Below, piece after piece: positions 1-64,000 of a DNA stretch of 64,000 nucleotides (position 1 is the first letter of the stretch; each line of letters begins with the position of its first letter). Source of the DNA: Bacillota bacterium (GTDB lineage: Bacteria; Bacillota; Clostridia; Peptostreptococcales; Anaerovoracaceae); assembly GCA_017522185.1 (NCBI GenBank), contig JAFWZZ010000001.1:1-64000 (forward strand), read 5' to 3'. Position numbers and translations under genes: made by a program. Under the pieces are notes generated by a model. It ran no database searches, had not been told where the DNA came from, and was given only the letters and a program-made list of their open reading frames with translations.

Positions 1-490
1 CTTCAATAATGTATCTCAATCTGTCAGCTGCCTCGGAATGTCTTCCACCAAACTGTTTGTTGAAGTGAATATACTTTTCCTTCAGTTTTCTTAATTCAGC
101 CAAATTAGGATCGATGTCGAATAACATGTTTTCGATTTCTGTTGCTCTTTGTCTTATATTGTTCATCCGACAAACCCATTCCATTTGGTTGTCTGCTTTA
201 AGCTGCTCGGTCACACCCTCACGTTCAGCCATTTGTTTAACCAAATGGTTGAACATATCTTCGGCATCACGGTTAAGCTGAAGAAGATAATCATACAGTG
301 TATGTTCGCTTAGCATTTTGTTATAGAAAGATTTGCAATGTTTTTGAATATGATTCAAATGTCGTTGACCCCATACGCCGATTGGCTCACGTTCAGGTTC
401 GTCCTCGCCGGCGATGATATAGTAATCACCGCACAGTTCATATTTGAGTCCAGTTCTTTCGTCTGTGATAAATCTCGCTAATTGTTCCAT
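1..490 (-). CDS. TnpV-like protein with ISL3-transposase-like tail (partial)
   Basis: The reading frame begins at 490 and runs off the left edge, so the 3' end is missing. The first ~120 residues match the TnpV pattern of small transposon-encoded proteins in clostridial elements: 'PIGVWGQRHLNHI', then 'MFNHLVKQMAEREGVTEQL' and 'MEWVCRMNNIRQRATEI'. After that comes 'NMLFDIDPNLAELRKLKEKY' and '(A)ADRLRYIIE', which I recall as typical of the C-terminal part of ISL3-family transposases, not of TnpV. I infer a junction near residue 120. Two ATGs are adjacent at 493 and 490; the AAGGAGG at ~498-504 is better spaced for 490. The upstream gene stops in TAATG overlapping the first ATG, so the two are co-translated. 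Likely a relic of a mobile element whose bulk lies outside the window. Confidence 0.65.
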   Translation of the reverse strand, partial: MEQLARFITDERTGLKYELCGDYYIIAGEDEPEREPIGVWGQRHLNHIQKHCKSFYNKMLSEHTLYDYLLQLNRDAEDMFNHLVKQMAEREGVTEQLKADNQMEWVCRMNNIRQRATEIENMLFDIDPNLAELRKLKEKYIHFNKQFGGRHSEAADRLRYIIE

Positions 491-492
491 CA

Positions 493-678
493 TTATACCT
501 CCTTGTAAATCACTTTAATCTTCTTCTGTTTAGAGTGAATAACTTTCAATAAAACTTCATCCAAAGCATCGGTATACTTTCCATCTGCAATGAGTTTGTT
601 TCGCATTTCGTTCATACAATTCACGATCACCCGACGTTCAAAATCATTAAATGCGATATAATATTTCTTTTCTTTCAT
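493..678 (-). CDS. Small hypothetical protein of mobile elements
   Basis: 61 residues, basic and soluble, with no signal peptide. Sequences starting 'KKYYIAFNDFERR' and ending with a lysine-rich strand are, to my recollection, common next to tnpV-type genes in clostridial transposons and conjugative elements; function unknown. It overlaps the tnpV-like gene by TAATG and follows the DUF6809-like gene after 1 base, so the three form one operon read leftward. Confidence 0.7.
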   Translation of the reverse strand: MKEKKYYIAFNDFERRVIVNCMNEMRNKLIADGKYTDALDEVLLKVIHSKQKKIKVIYKEV

Positions 679-679
679 C

Positions 680-982
680 TTAGCACTCCTTTAGCAAGTC
701 TTTGAATGGAACTTCATCATTTACAAAAGTATCATAAGTGAAATTAGCGCCCAAACGGAAACCTATAATAAAACTATCAAGGTTTGATTCACCGTTCACA
801 ACACTCCAAGCATTAGAAAATTCAAGAAATTTCTTTTTGCTTTCACCCGAAAGATTCTCAGTCAAGAAATCTTCGTTTAGCATCAACACTTCCATTTGTT
901 TCTGCACGGCCTTGTTTTCTTTGGTGCTACGTGATTGTGGATCAAGGTTGCCGTAATAAAATTCTTCAATAAACTTACCCAT
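680..982 (-). CDS. DUF6809-like protein
   Basis: 100 residues. The N-terminus 'IEEFYYGNLDPQSRS' and C-terminal 'FIIGFRLGA' are the two hallmarks I associate with the DUF6809 family, found mainly in mobile elements of Clostridia. Function unknown. Preceded by a strong ribosome site (CTTAAAGGAGG) and first in the leftward three-gene run. It may be regulatory or structural in the element; nothing in the sequence decides this. Confidence 0.7.
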   Translation of the reverse strand: MGKFIEEFYYGNLDPQSRSTKENKAVQKQMEVLMLNEDFLTENLSGESKKKFLEFSNAWSVVNGESNLDSFIIGFRLGANFTYDTFVNDEVPFKDLLKEC

Positions 983-1067
983 AAAAATACCTCCTTTAAG
1001 TTTCTACAATAATTGTACTTAAAGAAGGTAGTATAGTCGAATGTACCGATATAAAAAGAATAAAAGA

Positions 1068-1099
1068 TAAGAAAAAAGAGAGAAGCCGAAACTTCTCTC
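1068..1099 (-). terminator. Intrinsic terminator after the RumA-type gene
   Basis: Read leftward, stem GAGAGAAG, loop TTTCGG, stem CTTCTCTC, then TTTTTTC. It lies ~70 bp beyond the stop codon of the methyltransferase gene and separates it from the mobile remnant. Confidence 0.7.
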
Positions 1100-1171
1100 A
1101 ATTCTCTTGCCCGCAATGCTCGTACCATTAAAATGTACGATGCGTCTTCTCATTTTTTACTGCTTAGTCTT

Positions 1172-2938
1172 CTAAATCATTTTGAAATGCTTTAATGCAT
1201 CCATAATCGCATCTTCTTTTTCTTTAGGGCACTGCGGAACTCTATGGCCTGCTTTTCCCTTATTATAGTTTTCTCTTTCTATAATACCGCATTTGGTTTT
1301 AACTTGCGATATATATAGCGAAGATACTTTAAGCCCAAATTTGTTAAGCACGTATTCTTTGATTTCCGGATACGTAGCTTTAAGCTCGGCGGCAGTTGTA
1401 TCAAACTCTGTAAGGTCGATTGTTATGTCGATATGTTCGTCAGGTCGGCGTTGGGACAAAAGAGCAACCGTCTCACAATGATTACTATGCGGGAACATAT
1501 CCACCGGTGTGGCCTCCACAAACTCATATCCATTGGCAGTTAAATACTTAATATCTCTCGCCAATGTGGCTGGGTCGCAGGACACGTAGACAATACGTTC
1601 CGGACCTACCTTCACTACGGTTTCCAGCAGTCTTTCGTCGCAGCCTGCACGAGGTGGGTCCAAGATGGCAACGTCGGCGCGGTCGATCATGATTTTGTTC
1701 GGGTCGTCGTCTGGTCTGTCGTCTGGCGCCAGTCCCACCATCTTTGGCATTTCGTCTTCGGCCTTGCCGCAGACATATCGTGCATTTACGATGCCGTTGA
1801 GTACGGCGTTACGGTTGGCGTCGATGACAGCGCCTTTGATCGTTTCGATGCCGATGACCATGCCGGCATCGCCTTTGCGACGCATTTCGTCGGCGCAGAA
1901 CAGGCCAATGGTGCCCACGCCGCAGTATAAGTCAAGAACGGTTTCGCCGCCCTTCAGGTCCGCATATTCCAGGGCCTTGCCGTAGAGCTGCATCATCTGC
2001 TCCCGGTTCACCTGATAGAAAGACAGCGGAGAAATCTCAAAAGTCAGGCCGCCGATGGTTTCTTTGATGGTCGGCTTGCCTGCCAGGGTGATGCATTCCT
2101 CGCCCATGATGTCCTTGGTGTCGCCTTTATTGACATTGATGACTACGCTTTCCAGGTTGAATTCCACGCCGGCAAAAGGTCCGTCGTCGTAAACCGGAAT
2201 GCTGTAAATGGCCTCGTCCAGCATCTGTACCAGTTTCTGGCCGTTTGGAATGCCCTTGCCGTTGATGACCAGCACCACCATAACCTCGCCGGTGCCGATG
2301 GCCGTCTTGACGATCATATGCTTCATCAGGCCTTTGTCCCATCTAGGGTCGTAGGACGTGATGTTGTCTTCTATCATAAACTGACGGAGGGCCTCTGCCG
2401 CCACCATAGCAGGTTCAGACTGCAGCAGGCAGTCCTGACAATCTACCACGTCGTGGGTCTTTGCCTGATAAAATCCGATTCTAGGTTCGTGAACCGGTTC
2501 CACGATGCCGCCTTTCTTAGTAATCAGGCCGCCGGTGGACACAGGCATAGTCGCCTTGTTTCTGTATCTCCACGGTTCCGCCATACCGATGATTGGATTC
2601 ATCTTTGGATCTTCCAGGCCGCCCAGACGGACCAGTCTGTCGCGTACCTGCTTTTCTTTCAGGGCCAGCTGACCTTCATAAGAGGTCGTGCCGAAAGAGC
2701 AGCCGCCGCACATTTTGTCATACGGGCAGAAGGGTTCTTCTCTATATGGGGAAGGCTCTACCAGCTCAATTAACCTCGCGAAAGCGTAGCGCTTCTTTAA
2801 CTTCGTCAGTTCTACTTTTGCCACGTCGCCGATGACCGTGCCTTTCACGAACACTGCCAGGCCGTCAGCCTTACCGATACCCTGTCCTTCGGTACCGATA
2901 TCTTCTATTTCAATTGTTAAGATTTGTCCTTTTTCCAT
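1172..2938 (-). CDS. 23S rRNA (uracil-5-)-methyltransferase, RumA/RlmCD family
   Basis: SAM-dependent enzyme that methylates uracil in 23S rRNA or tRNA. An N-terminal TRAM domain (~1-60) is followed by the Fe-S cysteines (CPYDKMCGGCSF, ~70-82), the RNA-binding central domain, the SAM motif 'LDLYCGVGTIGLF' (~335-347), 'DPPRAG' and the catalytic 'VSCDPATLARD' (~455). At 588 residues it is longer than E. coli RlmD (433) because of inserts and a C-terminal extension of ~80 residues with 'CGIIERENYNKGKAGHR', which I have seen in clostridial paralogues. Whether it acts as RlmD, RlmCD or TrmFO-independent TrmA cannot be told from sequence. It lies 10 bp after the CoA-transferase gene and may be co-transcribed. 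Confidence 0.9.
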   Translation of the reverse strand: MEKGQILTIEIEDIGTEGQGIGKADGLAVFVKGTVIGDVAKVELTKLKKRYAFARLIELVEPSPYREEPFCPYDKMCGGCSFGTTSYEGQLALKEKQVRDRLVRLGGLEDPKMNPIIGMAEPWRYRNKATMPVSTGGLITKKGGIVEPVHEPRIGFYQAKTHDVVDCQDCLLQSEPAMVAAEALRQFMIEDNITSYDPRWDKGLMKHMIVKTAIGTGEVMVVLVINGKGIPNGQKLVQMLDEAIYSIPVYDDGPFAGVEFNLESVVINVNKGDTKDIMGEECITLAGKPTIKETIGGLTFEISPLSFYQVNREQMMQLYGKALEYADLKGGETVLDLYCGVGTIGLFCADEMRRKGDAGMVIGIETIKGAVIDANRNAVLNGIVNARYVCGKAEDEMPKMVGLAPDDRPDDDPNKIMIDRADVAILDPPRAGCDERLLETVVKVGPERIVYVSCDPATLARDIKYLTANGYEFVEATPVDMFPHSNHCETVALLSQRRPDEHIDITIDLTEFDTTAAELKATYPEIKEYVLNKFGLKVSSLYISQVKTKCGIIERENYNKGKAGHRVPQCPKEKEDAIMDALKHFKMI

Positions 2939-2948
2939 TTTCGTCTCC

Positions 2949-4283
2949 TTACCAAATCATATACTTTTCTGCTTCTTCTCTCAGCCAGTCTCTGAAATCC
3001 GGATGGGCGATACCGATCAAAGCTTCCACCCTCTGGCTCACGTTAAGGCCACGCAGCCACGCGATGCCGTACTCTGACACCACATAATCCACATCGTTTC
3101 GGGAGGTGGTAATCACCGTGCCCGGCTCGTGCATCGGCACAATCTTTGATCGAAGCACCGGGTTGCCGTCTGCATCCTTTGTGGTGTAAGTGGAATGCAG
3201 AGCGATGATGGACTTGCCGCCAGGGGACATCTGAGAACCCTGGACCGTTTCCGCCTGTCCACCGGAGCCGGAGAACTGCATGTGTCCCACGGACTCGGAA
3301 GCGCACTGACCGGTCAGGTCGATAGCCAGAGTAGCGTTAATCGACACGAACTTGTTGTTGCGGCCGATGGTGTACGGGTCGTTGGTATAAGTCGCCGGCT
3401 TAAACAAAACCGACGGATTGTTGTCCAGAAAATCATAAAGTTTCTTGCTGCCCATGGTAAAGGAGCAGACGGAGTAACCTTCGTTGAAGCCCTTCTGTGA
3501 GTTGTCCACGGCGCCACATTCAATCAGATCCACCATGGTTTCCGTGAACATTTCGGAGTGGATTCCCAGGTGTTTGCGGGTCTTCAGTTCGTTGGCCACG
3601 GCGTTTGGAATGTTGCCGATACCCAGCTGGATGGTGGAACCGTCTTCCACCAGGGACGCGATGTACTTGCCGATAACCGCATCTGTCTCGCCGTAGGCAC
3701 CGTATGGCACTTCCGGAATCGGACGGTCAGACTCGACCAAAGCGTCCACCTCAGAAATATGAATCATGGTATCGCCGAAGGTTCTCGGATAGTTAGGGTT
3801 CACTTCCAGCAGCACCAGCGCACCGTCGCGGACCAGCTCCATCTCATACACGGAGCTGATAGACAGAGACAGGTAGCCATGGTCGTCCATCGGTGCAACT
3901 GTCGCCATTAAAACCGGTCTGCGGCCGTCATGCTTTGCCCTGAACAAAGCCTTATTCAATGCCGTGGTGGAATGCTGGGGGATGTCGCTGACCATTTTGT
4001 TCTTCTGGGCTTTGCGGAGGTCACCGTTAAAGAACCATGCGTTGTGCTGAATCACGCCGCGCAGCTCCTCGTCGTGGAACCAATCGTACTTGTGAATCGG
4101 CAGGCAGGTGTTGAACACCACGTCCTTGACACCGGTGGTCTTCAGATGCCCCATGTGCTGCAGAATGGCATCCGGTTCCGACGCAGCCTGGGCACAAAAA
4201 ATATAGTCACGATCCTGAATCAGCCCAAGTAGCTGCTCCGGATCCATCTTTTTCTCTTGGTATAATGCTTCGAAAGTCTTCAT
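2949..4283 (-). CDS. Acetyl-CoA hydrolase/CoA-transferase family (4-hydroxybutyrate or butyrate type)
   Basis: Family I CoA-transferase of the Cat2/But/AbfT group, which swaps CoA between acetate and a fermentation acid. Visible are 'LGIGNIPNAVANEL', the glutamate-bearing 'GIHSEMFTETMVDL' (active-site Glu thioester in the family), 'GSGGQAETVQGS' near the C-terminus (the glycine-rich CoA loop) and 'EYGIAWLRG'. The length of 444 is normal. Start has an AAAGGAG site. It faces a divergently transcribed esterase gene. The acid (butyrate, 4-hydroxybutyrate, propionate or another) is not determinable here. Confidence 0.88.
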   Translation of the reverse strand: MKTFEALYQEKKMDPEQLLGLIQDRDYIFCAQAASEPDAILQHMGHLKTTGVKDVVFNTCLPIHKYDWFHDEELRGVIQHNAWFFNGDLRKAQKNKMVSDIPQHSTTALNKALFRAKHDGRRPVLMATVAPMDDHGYLSLSISSVYEMELVRDGALVLLEVNPNYPRTFGDTMIHISEVDALVESDRPIPEVPYGAYGETDAVIGKYIASLVEDGSTIQLGIGNIPNAVANELKTRKHLGIHSEMFTETMVDLIECGAVDNSQKGFNEGYSVCSFTMGSKKLYDFLDNNPSVLFKPATYTNDPYTIGRNNKFVSINATLAIDLTGQCASESVGHMQFSGSGGQAETVQGSQMSPGGKSIIALHSTYTTKDADGNPVLRSKIVPMHEPGTVITTSRNDVDYVVSEYGIAWLRGLNVSQRVEALIGIAHPDFRDWLREEAEKYMIW

Positions 4284-4382
4284 GGTAAAACTCCTTTCAT
4301 CGTACCTTCCATTTTACCATACTTATTGACCAAAATGGACAAAAACAGTATGATTTATCTATCACTTGCAGGAGGTTCACTT

Positions 4383-5954
4383 ATGAACATCAAAATCGAC
4401 AACGCCCGCGTGGAAATCACGCTGGTTGAGCATTCTCTTTCTCCTGATTTTTCCCTGCCGGGGGAAATGGAGGGGAATCCGAAATATGCAGTCACAGACT
4501 ATCAGGAGGCACTATCAAAGGCGCCAGCCTTCACCCGTATCTGCCTCACCATACATACATCGCCAAATTCCGATTTTCAAATGGAAGGATGGCTGCCGGA
4601 TGCCGACGCCTGGAACGGCCGCATGATGACCATCGGAAACAGCGGCTCTGCCATGACAGTGAATCATCTGGCCCTGCTGGGGGCTTTGATGGACGGATTC
4701 GCGTCCTTTCATTGTAACCTTTCGACCCGAGATGATCTGGACCGCGGCATCGGCAACCCGGAAATCTGGAAAGACTTCGGCTGGCGAGCAACCCATCTGA
4801 CTACGGAAATCGGCCGCCAGGTTGTTGCGCAAAATTACGGCCAGACGGAAGCATACCGTTACTTCTACGGCTGCTCCACTGGAGGCCAGCAAGGTATCTC
4901 CGCTGCGGAACGGTTCCCGGAAGATTATCACGGCATCGTGGCCGTGGCGCCTGCCTTCAGCCGTGTACATCTCCATCTGTATTTTCTCTGGAACGTGCAG
5001 CAGCTGATGCACCCGGACGGTACTTTCGTCTTCTCCGGGGACGAAGTTAGAAAGTTAAGCGACATCACCATCGGCTACTTCCAGTCTCTTGGTGACGGAC
5101 AGCCGGGAGATTATTTCGTGACCAACCCAAGACTGACCGATGCCCAAATGAAGGAACTATTTGTCCAAATCCGCCAGGCTGCTTTCCTGACAGATGATCA
5201 GCTGAACCGACTTTGGAAAGTATATACCGGCCCGGTGAATCCTGAAACCAGCGAGCGTCTTTACTGCGGCTTCGCACCTGGTGCGGAACCCGGCTTCTTC
5301 GGCCTCAATGCGGTGAAAATACCGGGATACACCTACGAATACCTCTATCCCGTACGCTGGCTTGCCGGTCAGGGATTCGAAGATTTTGATATCTGGGACT
5401 GCGATGTCTTTGCGCTGGCAGAAAATGAAACAGTAAAGGCCCTCTCCCGGGAACTGAACACAGACTCTGCCGACGTCTCCGCCTTCAAAGCTGCCGGCGG
5501 CAGGCTCATTATGACCGGCGGTGCTATGGACGCGGTGGTTCCGGAACCCAATATTACCAGTTATTACGAGCGCGTTGCCGCGGCACAGGGCGGCATGGGA
5601 CAGGCCCGGGACTTCTTCCGCTACTTCATCGTGCCCGGTTTCTCCCACTCCATCAAAGGCGGTTTGGGCACCGACTACATTGGCCATGCCGATGGCTCCC
5701 TGCCCGAAAGCACCGGCTACATCCCTGTGGCCTATTATGATGCAGGCATGGTGCAGGCCATCATGGACTGGGTGGAAAAGGGCATCGCGCCAGATACCAT
5801 CACTGCTACCGGATTCCTGGAAATGAAGCACGGCGGCATCCTGGTACCAGACCCGGACAAAGGCCTCCGCTTTCAGCGCCAGGTAAAAGCTTATCCGGCA
5901 GATGGACTGTGCACGCCGGCTCCGCGGGCGGAAAAGTATTGGACGTATGAATAA
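4383..5954 (+). CDS. Tannase/feruloyl esterase family hydrolase
   Basis: Alpha/beta hydrolase of the tannase family, whose members cleave ester bonds of plant phenolics (gallate, ferulate, mono-(2-hydroxyethyl)terephthalate relatives). The nucleophile elbow is in 'YGCSTGGQQGISAAERFP' (Ser with the paired Cys of this family), an acid in the 'DAVVPEPN' region and the histidine in 'PGFSHSIKGG'. The family's Cys-Ser/His-Cys pairing is only half visible: I see the nucleophile-side Cys but no Cys after the His, so the disulfide may be absent. I place the start at 4383 because AGGAGG sits 7 bases upstream. No signal peptide, so probably cytoplasmic. Single gene, divergent from the CoA-transferase. 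Confidence 0.82.
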   Translation: MNIKIDNARVEITLVEHSLSPDFSLPGEMEGNPKYAVTDYQEALSKAPAFTRICLTIHTSPNSDFQMEGWLPDADAWNGRMMTIGNSGSAMTVNHLALLGALMDGFASFHCNLSTRDDLDRGIGNPEIWKDFGWRATHLTTEIGRQVVAQNYGQTEAYRYFYGCSTGGQQGISAAERFPEDYHGIVAVAPAFSRVHLHLYFLWNVQQLMHPDGTFVFSGDEVRKLSDITIGYFQSLGDGQPGDYFVTNPRLTDAQMKELFVQIRQAAFLTDDQLNRLWKVYTGPVNPETSERLYCGFAPGAEPGFFGLNAVKIPGYTYEYLYPVRWLAGQGFEDFDIWDCDVFALAENETVKALSRELNTDSADVSAFKAAGGRLIMTGGAMDAVVPEPNITSYYERVAAAQGGMGQARDFFRYFIVPGFSHSIKGGLGTDYIGHADGSLPESTGYIPVAYYDAGMVQAIMDWVEKGIAPDTITATGFLEMKHGGILVPDPDKGLRFQRQVKAYPADGLCTPAPRAEKYWTYE

Positions 5955-5970
5955 CACTGTAACAGATACA

Positions 5971-5998
5971 AAAAAGGAGCTATCTCATAGCTCCTTTT
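5971..5998. terminator. Bidirectional terminator between convergent genes
   Basis: AAAAGGAGCTAT, loop CTC, ATAGCTCCTTTT: perfect 12-bp stem with A-run and T-run, serving both the esterase (+) and the helicase (-) genes. Confidence 0.9.
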
Positions 5999-6002
5999 CC
6001 TT

Positions 6003-7547
6003 TTATTTCTTCTTACTCTTCTTCTTCGGCTTGATCTGATGGCGCTGCTTTGTCGCTTTCTTACTCTTACTCTTGCCGGAAGTTTTTTCTTTCTTGTCCT
6101 TCTTCCTGTCGCGCTTGTCTCTGTCGCCTTTGTCGCGCTCGCGGGAACCTCTGGAACCGGGAACTTCCAGTTTGCGTTTCTCTCTCTTTTCACGCTCCCT
6201 ACGCTCTCTTTTCTCTCTGTTTGCCTTACGGTCCTGCTTGGTTTCTTCGCCGACCTCTACTTCCAGCTCGCCTAAGTTCTGGCGCAGGAAGCATGCAGCC
6301 ACGTAAAGTGGATCGTGTTCTTCTTCTACGCACTTCTTATAGACGATCTTCATGTATGCGTTCAGGTCTTTGCCGTCGCAGTACTCGATGGCGTCGGCCA
6401 CGGTTCTGTGGGCTTTGACCGTCATGGCACTACCTGCTGTCGGCATGTCGCGAAGCTTGATTCTGGTATTGCAGTATTCTTCCAGAGAGTCGATTTTGTA
6501 CTGTTCTCTTGCGGTGATCAGGGAAATCGCCTTGCCGCGTCTGCCCGCTCTGCCGGTACGGCCGATACGGTGCACATACCATTCCATATCCTGTGGCATG
6601 TCGTAGTTGAAGACCATGTCGACATCGTCTACGTCAATACCGCGGGCAGCTACGTCTGTTGCCAGCAGCAGCTCCAGATTGCCGTTTCTAAACAGGTTCA
6701 TGACACGGTCTCTCTGATGCTGGGACAAGTCGCCGTGAATGGCTTCTGCGGAATATCCCTTCGCCTTCAGCACCAGGGTCAGCTGGTCTACCTTGCGCTT
6801 CGTATTACAGAAGATCAAAGCACGTTTCGGTGACATATAGTCGATCAGTCTGCAGAGGGAGGTATCCTTCTCACGACCTTTGATGATGTAGTAGCTCTGC
6901 TTGATGGCCGTTACCGTCATTTCTTCCGCCTCTACGCGAACCAGCGCTGCATCCTTCTGATATTCGTCTGTGATTTCCAGGATTTCCTGTGGCATGGTTG
7001 CGGAAAACAGGGCCGTCTGTCTCTCTTCCGGCAGTTCCTGACAAATGGTTTCGATGTCTTCACGGAAGCCCATGTTGAGCATCTCATCCGCTTCGTCCAG
7101 AACCAGCATCTTCAGTTCTGGGAATGCCAGCGTGCCACGTTCCATGTGGTCCATGATTCTGCCCGGCGTACCTACGATGATGTTGGCCTTACCCTGCAGC
7201 AGTCTGAACTGTCTGCCGATATCCTGGCCGCCATAGATGGCAACGACGCCGATGTGAGGCATATACTTTGACATCTTCTTGATTTCTTCTGCCGCCTGAA
7301 TCGCCAGTTCTCTGGTCGGACAAAGAACCAGCCCCTGGATGCCATTGCACTTTTTGTCGATGGATTCGATCATGGGAATGCCGAAAGATGCCGTCTTGCC
7401 GGTACCCGTCTGGGCCTGACCGATGATGTCTTTGCCAGACTGGAGAACCGGAATCGCCCGCTCCTGAATCGGCGTCATATCGACGAATCCCATCTCGTCC
7501 AGGGCTTTCAAAATATTCTCATGTACATTAGATTCACTGTATTTCAT
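6003..7547 (-). CDS. DEAD-box ATP-dependent RNA helicase
   Basis: Unwinds RNA duplexes in ribosome assembly or mRNA turnover (CshA/DeaD type). Motifs in order: Q motif 'TPIQERAIP' (~22), I 'AQTGTGKT' (~45), Ia 'PTRELAIQ', II 'VLDEADEML' (~150), III 'SATMP', then V/VI 'HRIGRTGRAGRRG' (~325). After residue ~440 there is a long charged tail rich in Lys, Arg and Asp (KKDKKEK, KPKKKSKKK), probably disordered and RNA binding. It starts 2 bp after the thioesterase stop, so the two form an operon. Confidence 0.93.
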   Translation of the reverse strand: MKYSESNVHENILKALDEMGFVDMTPIQERAIPVLQSGKDIIGQAQTGTGKTASFGIPMIESIDKKCNGIQGLVLCPTRELAIQAAEEIKKMSKYMPHIGVVAIYGGQDIGRQFRLLQGKANIIVGTPGRIMDHMERGTLAFPELKMLVLDEADEMLNMGFREDIETICQELPEERQTALFSATMPQEILEITDEYQKDAALVRVEAEEMTVTAIKQSYYIIKGREKDTSLCRLIDYMSPKRALIFCNTKRKVDQLTLVLKAKGYSAEAIHGDLSQHQRDRVMNLFRNGNLELLLATDVAARGIDVDDVDMVFNYDMPQDMEWYVHRIGRTGRAGRRGKAISLITAREQYKIDSLEEYCNTRIKLRDMPTAGSAMTVKAHRTVADAIEYCDGKDLNAYMKIVYKKCVEEEHDPLYVAACFLRQNLGELEVEVGEETKQDRKANREKRERREREKREKRKLEVPGSRGSRERDKGDRDKRDRKKDKKEKTSGKSKSKKATKQRHQIKPKKKSKKK

Positions 7548-7549
7548 GT

Positions 7550-8011
7550 TTACACCTGAATTCCCTTTGGTTTTGTATCCATGGTCATGAAGCTGGCCAT
7601 TGCAGTCGCCGCAACTTCACCGGTTTCCGCGTCGATGGCCTTGCCCAGACATCTTACCAGTCTCTTGCCTACCTGCGTGTAGTCGATGCAGAAAATGTAT
7701 CTGTCCGCGTTCATGGCTCTCAGGAAGCTTACGGAGATGTCCGTTGTAGTCACGAACTGCTTGGTCATACCTACCGCGCCCATACCCATGGTTGTATCAA
7801 AAACTGCAGAAATGATGCCGCCGTGTACGCCGCCATATGGGTTTCTGCACCATTCCTGTACATCAAAAATGAACTCTGCAAACTTGTCATCTTTGCTGCA
7901 GTCCTTCATCTTCAGGTCCAGTTTGGCATTCAGTCTTTCCGGCTGCAGGCTGGAGCGGTCGATGACTTCTTCCATTTCCATTGCAAATTCTATATCTTTT
8001 ACGTCTTTCAT
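7550..8011 (-). CDS. PaaI-family hotdog thioesterase
   Basis: 153 residues. Hotdog fold acyl-CoA thioesterase, PaaI/ACOT13 type, shown by 'GGVHGGIISAVFDTTMG' (the family HGG motif with an acid nearby) and 'TTDISVSFLRAM'. I chose the ATG at 8011 because AAGGAGA lies 8 bases upstream; an in-frame ATG at 8056 has no ribosome site. It is immediately upstream of the helicase gene. Substrate unknown. Confidence 0.85.
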   Translation of the reverse strand: MKDVKDIEFAMEMEEVIDRSSLQPERLNAKLDLKMKDCSKDDKFAEFIFDVQEWCRNPYGGVHGGIISAVFDTTMGMGAVGMTKQFVTTTDISVSFLRAMNADRYIFCIDYTQVGKRLVRCLGKAIDAETGEVAATAMASFMTMDTKPKGIQV

Positions 8012-8070
8012 GTTTCGTTCTCCTTGTAGTGAAATTGTAACAATATATTTTACCATATTTTGATTCGGAA

Positions 8071-8772
8071 TTAAAGCAGATATAACTTGATGATTTTGTC
8101 GATATAGTCCATGTTGATGGAGTTTTTACCTAAATCAAATGATGCGATAAAGTTATCCCACAGATAGTATCCCACTTGATGGAATTCTTCTATTCTGTTT
8201 ATATTTTTAAGACGGTAATCGTCCTCTTGCATTTTCCCGAAATGTTCCCAAATAAAGATTTTTCCATCCTTTGGCCGCTTGATAACAAAGTCAGGATAAA
8301 TATAGCGTCCATTCACATACATCTTAGATTCATATTTGAACTCAATACCATATGATGTCAGTGCCATAGCGATGAGCATTTCGGATTTCGAGGCAAACCG
8401 GATTCCATTCCAGATATGTACTCTGTGTTCATCATGGTATGTGTTTTGTTGTGCTTCTATGGATGCCCAATTGGAGTTTGTTTCAGCCAACGGACGGTAG
8501 CCTTTGATAGTTCGCTGTATAACAGGAATATTAAAATTGATGGCCTCAAGCTGACGTTGCAGAGTATCTCGGAAAAGATATTCATTTCTGAGTTTCTCCT
8601 CTTTTCGCAGGCTTACCAAACTCTTTCCTTTCCTTAAATAAAAGTATTTCTTTCCTTTTGCAGTTTTCTTTACTAATGTGCCCTTTGGCAACACGCGAAT
8701 TTGATTCTGAATACGATCTTTTTCACGCTCCAGAAAATGTAATTGCGCGATTAAGGTATCTTTAAACCACAT
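8071..8772 (-). CDS. Predicted PD-(D/E)XK-like nuclease, unknown role
   Basis: 233 residues. The N-terminal half (1-110) is helical, highly basic and likely coiled ('LEREKDRIQNQIRVLP', 'RKGKSLVSLRKEEKL'). The C-terminal half shows the restriction-endonuclease-like pattern: 'SKSEMLIAMALTSYGI' with a Glu, then 'YPDFVIKRP' with the Asp, a beta-strand 'IFIWEHFGKM' with Glu, and a lysine in 'RLKNINR'. This order matches PD-(D/E)XK folds, though the last motif reads W-E-H rather than E-x-K. Not part of an obvious operon; its 5' side holds hexamer array A. It may be a housekeeping or accessory nuclease; no methylase or defence partner is adjacent. Confidence 0.55.
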   Translation of the reverse strand: MWFKDTLIAQLHFLEREKDRIQNQIRVLPKGTLVKKTAKGKKYFYLRKGKSLVSLRKEEKLRNEYLFRDTLQRQLEAINFNIPVIQRTIKGYRPLAETNSNWASIEAQQNTYHDEHRVHIWNGIRFASKSEMLIAMALTSYGIEFKYESKMYVNGRYIYPDFVIKRPKDGKIFIWEHFGKMQEDDYRLKNINRIEEFHQVGYYLWDNFIASFDLGKNSINMDYIDKIIKLYLL

Positions 8773-8888
8773 TTTTCTTCTCCCTTCAAAGAATTGTGGA
8801 AATATTTTACATTATTGTATGCATTTAGTCAATCATTAAGAGTGATATTCCCACATCTCGTTATATCAAAGTTGCCAGCACATCTGAG

Positions 8889-9188
8889 GTTTTCATTAAG
8901 CGCTTATTTGTTTTCTTATGAAAATATTTTTCCAGAAAAAGAAAACTCAGCGATTCACCTTGCTCACATGTTTTCCTTTTCTTTAATTAGGTTTTCTGAA
9001 GAAAACTTTTATTGCATAATTGAAAACTAGCATCGGCTTTTATCATAATTGTTTTCAAATCTTGATATAACGTTTTCTATAGAAAACAAATCCCCAAAAT
9101 CCGAAAACTCTATCGGCAAAATCAAAGAATAGTTTTCCTTTTTATTATATAGTTTTCAATGGAAAACTTTTTACAGCAAAAGGAAAAC
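8889..9188. repeat. Array A: 81-bp periodic GTTTTC/GAAAAC palindromes
   Basis: The intergenic stretch 8773-9272 holds no gene. Palindromes of the form GTTTTC-N4-GAAAAC begin at 8910 (last base T), 8991, 9072 and 9152, that is 81, 81 and 80 bp apart. Each is flanked at exactly 15 bp by a further GTTTTC on the left (8889, 8970, 9051, 9132) and GAAAAC on the right (8941, 9022, 9103, 9183). The unit is GTTTTC-N15-GTTTTC-N4-GAAAAC-N15-GAAAAC (58 bp), with 23-bp spacers. The hexamers are conserved while the rest varies. A matching array lies at 25698-25916. Confidence 0.9.
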
Positions 9189-9227
9189 CATCTCATAAAT
9201 ACTCATAAATACAGTGAAAAAACATTA

Positions 9228-9265
9228 AAAGAGCGCCTCTCCAAGACTTCTTGAAGGGCGCTCTT
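9228..9265 (-). terminator. Terminator of the V-ATPase operon
   Basis: Read leftward: AAGAGCGCC, an inner CAAGA/TCTTG hairpin, GGCGCTCTTTT followed by AATGTTTTTTC. It lies directly after the subunit D stop codon. Confidence 0.85.
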
Positions 9266-9272
9266 CCACTCA

Positions 9273-9938
9273 TTACATATTACTACGTCTTTCCTCAATC
9301 GCTTCGGCAATCATCATATCTTTTACCTTCATCAGACGGGTCTGGTTTCCACGTTCGTTTTCGTCCAGTTTCATCTGAATATACTTGATGGTTACCTGCA
9401 GCTGTGGAATCATAACGTATTCCAGTGCGTTTACACGACGGCGGGTCTTTTCCAGTTCAGCCGCAATCAGCTGCACTTCTTTTTCCTTTGCGGCCAGTTC
9501 CAGCAGCAGCGGGAAGATATCGGTTAAGCCACTGATGGCATTATCCAGTTCCCCGGAGGTGGAGGCATAGCCGTAAGGGTAAATATCCCCGGCGTCGGAG
9601 GCCGTAGTCTCGAAAGAGAACACCGGCACGTTTACGCTCATGATATTCTTATTTCCTACATCGAGAACGACACCCTGTTTTGGAATCATCAGGGATTCTT
9701 CCATGATTTCACGACTCATTACCGCGCTGGCAATGGAGAAGTTCTGGTACATGCCGGTCAGCCGCTGCTCAACGGCTTCACGCAGTCGTCCGTTTTCTCT
9801 GGCCAGCTCCAGAAACTCTTTCATCAGCTCGTCTCGCTTGTCTTTCATCAGCTTGTGACCACGAGTCGCTGTCTTCAGACGTTTCTTCAAAGCCGTCAGG
9901 TTCATTCTGGTAGGATTTACATTTAATCTTTCAGCCAA
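9273..9938 (-). CDS. ntpD: V-type ATPase subunit D (central rotor stalk)
   Basis: 221 residues. The rotor shaft that passes through the A3B3 head. The N-terminal 'VNPTRMNLTALKKRL' and 'ATRGHKLMKDKRDEL' are the family signature, and both termini are long heptad-rich helices, with 'RRRVNALEYVMIPQL' near the C-terminus. Last gene of the nine-gene ntpHIKECFABD operon, 20 bp after subunit B and followed by a terminator. Confidence 0.95.
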   Translation of the reverse strand: MAERLNVNPTRMNLTALKKRLKTATRGHKLMKDKRDELMKEFLELARENGRLREAVEQRLTGMYQNFSIASAVMSREIMEESLMIPKQGVVLDVGNKNIMSVNVPVFSFETTASDAGDIYPYGYASTSGELDNAISGLTDIFPLLLELAAKEKEVQLIAAELEKTRRRVNALEYVMIPQLQVTIKYIQMKLDENERGNQTRLMKVKDMMIAEAIEERRSNM

Positions 9939-9958
9939 GATTCATCACCCACCTTAAA

Positions 9959-11329
9959 CTAACCTAAATATTTTTCGATGTATTTATCCTTGATTCTCTT
10001 CAGTTCGCTCTTTGGTAATAACTTCAGCAGTTCCCAACCAAGATTCAGTGTATCTTCGATGGTTCTGTCAGTTTCGTAGCCCTGAGATACGTACTGCTTT
10101 TCGAATTCCTGGCTGAACTTCGCGTACATCAGGTCGACTTCAGTCAGTGCCGCTTCACCCAGGATGGTCATCAGTTCCAGACATTCCTTACCACGTGCGT
10201 AAGCTGCGAACAGCTGGTTCATGGTATCTGCATGGTCTTCACGAGTCTTGCCTTCGCCGATACCCTTATCCTTCAGACGGGACAGAGATGGTAATACGTC
10301 GATTGGCGGCATCAGGCCCTTACGATACAGTTCACGGGATAAGATGATCTGACCTTCTGTGATATATCCTGTTAAGTCAGGAATTGGATGGGTCTTATCG
10401 TCTTCCGGCATAGTCAGGATTGGAATCATCGTGATGGAACCTGGCATGTCTCTCTTTCTGCCGGCTCTTTCGTACATAGTAGCCAGGTCAGTATACATGT
10501 AACCAGGGTAGCCACGACGACCAGGAACTTCCTTACGTGCTGCAGATACTTCACGAAGCGCTTCTGCATAGTTTGTGATATCTGTTAAGATAACCAGCAC
10601 GTGCATGCCTAAATCGAATGCCAGATATTCTGCTGCAGTCAGTGCCATACGCGGTGTCGCGATACGTTCTACTGCAGGGTCGTTAGCCAGGTTCATAAAC
10701 ATTACGGTTCTGTCGATGGCACCTGTTCTACGGAAGTCAGATGCGAAGAAGTCAGCTTCTTCGTATGTGATACCGATGGCTGCGAATACTACCGCGAAGT
10801 TACCGGCATCATCGCCACGTACTTTCGCCTGTCTTGCAATCTGTGCCGCCAGGTTTGCGTGAGGCATACCGGAACCGGAGAAGATTGGCAGCTTCTGTCC
10901 TCTAACCAGTGTGTTCAGACCGTCGATGGCAGATACACCAGTCTGGATAAATTCCGCCGGATAGTCACGAGCCGCAGGATTCATAGCCAGACCGTTGATG
11001 TCTAACTTCTTTTCCGGAATGATTTCAGGACCGCCGTCTGCGGGTCTTCCCATACCGTCGAACACACGACCTAACATTTCAGGAGATACAGCCAGCTCTG
11101 TGCCGTGACCCAGGAATCTGACTGCACTGTCTTTCAGGTTGATGCCGGCAGCACCTTCGAACAGCTGCACCATGGCATCGTTACCGTTAATTTCTAAAAC
11201 TTTGCAAAGTCTCTTTTCACCGTTTGGTAAGATGATTTCACCCAGTTCGTCATAAGTTACATTTTCAACACTCTTAACCAGCATCAAAGGTCCTGCAACT
11301 TCTGATATTGTCTTATATTCTTTAATCAT
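9959..11329 (-). CDS. ntpB: V-type ATPase subunit B (regulatory head subunit)
   Basis: 456 residues, normal for the family. Non-catalytic nucleotide-site subunit of the A3B3 hexamer. Recognised by '[14 protein letters not shown]' at the N-terminus, '[20 protein letters not shown]' (lacking the Walker A lysine, as expected), '[19 protein letters not shown]' and 'GYITEGQI'. It overlaps the 3' end of subunit A by 8 bp, indicating translational coupling. Confidence 0.97.
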
Positions 11330-13100
11330 CGTCTTCAGCCCCCTTACTGATCAGGTCAGCAGCTTCTGCCTGAAGCTGTGCCATTGTTTCTTCAAATGCT
11401 GTATCAACAGATGCTTCTTCGATATACTTAAATCTACCGATGACTTCACGTACCGGCATAGAAACCAGACCGTTCAGTGGAGCACCCTTTGCAATCGCAT
11501 CTTTACATACTTCATAGTATGCCAGAATCAGCTGCAGCATCTTGTACTGCTTGTTCATGGAAGCATAAGTATCTACATCGTGGAATGCGTTCTGGTGCAG
11601 ATAGTCTTCACGAATAGACTTTGCAGCTTCCAGCTTGATTCTGTCTTCGCTGGACAATGCGTCAACCCCTACCAGCTGAACGATTTCGTTCAGTTCTGCC
11701 TCTTCAGACAGCATAGCCAGCGCCTGGGCACGTAGCTGCGGGAAGTCAGCCGCAACGTTTTCTTCATACCATTTTGTCAGTCTGTCAACATACAGGGAGT
11801 AACTCTGCAACCAGTTGATGGCTGGGAAGTGTCTCTTGTATGCCAGGGAGGAATCCAGACACCAGAATACCTTTACGATACGTAAGGTCGCCTGGGATAC
11901 CGGTTCGGAAATATCGCCGCCTGGAGGAGATACGGCACCGATTGCAGATAATGCACCTACACGGCCTTCCTTACCCAGGGAAACGGTTCTGCCGGCTCTT
12001 TCATAGAACTGTGCCAGTCTGGAACCTAAGTAAGCAGGGTAACCTTCTTCACCAGGCATTTCTTCCAGACGACCGGACATTTCACGAAGAGCTTCTGCCC
12101 ATCTGGATGTGGAGTCTGCCATCAACGCTACGGAGTAACCCATATCTCTGAAATATTCTGCGATTGTAATACCTGTATAGATAGACGCTTCACGAGCCGC
12201 TACCGGCATGTCGGAAGTGTTTGCAATCAGAACAGTTCTCTTCATCAGGGATTCGCCGGAGCGAGGGTCCTTCAGTTCCGGGAATTCCATCAGTACGTCT
12301 GTCATTTCGTTACCACGTTCACCACAGCCGATGTAAACTACGATATCTGCGTCTGCCCATTTTGCCAGCTGGTGCTGTACAACGGTCTTACCGGAACCGA
12401 AAGGTCCTGGAACTGCTGCTACACCGCCCTTTGCGATTGGGAACATGGTATCGATAACACGCTGACCTGTAACCAGAGGCATTTCAGGAACCAGCTTTTC
12501 CTTGTATGGTCTGCCGCGACGAACCGGCCACTTCTGCATCATGGTCAGTTCAGCCAGGGATCCGTCTGCCTTACGAACGGTGCATACCACTTCGTCTACG
12601 GTAAACGAACCACCCGTGATGCTTTCAATCACACCTTCCACACCATAAGGCACCATGATTCTCTGTTCTACGATGACAGTTTCCTGTACCGTACCGATAA
12701 TATCACCGGCTTCAACGGAGTCGCCAACTGCAGCAGTCGGAACGAATTCCCACTTCTTTTCGCGGTCTAAAGAAGGTACCTTGATTCCTCTTTCGATGTT
12801 AGAACCGGACAGTGCTCTCATGGCTTCCAGCGGTCTCTGAATACCATCGTACATGGTTTCGATCAGACCAGGGCCCAGTTCTACAGACAGCTGTGCACCT
12901 GTGGTTTCAACCGGTGCGCCAGGTCCTAAACCTGCAGTTTCTTCATATACCTGAATGGAGGCCATGTCGCCTCTCATTTCAATGATTTCGCCAATCAGAC
13001 CAAGATCACCTACACGAACTACGTCGAACATATCCGCATGTTCCATGCCGGATGCGACAACCAGTGGTCCTGATACTTTAACGATTTTTCCTTGAGTCAT
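11322..13100 (-). CDS. ntpA: V-type ATPase catalytic subunit A
   Basis: 592 residues. Hydrolyses ATP in the head. Walker A 'GPFGSGKT' (~232-239), the A-type bulge domain at ~110-190, '[13 protein letters not shown]' with the catalytic Glu, the Walker B strand '[19 protein letters not shown]' and '[11 protein letters not shown]'. No intein or insertion. Between ntpF and ntpB, with no gap to F and an overlap with B. Confidence 0.97.
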
Positions 13101-13424
13101 TTATTTTCCACCTCCAAATAGGATGTCTGCCCCAACGGCTCTTTCTACGGCCTTACTTACGTTTCTCATGCCGCTGCCGGACGGGCCTTCTTTACCGGGG
13201 ATTGCGATAATCGCCGGGATTCTTTCATCTTTGTACTTGTCTATTTCTTCGCTGATCTGCTCAGCTAAAATTTCTGTTACATAAATGATAGCAAAATCTT
13301 CTTTTCCGATTTTTCTCAAAATCTTCCTTGCTTCATCGGCCTGATCACAGGTAAACACCTCCAGGCCTACAGCCTTAAAGCCAAGGACACTTTCTCTATC
13401 ACCGATAATTCCGATTCTATACAT
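13101..13424 (-). CDS. ntpF: V-type ATPase subunit F
   Basis: 107 residues. Small Rossmann-like rotor subunit bound to D; recognisable by 'MYRIGIIGDRESVLGFKAVG' and 'FAIIYVTEILAEQI'. This is the subunit called G in the Enterococcus naming and F elsewhere. Its start overlaps the end of subunit C by 8 bp. Confidence 0.93.
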   Translation of the reverse strand: MYRIGIIGDRESVLGFKAVGLEVFTCDQADEARKILRKIGKEDFAIIYVTEILAEQISEEIDKYKDERIPAIIAIPGKEGPSGSGMRNVSKAVERAVGADILFGGGK

Positions 13425-14424
13425 AAGCTTCCCTCAGTCTTTCTTTCAGTGTTTCCTCTGGGATACCGACCAGTTTGCCGGTCAGAACCATACGCAGATT
13501 CTTCAGTTCCATTTCCTTCGCTACATAAAATGCTGCAATCGGTTCGATACCTGCCGTGACGAACTGTGCGCCCTTTGCGTATCTGACTTTCAGATTGTCA
13601 CAAAGCTTTTCCATCAAAGCATAACTGCCGCCGGATGCCGCTTCTGCCGCACCGCGTCCTACCACTTCACCGAATCCATACAGATCCAGTCTTTCACCAA
13701 TCTGCTGATAGGTCTCACCGTACAGTTCCATCAAACTAGATAAATCAATCTTACCGCCTTCCAGGAAGACCTTTGCCAGGAACTCCGCAGGTTTTCCAAT
13801 CTGCTTCACTCTCACAAATGTCTGTACGTTTAAGATATCGATCAAAAGCTTCACGTAGCCGGTAACGAATTCGTTATCAGCTGCCTCAGCTTCTGCAAGC
13901 ATTTCATCATAGCAGGCTCTGTCTAACAGGATGTCGATTTCCTGTGGATCTCTGCTCTTACCATAAGCTTCCACCGTATCTAACACAGCGTCACGGAGCA
14001 CAGGTGGTGTGAACAGGAAGTTTCTTTCCTTTACCATCACTGCCAGCTCGCCGCCTTCCACTCTGCCGCCTTCCAGCAGATAGTCTGCCGGGTCTGTGCC
14101 CAGAGCTTCTGCCTTCAGGATTACCTTTGCATTATGGTAGTCAACCGGGAACTGTAAGAAGGCCAGCTCATCTCTTTCGGGGATCACGCCCAGCACCAGA
14201 TCAGCCACGCGGGACTGTTCCGCCGCTAGTACTGCCTCGAAATCTCTTGGATTCGCCAGTTCTTTCCCGTCACCGTAACCAAACTCATGGAGAATGGTCA
14301 TCGCTGCCTGGATGCTGCCTGCATCTGCTACTCTGTTTAAATCCGCCGCAGATAACAGTGTCAGCTCGTTTCCTCTGATGACTGCGCAAGGATATTGGTA
14401 TTCATTGCTTCTATGCTTTCCCAT
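13417..14424 (-). CDS. ntpC: V-type ATPase subunit C (d-type, rotor base)
   Basis: 335 residues, all-helical, funnel-shaped subunit that couples the D-F stalk to the c ring. 'YQYPCAVIRG' and 'NLRMVLTGKLVGIPEETLKE' are the family's N- and C-terminal landmarks. Located between E and F, 12 bp after the former and overlapping the latter. Confidence 0.93.
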   Translation of the reverse strand: MGKHRSNEYQYPCAVIRGNELTLLSAADLNRVADAGSIQAAMTILHEFGYGDGKELANPRDFEAVLAAEQSRVADLVLGVIPERDELAFLQFPVDYHNAKVILKAEALGTDPADYLLEGGRVEGGELAVMVKERNFLFTPPVLRDAVLDTVEAYGKSRDPQEIDILLDRACYDEMLAEAEAADNEFVTGYVKLLIDILNVQTFVRVKQIGKPAEFLAKVFLEGGKIDLSSLMELYGETYQQIGERLDLYGFGEVVGRGAAEAASGGSYALMEKLCDNLKVRYAKGAQFVTAGIEPIAAFYVAKEMELKNLRMVLTGKLVGIPEETLKERLREAYV

Positions 14425-14436
14425 AGATCCATCTCC

Positions 14437-15015
14437 TTACTCAAACAGTTTTCCTGCAACTTCACTGTTCATTGCTTCCTTATGCTCTGCAACCAGAGCC
14501 TCTACAGTGTTGTTGATAAATACTTTTCCTGCCTGCAGGAAGAAACCGCCAGCTATTGCTCTCGTTTCCTCTGCTACAACAAAAGTTCCGCCTGCTGCCG
14601 CGCTCAGCTTTTCGCAAACCTTAGCACCTACAGCAGCCTTATCTCTTTCGTTAAAGATCAAAGCGCCTTCCTTTTCCCCTGCAGCCTTGCCCAGGGCAAC
14701 CAGGAAGTCCACATATTCTTCTTCCGGAAGCTGGCTCAGTGCCTGAACGGCCTGCGCAAAACAGTCTTCCAGCAGTTCCTGCTTCTGTCTTAACACCAGT
14801 TTTCTGCAGTCGATGGCTGCAACCGAACCGTGTCTTTCAATCAAAGTTTCCTTCATCTGCCGGCCGCGTGCAGTTTCAGATGATACGAAGTCATCTGCTT
14901 CTTTGCGTGCAGCTGCCAGAATTTCATCAGCTTTTGCTTTTGCTTCGGCAAGAACAGCTTTTTTCTTTTCTTCTGCATCTCCAACGATCTTGGAGGTTAT
15001 CTTTTCAATACTCAT
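14437..15015 (-). CDS. ntpE: V-type ATPase subunit E (peripheral stalk)
   Basis: 192 residues. Long amphipathic N-terminal helix (1-80) with many Ala, Glu and Lys, then an alpha/beta globular domain ending 'VEALVAEHKEAMNSEVAGKL'. It pairs with subunit H to form the stator. Position between K and C is standard for clostridial operons. Confidence 0.92.
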   Translation of the reverse strand: MSIEKITSKIVGDAEEKKKAVLAEAKAKADEILAAARKEADDFVSSETARGRQMKETLIERHGSVAAIDCRKLVLRQKQELLEDCFAQAVQALSQLPEEEYVDFLVALGKAAGEKEGALIFNERDKAAVGAKVCEKLSAAAGGTFVVAEETRAIAGGFFLQAGKVFINNTVEALVAEHKEAMNSEVAGKLFE

Positions 15016-15057
15016 CGCTTTCCGCCTTTCCGATCAAAGTTTCTGATCACGTAAAGA

Positions 15058-17523
<2,466 letters not shown>

Positions 17524-17537
<14 letters not shown>

Positions 17538-17847
17538 TTGATTTCACCCTCTCTACGATTAATTTTACCATTTCTGGCTGTTTGTCTTTTATTGCATCTG
17601 CTAAATCTGCACACTGCTTTTCTGCCGCCGTGATAGCTGCGTCATATTCAGCCTGTGCAGTTTTCTGTCCTTCTGCCATCAAAGAGTCTACCTTTTCTTT
17701 GGCCAGGGTTTTCGCCTCTGCGATAATCTGACGTGCCTGGGATTCAGCTTCGGCTACCAGCGCTTCCGCCTCGGTTTTGGCACTTTTCTGAAGTTCTTCA
17801 GCATACGTTTCACATTCTTTGATTTTCTTTAATTCTTCTGTGAACAC
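17524..17847 (-). CDS. V-type ATPase subunit H/G (peripheral stalk coiled coil)
   Basis: 107 residues, almost entirely one helix, rich in Ala, Glu and Lys with heptads ('EALVAEAESQARQII', 'AEGQKTAQAEYD'). Matches the small stalk subunit that dimerises with E (F in E. hirae, H elsewhere). First gene of the operon, with GGGAGGTG upstream of the start. It overlaps subunit I by 14 bp. Assigned by position and composition as much as by motif. Confidence 0.85.
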
Positions 17848-18015
17848 TGACTACTTCACCTCCCATTCCAAAAAATTATAATAATTTCGATAGTACTACT
17901 ATACCACAAATCATCCTTGATTGAACTAGTAAAAAGACGAAAATTTCAGAATTCTTTGTACTTTTTCACAAACTTTTCATGAAAATTCTGTCTTACGACT
18001 TATTATACACAAAAA

Positions 18016-18037
18016 GCCGGTGCAATATTGCACCGGC
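18016..18037 (-). terminator. whiA terminator
   Basis: GCCGGTGCAAT/ATTGCACCGGC is a perfect palindromic stem; read leftward it is followed by TTTTTGTG. It separates whiA from the V-ATPase operon. Confidence 0.85.
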
Positions 18038-18057
18038 CTCTTATTTCTATTCATGAT

Positions 18058-19005
18058 TTACAGTTTATTGGCAATTTCTTCGATTTTTCGAAGTCTGTTG
18101 TTGATGCCCGATTTCTTCATCGGCGGATCCATCATTTCTCCCAGCTGGGTCAGACTTGCCTCCGGATATTCCAGACGCAGCTCTGCTGCCACGCGCAGTT
18201 TTTCCGGCAGACTGTCCAGTCCCGCTTTCTCCTGGATTTTTTTGATGTTTTCGATCTGATGCTGGGACGCATCCAGGGTTCTGTCCGTATTAGCGCTGTC
18301 GCAATTGGTCAGTCTTACCGTTTCGTTGAGCAGTTCCTTCTTCAGACGCACGTTTTCGAATTCCAAACGCTGGCTGTCTGCTCCCATCAGCGACAAAGTA
18401 TCGCAGATGTATTCGGCACTCTTCATGTAAACGATGTATTTTTCTTTTCTCTTTACAGTCTTTACGTTGAGGTCCACGAAAGAATTCATCATCTTCTTCA
18501 AGTCACCTGCCAGGTTTTTGCTGGCACATACGATTTCCAGATGATAGCCTTTGTTTGGATCCGTCATCGTACCTGCGCCCATGAACACACCGCGAAGATA
18601 TGCTTTCTTGCAGCATTTGGAGCGAATCAGGTCACTGTAAATCCCGTCGGATATGTAGTTATTGCCTTCACGGACCAGCAGAATCCCGACTTCACGCAGA
18701 ACCTGTTCGCCCTTTTCCTTACCAATACTGATCACGTAAGAGTGCCCCTTCTTCAGACCATGGGATTCCCCTACCTCAATTTCCGTCTCTACCTTGAAAT
18801 ATTCTTCCAGCATTCTCTTATAATGCCGGGCAACGGCCGGGTTATCGGTGGTGATAGAAATGGTGAACTTACTGCCGCCAGGTTGAAAGGTCATGCCCAG
18901 AGAGCCGGCCACGCGGACAAATCCTGCGATTTCCGCCAGCTGACAGCACTTCTTCTCCGTTACCACACGGGATAATTCATTTTTTGTTTCCGTAGCAAAT
19001 GACAT
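18058..19005 (-). CDS. whiA: WhiA-family DNA-binding protein
   Basis: 315 residues. Two-domain protein: a LAGLIDADG homing-endonuclease-like domain without catalytic acids (20-200, 'CCQLAEIAGFVRVAGSL' and 'KKAYLRGVFMGAGTMTDP') and a C-terminal helix-turn-helix ('AAELRLEYPEASLTQLGEMM'). In Bacillota it influences chromosome segregation, nucleoid and division; in Actinobacteria it controls sporulation. Normally in one cluster with murB, rapZ and yvcK; here kce and a transporter pair separate it from rapZ, and no yvcK is present. Confidence 0.93.
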   Translation of the reverse strand: MSFATETKNELSRVVTEKKCCQLAEIAGFVRVAGSLGMTFQPGGSKFTISITTDNPAVARHYKRMLEEYFKVETEIEVGESHGLKKGHSYVISIGKEKGEQVLREVGILLVREGNNYISDGIYSDLIRSKCCKKAYLRGVFMGAGTMTDPNKGYHLEIVCASKNLAGDLKKMMNSFVDLNVKTVKRKEKYIVYMKSAEYICDTLSLMGADSQRLEFENVRLKKELLNETVRLTNCDSANTDRTLDASQHQIENIKKIQEKAGLDSLPEKLRVAAELRLEYPEASLTQLGEMMDPPMKKSGINNRLRKIEEIANKL

Positions 19006-19020
19006 GTAGTTTTCTCCTCG

Positions 19021-20517
19021 TTAGAAACATTTTTCAAGTACGTCTGCATCCAGACCGTCTTTGCAGGTCAATTTACCGACCACAAAGTAGGTAATGCCGC
19101 CCAGCAGCAGCCCCCATACCACGGCATTGATGCCCCATACGGTAATCTTGAACTGATAGCTGATGACATAGACCAGAACACCGGTCAGTGAGGATGCAAT
19201 CGCAGCCTGCTTGTTGCCTTTTTTGTAGAACACGCCGCCTACAATCGGCCAGAAGAAGCAGCATTCCAGACCTCCCATGGCAAAGAGGTTCACCCAGAAG
19301 ATGATGTCCGGTGGTGTCAGCGTCAGCACGAACACCAGGATGCCGATGAGCAGTGTCACGGCAAAGCTGGATGTGGAAATATTCTTCTGGAATTTCGCCT
19401 TCTTTTCCGGGTTGTCTTTCACAATATAGGTACCCCACAGGTCCTTTACGATAGATGCCGATGCCAGAATCAGCAAAGAGGATACGGTAGACATGACCGC
19501 AGCCATCGGTGCTGCCAGGAAAATACCTGCAACGCTGGCTGGCATAATCTGCTGGATTACGGCCGGGATGACATAATCAGAAGAAGCGAATTCCTGTCCT
19601 CCGATGAGAGCGCCCGCCCATGCGCCGCCCACGTGCATACCGATCATCAATACACCTGCAGCAACGGTACCGATTAACATAGCGGAATGCAGACTCTTGG
19701 TATCTTTGAAGCCCATGCCTCTGACAGCAGTCTGCGGCAAACCGATAACACCGACACCTACCAGCACCCAGAAGGACAGCAGTCCACCTGGTGTATAACC
19801 GGTTCCGGTCAGGGTATCCCAGCCCGGCAGATTTGCATCCAGCGCAACGGCCATGGCGTCAAAATCGCCCACGTTCCTGATGATAAAGAACAGGAACAGG
19901 AAGGTGCCGAAGAGCATGATGATGCCCTGCAGCGTATCTGTAATAACTACGGCAGAGAAACCGCCGAACGCGGTATACAAAATAACCACGCTGGCAAAAA
20001 TCGCCAGGGACAGCCAGTAAGGCAGTCCGGTCATGGATTCAATCAAAGTCGCACCGCCCATAAACTGGGCAATCATCTGGGTTACGAAGAACACCAGCAT
20101 CAGCACAGTGGTCAGGATTACCAGGCCGTCAGATTTATATCTGGCCTTCAGATAGCCTGCAATGGTCACCGCACCAGTCTTTCTGGAAACCACGGCAAAC
20201 TTCTTGCCCAGAATCCCCAGCACCAGGAATGCTGCGCCAACCTGCACGCCGGCAACCCAGGCCTGGCTGAAGCCGTAAGTCATGGCAGCCGCACCAGGAC
20301 CGGAAATAAAGGAACTTACGCTGGCATAGGTAGCAACGGTGGTCATGGCCAGCACGATGCCGTTCATACCACGGGATCCCATAAAATACTTCTTGTCAAA
20401 ACTCATCTGACTGAGGCGTTCCTGTCTCTTGCTGTACAATACGCCCAGCACTGCATTTGCCACGAGATATACGACCATGATGATCAGCATGGTAATCTGA
20501 TTACTTGTCACTGTCAC
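19021..20517 (-). CDS. Sodium:solute symporter, PanF-like
   Basis: About 498 residues with 13 predicted membrane helices. SSS-family Na+ cotransporter; 'SSFISGPGAAAMTYGFSQAW' and 'GGFSAVVITDTLQGIIM' are SSS core motifs. The small YhdT-like gene directly upstream is the usual partner of panF, which supports the pantothenate-symporter branch, but the neighbouring kce gene makes an amino-acid-derived substrate possible too. I place the start at the GTG at 20517, after AGGAAGG; an upstream ATG would overlap the partner gene by 56 bp. Sodium coupling fits the Na+ V-ATPase. Confidence 0.82.
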   Translation of the reverse strand: MTVTSNQITMLIIMVVYLVANAVLGVLYSKRQERLSQMSFDKKYFMGSRGMNGIVLAMTTVATYASVSSFISGPGAAAMTYGFSQAWVAGVQVGAAFLVLGILGKKFAVVSRKTGAVTIAGYLKARYKSDGLVILTTVLMLVFFVTQMIAQFMGGATLIESMTGLPYWLSLAIFASVVILYTAFGGFSAVVITDTLQGIIMLFGTFLFLFFIIRNVGDFDAMAVALDANLPGWDTLTGTGYTPGGLLSFWVLVGVGVIGLPQTAVRGMGFKDTKSLHSAMLIGTVAAGVLMIGMHVGGAWAGALIGGQEFASSDYVIPAVIQQIMPASVAGIFLAAPMAAVMSTVSSLLILASASIVKDLWGTYIVKDNPEKKAKFQKNISTSSFAVTLLIGILVFVLTLTPPDIIFWVNLFAMGGLECCFFWPIVGGVFYKKGNKQAAIASSLTGVLVYVISYQFKITVWGINAVVWGLLLGGITYFVVGKLTCKDGLDADVLEKCF

Positions 20518-20794
20518 CACCGCCTTCCTCTTCCATGGCTTCTTCGCCCAAATCAAAATTCACAAATACATATTTCAGCAAAAGTGCTACCCCTGCGACG
20601 GAAATCGCAAAGGCACCAATGGTGCTGACAAAGAACCATAGCGGCATTCCGCATACCATCTTGTCGATTCCGTCCAGTGCGAAGGCAAAACCTATGTGCC
20701 ATGCCGCTACCAGCAGAATCAGCAGAAATGTCCACTTGACTTCTTTCAGTATCTGCTTATGCTTTTCTTCTTCGGTTAAAAATTTCAATACCAT
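20501..20794 (-). CDS. YhdT/DUF997-like small membrane protein
   Basis: 97 residues with two membrane helices ('WTFLLILLVAAWHIGFAFAL' and 'WFFVSTIGAFAISVAGVALL') separated by 'GMPLWFF', the DUF997 hallmark. YhdT proteins are encoded next to panF and are presumed accessory subunits. The C-terminus is acidic (EEAMEEEGG). AAGGAGG lies just ahead of the ATG at 20794; an in-frame TTG two codons later has better spacing, so the exact start is uncertain. Overlaps the symporter gene. Confidence 0.75.
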   Translation of the reverse strand: MVLKFLTEEEKHKQILKEVKWTFLLILLVAAWHIGFAFALDGIDKMVCGMPLWFFVSTIGAFAISVAGVALLLKYVFVNFDLGEEAMEEEGGGDSDK

Positions 20795-20880
20795 TCCCTC
20801 CTTTGTGGATATAGTTTGATAGATATAACTTAACACCTTATTATACATCATTTTGCTGGTCTCGTCCACGAAAACCGTAC

Positions 20881-20908
20881 AAAAAGAGACGCCCGGATGG
20901 ACGTCTCC
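20881..20908 (-). terminator. Terminator after kce
   Basis: Read leftward: GGAGACG, loop TCCATCCGGG, CGTCTC, then TTTTTG. About 25 bp after the kce stop codon and before the YhdT/PanF pair. Confidence 0.8.
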
Positions 20909-20933
20909 TCAAAGCTCATATTATGTAATTGAA

Positions 20934-21764
20934 TTACTTCAGTGGAGCTAAGCCTAAGATTTCTCTAGCTTCTGCTGGAGTAGCGATTTCTCTGCCTAAA
21001 ATCTTAGCTAACTTAACTGCCTTTTCTACTAATTCGCCGTTGGACTTAGCTAAAACACCCTTTTCCAGGTATAAGTTGTCTTCGAAACCAACTCTTACGT
21101 GACCGCCCATAGCGATTGTAGCTGCTGCGATAGCCCAGCAGTTCTTGCCCAGACCTGTTGCAGTCCAAGTGGAACCAGCAGGGATGGAATCTACCATGAA
21201 GGACAGATCTCTGATTGTAGCTGGCATGGAAACGCCCAGTACGAAGTCCCAGTGAATTGGTTCAGGCAGGAAGCCCTTCTTGTGAGCAGTCTTCATAGCA
21301 GTCTGGATCATACCTCTGTCGAATACTTCACATTCTGGCTTGATGCCTCTTTCCTGCATGATCTTAGCGAAGTTGATGATTGTGTTGTCGGAGTTAACGA
21401 AGATTTCGTCGCCGCCGAAGTTGCAAGTACCGCAGTCTAAAGTAGCCATTTCTGGAGTAGGAACGATGTCTGTAGAAGCTAATCTTTCTAAGTCAGTCAT
21501 GCCAACTGCACCGCCTGTGGAAGGCTGGATGATAGCATCTGGACATACTTCTCTGATAGCATCAACACATTCCTGGAATCTTGCTGTATCCTGAGTAGGA
21601 GTACCGTCGTCCCATCTTACGTGTAAGTGGATTAAAGCAGCACCTGCATCATAAGCAGACTTTGCTTCTCTAACGATTTCTTCTACAGTGTAAGGAACTG
21701 CAGGGTTCTGTTCTTTAGTTACTTCTGCGCCGCAAATACAAGCACTGATAATTAATTTGTCCAT
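20934..21764 (-). CDS. kce: 3-keto-5-aminohexanoate cleavage enzyme (BKACE family)
   Basis: 276 residues. In anaerobic lysine fermentation Kce converts 3-keto-5-aminohexanoate plus acetyl-CoA into 3-aminobutyryl-CoA and acetoacetate. Zinc ligands H46 and H48 ('IHLHVR') and E228 ('VRVGFEDN') are present, as is E14 in 'CGAEVTKEQNPAVP', which in characterised Kce helps select the amino-substrate. The overall wording closely follows clostridial Kce. The other lysine-pathway genes (kamA, kamDE, kdd, kal) are not in the window. It is a single transcription unit between rapZ and the PanF-like pair with its own terminator. Confidence 0.88.
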   Translation of the reverse strand: MDKLIISACICGAEVTKEQNPAVPYTVEEIVREAKSAYDAGAALIHLHVRWDDGTPTQDTARFQECVDAIREVCPDAIIQPSTGGAVGMTDLERLASTDIVPTPEMATLDCGTCNFGGDEIFVNSDNTIINFAKIMQERGIKPECEVFDRGMIQTAMKTAHKKGFLPEPIHWDFVLGVSMPATIRDLSFMVDSIPAGSTWTATGLGKNCWAIAAATIAMGGHVRVGFEDNLYLEKGVLAKSNGELVEKAVKLAKILGREIATPAEAREILGLAPLK

Positions 21765-21883
21765 TGGTCTGTCTCCTCTTATTCTATCAAAATATTATTA
21801 CGTTTCATACGCACCTCCAGGCACGCCGTGCCCGCAAGCACTACTTATATTATAACATACCTACTTGGAAAGTCCAGTATGTT

Positions 21884-22744
21884 TTATAAGTCTCTGTGTT
21901 TCAGGGTCACACGGTAACCGTCCTCTTCAAAGACCTTACTCATGTGGTTCGCCATGGATACGCTGCGGTGCTGTCCACCCGTACATCCGAATGCAATGTT
22001 CAGATGGTATTTCCCTTCTTTGATGTATCCAGGAATGATCATCTGGATCATCTGATGCAGCTGCTCAGCAAAGGTCTTTGCGATGTCCTGCTTCATCACA
22101 TACTGGAATACCTTCTTGTTATTCCCCGTCAGTTTTTTCAGGCTTGGTACATAATATGGGTTTGGGATAAATCTCATGTCAAAAACCAGGTCTGTTTCCA
22201 TTGGAATCCCATGTTTGTACCCAAATGAGGTCACGTTAATAGCAAAACTGCTTTCCGGCTCGTTCCCGATGAAGAGTTTTTCCATCTCCAGATTGAATCC
22301 CGCCACCTTCAGCTTCGTGGTGTCGATGATGTAGTCAGCACGTTCACGCAGCACGGAGAGCTGCTCCTTCTCCTGCTCGATGACTTCCCTGGTGGTAGAT
22401 CCCGCGGAAAGAGGATGGTTTCTTCTGGTCTCGCTGTACCGCTTGATCAAAGTCTGCACCGACGCTTCGATAAACAGAATCTTGCAGCTGACATCTTCCA
22501 CCTTCTGCAGATCGTCTAAACACTGATGCAGGTCATCAAAGAATTCCCCGCCGCGAACGTCTACGACAAAGGCCGCCTTCTCGATCCGCTTGTTGGAATG
22601 CAGGGTCAGCTCGATGAAGTTTTTGATCAGCATCGGCGGCATATTATCTACGCAATAATAGCCCTGATCCTCAAACCAGTCCGCCGCCTTGGTCTTCCCT
22701 GCGCCGGAAAGACCCGTTACAATTACAACATTCATCTTCTCCAT
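21884..22744 (-). CDS. rapZ: RNase adapter/nucleotide-binding protein RapZ (YvcJ)
   Basis: 286 residues. Walker A 'GLSGAGKT' at the N-terminus, 'QGYYCVDNMPP', and the C-terminal 'CTGGQHRSVSMANHMSKVF'. In E. coli RapZ binds the small RNA GlmZ and senses glucosamine-6-phosphate; in Bacillus YvcJ binds GTP. Encoded 3 bp after the PHP gene in a murB-PHP-rapZ operon. Confidence 0.95.
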   Translation of the reverse strand: MEKMNVVIVTGLSGAGKTKAADWFEDQGYYCVDNMPPMLIKNFIELTLHSNKRIEKAAFVVDVRGGEFFDDLHQCLDDLQKVEDVSCKILFIEASVQTLIKRYSETRRNHPLSAGSTTREVIEQEKEQLSVLRERADYIIDTTKLKVAGFNLEMEKLFIGNEPESSFAINVTSFGYKHGIPMETDLVFDMRFIPNPYYVPSLKKLTGNNKKVFQYVMKQDIAKTFAEQLHQMIQMIIPGYIKEGKYHLNIAFGCTGGQHRSVSMANHMSKVFEEDGYRVTLKHRDL

Positions 22745-22747
22745 GGG

Positions 22748-23491
22748 TTATTTCTCCTCGATGTTTACAATTCGTTCTATATCCAGTCCTGCTTCCAGGG
22801 CCCGTTTCACGCCGCCCTCAAAACTGCCCACCCGCTCTGGTGAGTGTGCATCACTGCTGACAATAAATTTTACATCCTCCGTCGCAGCAATTTTGATTTC
22901 TTCTGTCGTCAAATGGCTGTGCCATGTGCTGATTTCCATCCACGTATCGGTGGCTGCACAAGCCTTAGCGATTTCCTTGATGTCAAAACGTCCTTTGTCA
23001 CCAGGATGGGTCAGGAATCTGAGGTTATTCTCGTAAATCGCCTTCACCGTCATATCTGTGTTCTTTGCCAGCAGGGACCTGCCAACGGACTTTGGTGCCA
23101 GGCCGCGATTGTCCAGCCAGTTACCCACACAGTATCCCCTGGTAATACCGTAGTGATATCCGCCGATGAGAAAATCGAACCATTCTTTTTCCTCTTCCCG
23201 CACATCGAGATAATTTCCGACGGATACGATATTAGCCTCCACGCTGAGGAAGATATCCAGTCCCGGATAGAGGGGTTTCAGCCTTTCGATTTCTCTACGC
23301 ATTACCGCAAAATTCTTCCGCTTCACGCCGTAGGTCAGGTGTCCCGGACCGTGATCGGAAATGGCGATGGCCTTCAGGCCTCTTGCCGCAGCTTCCTTTA
23401 CGTTATCCTCGATGGATCCTTTCCCGTGGGAAAAAGTCGTATGTGTATGGTAATCAAAGGTCATTCTGTACTTATCAAAACTATTCACCAA
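22748..23491 (-). CDS. PHP-domain metallophosphatase (YcdX-like)
   Basis: About 240 residues. Metal motifs: 'YHTHTTFSHGKG' at the N-terminus, 'ISDHGPGH', and 'IVSSDAHSPERVG' at the C-terminus, the order seen in PHP histidinol-phosphatase-like enzymes. A TTG at 23491 overlaps the murB stop; an ATG nine codons later (MTFDYHTHT) is the alternative start. Co-transcribed with murB and rapZ, a conserved arrangement in Clostridia; substrate unknown. Confidence 0.88.
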   Translation of the reverse strand: MVNSFDKYRMTFDYHTHTTFSHGKGSIEDNVKEAAARGLKAIAISDHGPGHLTYGVKRKNFAVMRREIERLKPLYPGLDIFLSVEANIVSVGNYLDVREEEKEWFDFLIGGYHYGITRGYCVGNWLDNRGLAPKSVGRSLLAKNTDMTVKAIYENNLRFLTHPGDKGRFDIKEIAKACAATDTWMEISTWHSHLTTEEIKIAATEDVKFIVSSDAHSPERVGSFEGGVKRALEAGLDIERIVNIEEK

Positions 23492-24347
23492 TGATTCTTA
23501 CCTCCGGTTCCAGCTTCACGCCAAATTTATCGTATACCGTATTTTGCACCAGATGCATCAGATCGATGATATCTGTTGCGGTTGCACCACCGATGTTAAT
23601 CACGAATCCACTGTGGAGTTCAGAAACCTGGGCACCGCCTACGGTCAGACCTTTCAGGCCTGCATCCTGCACCAGCTTCCCTGCAAAGTATCCACTCGGT
23701 CTCTTAAAGAAGCTGCCTGCGCTCGGATACTGCACCGGCTGCTTTTCGTTTCTTCTCTTCATCAGCTCCTGCATCTTCGCTGCAATGGCATCCTTGTCAC
23801 CTTTCGGCATCTTCAGCTTTACAGAAACGGCTACATCGCCTGTCTCTTCCAGTATGCTGTGACGGTAGGAGAAGTCCATGTCCTCGCCTTTTACACGCTT
23901 CAGGGTTTCGCCGTCGCGACTGACGATGTCCACGTATTCCACGATGTCCTTCATCTCGCCGTCATAGGCCCCGGCATTCATGAACACCGCTCCGCCCAGG
24001 CTGCCCGGGATACCGGAAAGCGGTTCAAATCCGGTCATGCTTTCCCGAAGTGCCGCCTTCGCCACGACGCTCATTAGCGCAGCTGTGCCGCAGACCAGAC
24101 CGTCCGTTTCCACGGTGATTTCGCCAAAGCCGTCACCCAGTTTTACGACGATGCCGTCAAAGCCTTTGTCGCTGATCAGGGTATTGGAACCGTTGCCCAG
24201 CATGAGCCATTTCTTATTCTCCCTTTGGATTTCCTGCAGAACAGTCTGCAGTTCCTCCACGGTCTCTACAATTACCATCTCCTGTGCACAGCCGCCAGCT
24301 TTAAACGACGTATACTGACGCATATCCACATTCTCTAATCTCTTCAT
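23481..24347 (-). CDS. murB: UDP-N-acetylenolpyruvoylglucosamine reductase
   Basis: 288 residues, type IIa MurB. FAD-dependent reduction of enolpyruvyl-UDP-GlcNAc to UDP-MurNAc in peptidoglycan synthesis. 'NGSNTLISDKGFDG', 'GIPGSLGGAVFMNAGAYDGE', 'YRHSIL', the catalytic serine in 'PSAGSFFKRP' and the C-terminal glutamate in 'LEPEVRIIG' are all present. It follows the AI-2E permease gene without a gap. Confidence 0.96.
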   Translation of the reverse strand: MKRLENVDMRQYTSFKAGGCAQEMVIVETVEELQTVLQEIQRENKKWLMLGNGSNTLISDKGFDGIVVKLGDGFGEITVETDGLVCGTAALMSVVAKAALRESMTGFEPLSGIPGSLGGAVFMNAGAYDGEMKDIVEYVDIVSRDGETLKRVKGEDMDFSYRHSILEETGDVAVSVKLKMPKGDKDAIAAKMQELMKRRNEKQPVQYPSAGSFFKRPSGYFAGKLVQDAGLKGLTVGGAQVSELHSGFVINIGGATATDIIDLMHLVQNTVYDKFGVKLEPEVRIIGE

Positions 24348-25583
24348 TTACAGTACGTCCTTCCTGTTGATATCGTATTTGTTAAATTCCATATATTCTT
24401 CCGTATCTTCCGCCATGTTCTTTCTCTTCAACTTCTTTCTGAGGAACTTGCTGCTGTAGTAGTAGATGACGGCAAAAGTCGGTACCCCCAGAATCATGCC
24501 TGGGAATCCAAACAGGCCGCCACCAACCAGGATTGCAAACATAACCCAGAAGCTGGCCAGGCCGCTGGTTTCTCCCAGAATCTTCGGTCCCAGAATATTG
24601 CCGTCAAACTGCTGCAGGCCAAAAATCAGAACCACGAAATACAAAGCCTGCACCGGACTTTCCAGCAGGATGATCAACGTGCCCGGAATCGCTCCGATAA
24701 ACGGTCCGAAGAACGGAACCACGTTGGTAATCCCTATAATAGTGCTGACCAGCACGGTATACGGCAGTCCGATGAGGGACATCAGGATGAAACACAGTAC
24801 GCCGATGATGGCGGAGTCGATGATCTTGCCGTTGATGAAGCCGCCAAACTGCATGTTGCTGTAGTTTGCCAGTTCAAAAAGGTCATCTGCCTTTTCCTTG
24901 CTGCAAAGAGCCATGATGGTCTTCTTCGCCTGGGCCTTAAACTTCTCCTTGCTGTTGAGGAAGTATACACAGACGATGACACCGATTAACAGGTTCATCA
25001 CAGTCTTCAGCGTTACCCATACGCCCAGGAAGGTCTTTGACATATAGTCGCCCAGGCTAGGCAGCAGCGTATTTTCCGCCCAGTCCATAAAGCTTTCTGT
25101 CGTGTGATTGATGACAGTTTCTATTGCCTTTGCCATCTCCGGATTATTCTGGTTAACAGACAGGCTCATAAACCAGTCAATCAGCGAATTGACCCTTTCC
25201 GGCATGGTCTGCACCAGACCGGTGATGCTGCGGACGGTTTCCGGTAGAATCAGAGCAAACAGTCCGCCGACAACGCCGAACAGAACCAGCAGCGCTACAA
25301 TAGTCGCCATGATACGGGCGTATCTGAGCGCGCCTCTTCTGGTTCTCCAGTTGTCCTTGGTCAGGCCGTACATTCTTCTCACCGTCGCATTATAAACCGG
25401 ACAAAGCAGATAAGCCATCACCAGCCCATAGATGAAAGGCGATACGATGGTATACAGCGTATCCCAGCCGGTTCCTACGGAATTCCAGTTGTTCACCGCC
25501 TCAAACAGCAGGATCAAAGCGCCTCCGGATATGAAAATCGTTAAACCAAATTTAAAATATGTGCTCTTTATCAGTTCTTTCAA
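24348..25583 (-). CDS. AI-2E family transporter (permease)
   Basis: 411 residues with about eight membrane helices. Family features are the central 'FINGKIIDSAIIGVLCFILM', 'VVPFFGPFIGAIPGTLII' and 'GGGLFGFPGMILGVPTFAVI'. The name comes from E. coli TqsA; other members are Na+(Li+)/H+ antiporters, so the substrate is open. First gene of the leftward murB operon; its upstream region contains hexamer array B. Confidence 0.88.
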   Translation of the reverse strand: MKELIKSTYFKFGLTIFISGGALILLFEAVNNWNSVGTGWDTLYTIVSPFIYGLVMAYLLCPVYNATVRRMYGLTKDNWRTRRGALRYARIMATIVALLVLFGVVGGLFALILPETVRSITGLVQTMPERVNSLIDWFMSLSVNQNNPEMAKAIETVINHTTESFMDWAENTLLPSLGDYMSKTFLGVWVTLKTVMNLLIGVIVCVYFLNSKEKFKAQAKKTIMALCSKEKADDLFELANYSNMQFGGFINGKIIDSAIIGVLCFILMSLIGLPYTVLVSTIIGITNVVPFFGPFIGAIPGTLIILLESPVQALYFVVLIFGLQQFDGNILGPKILGETSGLASFWVMFAILVGGGLFGFPGMILGVPTFAVIYYYSSKFLRKKLKRKNMAEDTEEYMEFNKYDINRKDVL

Positions 25584-25697
25584 TGTGACACCTCTATATG
25601 AAATATTTGATAACCTACTCTTCCATACTTATACTACCACAAAGCCGGGTGTTTTACCACGATAAAAATACCACTTTATCTTTGAGTATAGACATTG

Positions 25698-25916
25698 GTT
25701 TTCTTTGCGACCACTTTTGTTTTCTACAGAAAACGTTTCTGTTGTAATTAAAAACTATTACTGAAAAAACAAAAATTAGTTTTCCTATACCGATAATTTG
25801 TTTTCTAGGGAAAACTTTTATCTCACAAATGAAAATCTTTACTTGAAAAGACGAACCATTTTTCCTTTTTCGGAGATTTGTTTTCCCTCGAAAACGTTTC
25901 CTTCAAAAATGAAAAC
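25698..25916. repeat. Array B: second 81-bp periodic GTTTTC/GAAAAC array
   Basis: Occupies most of 25584-25976, between the divergent AI-2E and phosphodiesterase genes. Palindromes GTTTTC-N4-GAAAAC start at 25719, 25800 and 25880 (81 and 80 bp apart). Left outer GTTTTC copies are at 25698, 25779 and 25859 (TTTTTC). Right outer copies are at 25750 (AAAAAC), 25831 (GAAAAT) and 25911 (GAAAAC). Offsets are as in array A. Three complete units; the spacer sequence differs. Confidence 0.9.
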
Positions 25917-25976
25917 GGTGTGCATCAACTATGAACCTGTGGTACAATATATAGCAGCAAATCAAGGGAGGTTTCT

Positions 25977-26534
25977 ATGAAAATCTTAGTCATCAGTGAC
26001 ACACACGGTCATTTAGATAAAGTATACGATGTCTGCGAAAAACTACCAGGCATCGACCTGATTATCCACTGCGGTGATTATCAGAGGGACGCATATGCAC
26101 TGGAGGACACCCTGGGCATTCCGGTGGTTTCCGTCAAAGGTAACTGCGACCGCTGCCATGATGTGGACAGGGCCTTCGTAGATACACCATACGGCAGAAT
26201 CATGGTAACCCACGGTCACATGGAAAACTGCAAGTTCGGTATCACCCAGCTACTTTATGCTGCCGAAGAAAACGACTGCATCGCAGTCTGCTACGGCCAC
26301 ACCCACGTACCGGGATGCGAGGACTTTTCTGGCATCACGCTACTGAACCCGGGCAGCCTGTCCCAGCCAAGAGACGGCACCAACGGTTCTTATGCCATCA
26401 TCCGCAGCACGGAAGATGACTTCTATACTAACATCATCTACTATGATACGGTGTGCGGCACGAAGAAGAAACAGGAAAAGAAAGTCAAGGGCGGCATGCT
26501 GAGAAACATGCTGAACTACAGCGACAGATTTTAA
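25977..26534 (+). CDS. YfcE/MJ0936-family metallophosphodiesterase
   Basis: 185 residues. Calcineurin-like motifs in order: 'VISDTHGH' (8), 'IHCGD' (~36), 'VKGNCDR' (~58), 'VTHGH' (~80) and 'YGHTHVP' (~103). Such enzymes cleave phosphodiesters with Mn2+. GGGAGG lies 6 bases before the ATG. A possible -10 (TACAAT, 25943-25948) lies just downstream of the last array B hexamer. The C-terminal ~20 residues are basic. Confidence 0.88.
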   Translation: MKILVISDTHGHLDKVYDVCEKLPGIDLIIHCGDYQRDAYALEDTLGIPVVSVKGNCDRCHDVDRAFVDTPYGRIMVTHGHMENCKFGITQLLYAAEENDCIAVCYGHTHVPGCEDFSGITLLNPGSLSQPRDGTNGSYAIIRSTEDDFYTNIIYYDTVCGTKKKQEKKVKGGMLRNMLNYSDRF

Positions 26535-26555
26535 AAAGGATATTTACATTTAGCT

Positions 26556-26603
26556 AAACACAGTATAAAACCCTCCTGAAAAGGAGGGTTTTATACTGTG
26601 TTT
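26556..26603. terminator. Long bidirectional terminator
   Basis: A near-perfect 22-bp stem (AAACACAGTATAAAACCCTC and its complement) with loop TGAA, A-rich on the left and TTTTATTT on the right. It ends the phosphodiesterase transcript and the leftward sigma-54 operon. Confidence 0.9.
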
Positions 26604-26632
26604 TATTTGCTCTTTGGGAGGATGTCATGCAC

Positions 26633-27223
26633 CTATTTTCTAGTCAATAATGGTTTACCTAATGGGAATGGCTTTAATCCTAAGAATCCATTCATTTGAC
26701 CGATAACCGTATACATACCAACTGCTCCGTCAATAAACAACATCCACGCACCGAATACATTCAAAGATGCAGGTGCTAAACCAAATCCTGTCAGTCCATA
26801 TGCCAACACACCAAGACCGCCACTTAGAAAACTGATTACATCAGCAATGGAACTATAACACATACCAGGAACCATGCATAGCAACAAGAAACCCGCTACG
26901 ATAAAGGACAGGCCACAAACCTGATAACAAAATGGAATGGTTGCGGGTAGTACACTCATAATCACATGTGTCAGTCCTGCAATTCCACCGAATACTGTAG
27001 CAAATACCATAAACATATTACCGCCAAACGCATTACCATTTCTCAGTAAGATGAGACCTCCACAGGTGTAGGAAACAAACACGCCTAACTGCAGTACCCC
27101 AATAGCTAGTGTGGCACCTTCAGTAAAATACCCCATTGTGTTTGCCCAGAAGCAGAAACATAAAGTTGCAAATATTGTTGTTAAGACTGGTGATGGATCA
27201 CCGAAGATTGGCTTATTATCCAT
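26633..27223 (-). CDS. GPR1/FUN34/SatP-like acetate transporter
   Basis: 196 residues, six predicted membrane helices. 'FATLCFCFWANTMGYF', repeated Asn/Gly-rich helix ends, and 'FGGIAGLTHV' fit the acetate/succinate uptake family. Last gene of the sigma-54 operon. If the upstream enzymes cleave a keto acid with acetyl-CoA, the transporter could move acetate or the short-chain substrate itself; this is inference. The family's usual 'NPAPLGL' motif appears only in degenerate form. Confidence 0.7.
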   Translation of the reverse strand: MDNKPIFGDPSPVLTTIFATLCFCFWANTMGYFTEGATLAIGVLQLGVFVSYTCGGLILLRNGNAFGGNMFMVFATVFGGIAGLTHVIMSVLPATIPFCYQVCGLSFIVAGFLLLCMVPGMCYSSIADVISFLSGGLGVLAYGLTGFGLAPASLNVFGAWMLFIDGAVGMYTVIGQMNGFLGLKPFPLGKPLLTRK

Positions 27224-27283
27224 AATAAATTCCTCCTTCTTCGTACTACTCTAAAAGTTCTTTCTTTTGACGTTCATGTACCC

Positions 27284-28270
27284 TTAGATGATTGCAATTG
27301 GACGGATAAACATACCTGTGCCGCCCTTCATCTTATTTGGCGCTACCATGAAGCAGAATTCATAAACCTTGTCCTTTGCCAGTTCATTTAACTGCACAGC
27401 TTCCATAAAGTGAACACCTTGTTGTGTTAAGCAATAGTGATGCACTGGATGACAGTGACCAGGCCATGACATCGAACCATCTGCATGATTCATTTCAAAC
27501 GCAACCATATCATCGCCAAGTAATACGGCGCCATGACCTTCGATCAGACATCTTGCGGCTTCCACTGTCATACCTGCGCCTGGACAGTTGTCTACTTCCG
27601 GCCAACGTTCGCCACATCTGATTAATACACAGTCATTCTTTTTCAGTTCTACGCCTTCCCACTTTGCACATTCTTCGATATCTTCAGCTGTGATACCATA
27701 GTTTGGTTCAACATGATCTAAGCCTTTGTAGCCAGCGATATCTAACAGTACGCCACGTAAAATCATTGGTGGAATCGTAGTTGCATCAGTCTTTAATGGA
27801 CCATAATCGCCCCAGTATTCACTGATATTAAATCCGTTATACCAATGTGCGTCTTCTCCAGTCGTAATATGGCAAAATCCGTCAATGTGAGTACCACAAT
27901 GGAGTGGAGCAATTAAAATTTCCGTGTTGGCATCGGTTTGGAAGTCATTCACTCTGTCGTTTAAGAATCCGCCTTCTTTATGCCACGCATATGCCGCCGG
28001 ATAATCAGAGTTCTTACTCATATTTCTTCTACCTAAAGGAGAACCATATGTCAGCATTTCAAAGCCGCAATGACCATCCCAGACAGGCATGCCATGGAAT
28101 CTGATAGTTTCTAAATCGTACACCTTACCTTCTTTGATATAAGACGCTGCCTTTACAACGTCCATTGGTGTAACTTCGTTTAAAGCACCAACTTCATCGT
28201 CTTCGCCCCATTTTCCCCAATTGTTATTGGTTAACCAAGAATCGTCCTGATATTTCTTATAATCTGTCAT
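27284..28270 (-). CDS. Cyclase-family metal hydrolase (kynurenine-formamidase-like fold)
   Basis: 328 residues. The metal-binding HxGTHxDxxxH motif is present as 'HCGTHIDGFCH' (~120-130), together with 'LIRCGERWPE' and 'GDDMVAFEM'. Family members hydrolyse formamides or cyclic amides/lactones. The N-terminal 'NNWGKWGEDDEVGALN' is typical of the larger ~320-residue subgroup often annotated only as cyclase. In the operon with a BKACE and a hydroxyacyl dehydrogenase, it probably supplies or processes their substrate; the identity is unknown. Confidence 0.85.
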   Translation of the reverse strand: MTDYKKYQDDSWLTNNNWGKWGEDDEVGALNEVTPMDVVKAASYIKEGKVYDLETIRFHGMPVWDGHCGFEMLTYGSPLGRRNMSKNSDYPAAYAWHKEGGFLNDRVNDFQTDANTEILIAPLHCGTHIDGFCHITTGEDAHWYNGFNISEYWGDYGPLKTDATTIPPMILRGVLLDIAGYKGLDHVEPNYGITAEDIEECAKWEGVELKKNDCVLIRCGERWPEVDNCPGAGMTVEAARCLIEGHGAVLLGDDMVAFEMNHADGSMSWPGHCHPVHHYCLTQQGVHFMEAVQLNELAKDKVYEFCFMVAPNKMKGGTGMFIRPIAII

Positions 28271-28304
28271 TGTTCTTCTCCTTTCTTTCCACTCATTATT
28301 CTTA

Positions 28305-29153
28305 CTATTTTAATCCAAGAATCTGTCTCGCTTCATCAGGTGTCGCCACTTCAAGACCAAATTCTTCAATTACACGTCTAGCTCTGGCGATTAACTGCAT
28401 GTTGCTTTCCGCCAGCCTTCCCTTAGAATACATAACATTGTCTTCCATGCCAACACGGATATGACCACCCGCTGCAATGGCAGTGTACATGATTTCCATG
28501 GCACCCTTTCCTACGCCAAAGGCACTCCAGGTAGATCCCGGTACTGCTCTTTCCAATGTATTTCTCATGAAAATCAGGTTTTCAGCCGTTGCCTGAATGC
28601 CGCCTGCACAACCCATGCAGAACTGGAAATGAACGGGTTCTTTCAGATATCCCTGTTTCAAATAGTATGCCGCGTCAGTAATCATGCCTGGATCAAAAAC
28701 TTCAACCTCTGGTTTTACCCCTGCTTCCTGCATTGCGTATCCCAATTTTTCAAGAAACTGTGGATTGTTGTTAAAGATACCTTTATACATCCAGTTCATT
28801 GTTCCACAGTCATAGCTGGCCATTTCAGGTTTAATTGTCTGGAATGGCAGCATTCTTGCCTCTTCGGAGTTTGCAATTCCGCCTGCAGAAGTCAGATTAA
28901 TGATAATATCGCAGTCTGGATGGTTCTGGTGCAGTAGACCTAGAACTTCCTGGAAAATGCTGACGTCCATAGAATCGTTGTCTTCTTTGTCTCTGATATG
29001 GATATGCGCTACTGCAGCCCCTTCCTTCCAGCACTGATAGATTTCCTCTGCGATTTCAGGTGGCTGAGTCGGTACATTTGGGTTGTTCTCTTTTCTTGGC
29101 CATGCACCGGTCGTTGCCACGGTGATAATTCTCTTATTCTTCAAATCTCCCAT
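28305..29153 (-). CDS. BKACE (beta-keto acid cleavage enzyme), non-Kce type
   Basis: 282 residues. Condenses a beta-keto acid with acetyl-CoA to give acetoacetate and a new acyl-CoA. Zinc ligands H50, H52 ('IHIRDK') and E237 and the catalytic-region R233/D238 ('IRVGMEDN') are intact. The residue corresponding to Kce E14 is Trp18 ('TGAWPRKENNPNVP'), so it should not take 3-keto-5-aminohexanoate. Second gene of the sigma-54 operon, 19 bp after the dehydrogenase. Confidence 0.87.
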   Translation of the reverse strand: MGDLKNKRIITVATTGAWPRKENNPNVPTQPPEIAEEIYQCWKEGAAVAHIHIRDKEDNDSMDVSIFQEVLGLLHQNHPDCDIIINLTSAGGIANSEEARMLPFQTIKPEMASYDCGTMNWMYKGIFNNNPQFLEKLGYAMQEAGVKPEVEVFDPGMITDAAYYLKQGYLKEPVHFQFCMGCAGGIQATAENLIFMRNTLERAVPGSTWSAFGVGKGAMEIMYTAIAAGGHIRVGMEDNVMYSKGRLAESNMQLIARARRVIEEFGLEVATPDEARQILGLK

Positions 29154-29172
29154 AGTCTCCTCTTTCCGCTCC

Positions 29173-30117
29173 TTACTTAAACTGTCTGGAGGCTTTCATC
29201 TGTACAATCAATCTGCGATAAAACTTTTCAACCGCGCTTCCTCTGATTTCTTCTGGGTAGTCAAAGAACCCTTTGCCCGTCTTAATGCCATAGTGTCCCT
29301 CTTCGACAAGGGCATGCATGGTTTCTGACGGTTTTGTCTCCGCACACAGGTTTGGAAAGAAATTGGATTCTGCTGCATACCAGATATCTAGACCACCCAT
29401 ATCTGCAACTTCTAACATTCCTGTGGTGGCATTTCTAAAGGCCGGACCATACATCAATGCTCTGTCCACGTCTTCTGCTGAGGCAATACCCTGATCTATC
29501 AAATAAAAGGCTTCTCTTGCCTGGGCATGTAAGAGCCGGTTTGCAACCATACCGGTAACGTCTTTTAATACCTTGACCGGAGCTTTCTCACATCGTACAA
29601 ACAACTCTCTTACAGATTCAAAGTCTTCCTCTGACATGTTTCCAAAGTATGATAATTCAATAATTGGAATCAGGTGTGCAGGATTGTAGCAGTGGGCAAT
29701 CATTACTTTCGTTTTACGTTCTTCAGACACTCGTGCCATCATGTCCCATAGTTTTAAACTGGAAGTATTACTTGCCAGTATCACGTTTTCCCCACAATAC
29801 TGATCCAGTTTTTCAAACAGTTCCTGTTTCAAATCCAGTATTTCCGGAACCGCCTCAATTACGAACTCTACATCGCGAACAGCTTCCTCTAAGTCTGCAA
29901 ATAAAGTAATATGGTCCAGCGTTTTCTGGATATTGTCAACTTCAAAATAGCCCTCTTCCACAAACATTTCCATTTCGGCTTTTATCCGGTCCTTTACTGT
30001 TTCCCTAACCTGATCAAAGGATTCATATAAATGAACGTCCACACCGTGCGAGGCAAAATTATTAGCAATCGAATGTCCCATGGTGCCTGCGCCTAATACC
30101 GCTACTTTTGTAATCAT
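29173..30117 (-). CDS. 3-hydroxyacyl-CoA dehydrogenase-family NAD enzyme
   Basis: About 314 residues. The N-terminal Rossmann motif is 'VAVLGAGTMGHSIANNF', followed by 'VIEAVPEILDLKQ', 'ASNTSSL' and 'AHCYNPAHLIPIIE' with the catalytic His, then the helical dimerisation domain 'VTGMVANRLLHAQAREAF'. The family covers HBD and also carnitine dehydrogenase, lambda-crystallin and relatives acting on free 3-hydroxy acids. Adjacency to a BKACE makes oxidation of a 3-hydroxy acid to the BKACE substrate a natural pairing. GGAGG lies 5 bases before the ATG at 30117; another ATG is adjacent at 30120. First gene of the sigma-54 operon. Confidence 0.88.
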   Translation of the reverse strand: MITKVAVLGAGTMGHSIANNFASHGVDVHLYESFDQVRETVKDRIKAEMEMFVEEGYFEVDNIQKTLDHITLFADLEEAVRDVEFVIEAVPEILDLKQELFEKLDQYCGENVILASNTSSLKLWDMMARVSEERKTKVMIAHCYNPAHLIPIIELSYFGNMSEEDFESVRELFVRCEKAPVKVLKDVTGMVANRLLHAQAREAFYLIDQGIASAEDVDRALMYGPAFRNATTGMLEVADMGGLDIWYAAESNFFPNLCAETKPSETMHALVEEGHYGIKTGKGFFDYPEEIRGSAVEKFYRRLIVQMKASRQFK

Positions 30118-30160
30118 CATGTCCTCCTTTCTATACGTTTCGCCTTTTGCAAATATATAT

Positions 30161-30176
30161 AGCAATCTTTGTGCCA
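30161..30176 (-). promoter_or_regulatory. Sigma-54 (-24/-12) promoter
   Basis: Read leftward: TGGCAC-AAAGA-TTGCT, an exact match to the sigma-54 consensus TGGCAC-N5-TTGCW. It lies ~44 bp upstream of the dehydrogenase start and faces the gene for a sigma-54 activator on the other side. Confidence 0.9.
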
Positions 30177-30209
30177 GCTCTTCCTATATCGTATTTTTTT
30201 GCAACATTC

Positions 30210-30249
30210 TTACCGAAACGGCTTAAAATCTTACCGAAACAGCTTAAAA
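30210..30249. repeat. Tandem 21-bp direct repeat upstream of the sigma-54 promoter
   Basis: TTACCGAAACGGCTTAAAA at 30210-30228 and TTACCGAAACAGCTTAAAA at 30231-30249; one mismatch, 21-bp period (two helical turns). They lie 34-73 bp upstream of the -24 element. Candidate binding site of IHF-like or other co-regulator. Confidence 0.75.
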
Positions 30250-30311
30250 GCAGAAGATTTCTTTTTTCAATTCTTGTTGTTTCCATCGAGCATTGTGTTG
30301 CAGTGCGAATC

Positions 30312-30358
30312 TTTGTCTAACTCTTTTTGACAAAAGTGTCTAACTCTTTAGACACTTT
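30312..30358. promoter_or_regulatory. Enhancer (UAS) dyads for the sigma-54 activator
   Basis: Two overlapping dyads sharing 'TAACTCTTT' as centre: TTTGTC-N11-GACAAA (30312-30334) and AAAGTGTC-N10-GACACTTT (30333-30358). They lie about 135-180 bp upstream of the -24 element, the usual enhancer range. Further TTTGACAC half-sites follow to ~30376, reaching the activator's own promoter, which suggests autoregulation. Confidence 0.75.
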
Positions 30359-30370
30359 GACACATTTCTT

Positions 30371-30398
30371 TTGACACTTGAGACAAAGTTATTATACA
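30371..30398 (+). promoter_or_regulatory. Sigma-A promoter of the activator gene
   Basis: TTGACA (30371-30376), 16-bp spacer, TATACA (30393-30398). The -35 overlaps one of the TTTGACAC half-sites. Confidence 0.6.
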
Positions 30399-30445
30399 CT
30401 TGTGTTAGCTTTCTCAATGAAACGAATAGGAGCGTATTATTCATT

Positions 30446-31867
30446 ATGAAGACAGATAATCTATTAAACCTCGCATTAGAGACAATCTCCAACTTTGTTG
30501 TTATCGATGCAAGCGAGACAATTGTGTATATGAATCAGGTCTATTCAGATATGTTGGGAATTTCTTTGTCTAAAATTATCGGAAAAAAAGTTACAGACAT
30601 CATTCCTGGAACGCGGCTTCCTATTATTCTCCAGACAGAGAAAGAGGAACTCGGCGACATCATGGAATTCTATCACCACGGTCTGAAACGAAAGATTAAA
30701 CTGATTTGTAACCGCATGCCAATTTTTGAACATGGAAAAGTTATCGGCGCCTGTGCCATGACATTGCTCCAGGAAATGGACGAAATCAACCATCTGTATG
30801 AAGAGTTAGATTATCTTAGAAGCAAAAATCAAGAGTATCGAAATTTGCTGGAATCTTTGCAAGAAGACCCCCTTAAGAAAATTGTCGGTAGTTCCGATAC
30901 AATTACAGAATTAAAGAAGAATATTGAGTTGTTTTCTCCTTCAAATCTGTCCGTTTTACTGACAGGGGAAACTGGTGTAGGAAAGGAAGTCTTTGCCAGT
31001 GCTATTCATCAATTAAGTAATCGAAATACACATCCATTTGTCAAAATTAATTGCGCTGCGATTCCTAAGGATTTGCTGGAGTCAGAACTTTTTGGTTATG
31101 AAGGCGGTGCCTTTACCGGCGCATTGAAGAATGGAAAACCCGGAAAATTTGAATTAGCCAATAATGGAACCTTGCTTTTAGATGAAATTGGTGATATGCC
31201 TGTTACATTACAAACCAAGCTCCTTCGTGTTTTGCAAGAAGGCGAAGTAGAAAGAGTTGGTGGCACTTCTCCAATTAAAATTAATGTTCGTCTTATCTGC
31301 TCCACAAACATTAATATTAAAGAAAAAATCCAGCTTGGTGAGTTCCGGGAAGATTTATACTATAGAATAAATACTGTGGAACTATACATACCACCTTTAA
31401 GAGAGCGTATTGAAGATATTCCTGCCTTAGCAAAATTCTTCGTACAGCGTAACAACGATGAAAACGGTCTGAATACAAAAGGTATCAGCAAAAGTGTACT
31501 GAATCTGTTTCAGCAATATCGCTGGCCTGGTAATATTAGAGAATTAAAACACGTAATTGATCGGTTATCGTTTCTGCACCCTTATGATATCATTACAGAT
31601 GAACACTGTGGTTTCTTGAAAGAACGAATCATGTTGCAGACTCAAAACAGCCAGGGCAAATCTTCTACGGTACAACCAGCAGAACCTTTATCTTCTGATC
31701 AAACATCGGATATTTACGCTAACATCGATTTTGCGGAAATTGAGATTTTAAAAGAAGCTCTCGAAAAGGCCGGAGGCAATCGAAAAAAAGCGGCAGAACT
31801 ACTTGGAATCAGTCGTGCCACTTTTTATAACAAAGCAAAAAAACATCAACTTTTCGACAAAAAATAA
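30446..31867 (+). CDS. Sigma-54-dependent activator with PAS sensor domain
   Basis: About 473 residues. An N-terminal PAS domain (~10-110, 'VVIDASETIVYMNQVYSDML') is followed by a short coiled linker, then the AAA+ domain: Walker A 'LTGETGVGKEVFA', 'ESELFGYEGGAFTGA' (the sigma-54 contact loop), Walker B 'LLLDEIGDMP', and arginine-finger region 'FREDLYYRINTVELYIPPLR'. The C-terminal Fis-type helix-turn-helix is 'NRKKAAELLGISRATFYNKA'. I place the start at 30446 (AGGAG upstream); an upstream ATG at 30371 would fall inside the promoter. Divergent from, and very probably the activator of, the sigma-54 operon. The signal sensed by PAS is unknown. Confidence 0.93.
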   Translation: MKTDNLLNLALETISNFVVIDASETIVYMNQVYSDMLGISLSKIIGKKVTDIIPGTRLPIILQTEKEELGDIMEFYHHGLKRKIKLICNRMPIFEHGKVIGACAMTLLQEMDEINHLYEELDYLRSKNQEYRNLLESLQEDPLKKIVGSSDTITELKKNIELFSPSNLSVLLTGETGVGKEVFASAIHQLSNRNTHPFVKINCAAIPKDLLESELFGYEGGAFTGALKNGKPGKFELANNGTLLLDEIGDMPVTLQTKLLRVLQEGEVERVGGTSPIKINVRLICSTNINIKEKIQLGEFREDLYYRINTVELYIPPLRERIEDIPALAKFFVQRNNDENGLNTKGISKSVLNLFQQYRWPGNIRELKHVIDRLSFLHPYDIITDEHCGFLKERIMLQTQNSQGKSSTVQPAEPLSSDQTSDIYANIDFAEIEILKEALEKAGGNRKKAAELLGISRATFYNKAKKHQLFDKK

Positions 31868-31900
31868 AAAACTAGTCTGCCATCCAGCAGACTAGTTTTT
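31867..31900. terminator. Bidirectional terminator
   Basis: AAAAACTAGTCTGC, loop CATCCA, GCAGACTAGTTTTT: perfect 14-bp stem between the convergent activator and dsdA genes. Confidence 0.9.
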
Positions 31901-33205
31901 CTATTTTCCCATATGATAATAGCTCATCATTTCTTCTTCCGGTACCATGCTGCCGCCGGTCGCCCACAGGATATGGGTCGCGTTCTGCAGCTTGTCCTTC
32001 AGACCGTTTTTGATCAGATAGCCTTCTGCCGATAACACGTGCTGTGGTCCTGTGAAACCCGCACATGCGGATGGCTCGATGAAGATATCTTCTGTATCAG
32101 CCAGCTGTGCCAGGAATGGATACAGCTTGTCGTCTTCGATGGTGAAACAGCCGTCCAGCATGGTTTCCATGATGCTGCCAACCAGTCTGGAAGCGCGTCC
32201 AACAGCCAGTCCGTCTGCTGCGGTCTTGCCATCCAGTCCGATGTCGGAAACAGCAATCTGATCATGCAGACCGGTCATCAGGCCTAAAGTCATACACGGT
32301 GCGTGGGTCGGTTCTGCGAAGAAGATGTGAACATGTTCTCCGAACATCTGCTTCAGGCCGAATGCTACACCGCCAGGTGCGCCGCCTACGCCGCACGGAA
32401 TATATACGAAGACAGGATGGTCTTCGTCGCAGGTAATGAGCTGCCGCTTAAACTGCTCCGCGATACGCTTTGCCGCAACAGAGTAGCCAAGGAACAGATC
32501 GCTGGAGCCTTCGTCATCTACGAAATGACACATCGGATCGTTCGCCGCTTCTTTTCTGCCTTCTGCAACGGCCTTCTGGTAATCATCCGGGTATTCCACC
32601 ACGATGGCACCCTTCTGACGAAGCAGGTCTTTCTTCCACTGTCTCGCATCTGCAGACATATGTACCGTAACCTTGAATCCCAGCTTGGCGCTGATGATGC
32701 CGATGGACAGGCCCAGGTTGCCGGTGGAACCTACGGCTACGGAGTATTCACTGAAGACCTTCTTAAATCTGTCTTCCGTCAACACAGAGTAGTCGTCTTC
32801 CAGAGTCAGCATGCCTCTTTCAATCGCGATCTTTTCTGCCAGTTTCAGCACTTCATAGATGCCGCCGCGGGCTTTGATGGAGCCGGATACAGCCAGGTGG
32901 CTGTCGCACTTCAGGAACAGTCTGCCCGGGATTTCAAAACCGTAATCTTCTTCCAGCTGTTTCTTCATTTTGGTGATTTCCGCCAGCGGAGATTCGATGA
33001 TGCCGTTGTTGGCTATGGTGTCCGGGAATGCCGCCATCAGGTATGGCGCAAAACGGGCAAGTCTTGCCTCTGCGTCCTCGATGTCTTCCATACCGAATGG
33101 AATGTCTGCCTCTTCACCCAGCTTTTCGTTGATCCAGAAGATTTCCTTACAGTCTGCCATGTTCTGCACGGCAGGGAATTCTACCATTAATTTATCAATA
33201 TCCAT
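31901..33205 (-). CDS. dsdA: D-serine ammonia-lyase
   Basis: 434 residues. PLP enzyme converting D-serine to pyruvate and ammonia. The PLP lysine is in '[18 protein letters not shown]' (~116), the glycine-rich phosphate loop is '[12 protein letters not shown]', and '[18 protein letters not shown]' follows. Length and order match DsdA, not threonine deaminase (no C-terminal regulatory domain). Single gene; no dsdC or dsdX neighbour. Its pyruvate product would feed the PFOR encoded at 44444-47980. Confidence 0.93.
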
Positions 33206-33280
33206 GGATGTTCTTCCTCCTCGTTATCGCAAGTTTTTCTTCTCTAAATTCTACACCAAAACCCTTATAAGCCGCAAGGC

Positions 33281-34333
33281 TTAGCCTTCTATTCTGTGCG
33301 CCAGTTTTCCCGCTTTTTCGTCAAGATGTTCCACCGTCAGGATGGATTTCGGGTCATTGGCCGTCTCGACGATGGCGAAATTTCCCGGCAGGATAAAATT
33401 CTTATTAAAATTCATGGCTCCGATGACCTGTTCCGCCACGATGTCCCCGCCGCTGTAGCCGGAAACCACCAGGGCGTAGACTTCCTTCTTTGAAAAGTCA
33501 TGGACACGGAACACAGAAGTCAGCCGGTTGATAAAGGCCGTAATGTTTGCGCTGACCGCATCGTTATAGTTTGGACAGATCATGACCAGCGCATCGCAGT
33601 CCACGATGGCCGGGTATACCTTCTCCGTCATGACCCCGCCGTAGAAACAGCCTCCCTGTTCGCCGAAGTGAAGACAGGTCTCGTACTTGCAGCCCCTGCA
33701 GTCCTGGACGCTGCCGTTCCGCAGGGAAACCTCTACAATGTCATGTTCCCGCGCAAATCCTTCCTTTACCTTCTCCCAAAGAAGCAGGCTGTTGGACGTC
33801 TTTCTGCTGCTGGCATGCACCACCAGGATCTTCTTTCTCTCTTTTTTCTCCGGTCCGGTGAAAGCAAGGACCTTGTTCACCAGGTTTTCCACCTGTTTCT
33901 CATAGGCGCCCATAGTATCGGTTCCCAGGATTTTGCTCATCACATCGAAGTTGCGAAGAGAACCGGTGGCCTCGACCAAAGGCTTTCCCGGGAAGGTACA
34001 TCCCGCCCGGTTTACAGAGAAGACCAGGCGCCGCGCCAGCGCCTTGGTATACAGTTCTCCGCTGCCGTCTACGATAACAGCGGCAACCGCGCCTTCCAGA
34101 CAGTCCGGCGCTTTGCGGAAGTATTCCAGCATACGGTAGTATTCCAGGTTGATGCCGGCCTCTGACAGACAGACCGCGAAGAGCAGTTTCCGTCCTCGCA
34201 GGTCCTTTCGTTCCAGCTCTTCCGTCTTCAGAATATATTCTACATCTTTGCCGGCAAGGACCTTGGACAGAACCTGGTCCATGCGGCTTTCACGTTTGAA
34301 TTCATTACAAAATGGTTTGATCACCGTTAACAT
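33281..34333 (-). CDS. Flavodoxin-fold NAD(P)H-dependent reductase with extra N-terminal domain
   Basis: 350 residues. Residues ~165-350 form a flavodoxin-like FMN-reductase domain ('KKILVVHASSRKTSNSLLLW', 'CDALVMICPNYNDAVSANI'), with a cysteine cluster 'CRGCKYETCLHFGEQGGC' like the iron-sulfur flavoproteins (Isf). Residues 1-160 match nothing I recognise and include 'DCLEGAVAAVIVDGSGELYT' and 'AGCTFPGKPLVEATGSLRNF', perhaps a degenerate first copy of the same fold. Last gene of the operon with the MDH-like gene and the large fusion. Confidence 0.7.
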   Translation of the reverse strand: MLTVIKPFCNEFKRESRMDQVLSKVLAGKDVEYILKTEELERKDLRGRKLLFAVCLSEAGINLEYYRMLEYFRKAPDCLEGAVAAVIVDGSGELYTKALARRLVFSVNRAGCTFPGKPLVEATGSLRNFDVMSKILGTDTMGAYEKQVENLVNKVLAFTGPEKKERKKILVVHASSRKTSNSLLLWEKVKEGFAREHDIVEVSLRNGSVQDCRGCKYETCLHFGEQGGCFYGGVMTEKVYPAIVDCDALVMICPNYNDAVSANITAFINRLTSVFRVHDFSKKEVYALVVSGYSGGDIVAEQVIGAMNFNKNFILPGNFAIVETANDPKSILTVEHLDEKAGKLAHRIEG

Positions 34334-34346
34334 CTTATCGCCTTCT

Positions 34347-35318
34347 TTACTTTAGATTACACAGGTTGTCATATGCGTTTTTGATGCGGGCATACAGCGC
34401 CTCCGGCAGCTTCAGGTCTTCATAGACCGGGCCGGCAGACGTCATACGGTTTTTGATGCCCAGGAACGCTCCGGTTTCTCCGTCACCAAGGTACAATGAC
34501 CCGTAATGCCAGTCGCCACGGAGGGTCAGCAGGATGGATACTGCCGCAGAAGAAACAGCCGGTGCAATATATGGCTTGTAGCCCAGTTCCCGCACTTCCA
34601 TGTTGGCGTTAACCGTCAGCTCCGTCAGCTCCCGTGACAGGGCTTCATCATAAGCTGAAATACTGTTGGCGATGACCAGATCGCCGCCATGAGGTCCGAA
34701 GGCACGTCCTTCTTCCAGATAGTCTGCAAAGCGTGGGTCCTTTTCCGCATAATAGCAGGCCCTGGCATTCATGACACCCAGGCCGTAGCCCTGAATCTGC
34801 GCAGGATGCAGTCCGGAAGCGTCCAGGAATGCCCTGCAGAGAGGATCCACCGGGTCAGACACAACACACATCAGACCCTGAAAGTCTGCTTTCTTTGCCA
34901 GCGCACCGTAATGGGCGATGATTTCGCGGTTTGCTTCCAGCTGTGCCATGCGGACATCACCCTTGACGCCGATTGGCGGAATTCCTTTGCTGGCGCAGAA
35001 GACCACTACGTCACAGTCAAAGAGCTTCTCCTCTTCAACAGCATACACCTTTGGCATATCCGCCAGTCCGAACGGATAGCGGATTTGGTTCATCTCACGC
35101 TCCAGTCTCTCCACGTTGGCCTTGTTGATGTCACAGATACCGATGCGCTCAATGACGTCACCGCCGAGGAGCTTCAGTCCCAGTAGCACGGTCATTCCTA
35201 CATCGCCTAATGCCAATACGTTGATGCGGTGTTTTTGATTTAATCTTACAGGGCAGCGGTCCAGCTTTTTTACCTGCTGCACCCCTGCCTCTTTCCATAA
35301 TTCTTCGATTTTTCTCAT
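34347..35318 (-). CDS. Lactate/malate dehydrogenase-like NAD-binding protein
   Basis: 323 residues. Rossmann motif 'INVLALGDVGMTVLLGLKLL' with Asp at the end of the second strand ('GICDINKANVERLE'), 'VVSDPVDPLC' corresponding to the 'TNPVD' segment, and 'AFGPHGGDLVI' at the place of the catalytic His. Divergent from true LDH/MDH, so the substrate may differ. It lies 10 bp after the large fusion gene and 13 bp before the flavoprotein gene. Confidence 0.7.
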   Translation of the reverse strand: MRKIEELWKEAGVQQVKKLDRCPVRLNQKHRINVLALGDVGMTVLLGLKLLGGDVIERIGICDINKANVERLEREMNQIRYPFGLADMPKVYAVEEEKLFDCDVVVFCASKGIPPIGVKGDVRMAQLEANREIIAHYGALAKKADFQGLMCVVSDPVDPLCRAFLDASGLHPAQIQGYGLGVMNARACYYAEKDPRFADYLEEGRAFGPHGGDLVIANSISAYDEALSRELTELTVNANMEVRELGYKPYIAPAVSSAAVSILLTLRGDWHYGSLYLGDGETGAFLGIKNRMTSAGPVYEDLKLPEALYARIKNAYDNLCNLK

Positions 35319-35328
35319 AGGTTATTCC

Positions 35329-38300
35329 TTATATTTTCTTCAGTCTACAAAGCTGCTCGATGGCATTTTCCACGTAAACGGAAGGTGCCAGGGTCTTGTC
35401 ATATGCGATGCCTTCACCGTTGTCCGGGATTCTAGGGTTGGAAATCACTTCGCCCAGACGTTTCAGGGTCAGCTTCTTCTCAAAGGTCACCTGGTATTCT
35501 TTTTCCAGAACCCGCAAAATGTCTCGGGCGTTTTCCAGACAGGCCATGGAGTATTCGTAAGCAGACTTCATGCCTTCCTTGCGTATGAATACCGGTGTGG
35601 TATATGGCAGCACCAGGTTGATGCCGGCGTTATCTTCTTTGTCGATGCTATCGCCGCCGATGAACGGATAGCAGTCTCTCTCATTGAGCCAGAACTCCAG
35701 GTTTGGCAGGAAGTAGGCACTTTCCACCTCACGGTCTCTCACCGTCATCAGGTCTCTGCCGTTGCCGGTCAGCACGCCGACGATGATTTCCTTCACGTCA
35801 ACCTTGTTTTCCTTCAGAATCGGGTCGACGATGTTCATGCGGTGTCCCTTGTGCAGCAGGTCGTCGATGAGAATGACCGGACGGTTAAAGGACTTCAGCG
35901 TCTTCGCCTGATTGTCCAATGCAGAATAGTGTTTGGATTCGGCAATATCAAAAGAGTCTATTTTCGCATCGTAGTATTTTTCCGTGTGGAGTGCCTTGGT
36001 TACCGTGTTCGGTACGACCACATCGGCCAGAGTCTTGCCAAACGGTACAGACATATATGGTCCCCTCACGTTGTTCTTATCCGGTTCTGTAGAAACGCCG
36101 TTAAGCTGTGCCACCTTGTTGATAATCTTGTTGTGTACCACGTTCACATGGAAGGACAGGATAATCTGTCCCCGGTAAATGCCGGTCAGCACCCGCACCA
36201 GTTTGTCGTGGGCCTCTTCTATCGCCTTCTGTACTTCCGGATTCTTGTTGAGCGGATTCTTGATAACCGTTTCCACGTCACGGAAGATCATAATCGGCGA
36301 CTTCATGTCCACAGCATATACAGGGTCTTTCCCTTCTTCCGCGATATTAACGAATCCATGTTTCTGCAGGACATCGATGATTTTTCCGTCCATGCCTGCA
36401 GGATCTGCCGGATGGTAAACAGCGTAAGTGAAGTCACGGGCAATGAGCTCTGTCAGCACTTCCGTCAGGGTAATCTGATGCATGCCGGAAATGGTTCTTC
36501 CCTTTCCCGCAAAGAGCATGCCGATGACAGCTACACTGCCGGCCGCGTTTTTGCGGATATGGGCCGCGATTTCCGCGTCCCCGAATTCCTTCAGCAGGTT
36601 TCCGGTTTCCACGCGGTGTGCCGCCGCGAAGGATGCCATCTTCTTCTGGCGCACGCCGGTTTCCGTATACAGGGTCCGCACTTTCGGATTCTTCAGATAA
36701 GATTCCACCTTATCCATATCATAGCCACGGGCAACCAGTTCGTCTTTGATCGGTTCCAGACAGTCTGCGCTGCGGTATTCGTAGCTGCTGATATGCATCT
36801 CTCTGGACTGCATCACATGCTTGTATGCCGGTTCACGGAGATAGAGGTTGCGGTCGTAAATATAGCCTTGTGCAACCGGATCGATTAAGTTAGAAATATC
36901 ACGGTTCAGGTCGATGTTTTCTCTGATGCGAGTGGAACTGATGTCCTCGTAGTATTTTTTCAGCGTCAGGTTGATGACGTCGGCCTCAATCGGATATCGT
37001 TTTTCATCAGGGTTTGCGGCTCTCTGCTCGTTAGATTCACGGGCAAAGACCACATGATTCAGTGTATGGATGGAGTGTTCCTCCGGCACTGCTTTGTAGC
37101 AGGACGCGTTGCGGATTACATCGGATCCAACCGCGATATAGAGGTCTCTTCCATCAAAAGTTTCCTTCAGCATCTTAATATCCGCCGGATTTGCGATGTT
37201 GACCGGACGGTCTTCCGGGAAGATATAAATATCCTCTTCATCTGCCACGGACATGGTCATGATGCGGCGACGCTGGAGTCTCGGCTGGGTCTTCTTGGAC
37301 CAGGAGAACTCATCCAGGGCCAGATAGACTTCGAACCCCATGTTGCGGATGGTGGTCGCAACGGCTTTGTGGCCTAAGCTGAACGGGTCAAATGTGCCCG
37401 GATAGAAGGCCGCTTTCTTCTTGTCTGCGAAGACAAAGTCACCGCATTCTGCCTGATGCTGACAGATATACCGGTACAGGTTATTCAGCACCGCTGCGTT
37501 GTTATAGAAGCTCAGGTCGTGTTCCTTCTTATCGAAGAGCAGGGTCATCAGCTTCTTATGGCAGCGGGTAAACAGCTTGGTCTTCTCTTCCATGGACAGG
37601 ATGCTGCTGCCGAAGAAATGGCTGCCCAGCGTCCAGAAAGCTTCCTGTTCACATACTTTATTGTATCCGGCATAGGCCTTCAGCAGCATGTTCAGGACGC
37701 GGAAGTGTCTCGCCTCATAATCCTCTTCCGGCTCGTCGAATCTGCCTTTGTAAGAAGGATAGTGTTCCAGCATGACACCCAGGGTATTGATGGCGGAAGA
37801 CGCCGCCGTCTCGTTGTCAGAGGACATGATCTTTGCCAGCTCATCGATAGATTCCTCCATAACCGCAGGTGACAGATAGAGCATAATGATGCCCAGATAG
37901 TCCGGCACGTATTTGGAGAACTGGTAGTCTCCCAGCTCCAGCCCGTTTACCAGTTCCACGGTAATTTCGTTACGCTGCTCTTCTGCCATTTTTTCGATGA
38001 TGGATAGCAGGCCTGCGCCGGCTGCCTTACGGACGGTTACCGTCTCGCTGACCTTCAGCAGGTTGGCCAGATGTGTGCCCACATGGAGCATCTTACCGTG
38101 ATCGTCCTTACCGCTGACGTGACGCAGCATAAAGGAAATGTTCGTCACCTTCTGAATCCAGGATGTTCCCGTCTTCAGGTTGTCCAGGAACATGGATGCC
38201 AGACTCTGATCAAAGGTTTCGTCGGAGATTCCCATCAGCTGACGGAGATCCTCGTCATACCGCTCGTCGCTGTAATCGTCGAAATAGATGCGGGACGCGT

Positions 38301-40092
38301 TCAGCACGGCGATATCCACATCCTTGCCGAAGTTTCCGTATACATGGCGCAGGAAATCCTGCAGAGTTTTTACAAAGGAGCCGGTACAAATGGCCGGATC
38401 CAGAACCATGGCCGCATCCAGCAGCATCATGATTTCCCTCGCCGTCAGATCTCTGTCTTCGTAGTATTTCTGGAAAATGTCAAAATAGTTGTATCTGCAG
38501 GATACCTTGCAGTGGTTCACCACCGTCTTTGTGAAGGTATCCAGAATGCTTCCAATCCACTTCTTATGCTGTTCCGTGAACTTGTAGTTTGGATAGATAA
38601 TTTCTCTTAAGTATTCATCAAAAAGTGTCAGGTTGTTCACCAGACGGTCCGGCAGGTTGATGTCCGTCGGCACTTCCTTCTTGTATTCTTCGCTGAATCC
38701 TGCCACGATACGTCCCATGATCTGTGCCGCCTGGACACGGATGTCGCTTTCCTTATGGGACAGCAGTTCATAGAGGAACTTCATGGTCAGCTGCTTCTGC
38801 TTCTCTGTCATATAGGTGGAATATTCGCCGAAGATACTGATATATGTACGCAGGTTCATCATTTCCTGCTCACTTCTTGCCGTCTCAATCAGGCTGGCGA
38901 ACTCAGTATCGCTGTGGAACCGGCTCATCAGTCTGATGTTATGTTCGATGGCACTGTACTTCAGCTGGTCCACCACGTCACGTCCGCCTAGCAGCACCAC
39001 TTCTCTCTTAACTCGCTCCGGCTTTGCCTTTGGTCTCATGCCCGGTGTAGCCGGAAGCTCCGTCGCCACGCCCAGTTCCACCATGTAATCTTCGAAGTCC
39101 TTCAGCTTATCATAGACCTTCTGATAACGGAGACGCTTCGCTTCATCTACGTTATCCAGTTTGCCCAGGATGACATCGTAGGCATCGGCCAGGGAATAGA
39201 AGTGGACGATTTCTTCGCCTTTTTCGTTTCTGCTGCTCTTCACGCGGAAATCCGCATAGATCAGCAGCAGAGATTCTACGGACAGGTTCTCCAGTTCCAG
39301 ATCCCAGGTAGAATGATTGGCTGCAATGTGACCGATGACCGGCATTCCAAAACGATTCATACAAAGGTCTGTATAGTAATAGTGGAGGTACGGAATCCGC
39401 TTCTCCTCGTGTTTTCTGCATCCGTATTTCCCGATATCATGGCTCGCCGCCGCGCCGGAGATCAGGGCCAGGTCTACAGGCACGCCTGCAGCATAAAGCT
39501 GTCTTGCCGCATGCATGGCCACATAGTGCACCCCCGCCACATGTCCCAGGGTGTTAAACGGCGTGATATCGATCCCGATACGCATGAATTCGTAAAGATA
39601 CAGGGATTTGGACATCTTCCGCAGCTTCAGATATTCCTGTGTAAAGCCTTCTGCTTCCACCTCTGCAGCAGTCAGGAACTGCATATTCTTCGTCGGATCG
39701 TAGGCCAGATGCAGCACCTCATAGCGGTAAATGCCGTGGAGAATCTGTAGAAGCCAGAGTCTGCCCTTCCTGTACTGGTCTCTCGGATGGAATGCTTCGT
39801 TGACTTCCGGAAACAGTCTGGACAGGGTGTAGCTGTAGCAGTACCGAAGCCATCCTTCTTCCGGCTCTTCTGCCAGAGCAGGGACAGCATCCCGGATGAC
39901 CGGCAGAATCTTTGATGCCTGGAATCTGCCGTCAGCTTCCGTGTTCTGCTGAATCAGGTCCGCCATGGCATGCCATTTCTCCTTGCCGAATTCCTGTTCC
40001 ATGTCCCGCTTCGCCATTCCGATTTCCTTCAGGAAGGCGCCGTCCAGCATGGCATATTTGATTTCCTGATATAACTCGTTATACGTTCTCAT
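35329..40092 (-). CDS. Giant HD / nucleotidyltransferase / phosphoribosyltransferase fusion
   Basis: 1587 residues from the ATG at 40092 (AAGGA 7 bases upstream). Around residue 218 is an HD metal motif, 'GAAASHDIGKYGCRKH', typical of HD phosphohydrolases. Residues ~380-880 are helical, with HEAT-like repeats ('VQAAQIMGRIVAGF'). At ~897 'FYPGTFDPFSLGHKAVATTI' is the HIGH-type nucleotidyltransferase motif of NadD/CoaD enzymes. At ~1410 'PVILIDDLLHKGHRMNIVDP' is a phosphoribosyltransferase PRPP loop. An acetyltransferase-like segment with 'AAGSVAVIGMLFAGKGRT' lies at ~1155-1220. The combination suggests NAD or nucleotide salvage; the actual role is unknown. It overlaps the preceding lipase-like gene by 14 bp. 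Confidence 0.8.
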   Translation of the reverse strand: MRTYNELYQEIKYAMLDGAFLKEIGMAKRDMEQEFGKEKWHAMADLIQQNTEADGRFQASKILPVIRDAVPALAEEPEEGWLRYCYSYTLSRLFPEVNEAFHPRDQYRKGRLWLLQILHGIYRYEVLHLAYDPTKNMQFLTAAEVEAEGFTQEYLKLRKMSKSLYLYEFMRIGIDITPFNTLGHVAGVHYVAMHAARQLYAAGVPVDLALISGAAASHDIGKYGCRKHEEKRIPYLHYYYTDLCMNRFGMPVIGHIAANHSTWDLELENLSVESLLLIYADFRVKSSRNEKGEEIVHFYSLADAYDVILGKLDNVDEAKRLRYQKVYDKLKDFEDYMVELGVATELPATPGMRPKAKPERVKREVVLLGGRDVVDQLKYSAIEHNIRLMSRFHSDTEFASLIETARSEQEMMNLRTYISIFGEYSTYMTEKQKQLTMKFLYELLSHKESDIRVQAAQIMGRIVAGFSEEYKKEVPTDINLPDRLVNNLTLFDEYLREIIYPNYKFTEQHKKWIGSILDTFTKTVVNHCKVSCRYNYFDIFQKYYEDRDLTAREIMMLLDAAMVLDPAICTGSFVKTLQDFLRHVYGNFGKDVDIAVLNASRIYFDDYSDERYDEDLRQLMGISDETFDQSLASMFLDNLKTGTSWIQKVTNISFMLRHVSGKDDHGKMLHVGTHLANLLKVSETVTVRKAAGAGLLSIIEKMAEEQRNEITVELVNGLELGDYQFSKYVPDYLGIIMLYLSPAVMEESIDELAKIMSSDNETAASSAINTLGVMLEHYPSYKGRFDEPEEDYEARHFRVLNMLLKAYAGYNKVCEQEAFWTLGSHFFGSSILSMEEKTKLFTRCHKKLMTLLFDKKEHDLSFYNNAAVLNNLYRYICQHQAECGDFVFADKKKAAFYPGTFDPFSLGHKAVATTIRNMGFEVYLALDEFSWSKKTQPRLQRRRIMTMSVADEEDIYIFPEDRPVNIANPADIKMLKETFDGRDLYIAVGSDVIRNASCYKAVPEEHSIHTLNHVVFARESNEQRAANPDEKRYPIEADVINLTLKKYYEDISSTRIRENIDLNRDISNLIDPVAQGYIYDRNLYLREPAYKHVMQSREMHISSYEYRSADCLEPIKDELVARGYDMDKVESYLKNPKVRTLYTETGVRQKKMASFAAAHRVETGNLLKEFGDAEIAAHIRKNAAGSVAVIGMLFAGKGRTISGMHQITLTEVLTELIARDFTYAVYHPADPAGMDGKIIDVLQKHGFVNIAEEGKDPVYAVDMKSPIMIFRDVETVIKNPLNKNPEVQKAIEEAHDKLVRVLTGIYRGQIILSFHVNVVHNKIINKVAQLNGVSTEPDKNNVRGPYMSVPFGKTLADVVVPNTVTKALHTEKYYDAKIDSFDIAESKHYSALDNQAKTLKSFNRPVILIDDLLHKGHRMNIVDPILKENKVDVKEIIVGVLTGNGRDLMTVRDREVESAYFLPNLEFWLNERDCYPFIGGDSIDKEDNAGINLVLPYTTPVFIRKEGMKSAYEYSMACLENARDILRVLEKEYQVTFEKKLTLKRLGEVISNPRIPDNGEGIAYDKTLAPSVYVENAIEQLCRLKKI

Positions 40093-41218
40093 CTTGTGTT
40101 CCTTCACTTTTCTGTCTGTCAAAAAGACTGTTCTTTATCTGCAGGTTTGGAAGCGGCAGGTTTCCACGAACAGATCTGCTCAGGATGCTCATGCCCTCCT
40201 GAATCATCGTCCGTTCCTCCTCTTCCATTTCCCTTAGGTTCTTCATCACGGTCAGGGCGTTTCTACCCGAAAACAGCTCCCTCAGCGTCACCGCATCGCA
40301 GTCATCCAGTATGGAGAACACGGTTTCCACAAAGCCTTCCCGCTTCTCCTTCGGCATATTCTGCAGCCACTGCTTCAGGGTCTTGTCGATAAACTGACTG
40401 CTGTCTGTGGTTTCCTCTTCTACCACAAAACCGCCGCCCATGATTTCCCAGGTATACAGGTCATGCTGCATCAGCCCCAGGCTTCTGCTGTGAATGACCG
40501 TAAACGCTTCTTCGTGTTCCAGCAGCATCCCCACCACGGAAGATTGGGGCAGGAAGGTTCTGGTCTTCGGCAGGATGTTCTTCATCCCGGCTTTCTCCAC
40601 GTTTTCCCCGCTGAATCCCGGGCCGTCAAAGTTCCGTACGGCCTGAATCCGATTCTGCAATTCCGGCCGGCAGAACGCTGCTCCATAAACTGCCAGGTTG
40701 CCTCCCTTAGAGTGTCCGCAGAGGACGAAGTCCCTGTCAGGCAGGCTTTCCGCCGCGGTATTAAAGTAGGCCACCGCCTCGGCCTGGGCCGGCACAAAGT
40801 CCGCGAAGCTCATGTTGAAGTCTTCCTTCCATCCTACGATGGTCAGATCCGTGCCGCGGTAAACCGCCGCAGCCTTTCCCTCCGGCATCAGGACCGTCAG
40901 GGCACTGAACTGTTTCTCTGTCGCGATATCGAAACGGTCCACGTAGCCCGTCAAAACCAGATCCTTGAATCTCGGGCTTTCTGCAAGCAGCTGCCACAGT
41001 TCATCGTCTTCGCCCTGTTTCAGGCGCTCCGGCTCTGCCAGAACGGTTTCAGCCGCTGCCCCGACGGTTACAGGTTCATCCCAAAAGTTCTCTGCTACCA
41101 CACCCGTCAACCTCGTATAGGAAAGCTGAGACAGAATCACAGCATCGACATCGCAAAAAGGGACCCTTTCCATCAAAAGATCCCCTCTCCATTTTATATA
41201 GTCAAGTATGTTTGTCAT
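40079..41218 (-). CDS. DUF2974 (Mbeg1-like) alpha/beta hydrolase
   Basis: About 379 residues. 'FVLCGHSKGGNLAVYGAAFC' holds the lipase nucleophile Gly-His-Ser-Lys-Gly, and 'AAAVYRGTDLTIVGWKEDFN' is the other landmark of DUF2974. Family members are assigned as putative lipases. I prefer the ATG at 41218 (MTNILDYIKWRGD). First gene of a four-gene operon with the giant fusion, MDH-like and flavoprotein genes. Confidence 0.82.
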   Translation of the reverse strand: MTNILDYIKWRGDLLMERVPFCDVDAVILSQLSYTRLTGVVAENFWDEPVTVGAAAETVLAEPERLKQGEDDELWQLLAESPRFKDLVLTGYVDRFDIATEKQFSALTVLMPEGKAAAVYRGTDLTIVGWKEDFNMSFADFVPAQAEAVAYFNTAAESLPDRDFVLCGHSKGGNLAVYGAAFCRPELQNRIQAVRNFDGPGFSGENVEKAGMKNILPKTRTFLPQSSVVGMLLEHEEAFTVIHSRSLGLMQHDLYTWEIMGGGFVVEEETTDSSQFIDKTLKQWLQNMPKEKREGFVETVFSILDDCDAVTLRELFSGRNALTVMKNLREMEEEERTMIQEGMSILSRSVRGNLPLPNLQIKNSLFDRQKSEGTQDENV

Positions 41219-41306
41219 GACTTTCACCTCGCTTCCGCACCCTCTTTTGTTATATCAAGATTAGCATTTTCGAGGGCGAAAGTCAATTTTTACTCTCTGG
41301 ATTTCA

Positions 41307-41969
41307 CTACAGGTTCAGCCAGTATTCCAGCAGCGTCTTTCCATCTTTGCTTTGCTGGTCGCTTCCGTACAGCATCATCCGTTCCGGATGCCACTGGACG
41401 CCGATAATTGGCAGGGATTTGTGTTCCACTGCTTCCATGACCAGACCGTCTCCTTTCATCCACATGGCAGACGGTTTCAGTCCATCTCCGATGAGGCCGA
41501 CGCCCTGGTGGTGGCGGGTGTTGGTTTCTGTTTCCTCACCATACAGTTCACATAACCGGGTCCCCTCTGAAAGAAAGAGTCTGTGATACCGTTCCGGCTC
41601 TCCAGGTTTGTGGGCTGCCGCATCGGGCAGGTCCTGAATCAGGGTCCCACCAAAGAAAACATTAATAAACTGCATGCCTCTGCAGATGCCCAGGACCGGT
41701 TTTCTGTCCTGAACTGCCTTCTCCAAAAGCTGCCACTGCAGCTGATCCAATTCGTCGTTAATATCATTAGAGCAGTGCAGGTCTTCTGCGCCCCAAAGCT
41801 TCGGGTTCATATCCTGAAAGCTGCCTGGCAGAATCAGCCCGTCGGCCTTTTCTAAATCTTCCAGCTTTAAGGACAAAAATCCTTCTGCACCCAGCAGCCT
41901 CAATGCTTCTGTGTAATTCTCATATTTTTCATCCGGCGTTACCCAGCCCGCAATCATAATTCGTTTCAT
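41307..41969 (-). CDS. Gamma-glutamyl-gamma-aminobutyrate hydrolase-family protein (peptidase C26)
   Basis: 220 residues. Class I glutamine-amidotransferase-like fold. The nucleophile Cys is in 'VLGICRGMQFINVFFGGTLI', and the His-Glu pair in 'IIGVQWHPERM'; 'HHQGV' is the PuuD-type substrate loop. Such enzymes hydrolyse gamma-glutamyl amides, for instance in polyamine catabolism. No putrescine genes are nearby. Single gene. Confidence 0.85.
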   Translation of the reverse strand: MKRIMIAGWVTPDEKYENYTEALRLLGAEGFLSLKLEDLEKADGLILPGSFQDMNPKLWGAEDLHCSNDINDELDQLQWQLLEKAVQDRKPVLGICRGMQFINVFFGGTLIQDLPDAAAHKPGEPERYHRLFLSEGTRLCELYGEETETNTRHHQGVGLIGDGLKPSAMWMKGDGLVMEAVEHKSLPIIGVQWHPERMMLYGSDQQSKDGKTLLEYWLNL

Positions 41970-42100
41970 CGTTTCGCCCCTTTTTTCTTTTTCTTTTTTA
42001 TTTTATCACAATTGTATGAGTGCTTCCAATCGAACTCATACTTTTTACCAATTGTTTTCTTTCTGAAATTCCTTTAACATTACATTTCGTTAGGACAAGT

Positions 42101-42140
42101 AAAGAAGAGACCGGCGTTTGCGTACGTCGGTCTCTTCTTT
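42101..42140 (-). terminator. Terminator of the PFOR-Nfn operon
   Basis: AAAGAAGAGACCGRCG stem around GTTTGCGTA, closing with CTCTTCTTT; T-rich on both sides. About 40 bp after the last operon gene. Confidence 0.85.
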
Positions 42141-42181
42141 TGATAATTTTTTATTCGGTGGCAGCCATTTTGGCTTTTTTC

Positions 42182-43579
42182 TTATTTGTTCAGGCCCTGG
42201 ATATACTTATCAATACTTGCTGCAGCCTTCTTTCCTGCGCCCATGGCTTTGATAACAGTAGCTGCACCGGTTACTGCGTCGCCGCCGGCAAAGATACCTG
42301 GTCTGTTTGTTGCAGCACCTTCATCTGTACCGATGCCGCCCTTTTCGTTAGCTTCCAGATTTTCTGTAGTATCCAGGATCAACGTGTTCAGCTTGGTACC
42401 GATGGACATGATAACCATATCCACAGGAACGATGTGGTTGGAACCCTCAACCACGACTGGCTTTCTTCTGCCGGATGCATCCGGTTCACCCAGCTCCATG
42501 GTAACGCATTCAATGCCGGTTACAAAACCCTTTTCGTCGCCTTTGATAGCAACCGGGTTGGTCAGCAGCTTAAAGATGATGCCTTCTTCCATGGCGTGGT
42601 GCACTTCTTCTGCTCTTGCAGGCAGCTCGTCCATACTTCTTCTGTAGATGATATAGACTTCGGAAGCACCCATACGCTTCGCACATCTTGCTGCGTCCAT
42701 GGCAACGTTGCCGCCGCCTACGATGGCGATGCGGTCACCGTGCTGAATCGGTGTATCGTACTCAGGCAGATATGCCTTCATCAGATTGATTCTGGTCAGA
42801 TACTCGTTAGCGGAGCATACACCCAGCAGGTTTTCGCCAGGAATCTTCATGAAGGATGGCAGGCCTGCACCGGTGCCGATGAAGACTGCTTCGAATCCCT
42901 CTTCATCCATCAGCTCATCTACTGTAATGGCGCGTCCAACGATGGCGTTGGTTACGAATTTTACGCCCTTTGCTTCTAACTTTGCAACTTCTGCCGCAAC
43001 GATATCCTTTGGCAGACGGAATTCCGGAATGCCATAAACCAGTACGCCGCCGACTTTATGTAAGGATTCGAATACGGTAACTTCATAGCCTTTGTTGATC
43101 AGGTCGCCTGCACACGCAAGTCCGGCAGGACCCGCACCGATGACAGCAACCTTGTGTCCGTTGCTTGGAACCGGTTCGATTTTTTCATCGCCGCAATGTT
43201 CTGCGTGCCAGTCAGCAACGAATCGTTCCAGACGGCCGATACCAACAGGCTCGCCCTTCTTACCCTGTGCGCAATGACCTTCGCACTGGTTTTCCTGTGG
43301 GCACACACGTCCACAGATTGCAGGCAGGGAACTTGTTTCGCTGATGATCTGATAAGCTGCCTCAAACTCGCCTTCTGCAACCTTTGCGATAAAATCAGGA
43401 ATGCGGACGTTTACCGGGCATCCTGTCATACAGGTTCCCTTACGGCAGTTCACACATCTCATGGCTTCTCTGATGGCCATGTCTTCTGTATATCCGGAGG
43501 AGACTTCTTCGAAGTTCTGATTACGGACGTTGGCGTCCTGCTCCGGCATTGGCTGTTTTCCTCTTACTAAGTTAATCAT
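42182..43579 (-). CDS. NfnB-like / GltA-type FAD-NADPH subunit
   Basis: About 465 residues. The N-terminal double [4Fe-4S] domain has 'CVNCRKGTCMTGCPVNV' and 'CGRVCPQENQCEGHC'. FAD and NADPH Rossmann motifs follow: 'VAVIGAGPAGLACAGDLI' and 'IAIVGGGNVAMDAARCAKRM', and 'GIFAGGDAVTGAATVI' closes the FAD site. Annotated in databases as glutamate synthase small chain (gltA), but its partner upstream is NfnA-like, so I read the pair as NADH-dependent ferredoxin:NADP+ oxidoreductase, an electron-bifurcating transhydrogenase. Start at 43579 (GGAGG 11 bases upstream); overlaps nfnA by 8 bp. Confidence 0.87.
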   Translation of the reverse strand: MINLVRGKQPMPEQDANVRNQNFEEVSSGYTEDMAIREAMRCVNCRKGTCMTGCPVNVRIPDFIAKVAEGEFEAAYQIISETSSLPAICGRVCPQENQCEGHCAQGKKGEPVGIGRLERFVADWHAEHCGDEKIEPVPSNGHKVAVIGAGPAGLACAGDLINKGYEVTVFESLHKVGGVLVYGIPEFRLPKDIVAAEVAKLEAKGVKFVTNAIVGRAITVDELMDEEGFEAVFIGTGAGLPSFMKIPGENLLGVCSANEYLTRINLMKAYLPEYDTPIQHGDRIAIVGGGNVAMDAARCAKRMGASEVYIIYRRSMDELPARAEEVHHAMEEGIIFKLLTNPVAIKGDEKGFVTGIECVTMELGEPDASGRRKPVVVEGSNHIVPVDMVIMSIGTKLNTLILDTTENLEANEKGGIGTDEGAATNRPGIFAGGDAVTGAATVIKAMGAGKKAAASIDKYIQGLNK

Positions 43580-44426
43580 GGTAACGAACACCTCCAGTCA
43601 AACGGCACACGTGTGCTCTCTCGTCGGCTTCTTCTGTTGCATAGAAGGTATTTCTCTGAATCAGTTCATCCCAGTCTACCAGGGCACCGTCAAATTCAGG
43701 GCCATCTACACAAACGAACTTGTCCTCGCCGCCGATGTTACATCTGCATCCGCCGCACATACCGGTACCATCGATCATGTATGCGGTCAGTGATGCCACG
43801 GAAGGAATGTTGTTTTCTGCCGCAATCTGACAAACAAACTTCATCATGATTGGCGGTCCTACTGCAATAATCTCATCATACTGGTTGCCTGCGGCAATCA
43901 GTTCCTTCAGCTTGTCCGTAGTGAAAGCCTTTTCTCCGTAGGAGCCATCGTCTGTTACCATATACAGGTTGTCTGTTCCTGCACGGAATTCTTCTTCCAG
44001 AATCACCAGATCCTTGTTCTTGAATCCGGCAATCATGTCCACTTCGATGCCTGCGGCATGCATGCCGGTTGCAAGCGGATAAGCCAGGGCGTTCCCTGTA
44101 CCGCCGCCAACCACGCATACCTTCTTCAGGCCTTCCATATGGGTCGGCTTACCCAAAGGTCCCACGATGTCTGCGAAGCAGTCTCCTACCTCCAGCTGGT
44201 CCATCAGCATGGTGGTTCTGCCTACTGCAGCATAGATTAAATCGATAGTTCCCTTTTCTTCATCGTGTCCTGCCATAGTCAAAGGAATTCTTTCACCGTA
44301 TTCGTCTGTACGCAGGATGATGAACTGACCAGGTCTGGCTTTTCTCGCAACCAGCGGTGCGTAAATCACCAGCCAGGTCATATTTTCATTCAGCTTTCTC
44401 TTGCTGACAACTTCAAATCGTTTCAC
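43572..44426 (-). CDS. NfnA-like ferredoxin-NADP+ reductase subunit
   Basis: 284 residues. FAD domain 'RPGQFIILRTDEYGERIPLT' (FNR type), NAD domain 'VCVVGGGTGNALAYPLATGM', and a [2Fe-2S] cluster motif 'GMCGGCRCNIGGEDKFVCVD'. This is the small NfnAB subunit (also called sulfide dehydrogenase beta). Directly upstream of nfnB and 17 bp after the PFOR gene. The enzyme would balance NADH, NADPH and the ferredoxin reduced by PFOR. Confidence 0.9.
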   Translation of the reverse strand: MKRFEVVSKRKLNENMTWLVIYAPLVARKARPGQFIILRTDEYGERIPLTMAGHDEEKGTIDLIYAAVGRTTMLMDQLEVGDCFADIVGPLGKPTHMEGLKKVCVVGGGTGNALAYPLATGMHAAGIEVDMIAGFKNKDLVILEEEFRAGTDNLYMVTDDGSYGEKAFTTDKLKELIAAGNQYDEIIAVGPPIMMKFVCQIAAENNIPSVASLTAYMIDGTGMCGGCRCNIGGEDKFVCVDGPEFDGALVDWDELIQRNTFYATEEADERAHVCRLTGGVRYHD

Positions 44427-44443
44427 GTCCTTTACCCCCTTTC

Positions 44444-47400
44444 CTATTTATCAAAGCTGTTCTTCTGATGCAGCAGTTTTTCGTATCTTTCCATAGCCAG
44501 TTCTTCCGCCTTGGTGAATAACTGCTCTGCTCTTTCAGGGAATTTCAGCTTCAGGGAGTCATAACGAACTTCGCCCATGATGAAGTCTCTGTAGCCAATG
44601 GTTGGTGCAGGGCTGTCGATGGACAGTGGGTTTTCACCCTTTGCAGCCAGGTCTGGATTGTATCTCAGCAGGTTCCAGTAACCGGAACGGACTGCGTTCT
44701 TCATTTCCTGCATCGCATTGTTCATGCCGGCTTTGAGACCGTGGTTGATGCATGGTGCATATGCGATAATCAGGGATGGGCCGTTATAGCTTTCTGCTTC
44801 TCTGATTGCCTTCAACGTCTGCTCAGGGTTTGCGCCCATTGCAATCTGTGCAACGTATACGTAGCCATAAGCCATAGCGATCTGCGCCAGATCCTTCTTC
44901 TTCACTGCCTTACCGGAAGCTGCGAACTTGGCAACTGCACCGATTGGCGTTGCCTTGGAGGACTGACCGCCTGTATTGGAATAAACTTCCGTATCAAATA
45001 CCAGAACGTTTACATTTTCGCCGGATGCCAGCACGTGGTCTAAACCGCCGTAGCCGATATCGTATGCCCAGCCGTCACCGCCGAAGATCCACATGGATGG
45101 CTTGATCAGCATATCCTGATTGTCGATGACATACTGTGCATCTGCGTTTTCTGCCGCGATCTTTTCGCAGGCTTCTACCAGGATCTTTCCTGTTTCTTCT
45201 GCGCCTTCTGCGTCATCCATCGCTGCAACCCATGCCTTGGCAGGTTCGCCGACTACGTCGTACAGTCTTTCTGCTGCAGACTTCATGGCGCCTCTTCTAG
45301 CCAGCATGGACATGGTCATACCAAGACCGAATTCCGCGTTATCTTCGAAGAGGGAGTTTGCCCACGCAGGACCTCTGCCTTCTTTGTTCACGGTATATGG
45401 TGTGCTTGGTGCGCTGCAGCCCCAGATGGAGGAACAGCCTGTCGCATTGGCGATGTATGCTCTGTCACCGTAAAGCTGGGTAACCAGTTTTGCGTATGGA
45501 GATTCACCGCAGCCTGGACATGCGCCGGAGAATTCAAGCAGCGGCTGCTTGAACTGTGAACCCTTGACAGTGCTTTCCTTGAAAGGAACTTCCTTCTTTG
45601 TTACGTCGTTAAACAGGTAATCGAACTTGTTCTGAGACCATTCTACCGCAGGCTTTTCTGCAGGCACTAACTGCAGTGCCTTCTTTCTTGCAGGACAAAC
45701 CGATGCGCAGGAACCACAGCCGGTGCAGTCCAGTGCGGTAATACCGATGGTAAAGAACTTGCCTTTGTTGCCCTTCATCGGAACAAAATCGCCATCCGGT
45801 ACTTCTCTCGCTTCGTCTTCGTTTAAGACGAACGGTCTGATTACACCGTGTGGACATACATAGGAACACCAGTTACACTGGATACAGTTTTCCTTGGTCC
45901 ATACAGGAATATCTGTCGCAATGCCTCTCTTTTCGAAGGCCGCCGTGCCGGCAGGAATCATGCCGTTGGCAGTTTCTAAGAACTTGGATACAGGCACATT
46001 GTCGCCTGTCAATGTATTCGTTGGAACTAAGATGTCGTTCAGGTAGTTTGTGTGTACTTCGTCACGTCCAACCATCTTTGCCTTTGGAGGATCGTCCGGA
46101 GCATCTGCCCAGGAAGCAGGCACTTCAACTTTGTGCACGTTGTTGATACCGGCGTCAACTGCCGCATGGTTCATGGCAACGATGTCTGCACCCTTCTTTC
46201 CATAGGTGTTTTCGATAGCTTTTTTCATGTGTCCTACAGCTTCTTCCAGTGGAATGATATCAGCCAGTTTGAAGAAAGCTGCCTGAAGCACAGTGTTAGT
46301 TCTTCTTGCACCCAGACCGATTTCCTTTGCAATGGAAACGGCGTCGCAGGTGTAGAACTGAATATTATTCTTTGCGATGTATCTCTTCACTTCTGCAGGC
46401 AGGTGTTCTTCCAGCTCTGCGTCGTCCCAGACACAGTTCAGCAGGAAGAATCCGCCCGGTTTTACGTCCTGTACCATTTCGTAACGGTCCAGATAGGCCG
46501 CGTTGTGGCAGGCAACAAAGTCAGCCTGTTTTACGTAATAGGTAGACTTGATTGGCTCATCACCGAATCTCAGGTGGGAGATGGTTACGCCACCGGACTT
46601 CTTGGAATCGTACTGGAAGTATGCCTGTACTTTCTTATCTGTATTGTCACCGATGATCTTTACGCTGTTCTTGTTGGCGCCTACGGTACCGTCAGCGCCC
46701 AGACCCCAGAACTTGCATGCCTTTTCTCCTGCAGGTGCAACGTCAGGATTTTCGCTGCCCTGGATGGATAAGCCTGTCACATCGTCTACGATAGAAACTG
46801 TAAATTCCTTCTTTGGCTCATCAGACCACAGGTTTTCATAAACAGCCAGAATATCGCCAGGCTGGGTATCCTTGGAGCCCAGACCGTAACGGCCGCCCAC
46901 GATGAGGCAGTCAGCAAATTCTGTGTCGCGCAGTGCAGAAAGCACGTCTAAGTATAACGGTTCGCCTACGCCGCCCGGCTCCTTTGTTCTGTCGAGTACT
47001 GCGATCTTCTTCACGCTCTTTGGCATTACGTTGAGCAGGTATTTTGTGGAGAACGGTCTGTATAAGTGTACTTCCACGATACCGACCTTTTTGCCGCGGC
47101 CATTGAGGTAGTCAATCAGCTCTTCGGCTGCATCGCAGACAGATCCCATGGCGATGATGATTTCTTCTGCGTCAGGTGCGCCGTAGTAGTTAAATGGCTT
47201 GTAGTCTGTGCCAATCTTGGCGTTGACTTTTTCCATATATGCATTGACAATATCTGCAGTTTCCAGATATGCAGGGTTGCAGGCTTCTCTGTGCTGGAAG
47301 AAGGTTTCAGGCTGTTCCGCACTACCCATGCTGTGTGGATGGGTTGGGTGAATGGAACGTTTCTTAAATGCCTTTACCGCATCCCAGTCAACCATTTCCT

Positions 47401-47980
47401 TCAGATCTTCGTAATCCCAGATTTCGATTTTCTGGTTTTCGTGGGAAGTTCTGAAACCGTCAAAGAAGTGAACCATCGGCAGTTTGCCCGCAATCGTTGC
47501 CAGATGCGCAACCGCTGCCAGGTCCATAGACTGCTGCACACTGTTGGATGCCAGCATAGCAAAACCTGTCTGGCGACAACCCATGACGTCAGAGTGGTCA
47601 CCGAAGATGGACAGCGCGTGGGTGGATATGGTTCTCGCCGCAACGTGGAACACCGTCGGTGTCTGTTCACCGGCTAATTTATACATATTTGGAATCATCA
47701 GCAGCAGCCCCTGGGATGCTGTGAAGGTGGAAGTGTATGCGCCTGCAGTGATGGCACCATGTACCGCACCTGCCGCACCGCCTTCGGATTCCATTTCTAC
47801 GATTTTTACTTTTTCACCAAAAATATTTTTTCTATCCTGAGATACCCATTCATCCATGCTTTCCGCCATTGGGGAAGATGGTGTAATCGGGTAGATAGCA
47901 GCAACTTCAGAGAATGCATATGCTACGTGAGCGGCTGCCGTATTTCCGTCCATGGTTTTCAGTTTTCTCACCGTAATCAC
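44444..47980 (-). CDS. nifJ: Pyruvate:ferredoxin (flavodoxin) oxidoreductase
   Basis: 1178 residues, normal single-chain PFOR. Oxidises pyruvate to acetyl-CoA, CO2 and reduced ferredoxin. Domain I starts 'AHVAYAFSEVAAIYPITPSS'; the 2x[4Fe-4S] ferredoxin domain has 'CIQCNWCSYVCPHGV' and 'CTGCGSCASVCPARKKAL' (~690-760); the proximal cluster and TPP domain include 'GACPGCGESPYAKLV' and 'FGGDGWAYDIGYGGLDHV', with 'YSNTGGQSSKATPIGA'. It overlaps the preceding polyferredoxin gene by 4 bp, so the two are coupled. Confidence 0.97.
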   Translation of the reverse strand: MITVRKLKTMDGNTAAAHVAYAFSEVAAIYPITPSSPMAESMDEWVSQDRKNIFGEKVKIVEMESEGGAAGAVHGAITAGAYTSTFTASQGLLLMIPNMYKLAGEQTPTVFHVAARTISTHALSIFGDHSDVMGCRQTGFAMLASNSVQQSMDLAAVAHLATIAGKLPMVHFFDGFRTSHENQKIEIWDYEDLKEMVDWDAVKAFKKRSIHPTHPHSMGSAEQPETFFQHREACNPAYLETADIVNAYMEKVNAKIGTDYKPFNYYGAPDAEEIIIAMGSVCDAAEELIDYLNGRGKKVGIVEVHLYRPFSTKYLLNVMPKSVKKIAVLDRTKEPGGVGEPLYLDVLSALRDTEFADCLIVGGRYGLGSKDTQPGDILAVYENLWSDEPKKEFTVSIVDDVTGLSIQGSENPDVAPAGEKACKFWGLGADGTVGANKNSVKIIGDNTDKKVQAYFQYDSKKSGGVTISHLRFGDEPIKSTYYVKQADFVACHNAAYLDRYEMVQDVKPGGFFLLNCVWDDAELEEHLPAEVKRYIAKNNIQFYTCDAVSIAKEIGLGARRTNTVLQAAFFKLADIIPLEEAVGHMKKAIENTYGKKGADIVAMNHAAVDAGINNVHKVEVPASWADAPDDPPKAKMVGRDEVHTNYLNDILVPTNTLTGDNVPVSKFLETANGMIPAGTAAFEKRGIATDIPVWTKENCIQCNWCSYVCPHGVIRPFVLNEDEAREVPDGDFVPMKGNKGKFFTIGITALDCTGCGSCASVCPARKKALQLVPAEKPAVEWSQNKFDYLFNDVTKKEVPFKESTVKGSQFKQPLLEFSGACPGCGESPYAKLVTQLYGDRAYIANATGCSSIWGCSAPSTPYTVNKEGRGPAWANSLFEDNAEFGLGMTMSMLARRGAMKSAAERLYDVVGEPAKAWVAAMDDAEGAEETGKILVEACEKIAAENADAQYVIDNQDMLIKPSMWIFGGDGWAYDIGYGGLDHVLASGENVNVLVFDTEVYSNTGGQSSKATPIGAVAKFAASGKAVKKKDLAQIAMAYGYVYVAQIAMGANPEQTLKAIREAESYNGPSLIIAYAPCINHGLKAGMNNAMQEMKNAVRSGYWNLLRYNPDLAAKGENPLSIDSPAPTIGYRDFIMGEVRYDSLKLKFPERAEQLFTKAEELAMERYEKLLHQKNSFDK

Positions 47981-49239
47981 TCTCCTTCCTCAAGGCCAAG
48001 GGCAATTCTCTGCTTATAATTATATTCAGGAACTTCCCTTTCGTGAATGACGCCTCTTGCGCACATGTATTCACACACGTTGCAGTTCTCGCAGATTTCA
48101 GGATCTACCACTGCGTGGGCCTCTTCCATGTAGATAGCACCGTTCGGACAGTTAGCCTGGCAGTCACCGCATGCGATACATGCAGAATCGCAGACTGCAG
48201 CCTTTTCTTCGTAGTCTGCGGTGGAAGAACATGGCACCATTTTCGCGCCTTTGTACGGCACGATGGTAATCAGGTTCATCGGACATACGTAAGTACAGTC
48301 TTTGCAGCCTACACACTTGTCAGGATCTACATAAGCGCTGCCGTTCACCACTTCGATGGCACCGTAGCGGCAGATTCTCGTACAGTCGCCCAGCCCTGTA
48401 CATCCGGTAGTGCAGATGCCTAAGGTCTTACCATCCAGCTTTGCAGCTTCCGCACAGGTCGCGCAGCCGGCCGCCTGGTAGGCTTCCTTACACTTGCTGC
48501 CGTTACATCTTACAAAGGCAACCTTGTCCTTCAGCTTGGTCAGGTCATGATATGTATCTACGATAATCTTCTTCTTACATTTTACGGTACATGCTTCGCA
48601 TCCGACACATTTACTGTAATCGATCACAGCGTGATTGTCGATGATGTCTACTGCACCTTCCGGACATGCTCTCACGCAGTCGCCACAGCCGATACATCCG
48701 TATCTGCAAAGTTCTCTCACAGCATCGTCATCGTCGCTGCTGTTGGAACAAGGAATGAAGTTGGTCGCTTCTCTTGGAATCATGCGGATAATCGTCTGTG
48801 GACATACACCTGCATTGGCACATGCACCGCAACCGTTACACTTATCTCTGTCGATGATGATATTGCCGTCTTCTGCGGACATTGCGCCGAACTGACATAC
48901 TTTGACGCAGTCACCGATACCGACACAGCCGTCCTTACATTCGCCTCTGACAAAACCGCCAGCTACAGCTTCTCTGCAGGACGCACAGTTCACCAGTCTT
49001 TCTTTGCCTGCCGCATTGCCCGCACAAGCAATGAAGGCAATCTTCTCTTCTACTTCTACAGACGCCCTTTCAGTCACTTTCGCGATGGCGTCAACGGTTT
49101 CCTGATTGCATGCCGGGCAAAGCGCAACGCTTGCACCTTCTGCAATAGCTTCTGCACACGCCTGACAGGATCCATGGCCGCATCCGCCATATCCGCTACA
49201 GTCACCACCCGGCAGAAGTTTCAAAATCTTCGTTAGCAT
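47977..49239 (-). CDS. RnfB-like polyferredoxin with eight Cys motifs
   Basis: 420 residues, 50-plus cysteines. The N-terminus 'LPGGDCSGYGGCGHGSC' resembles the Fe-S module at the start of RnfB. Then four paired ferredoxin units follow, with motifs such as 'CVGIGDCVKVCQFGA' / 'CNGCGACANAGVCPQ', 'CIGCGDCVRACPEGA' / 'CVGCEACTVKC', 'CTGLGDCTRICRYGA' / 'CVGCKDCTYVCP' and 'CIACGDCQANCPNGA' / 'CENCNVCEYMCARG'. In two units the first motif has Leu or Ile in place of a Cys (GLGDC, GIGDC). No membrane helix, so it is not a full RnfB. First gene of the PFOR operon; likely the electron carrier between PFOR and NfnAB or an Rnf complex. Confidence 0.85.
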   Translation of the reverse strand: MLTKILKLLPGGDCSGYGGCGHGSCQACAEAIAEGASVALCPACNQETVDAIAKVTERASVEVEEKIAFIACAGNAAGKERLVNCASCREAVAGGFVRGECKDGCVGIGDCVKVCQFGAMSAEDGNIIIDRDKCNGCGACANAGVCPQTIIRMIPREATNFIPCSNSSDDDDAVRELCRYGCIGCGDCVRACPEGAVDIIDNHAVIDYSKCVGCEACTVKCKKKIIVDTYHDLTKLKDKVAFVRCNGSKCKEAYQAAGCATCAEAAKLDGKTLGICTTGCTGLGDCTRICRYGAIEVVNGSAYVDPDKCVGCKDCTYVCPMNLITIVPYKGAKMVPCSSTADYEEKAAVCDSACIACGDCQANCPNGAIYMEEAHAVVDPEICENCNVCEYMCARGVIHEREVPEYNYKQRIALGLEEGE

Positions 49240-49318
49240 AACGTCTCCTCCTTCTCCGCTATTTCACGTCTTTCGACATTTGATACAAAACCATTTCTAT
49301 ATTATCAGAAAATTCCGC

Positions 49319-49363
49319 ATATAGCGCTATATTAATATTACTCCCATGGGATTTTTTTGTCAA
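49319..49363 (-). promoter_or_regulatory. Promoter and palindromic operators of the PFOR operon
   Basis: Read leftward: TTGACA (49358-49363), 17-bp spacer, TAATAT (49335-49340). Inside the spacer is TCCCATGGGA (perfect palindrome), and at the expected start site ATATAGCGCTATAT (49319-49332), also perfect. Two unrelated palindromes on one strong promoter suggest two regulators. The remaining bases of 49240-49558 hold only the LCP gene's terminator and no gene I can support. Confidence 0.75.
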
Positions 49364-49508
49364 CTGACCGCGAAAGCTCCCGTTGGAACTGCAATGTTTT
49401 TTTGCTCGTACAAGGTCCTCTGCAGGTTGAAAAATGCGCCTTTTCCGATTCACTCCTTCTAACTTGAGGTTTTGTCAAACAGGCTTTGATTTTATGGAAG
49501 TTTGTGTC

Positions 49509-49539
49509 AAAAAAAGAACACATCCTATCGAATGTGTTC
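49509..49539 (-). terminator. Terminator of the LCP gene
   Basis: Read leftward: GAACACAT, loop TCGATAGG, ATGTGTTC, then TTTTTTTG. Confidence 0.88.
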
Positions 49540-49558
49540 TCATCTTCTCTGTATTCTG

Positions 49559-50860
49559 TTATTGGATACCCGTGCTCCAGATGATATCGTCGTTCATGGA
49601 GGCTGCCTCGTCAGAAAGCTGGTAGTTTTCCTGCTTAAACGCTTTCTTGTGCAGTCTCTTGACCTCGGATTCCAGCGTAATCGGCACAACGTAGGAGATA
49701 CCGTCAGACAGCAGGCCTGCATAGTATTCCTTCGGCCAGCTGATACTTGGCTGCATGTCCATTCTTGCCGCCAGCGGCAGCAGAGTCAGGATATCCCCCT
49801 GGGTCATGTTAGTTCTGATATTCGGGAAGACGTTTTCAGACAGTTCCTGCAGCTTCCACGGCTGTGTCAGTGCCTTCTTCATGGTTGCCATCACAACCTT
49901 CTTGTATCTGCCTGTTCGGCTGGAGTCTCCGCCGCTGTTCTTTCTGATTCTGCAGTAAGTCGTCGCCTGTACGCCGTCCAGCGTCTGCTTGCCGGCTTTC
50001 TCGATTCTGGTGTAAGTACCACCGACGTTTTCCGCCGTTTCCGGACCCCAGTGGTTCAGGTCACCGATTTCGTTTTCTTTGACGTTGATGGTGATTCCGC
50101 CCAGCGCATCCACCGCATCGCTTACCGCCTTCCAGTTAAACATGATGTATTCGTCGATGTTCAGGTCCAGGCCGCGGTTCAGCGCCGCACAGGTATTCAC
50201 CGCGCCGCCATATACGTTGGCATGGGTTACTTTGTCGTAAATCAGTTCCCCGTCAAAGTATTCAAACTTCAGATAGGAGTCTCGCATTACGGAAATCATG
50301 CGCAGATCTCCGCTGCTCTTCTTGAAGCTGAGGACGATGATGGCATCCGTTCTGCTGACATCATAACTTTCGTCCGCTCTGCTGTCCGTACCCAGAATGG
50401 CAATGTTGCGGTAACCCTTCAGCTCCTTTGCCGCCTTCTCACTGATAGCAAAGTCTTCCGGATTGGTCTTCTGTCTGTCAAAGGTATCCGTCAGGGACCA
50501 TACCATAGCACAGATACCGCCAACCAGTACCACAAGAATCACCAGGATTGTCAGGAGAAGCTTCTTCCATACCGGTTTCTTCGGCTTGTCCCCCTTCTTT
50601 CCCTTTCTGTTCTTCTTATCTTTCTTATTTTTCCCTCTGGCGTTGCGTCTGATGCTGGCCGGATCTTCCGGTTCATAGCCACGCAGAAAGTCCTCCTCGA
50701 AAACATCCTCCTTGCGGTTTCTGCTCTTTCTGTTTCGCGCTTCCAGCTCGTAAGCTTCCGCCTGTCTCGCATATTCCGGATTTTCCAGCTGACGGATCAG
50801 CTCAGGGCTGTATTTCATCCCCGCGAAATCCTCGGTTCGTCTATTACTTCTTCTGCTCAC
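49559..50860 (-). CDS. LytR-CpsA-Psr (LCP) cell-wall phosphotransferase
   Basis: 433 residues. A cytoplasmic basic N-terminus (1-95, 'ARGKNKKDKKNRKGKKG') is followed by one membrane helix ('LLLTILVILVVLVGGICAMV', ~97-118) and an extracellular LCP domain: 'ILGTDSRADESYDVSRTDAI' with the conserved Arg and Asp, 'RMISVMRDSYLKF', and 'AVDALGGITINV'. LCP enzymes attach teichoic acids or polysaccharides to peptidoglycan. Monocistronic, with its own terminator. Confidence 0.93.
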   Translation of the reverse strand: MSRRSNRRTEDFAGMKYSPELIRQLENPEYARQAEAYELEARNRKSRNRKEDVFEEDFLRGYEPEDPASIRRNARGKNKKDKKNRKGKKGDKPKKPVWKKLLLTILVILVVLVGGICAMVWSLTDTFDRQKTNPEDFAISEKAAKELKGYRNIAILGTDSRADESYDVSRTDAIIVLSFKKSSGDLRMISVMRDSYLKFEYFDGELIYDKVTHANVYGGAVNTCAALNRGLDLNIDEYIMFNWKAVSDAVDALGGITINVKENEIGDLNHWGPETAENVGGTYTRIEKAGKQTLDGVQATTYCRIRKNSGGDSSRTGRYKKVVMATMKKALTQPWKLQELSENVFPNIRTNMTQGDILTLLPLAARMDMQPSISWPKEYYAGLLSDGISYVVPITLESEVKRLHKKAFKQENYQLSDEAASMNDDIIWSTGIQ

Positions 50861-51018
50861 AGTTAAATTCCTTTCATTTGCATGGGTGCATAAGTAATAG
50901 TATTATACACTTTTTTGTACAAAATAGCAACTGCGAAGCCTTCCCAGGGCAAAACGGCGTTAACAGGAATTCAACAAAATTTGTCGAACTTTGCGCATTC
51001 AAAAACCACAAAAATTAC

Positions 51019-51047
51019 TTTACAAACTATACTATACTGTGTATAAT
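51019..51047 (+). promoter_or_regulatory. Promoter of tRNA-Arg
   Basis: TTTACA (51019-51024), 17-bp spacer, TATAAT (51042-51047), 24 bp before the tRNA. Confidence 0.85.
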
Positions 51048-51070
51048 AGTATGGTACGAATTGAGTGCTT

Positions 51071-51147
51071 GCGCTATTAGCTCAATTGGATAGAGTAGCG
51101 CACTACGAATGCGAAGGTTGGGGGTTCGAGTCCCTCATGGCGCACCA
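51071..51147 (+). tRNA. tRNA-Arg (anticodon ACG)
   Basis: 77 nt with encoded CCA. Acceptor GCGCTAT pairs with ATGGCGC (one G-U), D arm GCTC/GAGT, anticodon loop CTACGAA, T arm closed around TTCGAGT. Position 27/43 is a G-A mismatch, so the anticodon stem has four Watson-Crick pairs. Its 3' 39 bases form the left attachment site of the integrated element. Confidence 0.95.
51109..51147 (+). repeat. attL (3' part of tRNA-Arg)
   Basis: 39-bp copy beginning ATGCGAAGG and ending GGCGCACCA, within the functional tRNA. Differs from attR at two positions, which are base-paired partners in the T stem (G49-C65 here). Confidence 0.85.
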
Positions 51148-51148
51148 A

Positions 51149-51182
51149 AAAACCGCGGAATTTCAACGTTTCCGCGGTTTTC
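51149..51182 (+). terminator. tRNA-Arg terminator
   Basis: AACCGCGGAA, loop TTTCAACG, TTTCCGCGGTTTTC: strong stem and T-run. The loop contains AATTTCAACGTTTC, repeated at 61389-61402 on the inner side of the right end of the element. Confidence 0.85.
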
Positions 51183-51244
51183 TTTTTGTCTTTTTTGATG
51201 GCACTTTTCAAAAATTAGCCAATTTTTAGCCATTTAGAAAAATG

Positions 51245-52414
51245 TTAGCCGTTTTTTAGCAGTTCAACAGCCCTTCTTTTCTCTTCCATCCCAACTGAAA
51301 TATAGTATTTTGCAGTGACGTTTATATCAGAATGGCCCAGTAGTGAAGAGGCAATCTGTATTGGCACACCCTTCTTGCATAGATTTGTCCCGAAGGTATG
51401 GCGGTAAGTATGAAATCCTTTATCTTCTACCCCAATACGCTTATAGTAGCGGCTCAATGACTGTGCAGCTGATTTTCTGTAGTAAAATCCACCGGTGGAA
51501 GTGGTAAAAACGTAATTGGTCCTATATCCGTTCTTCAGCTGATCTTCTTTGTGCCAGGCAACGTGGAGAATAAATTCTTGTCGAAAAACTTCGTTCATCG
51601 GCAATGTACGATACGACGCAGAAGTTTTCAATGAGTCGTCCCCCAACTCATGCGCGGTCTGCTTTTCTCTGTCAAACGTCGGTTTTTCTACAATCTGCCG
51701 CCTTATAATAACTACATCATTATCCAGGTCGAAATCCTCATATTTCAGCCCCAGCAGCTCACTGATACGGCAACCAGTATAATAGGCCGCCACAATCAGA
51801 AAACGAAGTCTAAAGCCGCTCTGTGCCTTATCAAAGCCCCCGAGAATCTTACCAGCCTCTTCATCGGTCCATACTACGATTTCGTTCTCACCCTGTTTTT
51901 GCTTCGGTTTCTTCTCCGGAGACGGCAGAACCAGGGAGCCTGTGACATTACGAGCCAGCCCCTCACGTTCCAGGTATTTATAAAAACGTCTCATCAGCTT
52001 ATTTACGTTCACCAGGGCCGACGCTGGACAGCCCAGCTCATTATACAGCCTCTGTAGAACCGATGCAGACACATCCACAAGCGGCATATGATAGACATTA
52101 GACGGAACAACGTACTTCTTCCAGCACGTATAGTACAAATCTCTTGTCCTGGATGCCAGAGAATCATCCTTTAGGAAAAACTCATGCAGCCAATTATCTG
52201 CCACAATACCGAAATACTGGCCGGCCGTATCGATGCCGGCTTTTTTCTTATTCATAAACTCGTTATACTGCTGCAGGGCGTCCTTTTTGCTAGTACCGTA
52301 GAAGTTTTTGATCACCGGGACTTCTTTTCCCTCTTCATTGACTCTATGCCCTACTACTTTTCGCAGTCTGTAATACTCCTGGCCGTTTATAAAGCTATTC
52401 TTTTTCGTAGCCAT
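51245..52414 (-). CDS. int: Tyrosine recombinase integrase
   Basis: 389 residues. N-terminal arm-binding domain ('YYRLRKVVGHRVNEEGKEVP'), SAM-like core-binding domain (~75-165), catalytic domain with Arg in 'YYTGCRISELLGLKYED', 'HTYRHTFGTNLCKKG' (H-x-x-R) and 'LLGHSDINVTAKYY' (His and nucleophile Tyr). Its 3' end is ~100 bp from attL, as usual for tRNA-integrating islands. A perfect palindrome and direct repeats lie upstream. Confidence 0.95.
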   Translation of the reverse strand: MATKKNSFINGQEYYRLRKVVGHRVNEEGKEVPVIKNFYGTSKKDALQQYNEFMNKKKAGIDTAGQYFGIVADNWLHEFFLKDDSLASRTRDLYYTCWKKYVVPSNVYHMPLVDVSASVLQRLYNELGCPASALVNVNKLMRRFYKYLEREGLARNVTGSLVLPSPEKKPKQKQGENEIVVWTDEEAGKILGGFDKAQSGFRLRFLIVAAYYTGCRISELLGLKYEDFDLDNDVVIIRRQIVEKPTFDREKQTAHELGDDSLKTSASYRTLPMNEVFRQEFILHVAWHKEDQLKNGYRTNYVFTTSTGGFYYRKSAAQSLSRYYKRIGVEDKGFHTYRHTFGTNLCKKGVPIQIASSLLGHSDINVTAKYYISVGMEEKRRAVELLKNG

Positions 52415-52464
52415 AATTACACCTCAATCCATCAAACCCAAATGCTATAAAACGGTGATTTTTC

Positions 52465-52488
52465 AAATTCGCAAACGTTTGCGAATTT
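52465..52488. promoter_or_regulatory. Palindrome upstream of int
   Basis: AAATTCGCAAA-CG-TTTGCGAATTT, perfect, ~50 bp before the integrase start. One of four related palindromes in the element (others at 54187, 56815 and 58030). Confidence 0.7.
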
Positions 52489-52589
52489 TCCCACTATACA
52501 CGCGAAGCCCAAGGGGGTAACAAATTGCAACACACCCTCAACGATGATCTCGCATCGAGAAACGTTCCTGTTTGCACAGGAGTGGCTTT

Positions 52590-52721
52590 TAACTTGCTGG
52601 TAACTTGCAGAGAAGCCTTGCAAAGTCAAACATTATAGAGAGCGAAATGCAAAAAACGTTGAAATTCAAGGCTTTTCATATGGTTAATATATATACATCT
52701 AACTTGCTGGTAACTTGCAGA
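52590..52721. repeat. Paired 22-bp direct repeats with TAACTTGC motifs
   Basis: Identical 22-bp blocks at 52590-52611 and 52700-52721, exactly 110 bp apart. Each contains TAACTTGC twice, 11 bp apart, making four copies on one strand. Between them at 52654-52666 is an inverted copy of AATTTCAACGTTT, also found at both ends of the element. The rest of 52415-52721 has no gene. Candidate integrase/Xis arm sites. Confidence 0.8.
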
Positions 52722-54170
52722 CTATGCCCAATAAGGAATATATTTCATGTGTTTTGGTGCGGTGTCAGGATCAATTGGTTTTATTAATCCAGCTTCTGTT
52801 GCAGTTTTTAATAATCTAGAAATACTTGCTGATGAAGCAGGTGTTAACCCGAACCGATTACGCAAGGATCTATTTGTTGTAACATCCCCAGAAACCTGTT
52901 TTATACACGCATGAAGATAGCAAGACCATAATTTATCGTCCGGTGTTAAATTTGCAAAAGGAACTTCGGAAAATAAAATTACACGAGTATTTTGCTCGTA
53001 AAGTGAAATTTTTGGTGCGGGCAATTGGTGCAATTCGCATGATAAAACGATTTTATCCCAACCAGTGCCCAGCTCCTCACACATCCTAAGACGTCGCATT
53101 AAGCTAGCTAACATTTCATTGCGAGATTTTGGAGGATTATCTATAATTCGAAATGTATCTATCAAAGGAATCCCTGGATTTGTAATTTCAATACGCGAAT
53201 CAAAAATTTCTACAACAGGACCAGTTCCTGTGATTGAAAAGTCTTGATGAATAAGTGCATTTGCAATAGCTTCCCTTAGAGCTATCGAAGGATAGAGGCT
53301 CTTTTTTTCACGCACAGCACCATTTATGACTTCCGATGATGGGAGTAATGCATCGATATAATCCAATAAGCCGACAAAACCAATTGCATAGCCCTTGTTT
53401 CCAACAAGTTCTTTAGCCATGTCTAAACGATTGGATCCGTTGTATTGGACAACACGTATCGCTTTTCTAGAAACTGAAGGAAAACTAGAAAGTTTTTTAG
53501 CAAACAGTATTGCTCCCATATTTGTTATAGCGTATAGTCCGTTATCCTGTTTTACAACTACCTTTTCCTCTTCCAAATAATACAAAACACCTTCCTGGGT
53601 GTTAGGAATAACTTCTTGCTTCAAATCGAAATATGCTCCATAGTCTAATAAACTCAATGCAGCATCTAACGTCAAATCAGTTTTTGCAAATAGTTCTTCG
53701 AATCGAGTAGAACGAAGACGATCCCATAATTGAACTTGCATTGCGGGGTATTCACTCAATTTCTTTGTATAACTCCCTACTCTAATATAGTCAGTCTTTT
53801 TGAATGAAACAGGCTGAGAGACTGCACTATATATTATTAACAAAACAACCTTTTTATCTTCAATTGTTAAATTATGAAATTCAAAATTAGCATTTTTGGA
53901 CAACATGATACGAAGCCAACTTTCTAGCTCTTGTCCACCCTTTTTCAAAGTCAAAGGATCATAATCTGTTCCGACTATTTCGTGAGTTTCGTCATTAATA
54001 CCCCATACCATATATGCACGAGCTCTTTCGTATAATGCAGCACTATTTGATAATGCACTGATATCTTCTCCGATCATGTCGAACTCGTATTTGTTATGTT
54101 TAAATTCAAGCCAACTTGTTTCTGATGGCATTTTTCTTAATTCTTCAACTAAAAGTTCATGCGTTTTCAT
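52722..54170 (-). CDS. AlbA_2 / divergent-AAA (RecG-like) DNA-binding ATPase-like protein
   Basis: 482 residues. An N-terminal AlbA_2 (Schlafen-type) domain at ~15-125 ('SWLEFKHNKYEFDMIGEDIS', 'YMVWGINDETHEIVGTDYDP'), then a HATPase_c_4-like segment ('ALREAIANALIHQDF' and 'VEIFDSRIEITNPG', ~290-325), and a C-terminal winged helix ('SASISRLLKTATEAGLIKP'). Often annotated as ATP-dependent helicase RecG-related; family members act as transcription factors, and some sit in defence loci. In the element it lies between integrase and repressor, a usual place for accessory or anti-phage cargo. Reads against the Cro side. Confidence 0.82.
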   Translation of the reverse strand: MKTHELLVEELRKMPSETSWLEFKHNKYEFDMIGEDISALSNSAALYERARAYMVWGINDETHEIVGTDYDPLTLKKGGQELESWLRIMLSKNANFEFHNLTIEDKKVVLLIIYSAVSQPVSFKKTDYIRVGSYTKKLSEYPAMQVQLWDRLRSTRFEELFAKTDLTLDAALSLLDYGAYFDLKQEVIPNTQEGVLYYLEEEKVVVKQDNGLYAITNMGAILFAKKLSSFPSVSRKAIRVVQYNGSNRLDMAKELVGNKGYAIGFVGLLDYIDALLPSSEVINGAVREKKSLYPSIALREAIANALIHQDFSITGTGPVVEIFDSRIEITNPGIPLIDTFRIIDNPPKSRNEMLASLMRRLRMCEELGTGWDKIVLSCELHQLPAPKISLYEQNTRVILFSEVPFANLTPDDKLWSCYLHACIKQVSGDVTTNRSLRNRFGLTPASSASISRLLKTATEAGLIKPIDPDTAPKHMKYIPYWA

Positions 54171-54186
54171 ATATTACCTCTTGTGA

Positions 54187-54210
54187 AATATCCGCACAGT
54201 TTACGGATTT
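54187..54210. promoter_or_regulatory. Degenerate palindrome upstream of the AlbA-type gene
   Basis: The right arm GTTTACGGATTT matches the 58030 palindrome exactly; the left arm (ATATCCGCACA) is imperfect. It lies 17-40 bp upstream of the 54170 start, between it and the repressor gene's stop. Confidence 0.5.
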
Positions 54211-54211
54211 A

Positions 54212-54742
54212 CTATTTTTTGTACTTTTCTATTTCTGTCAGTTCTCCAACACGTTTGATTGCTTCAGCTTTGCCTGTAGTGTTCAATTTATTAAAATATT
54301 GCAAAAGCAACGCCCTATCACTATCCTCTGTACCTTTGTTGTATCCATACAGAAACGCATCTCTACACTCTCCTCTAAGTTCAGGCAAAGCATCATTCGT
54401 TTTTTCTCCAGAGGATCTCTTTTGAGCCAAACGCTCGAAATACTTTTTAGGCTCTATCCCTGCAGTTACCTTGCGAGCGCCTTTTGATACATTTCCCTCT
54501 TCGTCAAAATCAAAGAAAAAATAGAATCCCGTAGAATCGTGATAACACATATCTGGAACTATGTCAGATATATTACATCCCAAGGCCTCCACAATCTTCA
54601 ATATTGTTTCGGCGCTAGGTTTTCGCAGTCCGCTTTCATACTGCGAAATCATCGATGCTGTTACTCCTAAGGTTGCAGCGAGTTCCTTCTGCTTCACCCT
54701 TTTAATTTTTCTTATATTCTTGATATTTTCACCAATTTCCAT
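54212..54742 (-). CDS. XRE/CI-like repressor
   Basis: About 176 residues. N-terminal helix-turn-helix 'RVKQKELAATLGVTASMISQ' with 'YESGLRKPSAETILKIVEAL', then a ~110-residue C-terminal domain without the Ser-Lys autoprotease signature I would expect of LexA-type repressors, so release from DNA may depend on an antirepressor (as with Stl of phage-inducible islands). Start at the ATG of MEIGENIK; a GTG eight codons earlier is possible. Divergent from the Cro-like gene. Confidence 0.85.
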   Translation of the reverse strand: MEIGENIKNIRKIKRVKQKELAATLGVTASMISQYESGLRKPSAETILKIVEALGCNISDIVPDMCYHDSTGFYFFFDFDEEGNVSKGARKVTAGIEPKKYFERLAQKRSSGEKTNDALPELRGECRDAFLYGYNKGTEDSDRALLLQYFNKLNTTGKAEAIKRVGELTEIEKYKK

Positions 54743-54882
54743 AATGTTTGTACGCGTTACAGTCACCCGAAGAGAGACTTAGCAACTCCTTTCCTCGTGA
54801 AGTTTTCAACATATTAGAATAATTCCTAATATAAGTTTAGCACGGAAGTAATAAAAAATAAAGCAAAATGTGAATTTTTCTA

Positions 54883-54947
54883 TTGACTTTAGCTAATTGC
54901 TAAATTATAATACAGCTACACGCTAAACTTTTAAGCGTGATGCTTAA
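54883..54947 (+). promoter_or_regulatory. Divergent switch promoter with two operators
   Basis: TTGACT (54883-54888), 17-bp spacer, TATAAT (54906-54911). Operator 1, TTTAGCTAATTGCTAAA (54888-54904), fills the spacer; operator 2, TTAAGCGTGATGCTTAA (54931-54947), lies between -10 and the ribosome site. Both are six-base arms around five central bases. This is the lysogeny-type switch of the element, controlling the Cro-Xis-Rep genes. Confidence 0.85.
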
Positions 54948-54961
54948 TTAGGAGGAGTACA

Positions 54962-55198
54962 ATGAAATTGAATATCCCAGCCATAAAAATAGGAATGGCA
55001 ACAATGCAACTAAATCAAAAGCTTCTCGCTGACAAGGTCAATGTATCGCAAAACGCCATATCTTTAGCGTTTAGAAAAGAACGAGCCTCGACAATTCTAA
55101 CAGGTAAAATCGCAAATGCCTTAGATATGTCAGTGAGCGAAATCACTATTAAAGAGTATGCAACTAAAGAACCACCAAAAGAACCGCTTTACCGATGA
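54962..55198 (+). CDS. Cro-like helix-turn-helix protein
   Basis: 78 residues. 'KLLADKVNVSQNAISLAFRK' is the helix-turn-helix, followed by 'IANALDMSVSEIT'. First gene under the switch promoter, with AGGAGG 8 bases upstream. Likely Cro/Str counterpart of the repressor. Confidence 0.8.
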   Translation: MKLNIPAIKIGMATMQLNQKLLADKVNVSQNAISLAFRKERASTILTGKIANALDMSVSEITIKEYATKEPPKEPLYR

Positions 55199-55242
55199 AG
55201 AGGAATATAAACCACCACAAAAGCACAGAAAGGGGAACTACC

Positions 55243-55422
55243 ATGGCAAGATACCGAAACATCGAATCAGCCTACAGAGAGATTAAGGCAAACGACCCCG
55301 ACACTTGTATAACCAGGTACCAGCTGCAGCAGATCATCCGCAGCGGCAAGATACCAGCACGAAAAAACGGCAAGTGTTACCTGTTCGATATGGACAAGCT
55401 GGAACAGTATTTGAGCAGCTAA
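55243..55422 (+). CDS. Excisionase-type (HTH_17) DNA-binding protein
   Basis: 59 residues from the ATG at 55243 (AAAGGGGA upstream). 'ITRYQLQQIIRSGKIPARKN' then 'CYLFDMDKLEQYL' follows the MerR-like winged-helix pattern of small Xis proteins. Second gene after the Cro-like gene, as in phage-inducible islands. Confidence 0.75.
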   Translation: MARYRNIESAYREIKANDPDTCITRYQLQQIIRSGKIPARKNGKCYLFDMDKLEQYLSS

Positions 55423-55522
55423 CCATCGAACCGAACGACCAACCGCCCAAAAAAAATCAAGCAAAAGCCGCCGTGCTTTTTGACTTGATAATATCGTTTA
55501 AACTTAGTACCACGGAGAAGGC

Positions 55523-56362
55523 ATGAGATTATATAAGAGAGCACTGACAAGAACGCCCGACTGGCAGCACATATGGGTAAGAGTTTACTCACAGAAACAC
55601 ACAGGAAGAAAAGGCAGAGGAGAGAAGCGGAACCCAACCACGGAATCCGTAAAAGCACATAATCAGAGAATGAGAATAAAAGAGGTTCACGTTTATATCC
55701 TCTCTTACTTCCGTGAGGGTGATCACTGGTTGTGCTTGACGTATGATGATAATCATGTTCCAGAAAGTGAAGAGGAAGCACTAAACAATGTAAGAAACTT
55801 CAAAAGACGAATAGATAGAAAATGCAAACCGCTGGAAATCGAAGTATTTGCTTTATGGAATGTGGAAAAAGGAGCAGAGAAGGAACGATTTCATCATCAC
55901 ATGATTATGAACCAGGAAGTAGAAAGAGAACTCATCGAAGAGTGCTGGGGCTATGGAATCATATTATTTAAGCGTCTGGACGACAAAGCCTACAACAGCG
56001 ACGATTATTATAGCCTGGCAGAATACATCGTTAAACAATCCACAGCGGAGACCTGCGACGGAAAGAAGAACCGACCGGCATATCACAAGACCAGAAATAT
56101 AAAAAAGCCTATAACCAAGATTTCTGATGTGCAGGAGATGGAAGTAAAAGAGTTTAAAGATTATGAGGTCGTAGATGTAGAGGAGCACACGGATCCAATA
56201 ACAGGGCTAATCTCCCTTGAATACAGAATGAAAAGCAAAGTAAAGGAGCCACAAAAACACTGGCACAGGGGGAAACCTGCAGCCTTCCGGAAAGCATATC
56301 CCACATATAACGATTACATGGAAGAACAATTGAGCTTATTTGAAGAGGGGGTGAGAACATGA
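55523..56362 (+). CDS. HUH-endonuclease replication initiator (Rep)
   Basis: 279 residues. 'HWLCLTYDDNHVPES' (~68-82), the HUH metal motif 'RFHHHMIMN' (H124-H126), and candidate catalytic tyrosines in 'DYYSLAEYIVKQS' (Y162, Y163, Y168 followed by K171) are in the order of rolling-circle Rep proteins of small phages and plasmids. It would nick a double-strand origin. The gene overlaps the next by ATGA. I infer that the excised element replicates by rolling circle; most phage-inducible islands instead carry a primase-helicase. Confidence 0.8.
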   Translation: MRLYKRALTRTPDWQHIWVRVYSQKHTGRKGRGEKRNPTTESVKAHNQRMRIKEVHVYILSYFREGDHWLCLTYDDNHVPESEEEALNNVRNFKRRIDRKCKPLEIEVFALWNVEKGAEKERFHHHMIMNQEVERELIEECWGYGIILFKRLDDKAYNSDDYYSLAEYIVKQSTAETCDGKKNRPAYHKTRNIKKPITKISDVQEMEVKEFKDYEVVDVEEHTDPITGLISLEYRMKSKVKEPQKHWHRGKPAAFRKAYPTYNDYMEEQLSLFEEGVRT

Positions 56363-56667
56363 TAAAAGCTAAAGATATGAAAAAGGGAGAAAAGTATATT
56401 GTAGAGCTGTCCGGCTCTTTAGTCAGACGGAAAAAAATCATAAGCGACTACGCTATGCAGTCCATGGCCGAACAGATTGCAGATATCATTCTGAGCGAAT
56501 GGGAAGAAGTCACCATAAAAGAAATGAGCTGGAACCAGGGCAAAACAAAAACAAGGTTCACCTATATTACAGATAGAAAGCTATCGAAAGAGGAATTGGA
56601 CAAGGCAAGAAATGTTTTACGAGGAATCAATCATAAAAGCTGCAAAATAGTTTTGATTGAACCATGA
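56359..56667 (+). CDS. Hypothetical protein downstream of Rep
   Basis: 102 residues, mixed charge, with 'RKKIISDYAMQSMAEQIADI' and 'WNQGKTKTRFTYITDRKLSK'. No motif I recognise and no membrane helix. Translationally coupled to rep by ATGA, so probably acts with it (possibly a single-stranded-DNA or replication accessory protein; guess). Confidence 0.75.
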   Translation: MIKAKDMKKGEKYIVELSGSLVRRKKIISDYAMQSMAEQIADIILSEWEEVTIKEMSWNQGKTKTRFTYITDRKLSKEELDKARNVLRGINHKSCKIVLIEP

Positions 56668-56679
56668 AGAGGTAACACC

Positions 56680-56790
56680 ATGGAATACATAAAAGTAATG
56701 CTGGCCTACTTAGGGGCCGCTGCCCTGGGCGTATTTATCGCCCTGTGGCTCACCGGAAGCTTATACCAGCACGGCATGCCTATATGCTGA
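56680..56790 (+). CDS. Small membrane protein
   Basis: 36 residues, MEYIKVMLAYLGAAALGVFI followed by ALWLTG and a short polar tail ending PIC. A single hydrophobic helix covers most of it. Ribosome site GAAGAGGT. Similar in size to small membrane proteins of filamentous phages, but too short for a family call. Confidence 0.6.
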   Translation: MEYIKVMLAYLGAAALGVFIALWLTGSLYQHGMPIC

Positions 56791-56814
56791 CTGTATAAAG
56801 AATAAATTATAGCT

Positions 56815-56840
56815 AAATCCGCAAACCGATTTGCGGATTT
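56815..56840. promoter_or_regulatory. Palindrome/hairpin in the leader of the Cys-rich gene
   Basis: AAATCCGCAAA-CCGA-TTTGCGGATTT, perfect 11-bp arms, 20 bp before the start at 56861. Confidence 0.75.
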
Positions 56841-56860
56841 GAAAGAAAGGAGAAACCACC

Positions 56861-57037
56861 ATGAGAAGAAACTATTTTGAAGTCTGCCAGAAGTGCGGCG
56901 CACATTTGGATCCAGGCGAGAAGTGCGACTGTGAAGAGGTAAAAAACTGGTGGGCCGCAAAACTGCAGTCCCAAAAGCACAGACCAATCCCACCCCTGAG
57001 AACAACTACAGCACAAAGAGAGGAGAAACACATATGA
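56861..57037 (+). CDS. Small Cys-rich (zinc-ribbon-like) protein
   Basis: 58 residues; 'CQKCGAHLDPGEKCDCEE' gives a CxxC-x10-CxC arrangement suited to zinc. Basic C-terminal half. AAAGGAG before the ATG. Overlaps the next start (ATATGA). Confidence 0.65.
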   Translation: MRRNYFEVCQKCGAHLDPGEKCDCEEVKNWWAAKLQSQKHRPIPPLRTTTAQREEKHI

Positions 57038-57282
57038 ACAAGGCATTGACAGCGGAAATCAAGAAATACTACGAAAAAGTCTATGAACCAGAAGACACGG
57101 AAGAAATCAGATCTGCGTGCAGAGAATTTGAAGAGGAACTAGAAAAGCATGTATTTGATTTTGAAACCCAGGATGCTATCGACTGCAAAGCCTCTACAAT
57201 AGCAGTATATCAGCGTTACAAGGGCTTTATAGATGGCTACTCGTTTTGCTTAACCATGTTGGGGATGAACGGAGAGGGCTAA
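57034..57282 (+). CDS. Hypothetical small helical protein
   Basis: 82 residues, acidic and helical ('YYEKVYEPEDTEEIRSACRE'), ending 'IDGYSFCLTMLGMNGEG', which is reminiscent of the C-terminal end of DUF6809 but without its N-terminal hallmark. AGAGGAG before the ATG at 57034. Function unknown. Confidence 0.7.
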   Translation: MNKALTAEIKKYYEKVYEPEDTEEIRSACREFEEELEKHVFDFETQDAIDCKASTIAVYQRYKGFIDGYSFCLTMLGMNGEG

Positions 57283-57284
57283 TA

Positions 57285-57533
57285 ATGAGACGTATAGACA
57301 AAGAAACGTTCAAGGCGTTCAAGATAAATAACCTAATGGGCATATATTACCGCCTCACTACATACAGCACAAAACAACTGGTGGCAGCGTGGCAAAAGTG
57401 CCAGTGGCCGGAAGATGAAAAAGCCGCCGAAATATGCAAAGCACTATTCAGCAGAGCGTATAAGACGGTCGAAGGACTCGAAAAAAGGTATAAAAAAAGT
57501 GCCCCAACCGCCCAAGGTCAAAGCACAAGATGA
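57285..57533 (+). CDS. Hypothetical protein
   Basis: 82 residues, basic. 'RRIDKETFKAFKINNLMGIY' and 'WQKCQWPEDEKAAEICKALF'. No family recognised. Two bases after the previous gene, so in the same transcript. Confidence 0.65.
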   Translation: MRRIDKETFKAFKINNLMGIYYRLTTYSTKQLVAAWQKCQWPEDEKAAEICKALFSRAYKTVEGLEKRYKKSAPTAQGQSTR

Positions 57534-58029
57534 TATAGAAAAACCACTCATCTGTGGGCATTATACCACCTCATGGGGCAAAGTGCAAGCATTTTGCACC
57601 AAATCAAACCCATAACCTGTGAAGAGGCTCCAACGCACCTCAAACCATCGAGCCTCTTCAGCATCCCATAATATAGCACCAAACCGGCTCTAAAGGCAAG
57701 ACAAGAACAAGATTATAATTCGGCAGTTTCCGGCAGCCGTACAACGTAACAAAAGGCACCGCAGAAAGCAAAAAGCAAGCAGTACCCAGTGCTTGTTACG
57801 TGTAAAAATTGCCTGGATACAGCCCGAACTCTTAACAGAAGTACCTCTATCGGCATCATGGGAGCAATAGCCCATGAAGAGGCACACAGATATCTGATTT
57901 AGCCTTTTTAGCCCCATCGCGTGACATGTAGGCGCGTACGCGCGCAAGCAGACCAAAATAACATCACTTTGAGCAATTTTGGCACTTTAGCACTATGCGC
58001 AAGACATGCACGCATACACACGCACGCGT
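57534..58029. other. Non-coding region of the element; candidate replication origin
   Basis: Nearly 500 bp with no gene I can support. It contains GAAGAGGCTC (57621-57630) facing GAGCCTCTTC (57650-57659), a GC-rich alternating stretch near 57930-57950 (GGCGCGTACGCGCG), and ACGC/GCAC-rich sequence before the palindrome at 58030. Lying downstream of an HUH rep and outside genes, it is the best place in the element for a rolling-circle origin, but no nick site is identifiable. Confidence 0.4.
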
Positions 58030-58054
58030 AAATCCGTAAACTGTTTACGGATTT
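58030..58054. promoter_or_regulatory. Palindrome/hairpin in the leader of the 58069 gene
   Basis: AAATCCGTAAA-CTG-TTTACGGATTT, perfect 11-bp arms, ending 14 bp before the start codon and just before GGAAAGGAG. Confidence 0.75.
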
Positions 58055-58068
58055 GGAAAGGAGACAAC

Positions 58069-58221
58069 ATGATCAAGATTAAATTGACCTATGACAAAGA
58101 CGAAGAAAAAGAAGCAATACTGAACGCCATCGAAGACGTGGTAGAAATAAACAGCATGCTGCCTAAACCGGACGAGAAAAGAAAACGCCTGGTAATCTGG
58201 GCCAAGCATAAAACACAGTAA
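58069..58221 (+). CDS. Small hypothetical protein
   Basis: 50 residues, 'IKIKLTYDKDEEKEAILNAI' then a basic end 'KRKRLVIWAKHKTQ'. AAAGGAG ribosome site. Resembles the short ferredoxin-fold-like phage proteins annotated as hypothetical; no function. Confidence 0.6.
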   Translation: MIKIKLTYDKDEEKEAILNAIEDVVEINSMLPKPDEKRKRLVIWAKHKTQ

Positions 58222-58236
58222 CTTGAAGAGGTTCGC

Positions 58237-58368
58237 ATGAAAATCGAAATCTATATCAATGATCGACCAATCGAGGAATTTTCCAAAGAGGAGCTGCATG
58301 AAATCGGGACGATCTTGACCGAGCGGGCCATGAAGGCCGCCGGCTACGTAAGGGAATCACTACGATAA
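58237..58368 (+). CDS. Small hypothetical protein
   Basis: 43 residues, 'KIEIYINDRPIEEFSKEELH' and ending 'AAGYVRESLR'. Ribosome site GAAGAGG 7 bases before the ATG. The 'YVRESLR' ending is a common wording in small proteins of clostridial mobile elements. Confidence 0.55.
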   Translation: MKIEIYINDRPIEEFSKEELHEIGTILTERAMKAAGYVRESLR

Positions 58369-58465
58369 CGACCGTCAGACGCGGTTATCCGGGAAATTCG
58401 TACAACTTGCTACAATAGCCATAAAACAGGCTGCGCATGATACAATACACACCATAACTCACAGT

Positions 58466-58497
58466 AAGGACCAGTGTTGGCGAACTGGTCCTTTTTC
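58466..58497 (+). terminator. Terminator after the small-gene operon
   Basis: AAGGACCAG, loop TGTTGGCGAA, CTGGTCCTTTTTC. It overlaps the first codons of the truncated capsid fragment, so that fragment is not expressed from this transcript by normal means. Confidence 0.8.
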
Positions 58498-58499
58498 TT

Positions 58500-59019
58500 A
58501 TTTTCCCTCTTCAAAAACGGTGCAAGACACACCCTAAAGGACTATGCAGACATGGCTCTCAGGACCGCCAGTAAGCGGGCATACTTAACCGGAGAGGGCA
58601 AAAAACGCAAGGAGTGGGGAATTGCTACGGTTATCATGAATAAGCGTGGAAATCCGTGTCCTCTGTGCCTTCCTTTTATTGACAAAGATATCTTGAGGGC
58701 GCTAAAAGTTGACATATTGAAAGACGTAAATGACAATGATATAATTACTGAAATCAGACATGATTCAGAAGGCAATATAGTTCCGATCATTTATGTTGAT
58801 GTTGATGATTTTTATAGTTCGTACCAAGGCCGCATCTACGTTGGAGATGAGGGCTTAGATGGAATCTTTGATGATAATAGAAATATCAAGGTTGATAATC
58901 TGTGGGAAATTATTTCTGAAACAATGCCACACTACATGAATGGAGAGGAACCACCAAATGACACAATCGCTAAAATATATGAATTGATTGATGAGGTATT
59001 CAATGAAAAACAGGGATAA
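58500..59019 (+). pseudogene. Chimeric fragment of phage minor capsid protein
   Basis: The open frame starts inside the terminator with no ribosome site. Its first ~55 codons ('HTLKDYADMALRTASKRAYL', 'KKRKEWGIATVIMNKRGNPC' and 'CLPF') closely follow the C-terminal region of phage minor capsid protein 2, including the two cysteines of 'PCPLC'. After CLPF (near 58678) the similarity ends: the family continues with 'VLIDDVWSGG', this frame with 'IDKDILRALKVDI'. The remaining ~110 residues are acidic and unrelated to anything I know. I read it as a 5'-truncated capsid gene joined to foreign sequence. An internal start (e.g. ATG at 58552 or 58636) could still express the tail. Confidence 0.6.
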
Positions 59020-59227
59020 GTTTTTGAAAATGGAATCGTGGGGAGAATATACAGAAAACCGAGAACTGTTTAAGGATATGAGCTTTAAATCTGACGATGA
59101 AGTGTTTGCTCATTGGAAGAAATTATTGGATGCTCATATCAGAGAGCACGGCCATAATGATAGCCGCAAGCCAAAGACTGTGCATGACGATTATTTTGGA
59201 ACAGCGAAAAGTAAAAGTGATTCTTAA
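59003..59227 (+). CDS. Small hypothetical protein, coupled to the chimeric frame
   Basis: 74 residues, 'FLKMESWGEYTENRELFKDM' then 'HWKKLLDAHIREHGHNDS'. GAGG 5-6 bases before the ATG; it overlaps the end of the preceding frame. With that frame it forms a small cassette between two terminators (58466 and 59244). Function unknown. Confidence 0.6.
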   Translation: MKNRDKFLKMESWGEYTENRELFKDMSFKSDDEVFAHWKKLLDAHIREHGHNDSRKPKTVHDDYFGTAKSKSDS

Positions 59228-59243
59228 AGTATAATTAGTAACT

Positions 59244-59270
59244 AAGACCGGTACACACTGGTCTTTTATT
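59244..59270 (+). terminator. Terminator of the capsid-fragment cassette
   Basis: AAGACC, loop GGTACACACT, GGTCTTTTATT. Confidence 0.75.
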
Positions 59271-59301
59271 ATACCCAAAAACAAGAAAGAGAGGATAAAC
59301 C

Positions 59302-59385
59302 ATGAAACTGAGAGTAACAGCGACTGCGTTCTTCGATAAAAAAGAACAGAAGTACATTGCAATAACCACAGCTTTTGAGGTATAA
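59302..59385 (+). CDS. Very small hypothetical protein
   Basis: 27 residues, MKLRVTATAFFDKKEQKYIA then ITTAFEV. GAGAGGA site upstream. Such short beta-strand peptides precede phage structural genes in some clostridial prophages; evidence here is only the ribosome site and the clean frame. Confidence 0.4.
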   Translation: MKLRVTATAFFDKKEQKYIAITTAFEV

Positions 59386-59451
59386 TGTTCTTGCAAATAA
59401 ATACCGAGTACCGCAAGGTGATCTCCTTACGCCTTGTCAACGCTTTTAACA

Positions 59452-59494
59452 GCATGGGAAAATAACTGACTTACACGGTTATTGTCTCATGCTT
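59452..59494 (+). terminator. Terminator
   Basis: GCATGGGAAAATAAC pairs with GTTATTGTCTCATGC (two mismatches), followed by TTTTTTATTT. Confidence 0.7.
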
Positions 59495-59577
59495 TTTTAT
59501 TTGCACAGTTGAATAACATCAAATAATCCAAACCAAAATCTACAGCCCAAGAGGCTTAAAACAGGAGAAACCACAAA

Positions 59578-60225
59578 ATGAGCAAAAAAACAAAACTGCT
59601 GACCCTCTTCACAAGCTACAAGAAAGAGTATACTGAGTGCCAAGAGCTGCTGAAAGGAATCCAGGCAAACGACTCTTTGTCTGAAGGGGGAAAGGCGTAG
59701 GAAAAGAAAAAAATTTTAGATAGGCTGGCAGCGAGTGCCTCTAAGCACCATGATGATGCGACATCAATTATCACAGACGGCCTGGCTGCCTTGGAAGACA
59801 AGTGGAACAAAGGAGCCACGGGAAAACTTACAGATGCAGGATATCAAGCCGGCTTATCTAATGTGCTGAAGATGATCGAACTCGACGCAATCCGGAACGA
59901 GGCCGACATCAAGGGCATCATCGAAACATATCAAGACGACTTCAACGCCATGGCCACAGTAAAAGCAGCTCTGGCGAAAAGCACAAAACAGGAAGTCAAG
60001 AAACTTACATACCTTGTGCCGGAAGACACCAGAGAAACTACTAGAAATCTGCTGAATCAGCTGCAGGCGAATGTAAACAGCTACATGAACAAAACAAACG
60101 TCCAGAATTCCGTTAAAAGCTGGAACGCGTTCAATACACGAAACGGCAACGTGGCCGCAAGCATGGACGGCATGATGAAATTTGTCGAAGACAGACTGAC
60201 AGACGACTTGGAAGTAGTGAAATAA
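59578..60225 (+). CDS. Helical protein interrupted by one in-frame amber codon
   Basis: One frame of 216 codons from a good start (CAGGAGAAACC before ATG 59578) to TAA at 60225, broken only by TAG at 59698-59700 (codon 41). Frame, composition and helical pattern run smoothly across it: 'LKGIQANDSLSEGGKA' / 'EKKKILDRLAASASKHHDD'. The downstream part has no AUG near the break. The protein is helical and soluble, with 'EDTRETTRNLLNQLQANVNS'. It could be a fresh nonsense mutation, a sequencing error or a readthrough site. Function unknown. Confidence 0.65.
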
Positions 60226-60256
60226 GATGGACTGGCTGCAGAGCGGCCTAAATAAT

Positions 60257-60312
60257 GCCCCAGGCAGTAACTCTCCCACGATATGGGAACCGGCAAACCC
60301 TGGGGCCTTTTT
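60257..60312 (+). terminator. Terminator with nested hairpin
   Basis: GCCCCAGG (60257) pairs with CCTGGGGC (60299-60306), followed by CTTTTTAT; an inner CCCA-CGATA-TGGG hairpin sits in the loop. Confidence 0.7.
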
Positions 60313-60339
60313 ATATCCAAAACATGAAGAGGTGCACAC

Positions 60340-61119
60340 ATGTGCAAAATGAACGTCCCAGCATGGGAAGAATTTGAATCATTTGTAAAATTGAAAATAT
60401 ACGACAGACTGGCGAGAGATAAAAAAGACTATTTTGAGGACGTACTGCAGGAATGCTATATTTCCTATGAAGAGGCAAAAGAAAGCTATGACGACAGCCA
60501 GGGCAAAAGCTTTGCCGGGTGGTTTATGTCTTATTATTTCTATGGAGCCATGCAAAAGGCCATCTATGGCGGCAGAACGGAGAGAATCATATCGGATCCA
60601 GTAAACACCGCCGACAGGTTGGACAGGCCTTTTGGAGATGATAATATCGATGATATGACTTTGGCAGATACCATCATCGATGAGACTGCAGAGCCGTGTC
60701 TGTATCGGTATACTGATTTAGAGTTTTGGAATGAAGTTGGCCGCCTGATTGTCGAAGGTGCAGCCAAAGCCGGAGAGATGCAAAAACAGATCATCAAAAC
60801 TATGCTGCAGCATGACTGTGGACTAAAAGAGGCACAGCGTATCCTGGGGGGGAATGGGGAAGACTATCCCAAATATGCCAGGGTATACAAAAACGCATGT
60901 GACAGCATACGGCGGCACATCACAGCCCATGTATTAAGCTGTAGAGGAAATTCAGCCATTGAAGAGGTAATCAGTTTTAGAGGGACGGGACTTTGTGCTT
61001 ATAAAGAGCACATCTTTACGTCCAGTGTTGAACTTTTGGCCATAAAGCGAGCTGACAAAAAGCGCAACGCGAAAGATATAGGAAAGCTTATCAAAACAAG
61101 CCCCAAAATGACGTTTTAA
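60340..61119 (+). CDS. Sigma-70-like regulatory protein
   Basis: 259 residues. Residues ~28-75 ('YFEDVLQECYISYEEAKESY', 'GKSFAGWFMSYYFYGAMQKA') reproduce the region 2 pattern of sigma-70 factors (DLLQEGYIALYEAVERYDP... SFTTYA... GA). The middle ('LADTIIDETAEPCLYRY') resembles the region 3 linker, and the C-terminal third could carry region 4 ('CGLKEAQRILGGNGEDYPKY'), though a clear helix-turn-helix is not evident. GAAGAGGTG before the start. Last gene of the element; it may direct late or packaging transcription. Could also be a degenerate sigma or an antirepressor. Confidence 0.6.
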   Translation: MCKMNVPAWEEFESFVKLKIYDRLARDKKDYFEDVLQECYISYEEAKESYDDSQGKSFAGWFMSYYFYGAMQKAIYGGRTERIISDPVNTADRLDRPFGDDNIDDMTLADTIIDETAEPCLYRYTDLEFWNEVGRLIVEGAAKAGEMQKQIIKTMLQHDCGLKEAQRILGGNGEDYPKYARVYKNACDSIRRHITAHVLSCRGNSAIEEVISFRGTGLCAYKEHIFTSSVELLAIKRADKKRNAKDIGKLIKTSPKMTF

Positions 61120-61451
61120 GCGTTTTTATTTTTCAACCAACGAATTAGCCATTGAAGAGATTTTGAAAGAAAACAGCCTAATTTCTGCCAGCCACAGACA
61201 CTAATAAGCCGCAATAGTACACAGTTATACTTTTAATTTAGCCACTTTTCCATTATAACCATTGGAAATAGTGGTTTTTATGTGATGTTATTTAGCCATT
61301 TTTTAGCCAAAAAGAGGTTGATAACATCCAAAAACACTCATTAACATTCGACAATATACAATTATATTGAACAATACTAAAATATTGCAATTTCAACGTT
61401 TCTACTTATTCATCATTGAAAATTCAACACATACAAAAATACGACACAATC
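61120..61451. other. AT-rich right end of the element, no gene seen
   Basis: About 330 bp, A+T-rich, no frame with a ribosome site. Holds AATTTCAACGTTTC at 61389-61402, the same 14-mer as next to attL and, inverted, near the direct repeats upstream of int; likely arm-type sites for the integrase. Confidence 0.5.
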
Positions 61452-61490
61452 ATGCGAAGGTTAGGGGTTCGAGTCCCTTATGGCGCACCA
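61452..61490 (+). repeat. attR (duplicated tRNA-Arg 3' end)
   Basis: Same 39 bp as attL with A for G at T-stem position 49 and T for C at position 65, so the pair A49-U65 is kept. No tRNA 5' half precedes it, so it is a fragment. Confidence 0.85.
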
Positions 61491-61499
61491 ATAAAAAAG

Positions 61500-61527
61500 C
61501 AACCACCATACGGTGGTTGTTTTTTTA
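61500..61527 (+). terminator. Terminator after attR
   Basis: CAACCACC-ATAC-GGTGGTTG then TTTTTTT. Probably the original terminator of tRNA-Arg before integration. Confidence 0.85.
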
Positions 61528-61531
61528 TTAT

Positions 61532-61746
61532 GTGTGCATATAGTGCTAGGGACTCGAACCCGCAAGGGCGTGGCTGTGAAGCGAGTCAGTCCGGTGAACT
61601 GACGAGTAAGCCACGGTCCAAGCCGACCGATTGGGGAGGCTCAGGACAGCAGACCTGCCTGACCAACGGGAAGGCCAGGGCTGCGAAGTCCCTTATGGCG
61701 CACCAAATAAAAATAGACATCCTATCGGGTGTCTGTTTTTATTTTT
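61532..61746 (+). ncRNA. Structured RNA, raiA-motif candidate
   Basis: GC-rich compared with its surroundings, with nested pairings: outer GTGTGC/GCGCAC and AGGGACT/AGTCCCT; a GCAA tetraloop hairpin (CCC-GCAA-GGG); GTGGCT/AGCCAC enclosing GTCAGT/ACTGAC; GGTC/GACC; TCAGG/CCTGA. It ends in its own terminator (AGACATCC/GGGTGTCT plus T-run, 61715-61746). No protein reading is plausible. Size (~175 nt plus terminator) and wording remind me of the raiA RNA of Bacillota, but I cannot confirm it. The 3' strand of the outer stem, GTCCCTTATGGCGCACCA (61688-61705), is identical to the attR tRNA end. Confidence 0.55.
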
Positions 61747-61804
61747 TGGGCTCTGTTAATAATTTTGGGGTGGAGGCTATTCTGAATAGAATATGGGCCT
61801 CTTT

Positions 61805-62890
61805 TCATAAAAAATACCATTCTGGTGTTGCTGGATAGCACGCATCTAGCTTAGGCAATAGCCCGGTCTCTAACACTTTCACGATTGCCATAAGTTCACC
61901 TATAAACGCTTCCAATTCATTTTGATTTGCAGGAGAATAACTGCACCATCCCAAACTATGTTCAAATCCCATACCTTTGAATATAACTTCAAATTCTACA
62001 CAATAACGTCCTGGACCAGCAACTGCCTCAAGAATCAACATGTGACCTCGTCCAGTTCGTTTTTCCATGCTATAGAAGTATGCATCTTCTTTCTTATATG
62101 TAAAGTCCGTTCCTTTTGTAGCCTTTCTCAAAGCCTGCGCACAGGAATATTTCGCATCACCATAGTTTTGAGAATACCCATTTGGAAAATGGTCTTCAAA
62201 AAATTGAACACATTTTTCTACAACCGGCTTAGCACATTTGCTTCGTTCTGCGAACATCTTTTTGTCTTCTTCATCAAAAATGACACGACGTTCACAAGTC
62301 ATTTTTATGCCTGGTAGCAATGCTTTCATCGCCTCAAAATATGGTGTAGAGTCTAGCAAAATGCCATCAGACAGTACGTCAACAGATAAGCAAATATAAT
62401 TTTCTCCTAAGCAATCTCTATGGAGTTGAATGCCTGATCCAGCAATTTTATAGAGGGACAAGTCTTTCCCGCACTTTTTCACAGCTGGTATCATCTGTTG
62501 AAAAAAGTTTATGTCGGCATAGTATAGATCGCATTGTGAAAACCCATAGTTCCTATGCAGTTTCTTCATCAATGGTAAAATATCTTGTTCTGTGCATTCG
62601 GTCGGAGTTTCAATGTTACTAAGATATAATGCATCCGTGTATTCACTTTCTCTATAATGATGAATATCTCCAAAAGCAGGACAGTCGCGCTGTGCTCTTG
62701 CACAGGGTCCCTTTTTTGTCGCAAAATCATATTCTTCCGAATCCTCTGCGGAAACCAAGTCATTAAAATAGTAATACAATTTTCCATAGCTCAAACCTTG
62801 CTCATCCATATAAGCGTGTACAATGTCTGTCCAATTAGAAAACGGAATTTTCGTTTTTACTTTAAAATATCCACAATCTATTACTCGCAT
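61805..62890 (-). CDS. Protein of unknown function
   Basis: 361 residues, soluble, eleven or more cysteines without a spaced metal motif. 'GFSQCDLYYADINFFQQMI' and 'GRGHMLILEAVAGPGRYCVE' are the most structured-looking parts. I recognise no family. ATG at 62890; weak ribosome site. Codon use and A+T content differ from the housekeeping genes upstream, so it may be acquired. Outside the att-bounded element. Confidence 0.75.
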   Translation of the reverse strand: MRVIDCGYFKVKTKIPFSNWTDIVHAYMDEQGLSYGKLYYYFNDLVSAEDSEEYDFATKKGPCARAQRDCPAFGDIHHYRESEYTDALYLSNIETPTECTEQDILPLMKKLHRNYGFSQCDLYYADINFFQQMIPAVKKCGKDLSLYKIAGSGIQLHRDCLGENYICLSVDVLSDGILLDSTPYFEAMKALLPGIKMTCERRVIFDEEDKKMFAERSKCAKPVVEKCVQFFEDHFPNGYSQNYGDAKYSCAQALRKATKGTDFTYKKEDAYFYSMEKRTGRGHMLILEAVAGPGRYCVEFEVIFKGMGFEHSLGWCSYSPANQNELEAFIGELMAIVKVLETGLLPKLDACYPATPEWYFL

Positions 62891-62956
62891 CTCTATTCTC
62901 CTATATAAAAGTTAATAATATAATTACTTTTTCATCCCTTTTTTCTATAATCCTCA

Positions 62957-63811
62957 TCAATCGGAATAATATCTACGTTTGGTAATTTTCTTCATTTTGC
63001 ATTTGTCTACAATAGAAGATTTCACAAGAAAACCTCCTAAGCTTGTCTCTATGCAATACGCCTTCAATGGATTGTCCAGGGTTTGGATAAAATCGATTAA
63101 TTCTTCTTCTGACAAATGCAAATGCTGAACTTCTTCCCAGCCATCTCTTTCACTTAGAACCATTACAAGATACTCCTCGTCGGATTGACGGTCACAGTCT
63201 TCTTGGAAAATAAACTTAAGTTCGCCTAATGTCCATTCAATGTCTGCATCTGTCACATGTACGCTTCCTTTTGTGACATGCTCGAATTTTGGCAACAAAG
63301 TTTCTATCATATTTAAAGGATTGAAGTCAGGACGGTCTAATTGATCCCAATGATATAGTTTTCTATCCTTCTTTTCCGTATTGACTAATGTATATTTTTT
63401 TGTGGTATCATACTTGCATACAGAAAACTCATAATAACCTCTTCCTTTTTTCTTGTCGGTATATATGTATCTTTCCACCGGCACATATAATAAATTCCCG
63501 TCTTCAGAATAAAAAGGATACACATCTATAGCCTCATAACCTCTTGGCAAAGTCACCCTTAATCTTTGCTCCAAATCATCAAGAGAATACACATAAAAAT
63601 GTTTTCCGTTTTCCAAAGCAACCAGTTCTTTCTCATCAGGGCTGACGTCACCAGTATAAAGATACTGATAACCGCTAAAGATTTTCAATGGTACCTTTGT
63701 TATCCTGTCATAAATTTTCACACTGCCCCCTGTAATATGAATACTGTAATGTTCAGATGTAATCAAGAAATCCCAATTCAAATTATCTTCCTTAAACACT
63801 CTTCTCCGCAT
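62957..63811 (-). CDS. Hypothetical protein with beta-propeller-like repeats
   Basis: About 284 residues from the ATG at 63811 (GAGGTGAGGAAA upstream); the longer reading would overlap the preceding gene by over 70 bp. 'YTGDVSPDEKELVALENGKH' and 'FYSEDGNLLYVPVERYIY' look like WD40/DPP-type blades, so a beta-rich scaffold is likely. C-terminal 'RDGWEEVQHLHLSEEELIDF'. No function known; probably paired with the gene before it. Confidence 0.65.
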   Translation of the reverse strand: MRRRVFKEDNLNWDFLITSEHYSIHITGGSVKIYDRITKVPLKIFSGYQYLYTGDVSPDEKELVALENGKHFYVYSLDDLEQRLRVTLPRGYEAIDVYPFYSEDGNLLYVPVERYIYTDKKKGRGYYEFSVCKYDTTKKYTLVNTEKKDRKLYHWDQLDRPDFNPLNMIETLLPKFEHVTKGSVHVTDADIEWTLGELKFIFQEDCDRQSDEEYLVMVLSERDGWEEVQHLHLSEEELIDFIQTLDNPLKAYCIETSLGGFLVKSSIVDKCKMKKITKRRYYSD

Positions 63812-63846
63812 TTTCCTCACCTCTAGAATCATCTCTATGTTGTTAA

Positions 63847-64000
63847 TTACCACATCTCTCTCATATCGTCCATAATATGCCATACTTCTTCTAATGAAAT
63901 TTTGTTCTGACAAAGACATGTTTCATGTAGAATTTTCATTGCATCATAAATGTCATCACGTTCAATTGTTTCGATGAACTCATCATATTTCTCATTTAAC
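63847..64000 (-). CDS. Hypothetical protein, C-terminal end (partial)
   Basis: The last 50 codons of a frame entering from the right edge: 'YDEFIETIERDDIYDAMKIL' ... 'EEVWHIMDDMREMW'. Helical and acidic. The next gene starts ~36 bp further on, so they are likely one operon. Confidence 0.5.
   Translation of the reverse strand, partial: LNEKYDEFIETIERDDIYDAMKILHETCLCQNKISLEEVWHIMDDMREMW

Follow-up and report, generated by a model that had tools for sequence, protein, structure and literature searches.

An intergenic array of inverted hexamers beside a nuclease-like gene: a probable cognate site array and a proposed counterpart of REPIN-RAYT

The DNA considered here is a stretch of 64,000 nucleotides (the window) from a bacterial genome of 2.12 Mb in 35 contigs, labelled G000 in what follows. 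A gene for a 233-aa PD-(D/E)XK-like protein occupies positions 8071..8772 on the minus strand, with 117 bp between its start codon and array A (8889..9188, no strand assigned), a four-unit array that lies upstream of the gene and for which we propose the protein as partner. This gene, which is key to the explanation offered below, was absent from the account given in the original prediction; the position and four-unit layout given there for array A are borne out. Each unit of 57-58 bp reads GTTTTC-N15-GTTTTC-N4-GAAAAC-N15-GAAAAC, with inner cores at 8910, 8991, 9072 and 9152. With F for GTTTTC and R for GAAAAC, the start-to-start grid is F-21-F-10-R-21-R followed by 29 bp to the next unit, the unit-to-unit distance being 80-81 bp; 15 of the 16 hexamers are exact, the R at 8920 being GAAAAT with one mismatch, and a single F-F step is 20 bp and not 21. 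A twin with three units, array B (25698..25916, no strand assigned), is flanked by an AI-2E-family transporter gene on the minus strand and a metallophosphoesterase gene on the plus strand.

Allowing up to one mismatch, the core occurs eight times in the window (seven in arrays A and B, one at 63018), where shuffled sequence leads one to expect 0.27. A whole-genome pattern count found 17 exact GTTTTC-N4-GAAAAC cores in G000, every one within six arrays, and the reversed control pattern is found nowhere in the genome. The six arrays comprise 22 units and 88 sites, 76 of them exact, 12 with one mismatch and none missing, and the steps are similarly constant: F-R is 10 bp in 22/22, F-F 21 in 20/22, R-R 21 in 20/22 and R-F 29 in 14/16. 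Over the 22 units, mean column identity is 97.3% for the 24 hexamer columns and 52.5% for the 34 spacer columns, which supports the earlier suggestion that these are probably selected sites of a protein-binding type and not decaying tandem repeats. The unit alignment likewise agrees with the view that the array is unlike CRISPR and has two-fold unit symmetry, in that only the hexamers are kept and there are no near-identical repeats. The proposal that all sites lie on a single helix face holds within a unit, where the sites are in helical phase, and fails for the whole array, because, at 10.5 bp per turn, 81 bp make 7.7 turns, and the 29-bp inter-unit step leaves successive units rotated by about 100 degrees. 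Eight genes flanking the six arrays have no function in common, and class-2 arrays (described below) and those of relatives are also found between convergent genes; we therefore rejected the operator of a functional regulon as a candidate.

The C-terminal domain of the 233-aa protein is nuclease-like (residues 118-233; 8074..8421, minus strand), with conserved E131, P160-D161, W175-E176-H177 and Y186. Among 34 homologues, E131 is conserved in 33, and P160-D161, E176-H177, G179 and Y186 in all 34. The homologue alignment thus contains the E...PD...E core expected of PD-(D/E)XK nucleases, and the retention of these candidate catalytic residues argues for a probably active enzyme. Profile searches are less distinctive. 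The window protein has nothing above the Pfam cut-off, Vsr being below it (E 0.14), and no NCBIfam match. Among 23 family members, none of the Pfam families is shared by two: the best match is to a coiled-coil model (E 0.00086), and a TnsA-like match in one member is weak (E 0.048). An NCBIfam endonuclease model is found in two of the members (E 0.0072). There are weak matches to families of phage endonucleases and Holliday-junction resolvases (E 0.036-0.12). A PDB profile search gave the coiled-coil chain 7dtl as its best match, over the N-terminal half (E 0.053), and T7 endonuclease I (2pfj) as its second, over an RSxxE...YE...PDF stretch (E 1.1). In the PADLOC collection, residues 105-229 match positions 1086-1216 of the 1221 in PDC-S68 (E 3e-21). 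The weak sequence matches hint at a nuclease fold for the 233-aa protein. The Y1 transposase model is absent from the Pfam matches of both the window protein (E≤1) and the 23 members (E≤0.05).

At 53 array loci (33 + 20, a few of them with a single unit) we compared the proteins encoded on either side, and the family of the 233-aa protein turned up next to arrays repeatedly, in four genomes that represent three genera. XRE-type regulators and ABC ATPases recur there too, these being common genes of low similarity. Searching 349 genomes of the taxonomic family, we found ten close orthologues besides the window gene (E<1e-50, 39-45% identical), the next match being at 2e-31, and these eleven genes form one clade with support 100/96 in a tree of 57 of the 63 available rows, from which L262 and L265 (610 and 668 aa) were dropped, as were L253, L263, L264 and L266, which are without the domain pattern. 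A sequence profile built from the 22 units (R1) was used to search G000, its genus and the same family; at E≤1e-4 and with stricter filters, it places units of the window motif in only ten of the 349 genomes, belonging to four genera. Eight of these ten have the close gene, two have arrays only, three further genomes have the gene only and 336 have neither (Fisher p 1.5e-12). Both array-only genomes, G315 and G359, are incomplete (84% and 93%), so the missing gene may be a gap or a loss. The gene-only genomes are G004, G009 and G011; G009 is so classed by the strict R1 limit, yet has N5-type arrays in a lenient search, and in G004 and G011 the close gene is preceded by GTTTTCA-type sites. By eye, all 11 close genes have upstream half-sites of the GTTTTC, GGTTTC, GTTTC or GTTCC type, and 9/11 are reached by a fixed count of at least two inverted pairs with an outer span of 34-42 bp in their flanks. 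Their neighbours include V-ATPase subunit D in 4/11 and CorA in 3/11, with the window's subunit D and one CorA checked against Pfam. Two observations count against the association: G356 and G358 have GTTTTC arrays elsewhere and GTTCCAAAA-type sites beside the close gene, and G000 and G007 each have a second array class (GTTTC-type in G000, GTTTTC in G007) with no recognised partner gene.

The second class of G000 was found with the R1 profile at five places, with the same layout and GTTTC-N4-GAAAC cores. Among its copies, three show 88-92% identity over about 355 bp, and a fourth shows 82-85% identity with these over about 250 bp; all four (L114 at G000:C32:14170-14520, L115, L116 and L117, elements of 250-360 bp) have sharp, TIR-like ends, AAATTGGGATTTG and CAAATCCCAATTT. 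The L115 copy is without an 81-column stretch of the alignment, the length of one unit. Inspection by eye of the ends in the alignment of these four revealed no target-site duplication, and arrays A and B have no TIR recognisable in this way; the TIR-like ends are partly present at array C28. Class-1 arrays C28 and C34 are 74% identical over 260 bp, in inverted orientation, and two arrays of the paralogue motif TTCTAGAA, described below, are 86% identical over 205 bp. The most similar, recently copied arrays of G000 belong to class 2, which also counts against the association. From the identity of the class-2 copies and their sharp ends it follows that copies of some arrays have arisen at new places.

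Conservation in relatives was a further point of the original prediction, and here it stands in part. An exact two-unit GTTTTC array is found in none of 98 relatives, so that what species share is the layout and not the exact sequence. In G007 an array with GGTTTC/GAAACC hexamers retains the unit layout at the orthologous place, enclosed by the same two neighbours, a nuclease-like gene (39% identical) and V-ATPase subunit D; the place has thus been kept between G000 and G007 and the hexamer changed. In a lenient genus search with R1 (E≤1) all 13 genomes match somewhere, mostly weakly, G007 having 58 matches with GTTTTC and GGTTTC cores and G009 36 matches of the form GTTTC-N5-GAAAC. A second kept place was seen in two species of one genus, where L165 (G354:C139:23163-23409, two units) and L167 (G355:C5:61700-61755, one unit) have the same neighbours, 54-93% identical. 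Elsewhere the exact core pattern was found in 59 stretches of genome contigs, none of which has exact outer copies at 21 bp around its first match. Several are Paenibacillus palindromes with another layout, and others look like variants of parS. On the Paenibacillus contigs (L029, L031, L032, L040 and others) tandem GTTTTC-N4-GAAAAC palindromes, often 38-40 bp apart, stop just ahead of start codons, at an AGGAGG-like ribosome site. Contigs of Elusimicrobia/Endomicrobium and Omnitrophota (L043, L053, L054, L060, L061, L069, L079 and L080) contain GTTTTCACGTGAAAAC, which likewise resembles a parS variant.

The close orthologues are part of a much larger gene family. Homologues at E≤1e-10 occur in 208 of the 349 family genomes, often several per genome (G000 has five), and of 391 genomes sampled across the class, 29 have matches at E≤1e-8, four of them of this taxonomic family and the rest of seven others, in two of which the matching protein is longer than 600 aa. 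The flanks of many of these homologues contain other motifs, such as CGTGTCA, TTGTGTCA, GTGTTAA, TTCTAGAA, GGCCGAA, ACCTACT, GTCCGT and others. An over-represented upstream 7-mer (p≤0.005) was found in 13 of 28 regions, close and distant genes together, against 5 of 150 control flanks. The 28 are drawn from 34 loci (L177-L210), of which L191, L199 and L205 have short upstream DNA, L200 has no ORF, and L207 and L208 are absent; the misses include L210, where the stretch is inside a broken gene, and L209, where the array is downstream. L210 (G000:C26:90215-90730) is a nuclease homologue broken by an N-terminal frameshift, with GCAACC/GCATCC-type sites upstream, and L208, its sister paralogue in the tree, also has GCAACC sites by eye. 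The distant homologue L188 (G037:C123, upstream of 1274) is preceded, again by eye, by direct tandem repeats of about 105 bp that contain GGAGTAGG.

At least two inverted pairs spanning 34-42 bp are present in 35 of 63 nuclease-gene flanks and 38 of 186 controls (Fisher p 3.6e-7), where 26 of the 63 come from other families and the controls from this family only; an earlier start-to-start count gave 31/63 and 20/186. The 63 loci (34 + 29) include L262 and L265, with short upstream DNA, and both the 150 and the 186 controls are taken at array loci of this family (L114-L176), with flanks of GTTTTC-like arrays excluded. The split is 9/11 for close genes, 9/23 for other loci of the family search and 17/29 for those of the class search. 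We count it against the generality of the pattern that 28 of the 63 miss this count while a fifth or so of the controls reach it. The commonest span is 38 bp, with 33 pairs and a density of 4.9 per 10 kb where controls have 0.70; the histogram of spans has smaller peaks at 20, 28 and 60 bp, so the 38-bp ruler is not universal. Array A fits it, each F pairing with an R 30-31 bp on, for a span of 36-37 bp.

The prediction that a paralogue's motif is dispersed through the genome of its gene and through no other was tried on four motifs and held for three, with 0-1 pairs in other genomes and 0-1 per genome for reversed control patterns in all three confirmed tests. Pairs of TTCTAGAA number 48 in G000, in eight arrays of which one adjoins the C31 paralogue, one in G010 and none in ten other genomes. 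The pair TTGTGTCA..TGACACAA is found 19 times in G347, at five places (L232-L236; C3, C11, C12, C25 and C23 respectively), once in G000 and not at all in ten others; its inner spacer is 22 bp in 18 of the 19 exact pairs, with free spacer sequence. ACCTACT..AGTAGGT occurs 24 times in G469, at eight places of which one is upstream of the gene, and is absent from ten other genomes, seven of them of the same genus. For the fourth motif, GAATACA..TGTATTC, one pair was found in its own genome (G443), two in G469, one each in G703 and G347 and none in seven others; this test was badly designed, because the allowed spacer of 18-28 bp excluded the 14 bp of the local array. As far as sequence comparison can show it, then, many genes of this nuclease-like family are accompanied, usually on their upstream side, by an array of inverted 6-8 bp half-sites with a motif of their own, and the motifs of three paralogues are found at 5-8 places in their own genome and are practically absent from the genomes compared.

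We consider that array A is probably the cognate site array of the adjoining nuclease-like protein, and that the two exemplify a two-part system of a general kind. Binding of the half-sites, by a dimer spanning an inverted pair of 37-38 bp, would fall to the variable N-terminal half, and the conserved C-terminal domain would nick or cut DNA at the bound half-sites. Repair or recombination after such cuts could copy arrays to new places and keep existing arrays, and an array upstream of its nuclease-like gene may also control that gene. Hexamers would be fixed since the enzyme must recognize them, and spacers would be left to drift. Binding, cutting and spreading of the arrays by the protein are our inference.

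Other readings differ chiefly in what they ask of the protein. It could be a DNA-binding regulator or chromosome organizer with a nuclease fold, the arrays being operators or anchoring sites that are neither cut nor spread; the position of array A upstream of its own gene, the small number of arrays per genome (six, or eight for TTCTAGAA) and the places kept between G000 and G007 and between G354 and G355 all suit this, whereas the candidate catalytic residues kept in 33-34 of 34 homologues, the copying of some arrays to new places and the finding, from mechanical ORF calls, that class-2 arrays and those of relatives also sit between convergent genes do not, and we regard it as unlikely. A defence or restriction-like role, in which the nuclease attacks foreign DNA with paired sites and is itself titrated or controlled by the host arrays, would suit the presence of several paralogues with differing motifs per genome and the match of the C-terminal domain to the C-end of a candidate defence protein, PDC-S68; the rest of PDC-S68 is missing from the 233-aa protein, the host keeps intact sites, and protein matches at E≤1e-3 are confined to three phage and two plasmid records, which makes us give this role very little credence. 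A phage origin was considered separately and rejected, with six single matches in a pattern scan of viral contigs and two loci in a protein scan, over query residues 122-166.

The nuclease gene would be a bystander if the arrays were MITE-like elements moved through their TIRs by an ordinary transposase, with the hexamers as subterminal sites. The ends AAATTGGGATTTG...CAAATCCCAATTT common to four class-2 copies are what such elements would have, but arrays A and B have no TIR recognizable by eye, no target duplication was recognized, and paralogous nuclease genes beside their own genome-specific motifs would be left unexplained, so that we find this improbable. There might also be no trans-acting partner at all, the array being an ordinary tandem repeat or an RNA element, as its tandem arrangement and hairpin-capable core would allow. 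The small RNA-like repeat entertained in the original prediction did not survive: folding of the 22 units gives a 6-bp hairpin in which none of the six predicted pairs has both sides changed, which favours a site in DNA over an RNA element, and no Rfam family matches at array A. As fixed sites with free spacers, the gene-array co-occurrence and the motif predictions also contradict it, a partnerless repeat or RNA is scarcely credible.

Taken more widely, and for this taxonomic family and further families of its class, our reading is of a large chromosomal nuclease family with fast-changing specificity, in which each gene is tied to arrays of inverted sites in its own genome and the target can be read from the genome; on balance we lean towards regarding it as a convergent PD-(D/E)XK counterpart of REPIN-RAYT. 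No description of such a nuclease-array pair was found among the titles and abstracts listed in searches of the open PMC literature, and one may be in print elsewhere. One kind of domesticated bacterial repeat-enzyme pair, REPIN-RAYT, is known. If our reading is true, a second, unrelated kind would mean that such partnerships arise repeatedly, and the question of why hosts keep an enzyme together with its scattered sites would become testable in a new setting. It would also provide many nucleases with a recognition site that is evident from the DNA next to their gene, often on a 38-bp ruler, from which rules of protein-DNA recognition could be learned by comparison across the family, and would account for a class of puzzling intergenic arrays.

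Several known systems share single features with the pair. The GTTTC-N4-GAAAC core scaffold resembles the parS consensus (parS or Noc-type sites of ParB proteins); unlike those sites, the arrays have outer half-sites at 21 bp and an 81-bp periodicity, and their motif varies between paralogues. T7 endonuclease I aligns weakly through RSxxE...YE...PDF (2pfj), although the 233-aa protein has an additional N-terminal half of variable sequence and has WEH at the place of the E-x-K that is usual in PD-(D/E)XK nucleases; we know of no association of T7 endonuclease I or other such nucleases with scattered arrays. With PDC-S68, of about 1,220 aa, only the C-terminal nuclease-like domain is common. Like MITEs and small interspersed repeats (BOX, RUP, RU), the arrays are short, non-coding and intergenic, and four copies have TIR-like ends, but unlike MITEs they contain an internal fixed-grid array and have a chromosomal gene as partner, with no target duplication recognized. 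The closest comparison is with REPIN-RAYT, where, as two reports describe it, extragenic, nonautonomous inverted repeat pairs depend on a gene that adjoins copies of its own repeat, repeat type is matched to gene type, and the enzyme is single-copy and vertically inherited (PMC3116915, PMC8049555). In our arrays and the three paralogue motifs, too, inverted doublets lie in extragenic space and the gene adjoins its own repeat type, although not all homologues pass the counts. The differences are that the enzyme is PD-(D/E)XK-like, that the repeats are arrays of several site pairs, and that each motif has arrays at 5-8 places of a genome, compared with the 69-235 REPINs per E. coli genome given in one of these reports (PMC8049555). 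The absence of an HUH/Y1 transposase means that the nuclease-array pair is not itself a REPIN-RAYT member; we read it as a pair that may work like REPIN-RAYT with an unrelated enzyme.
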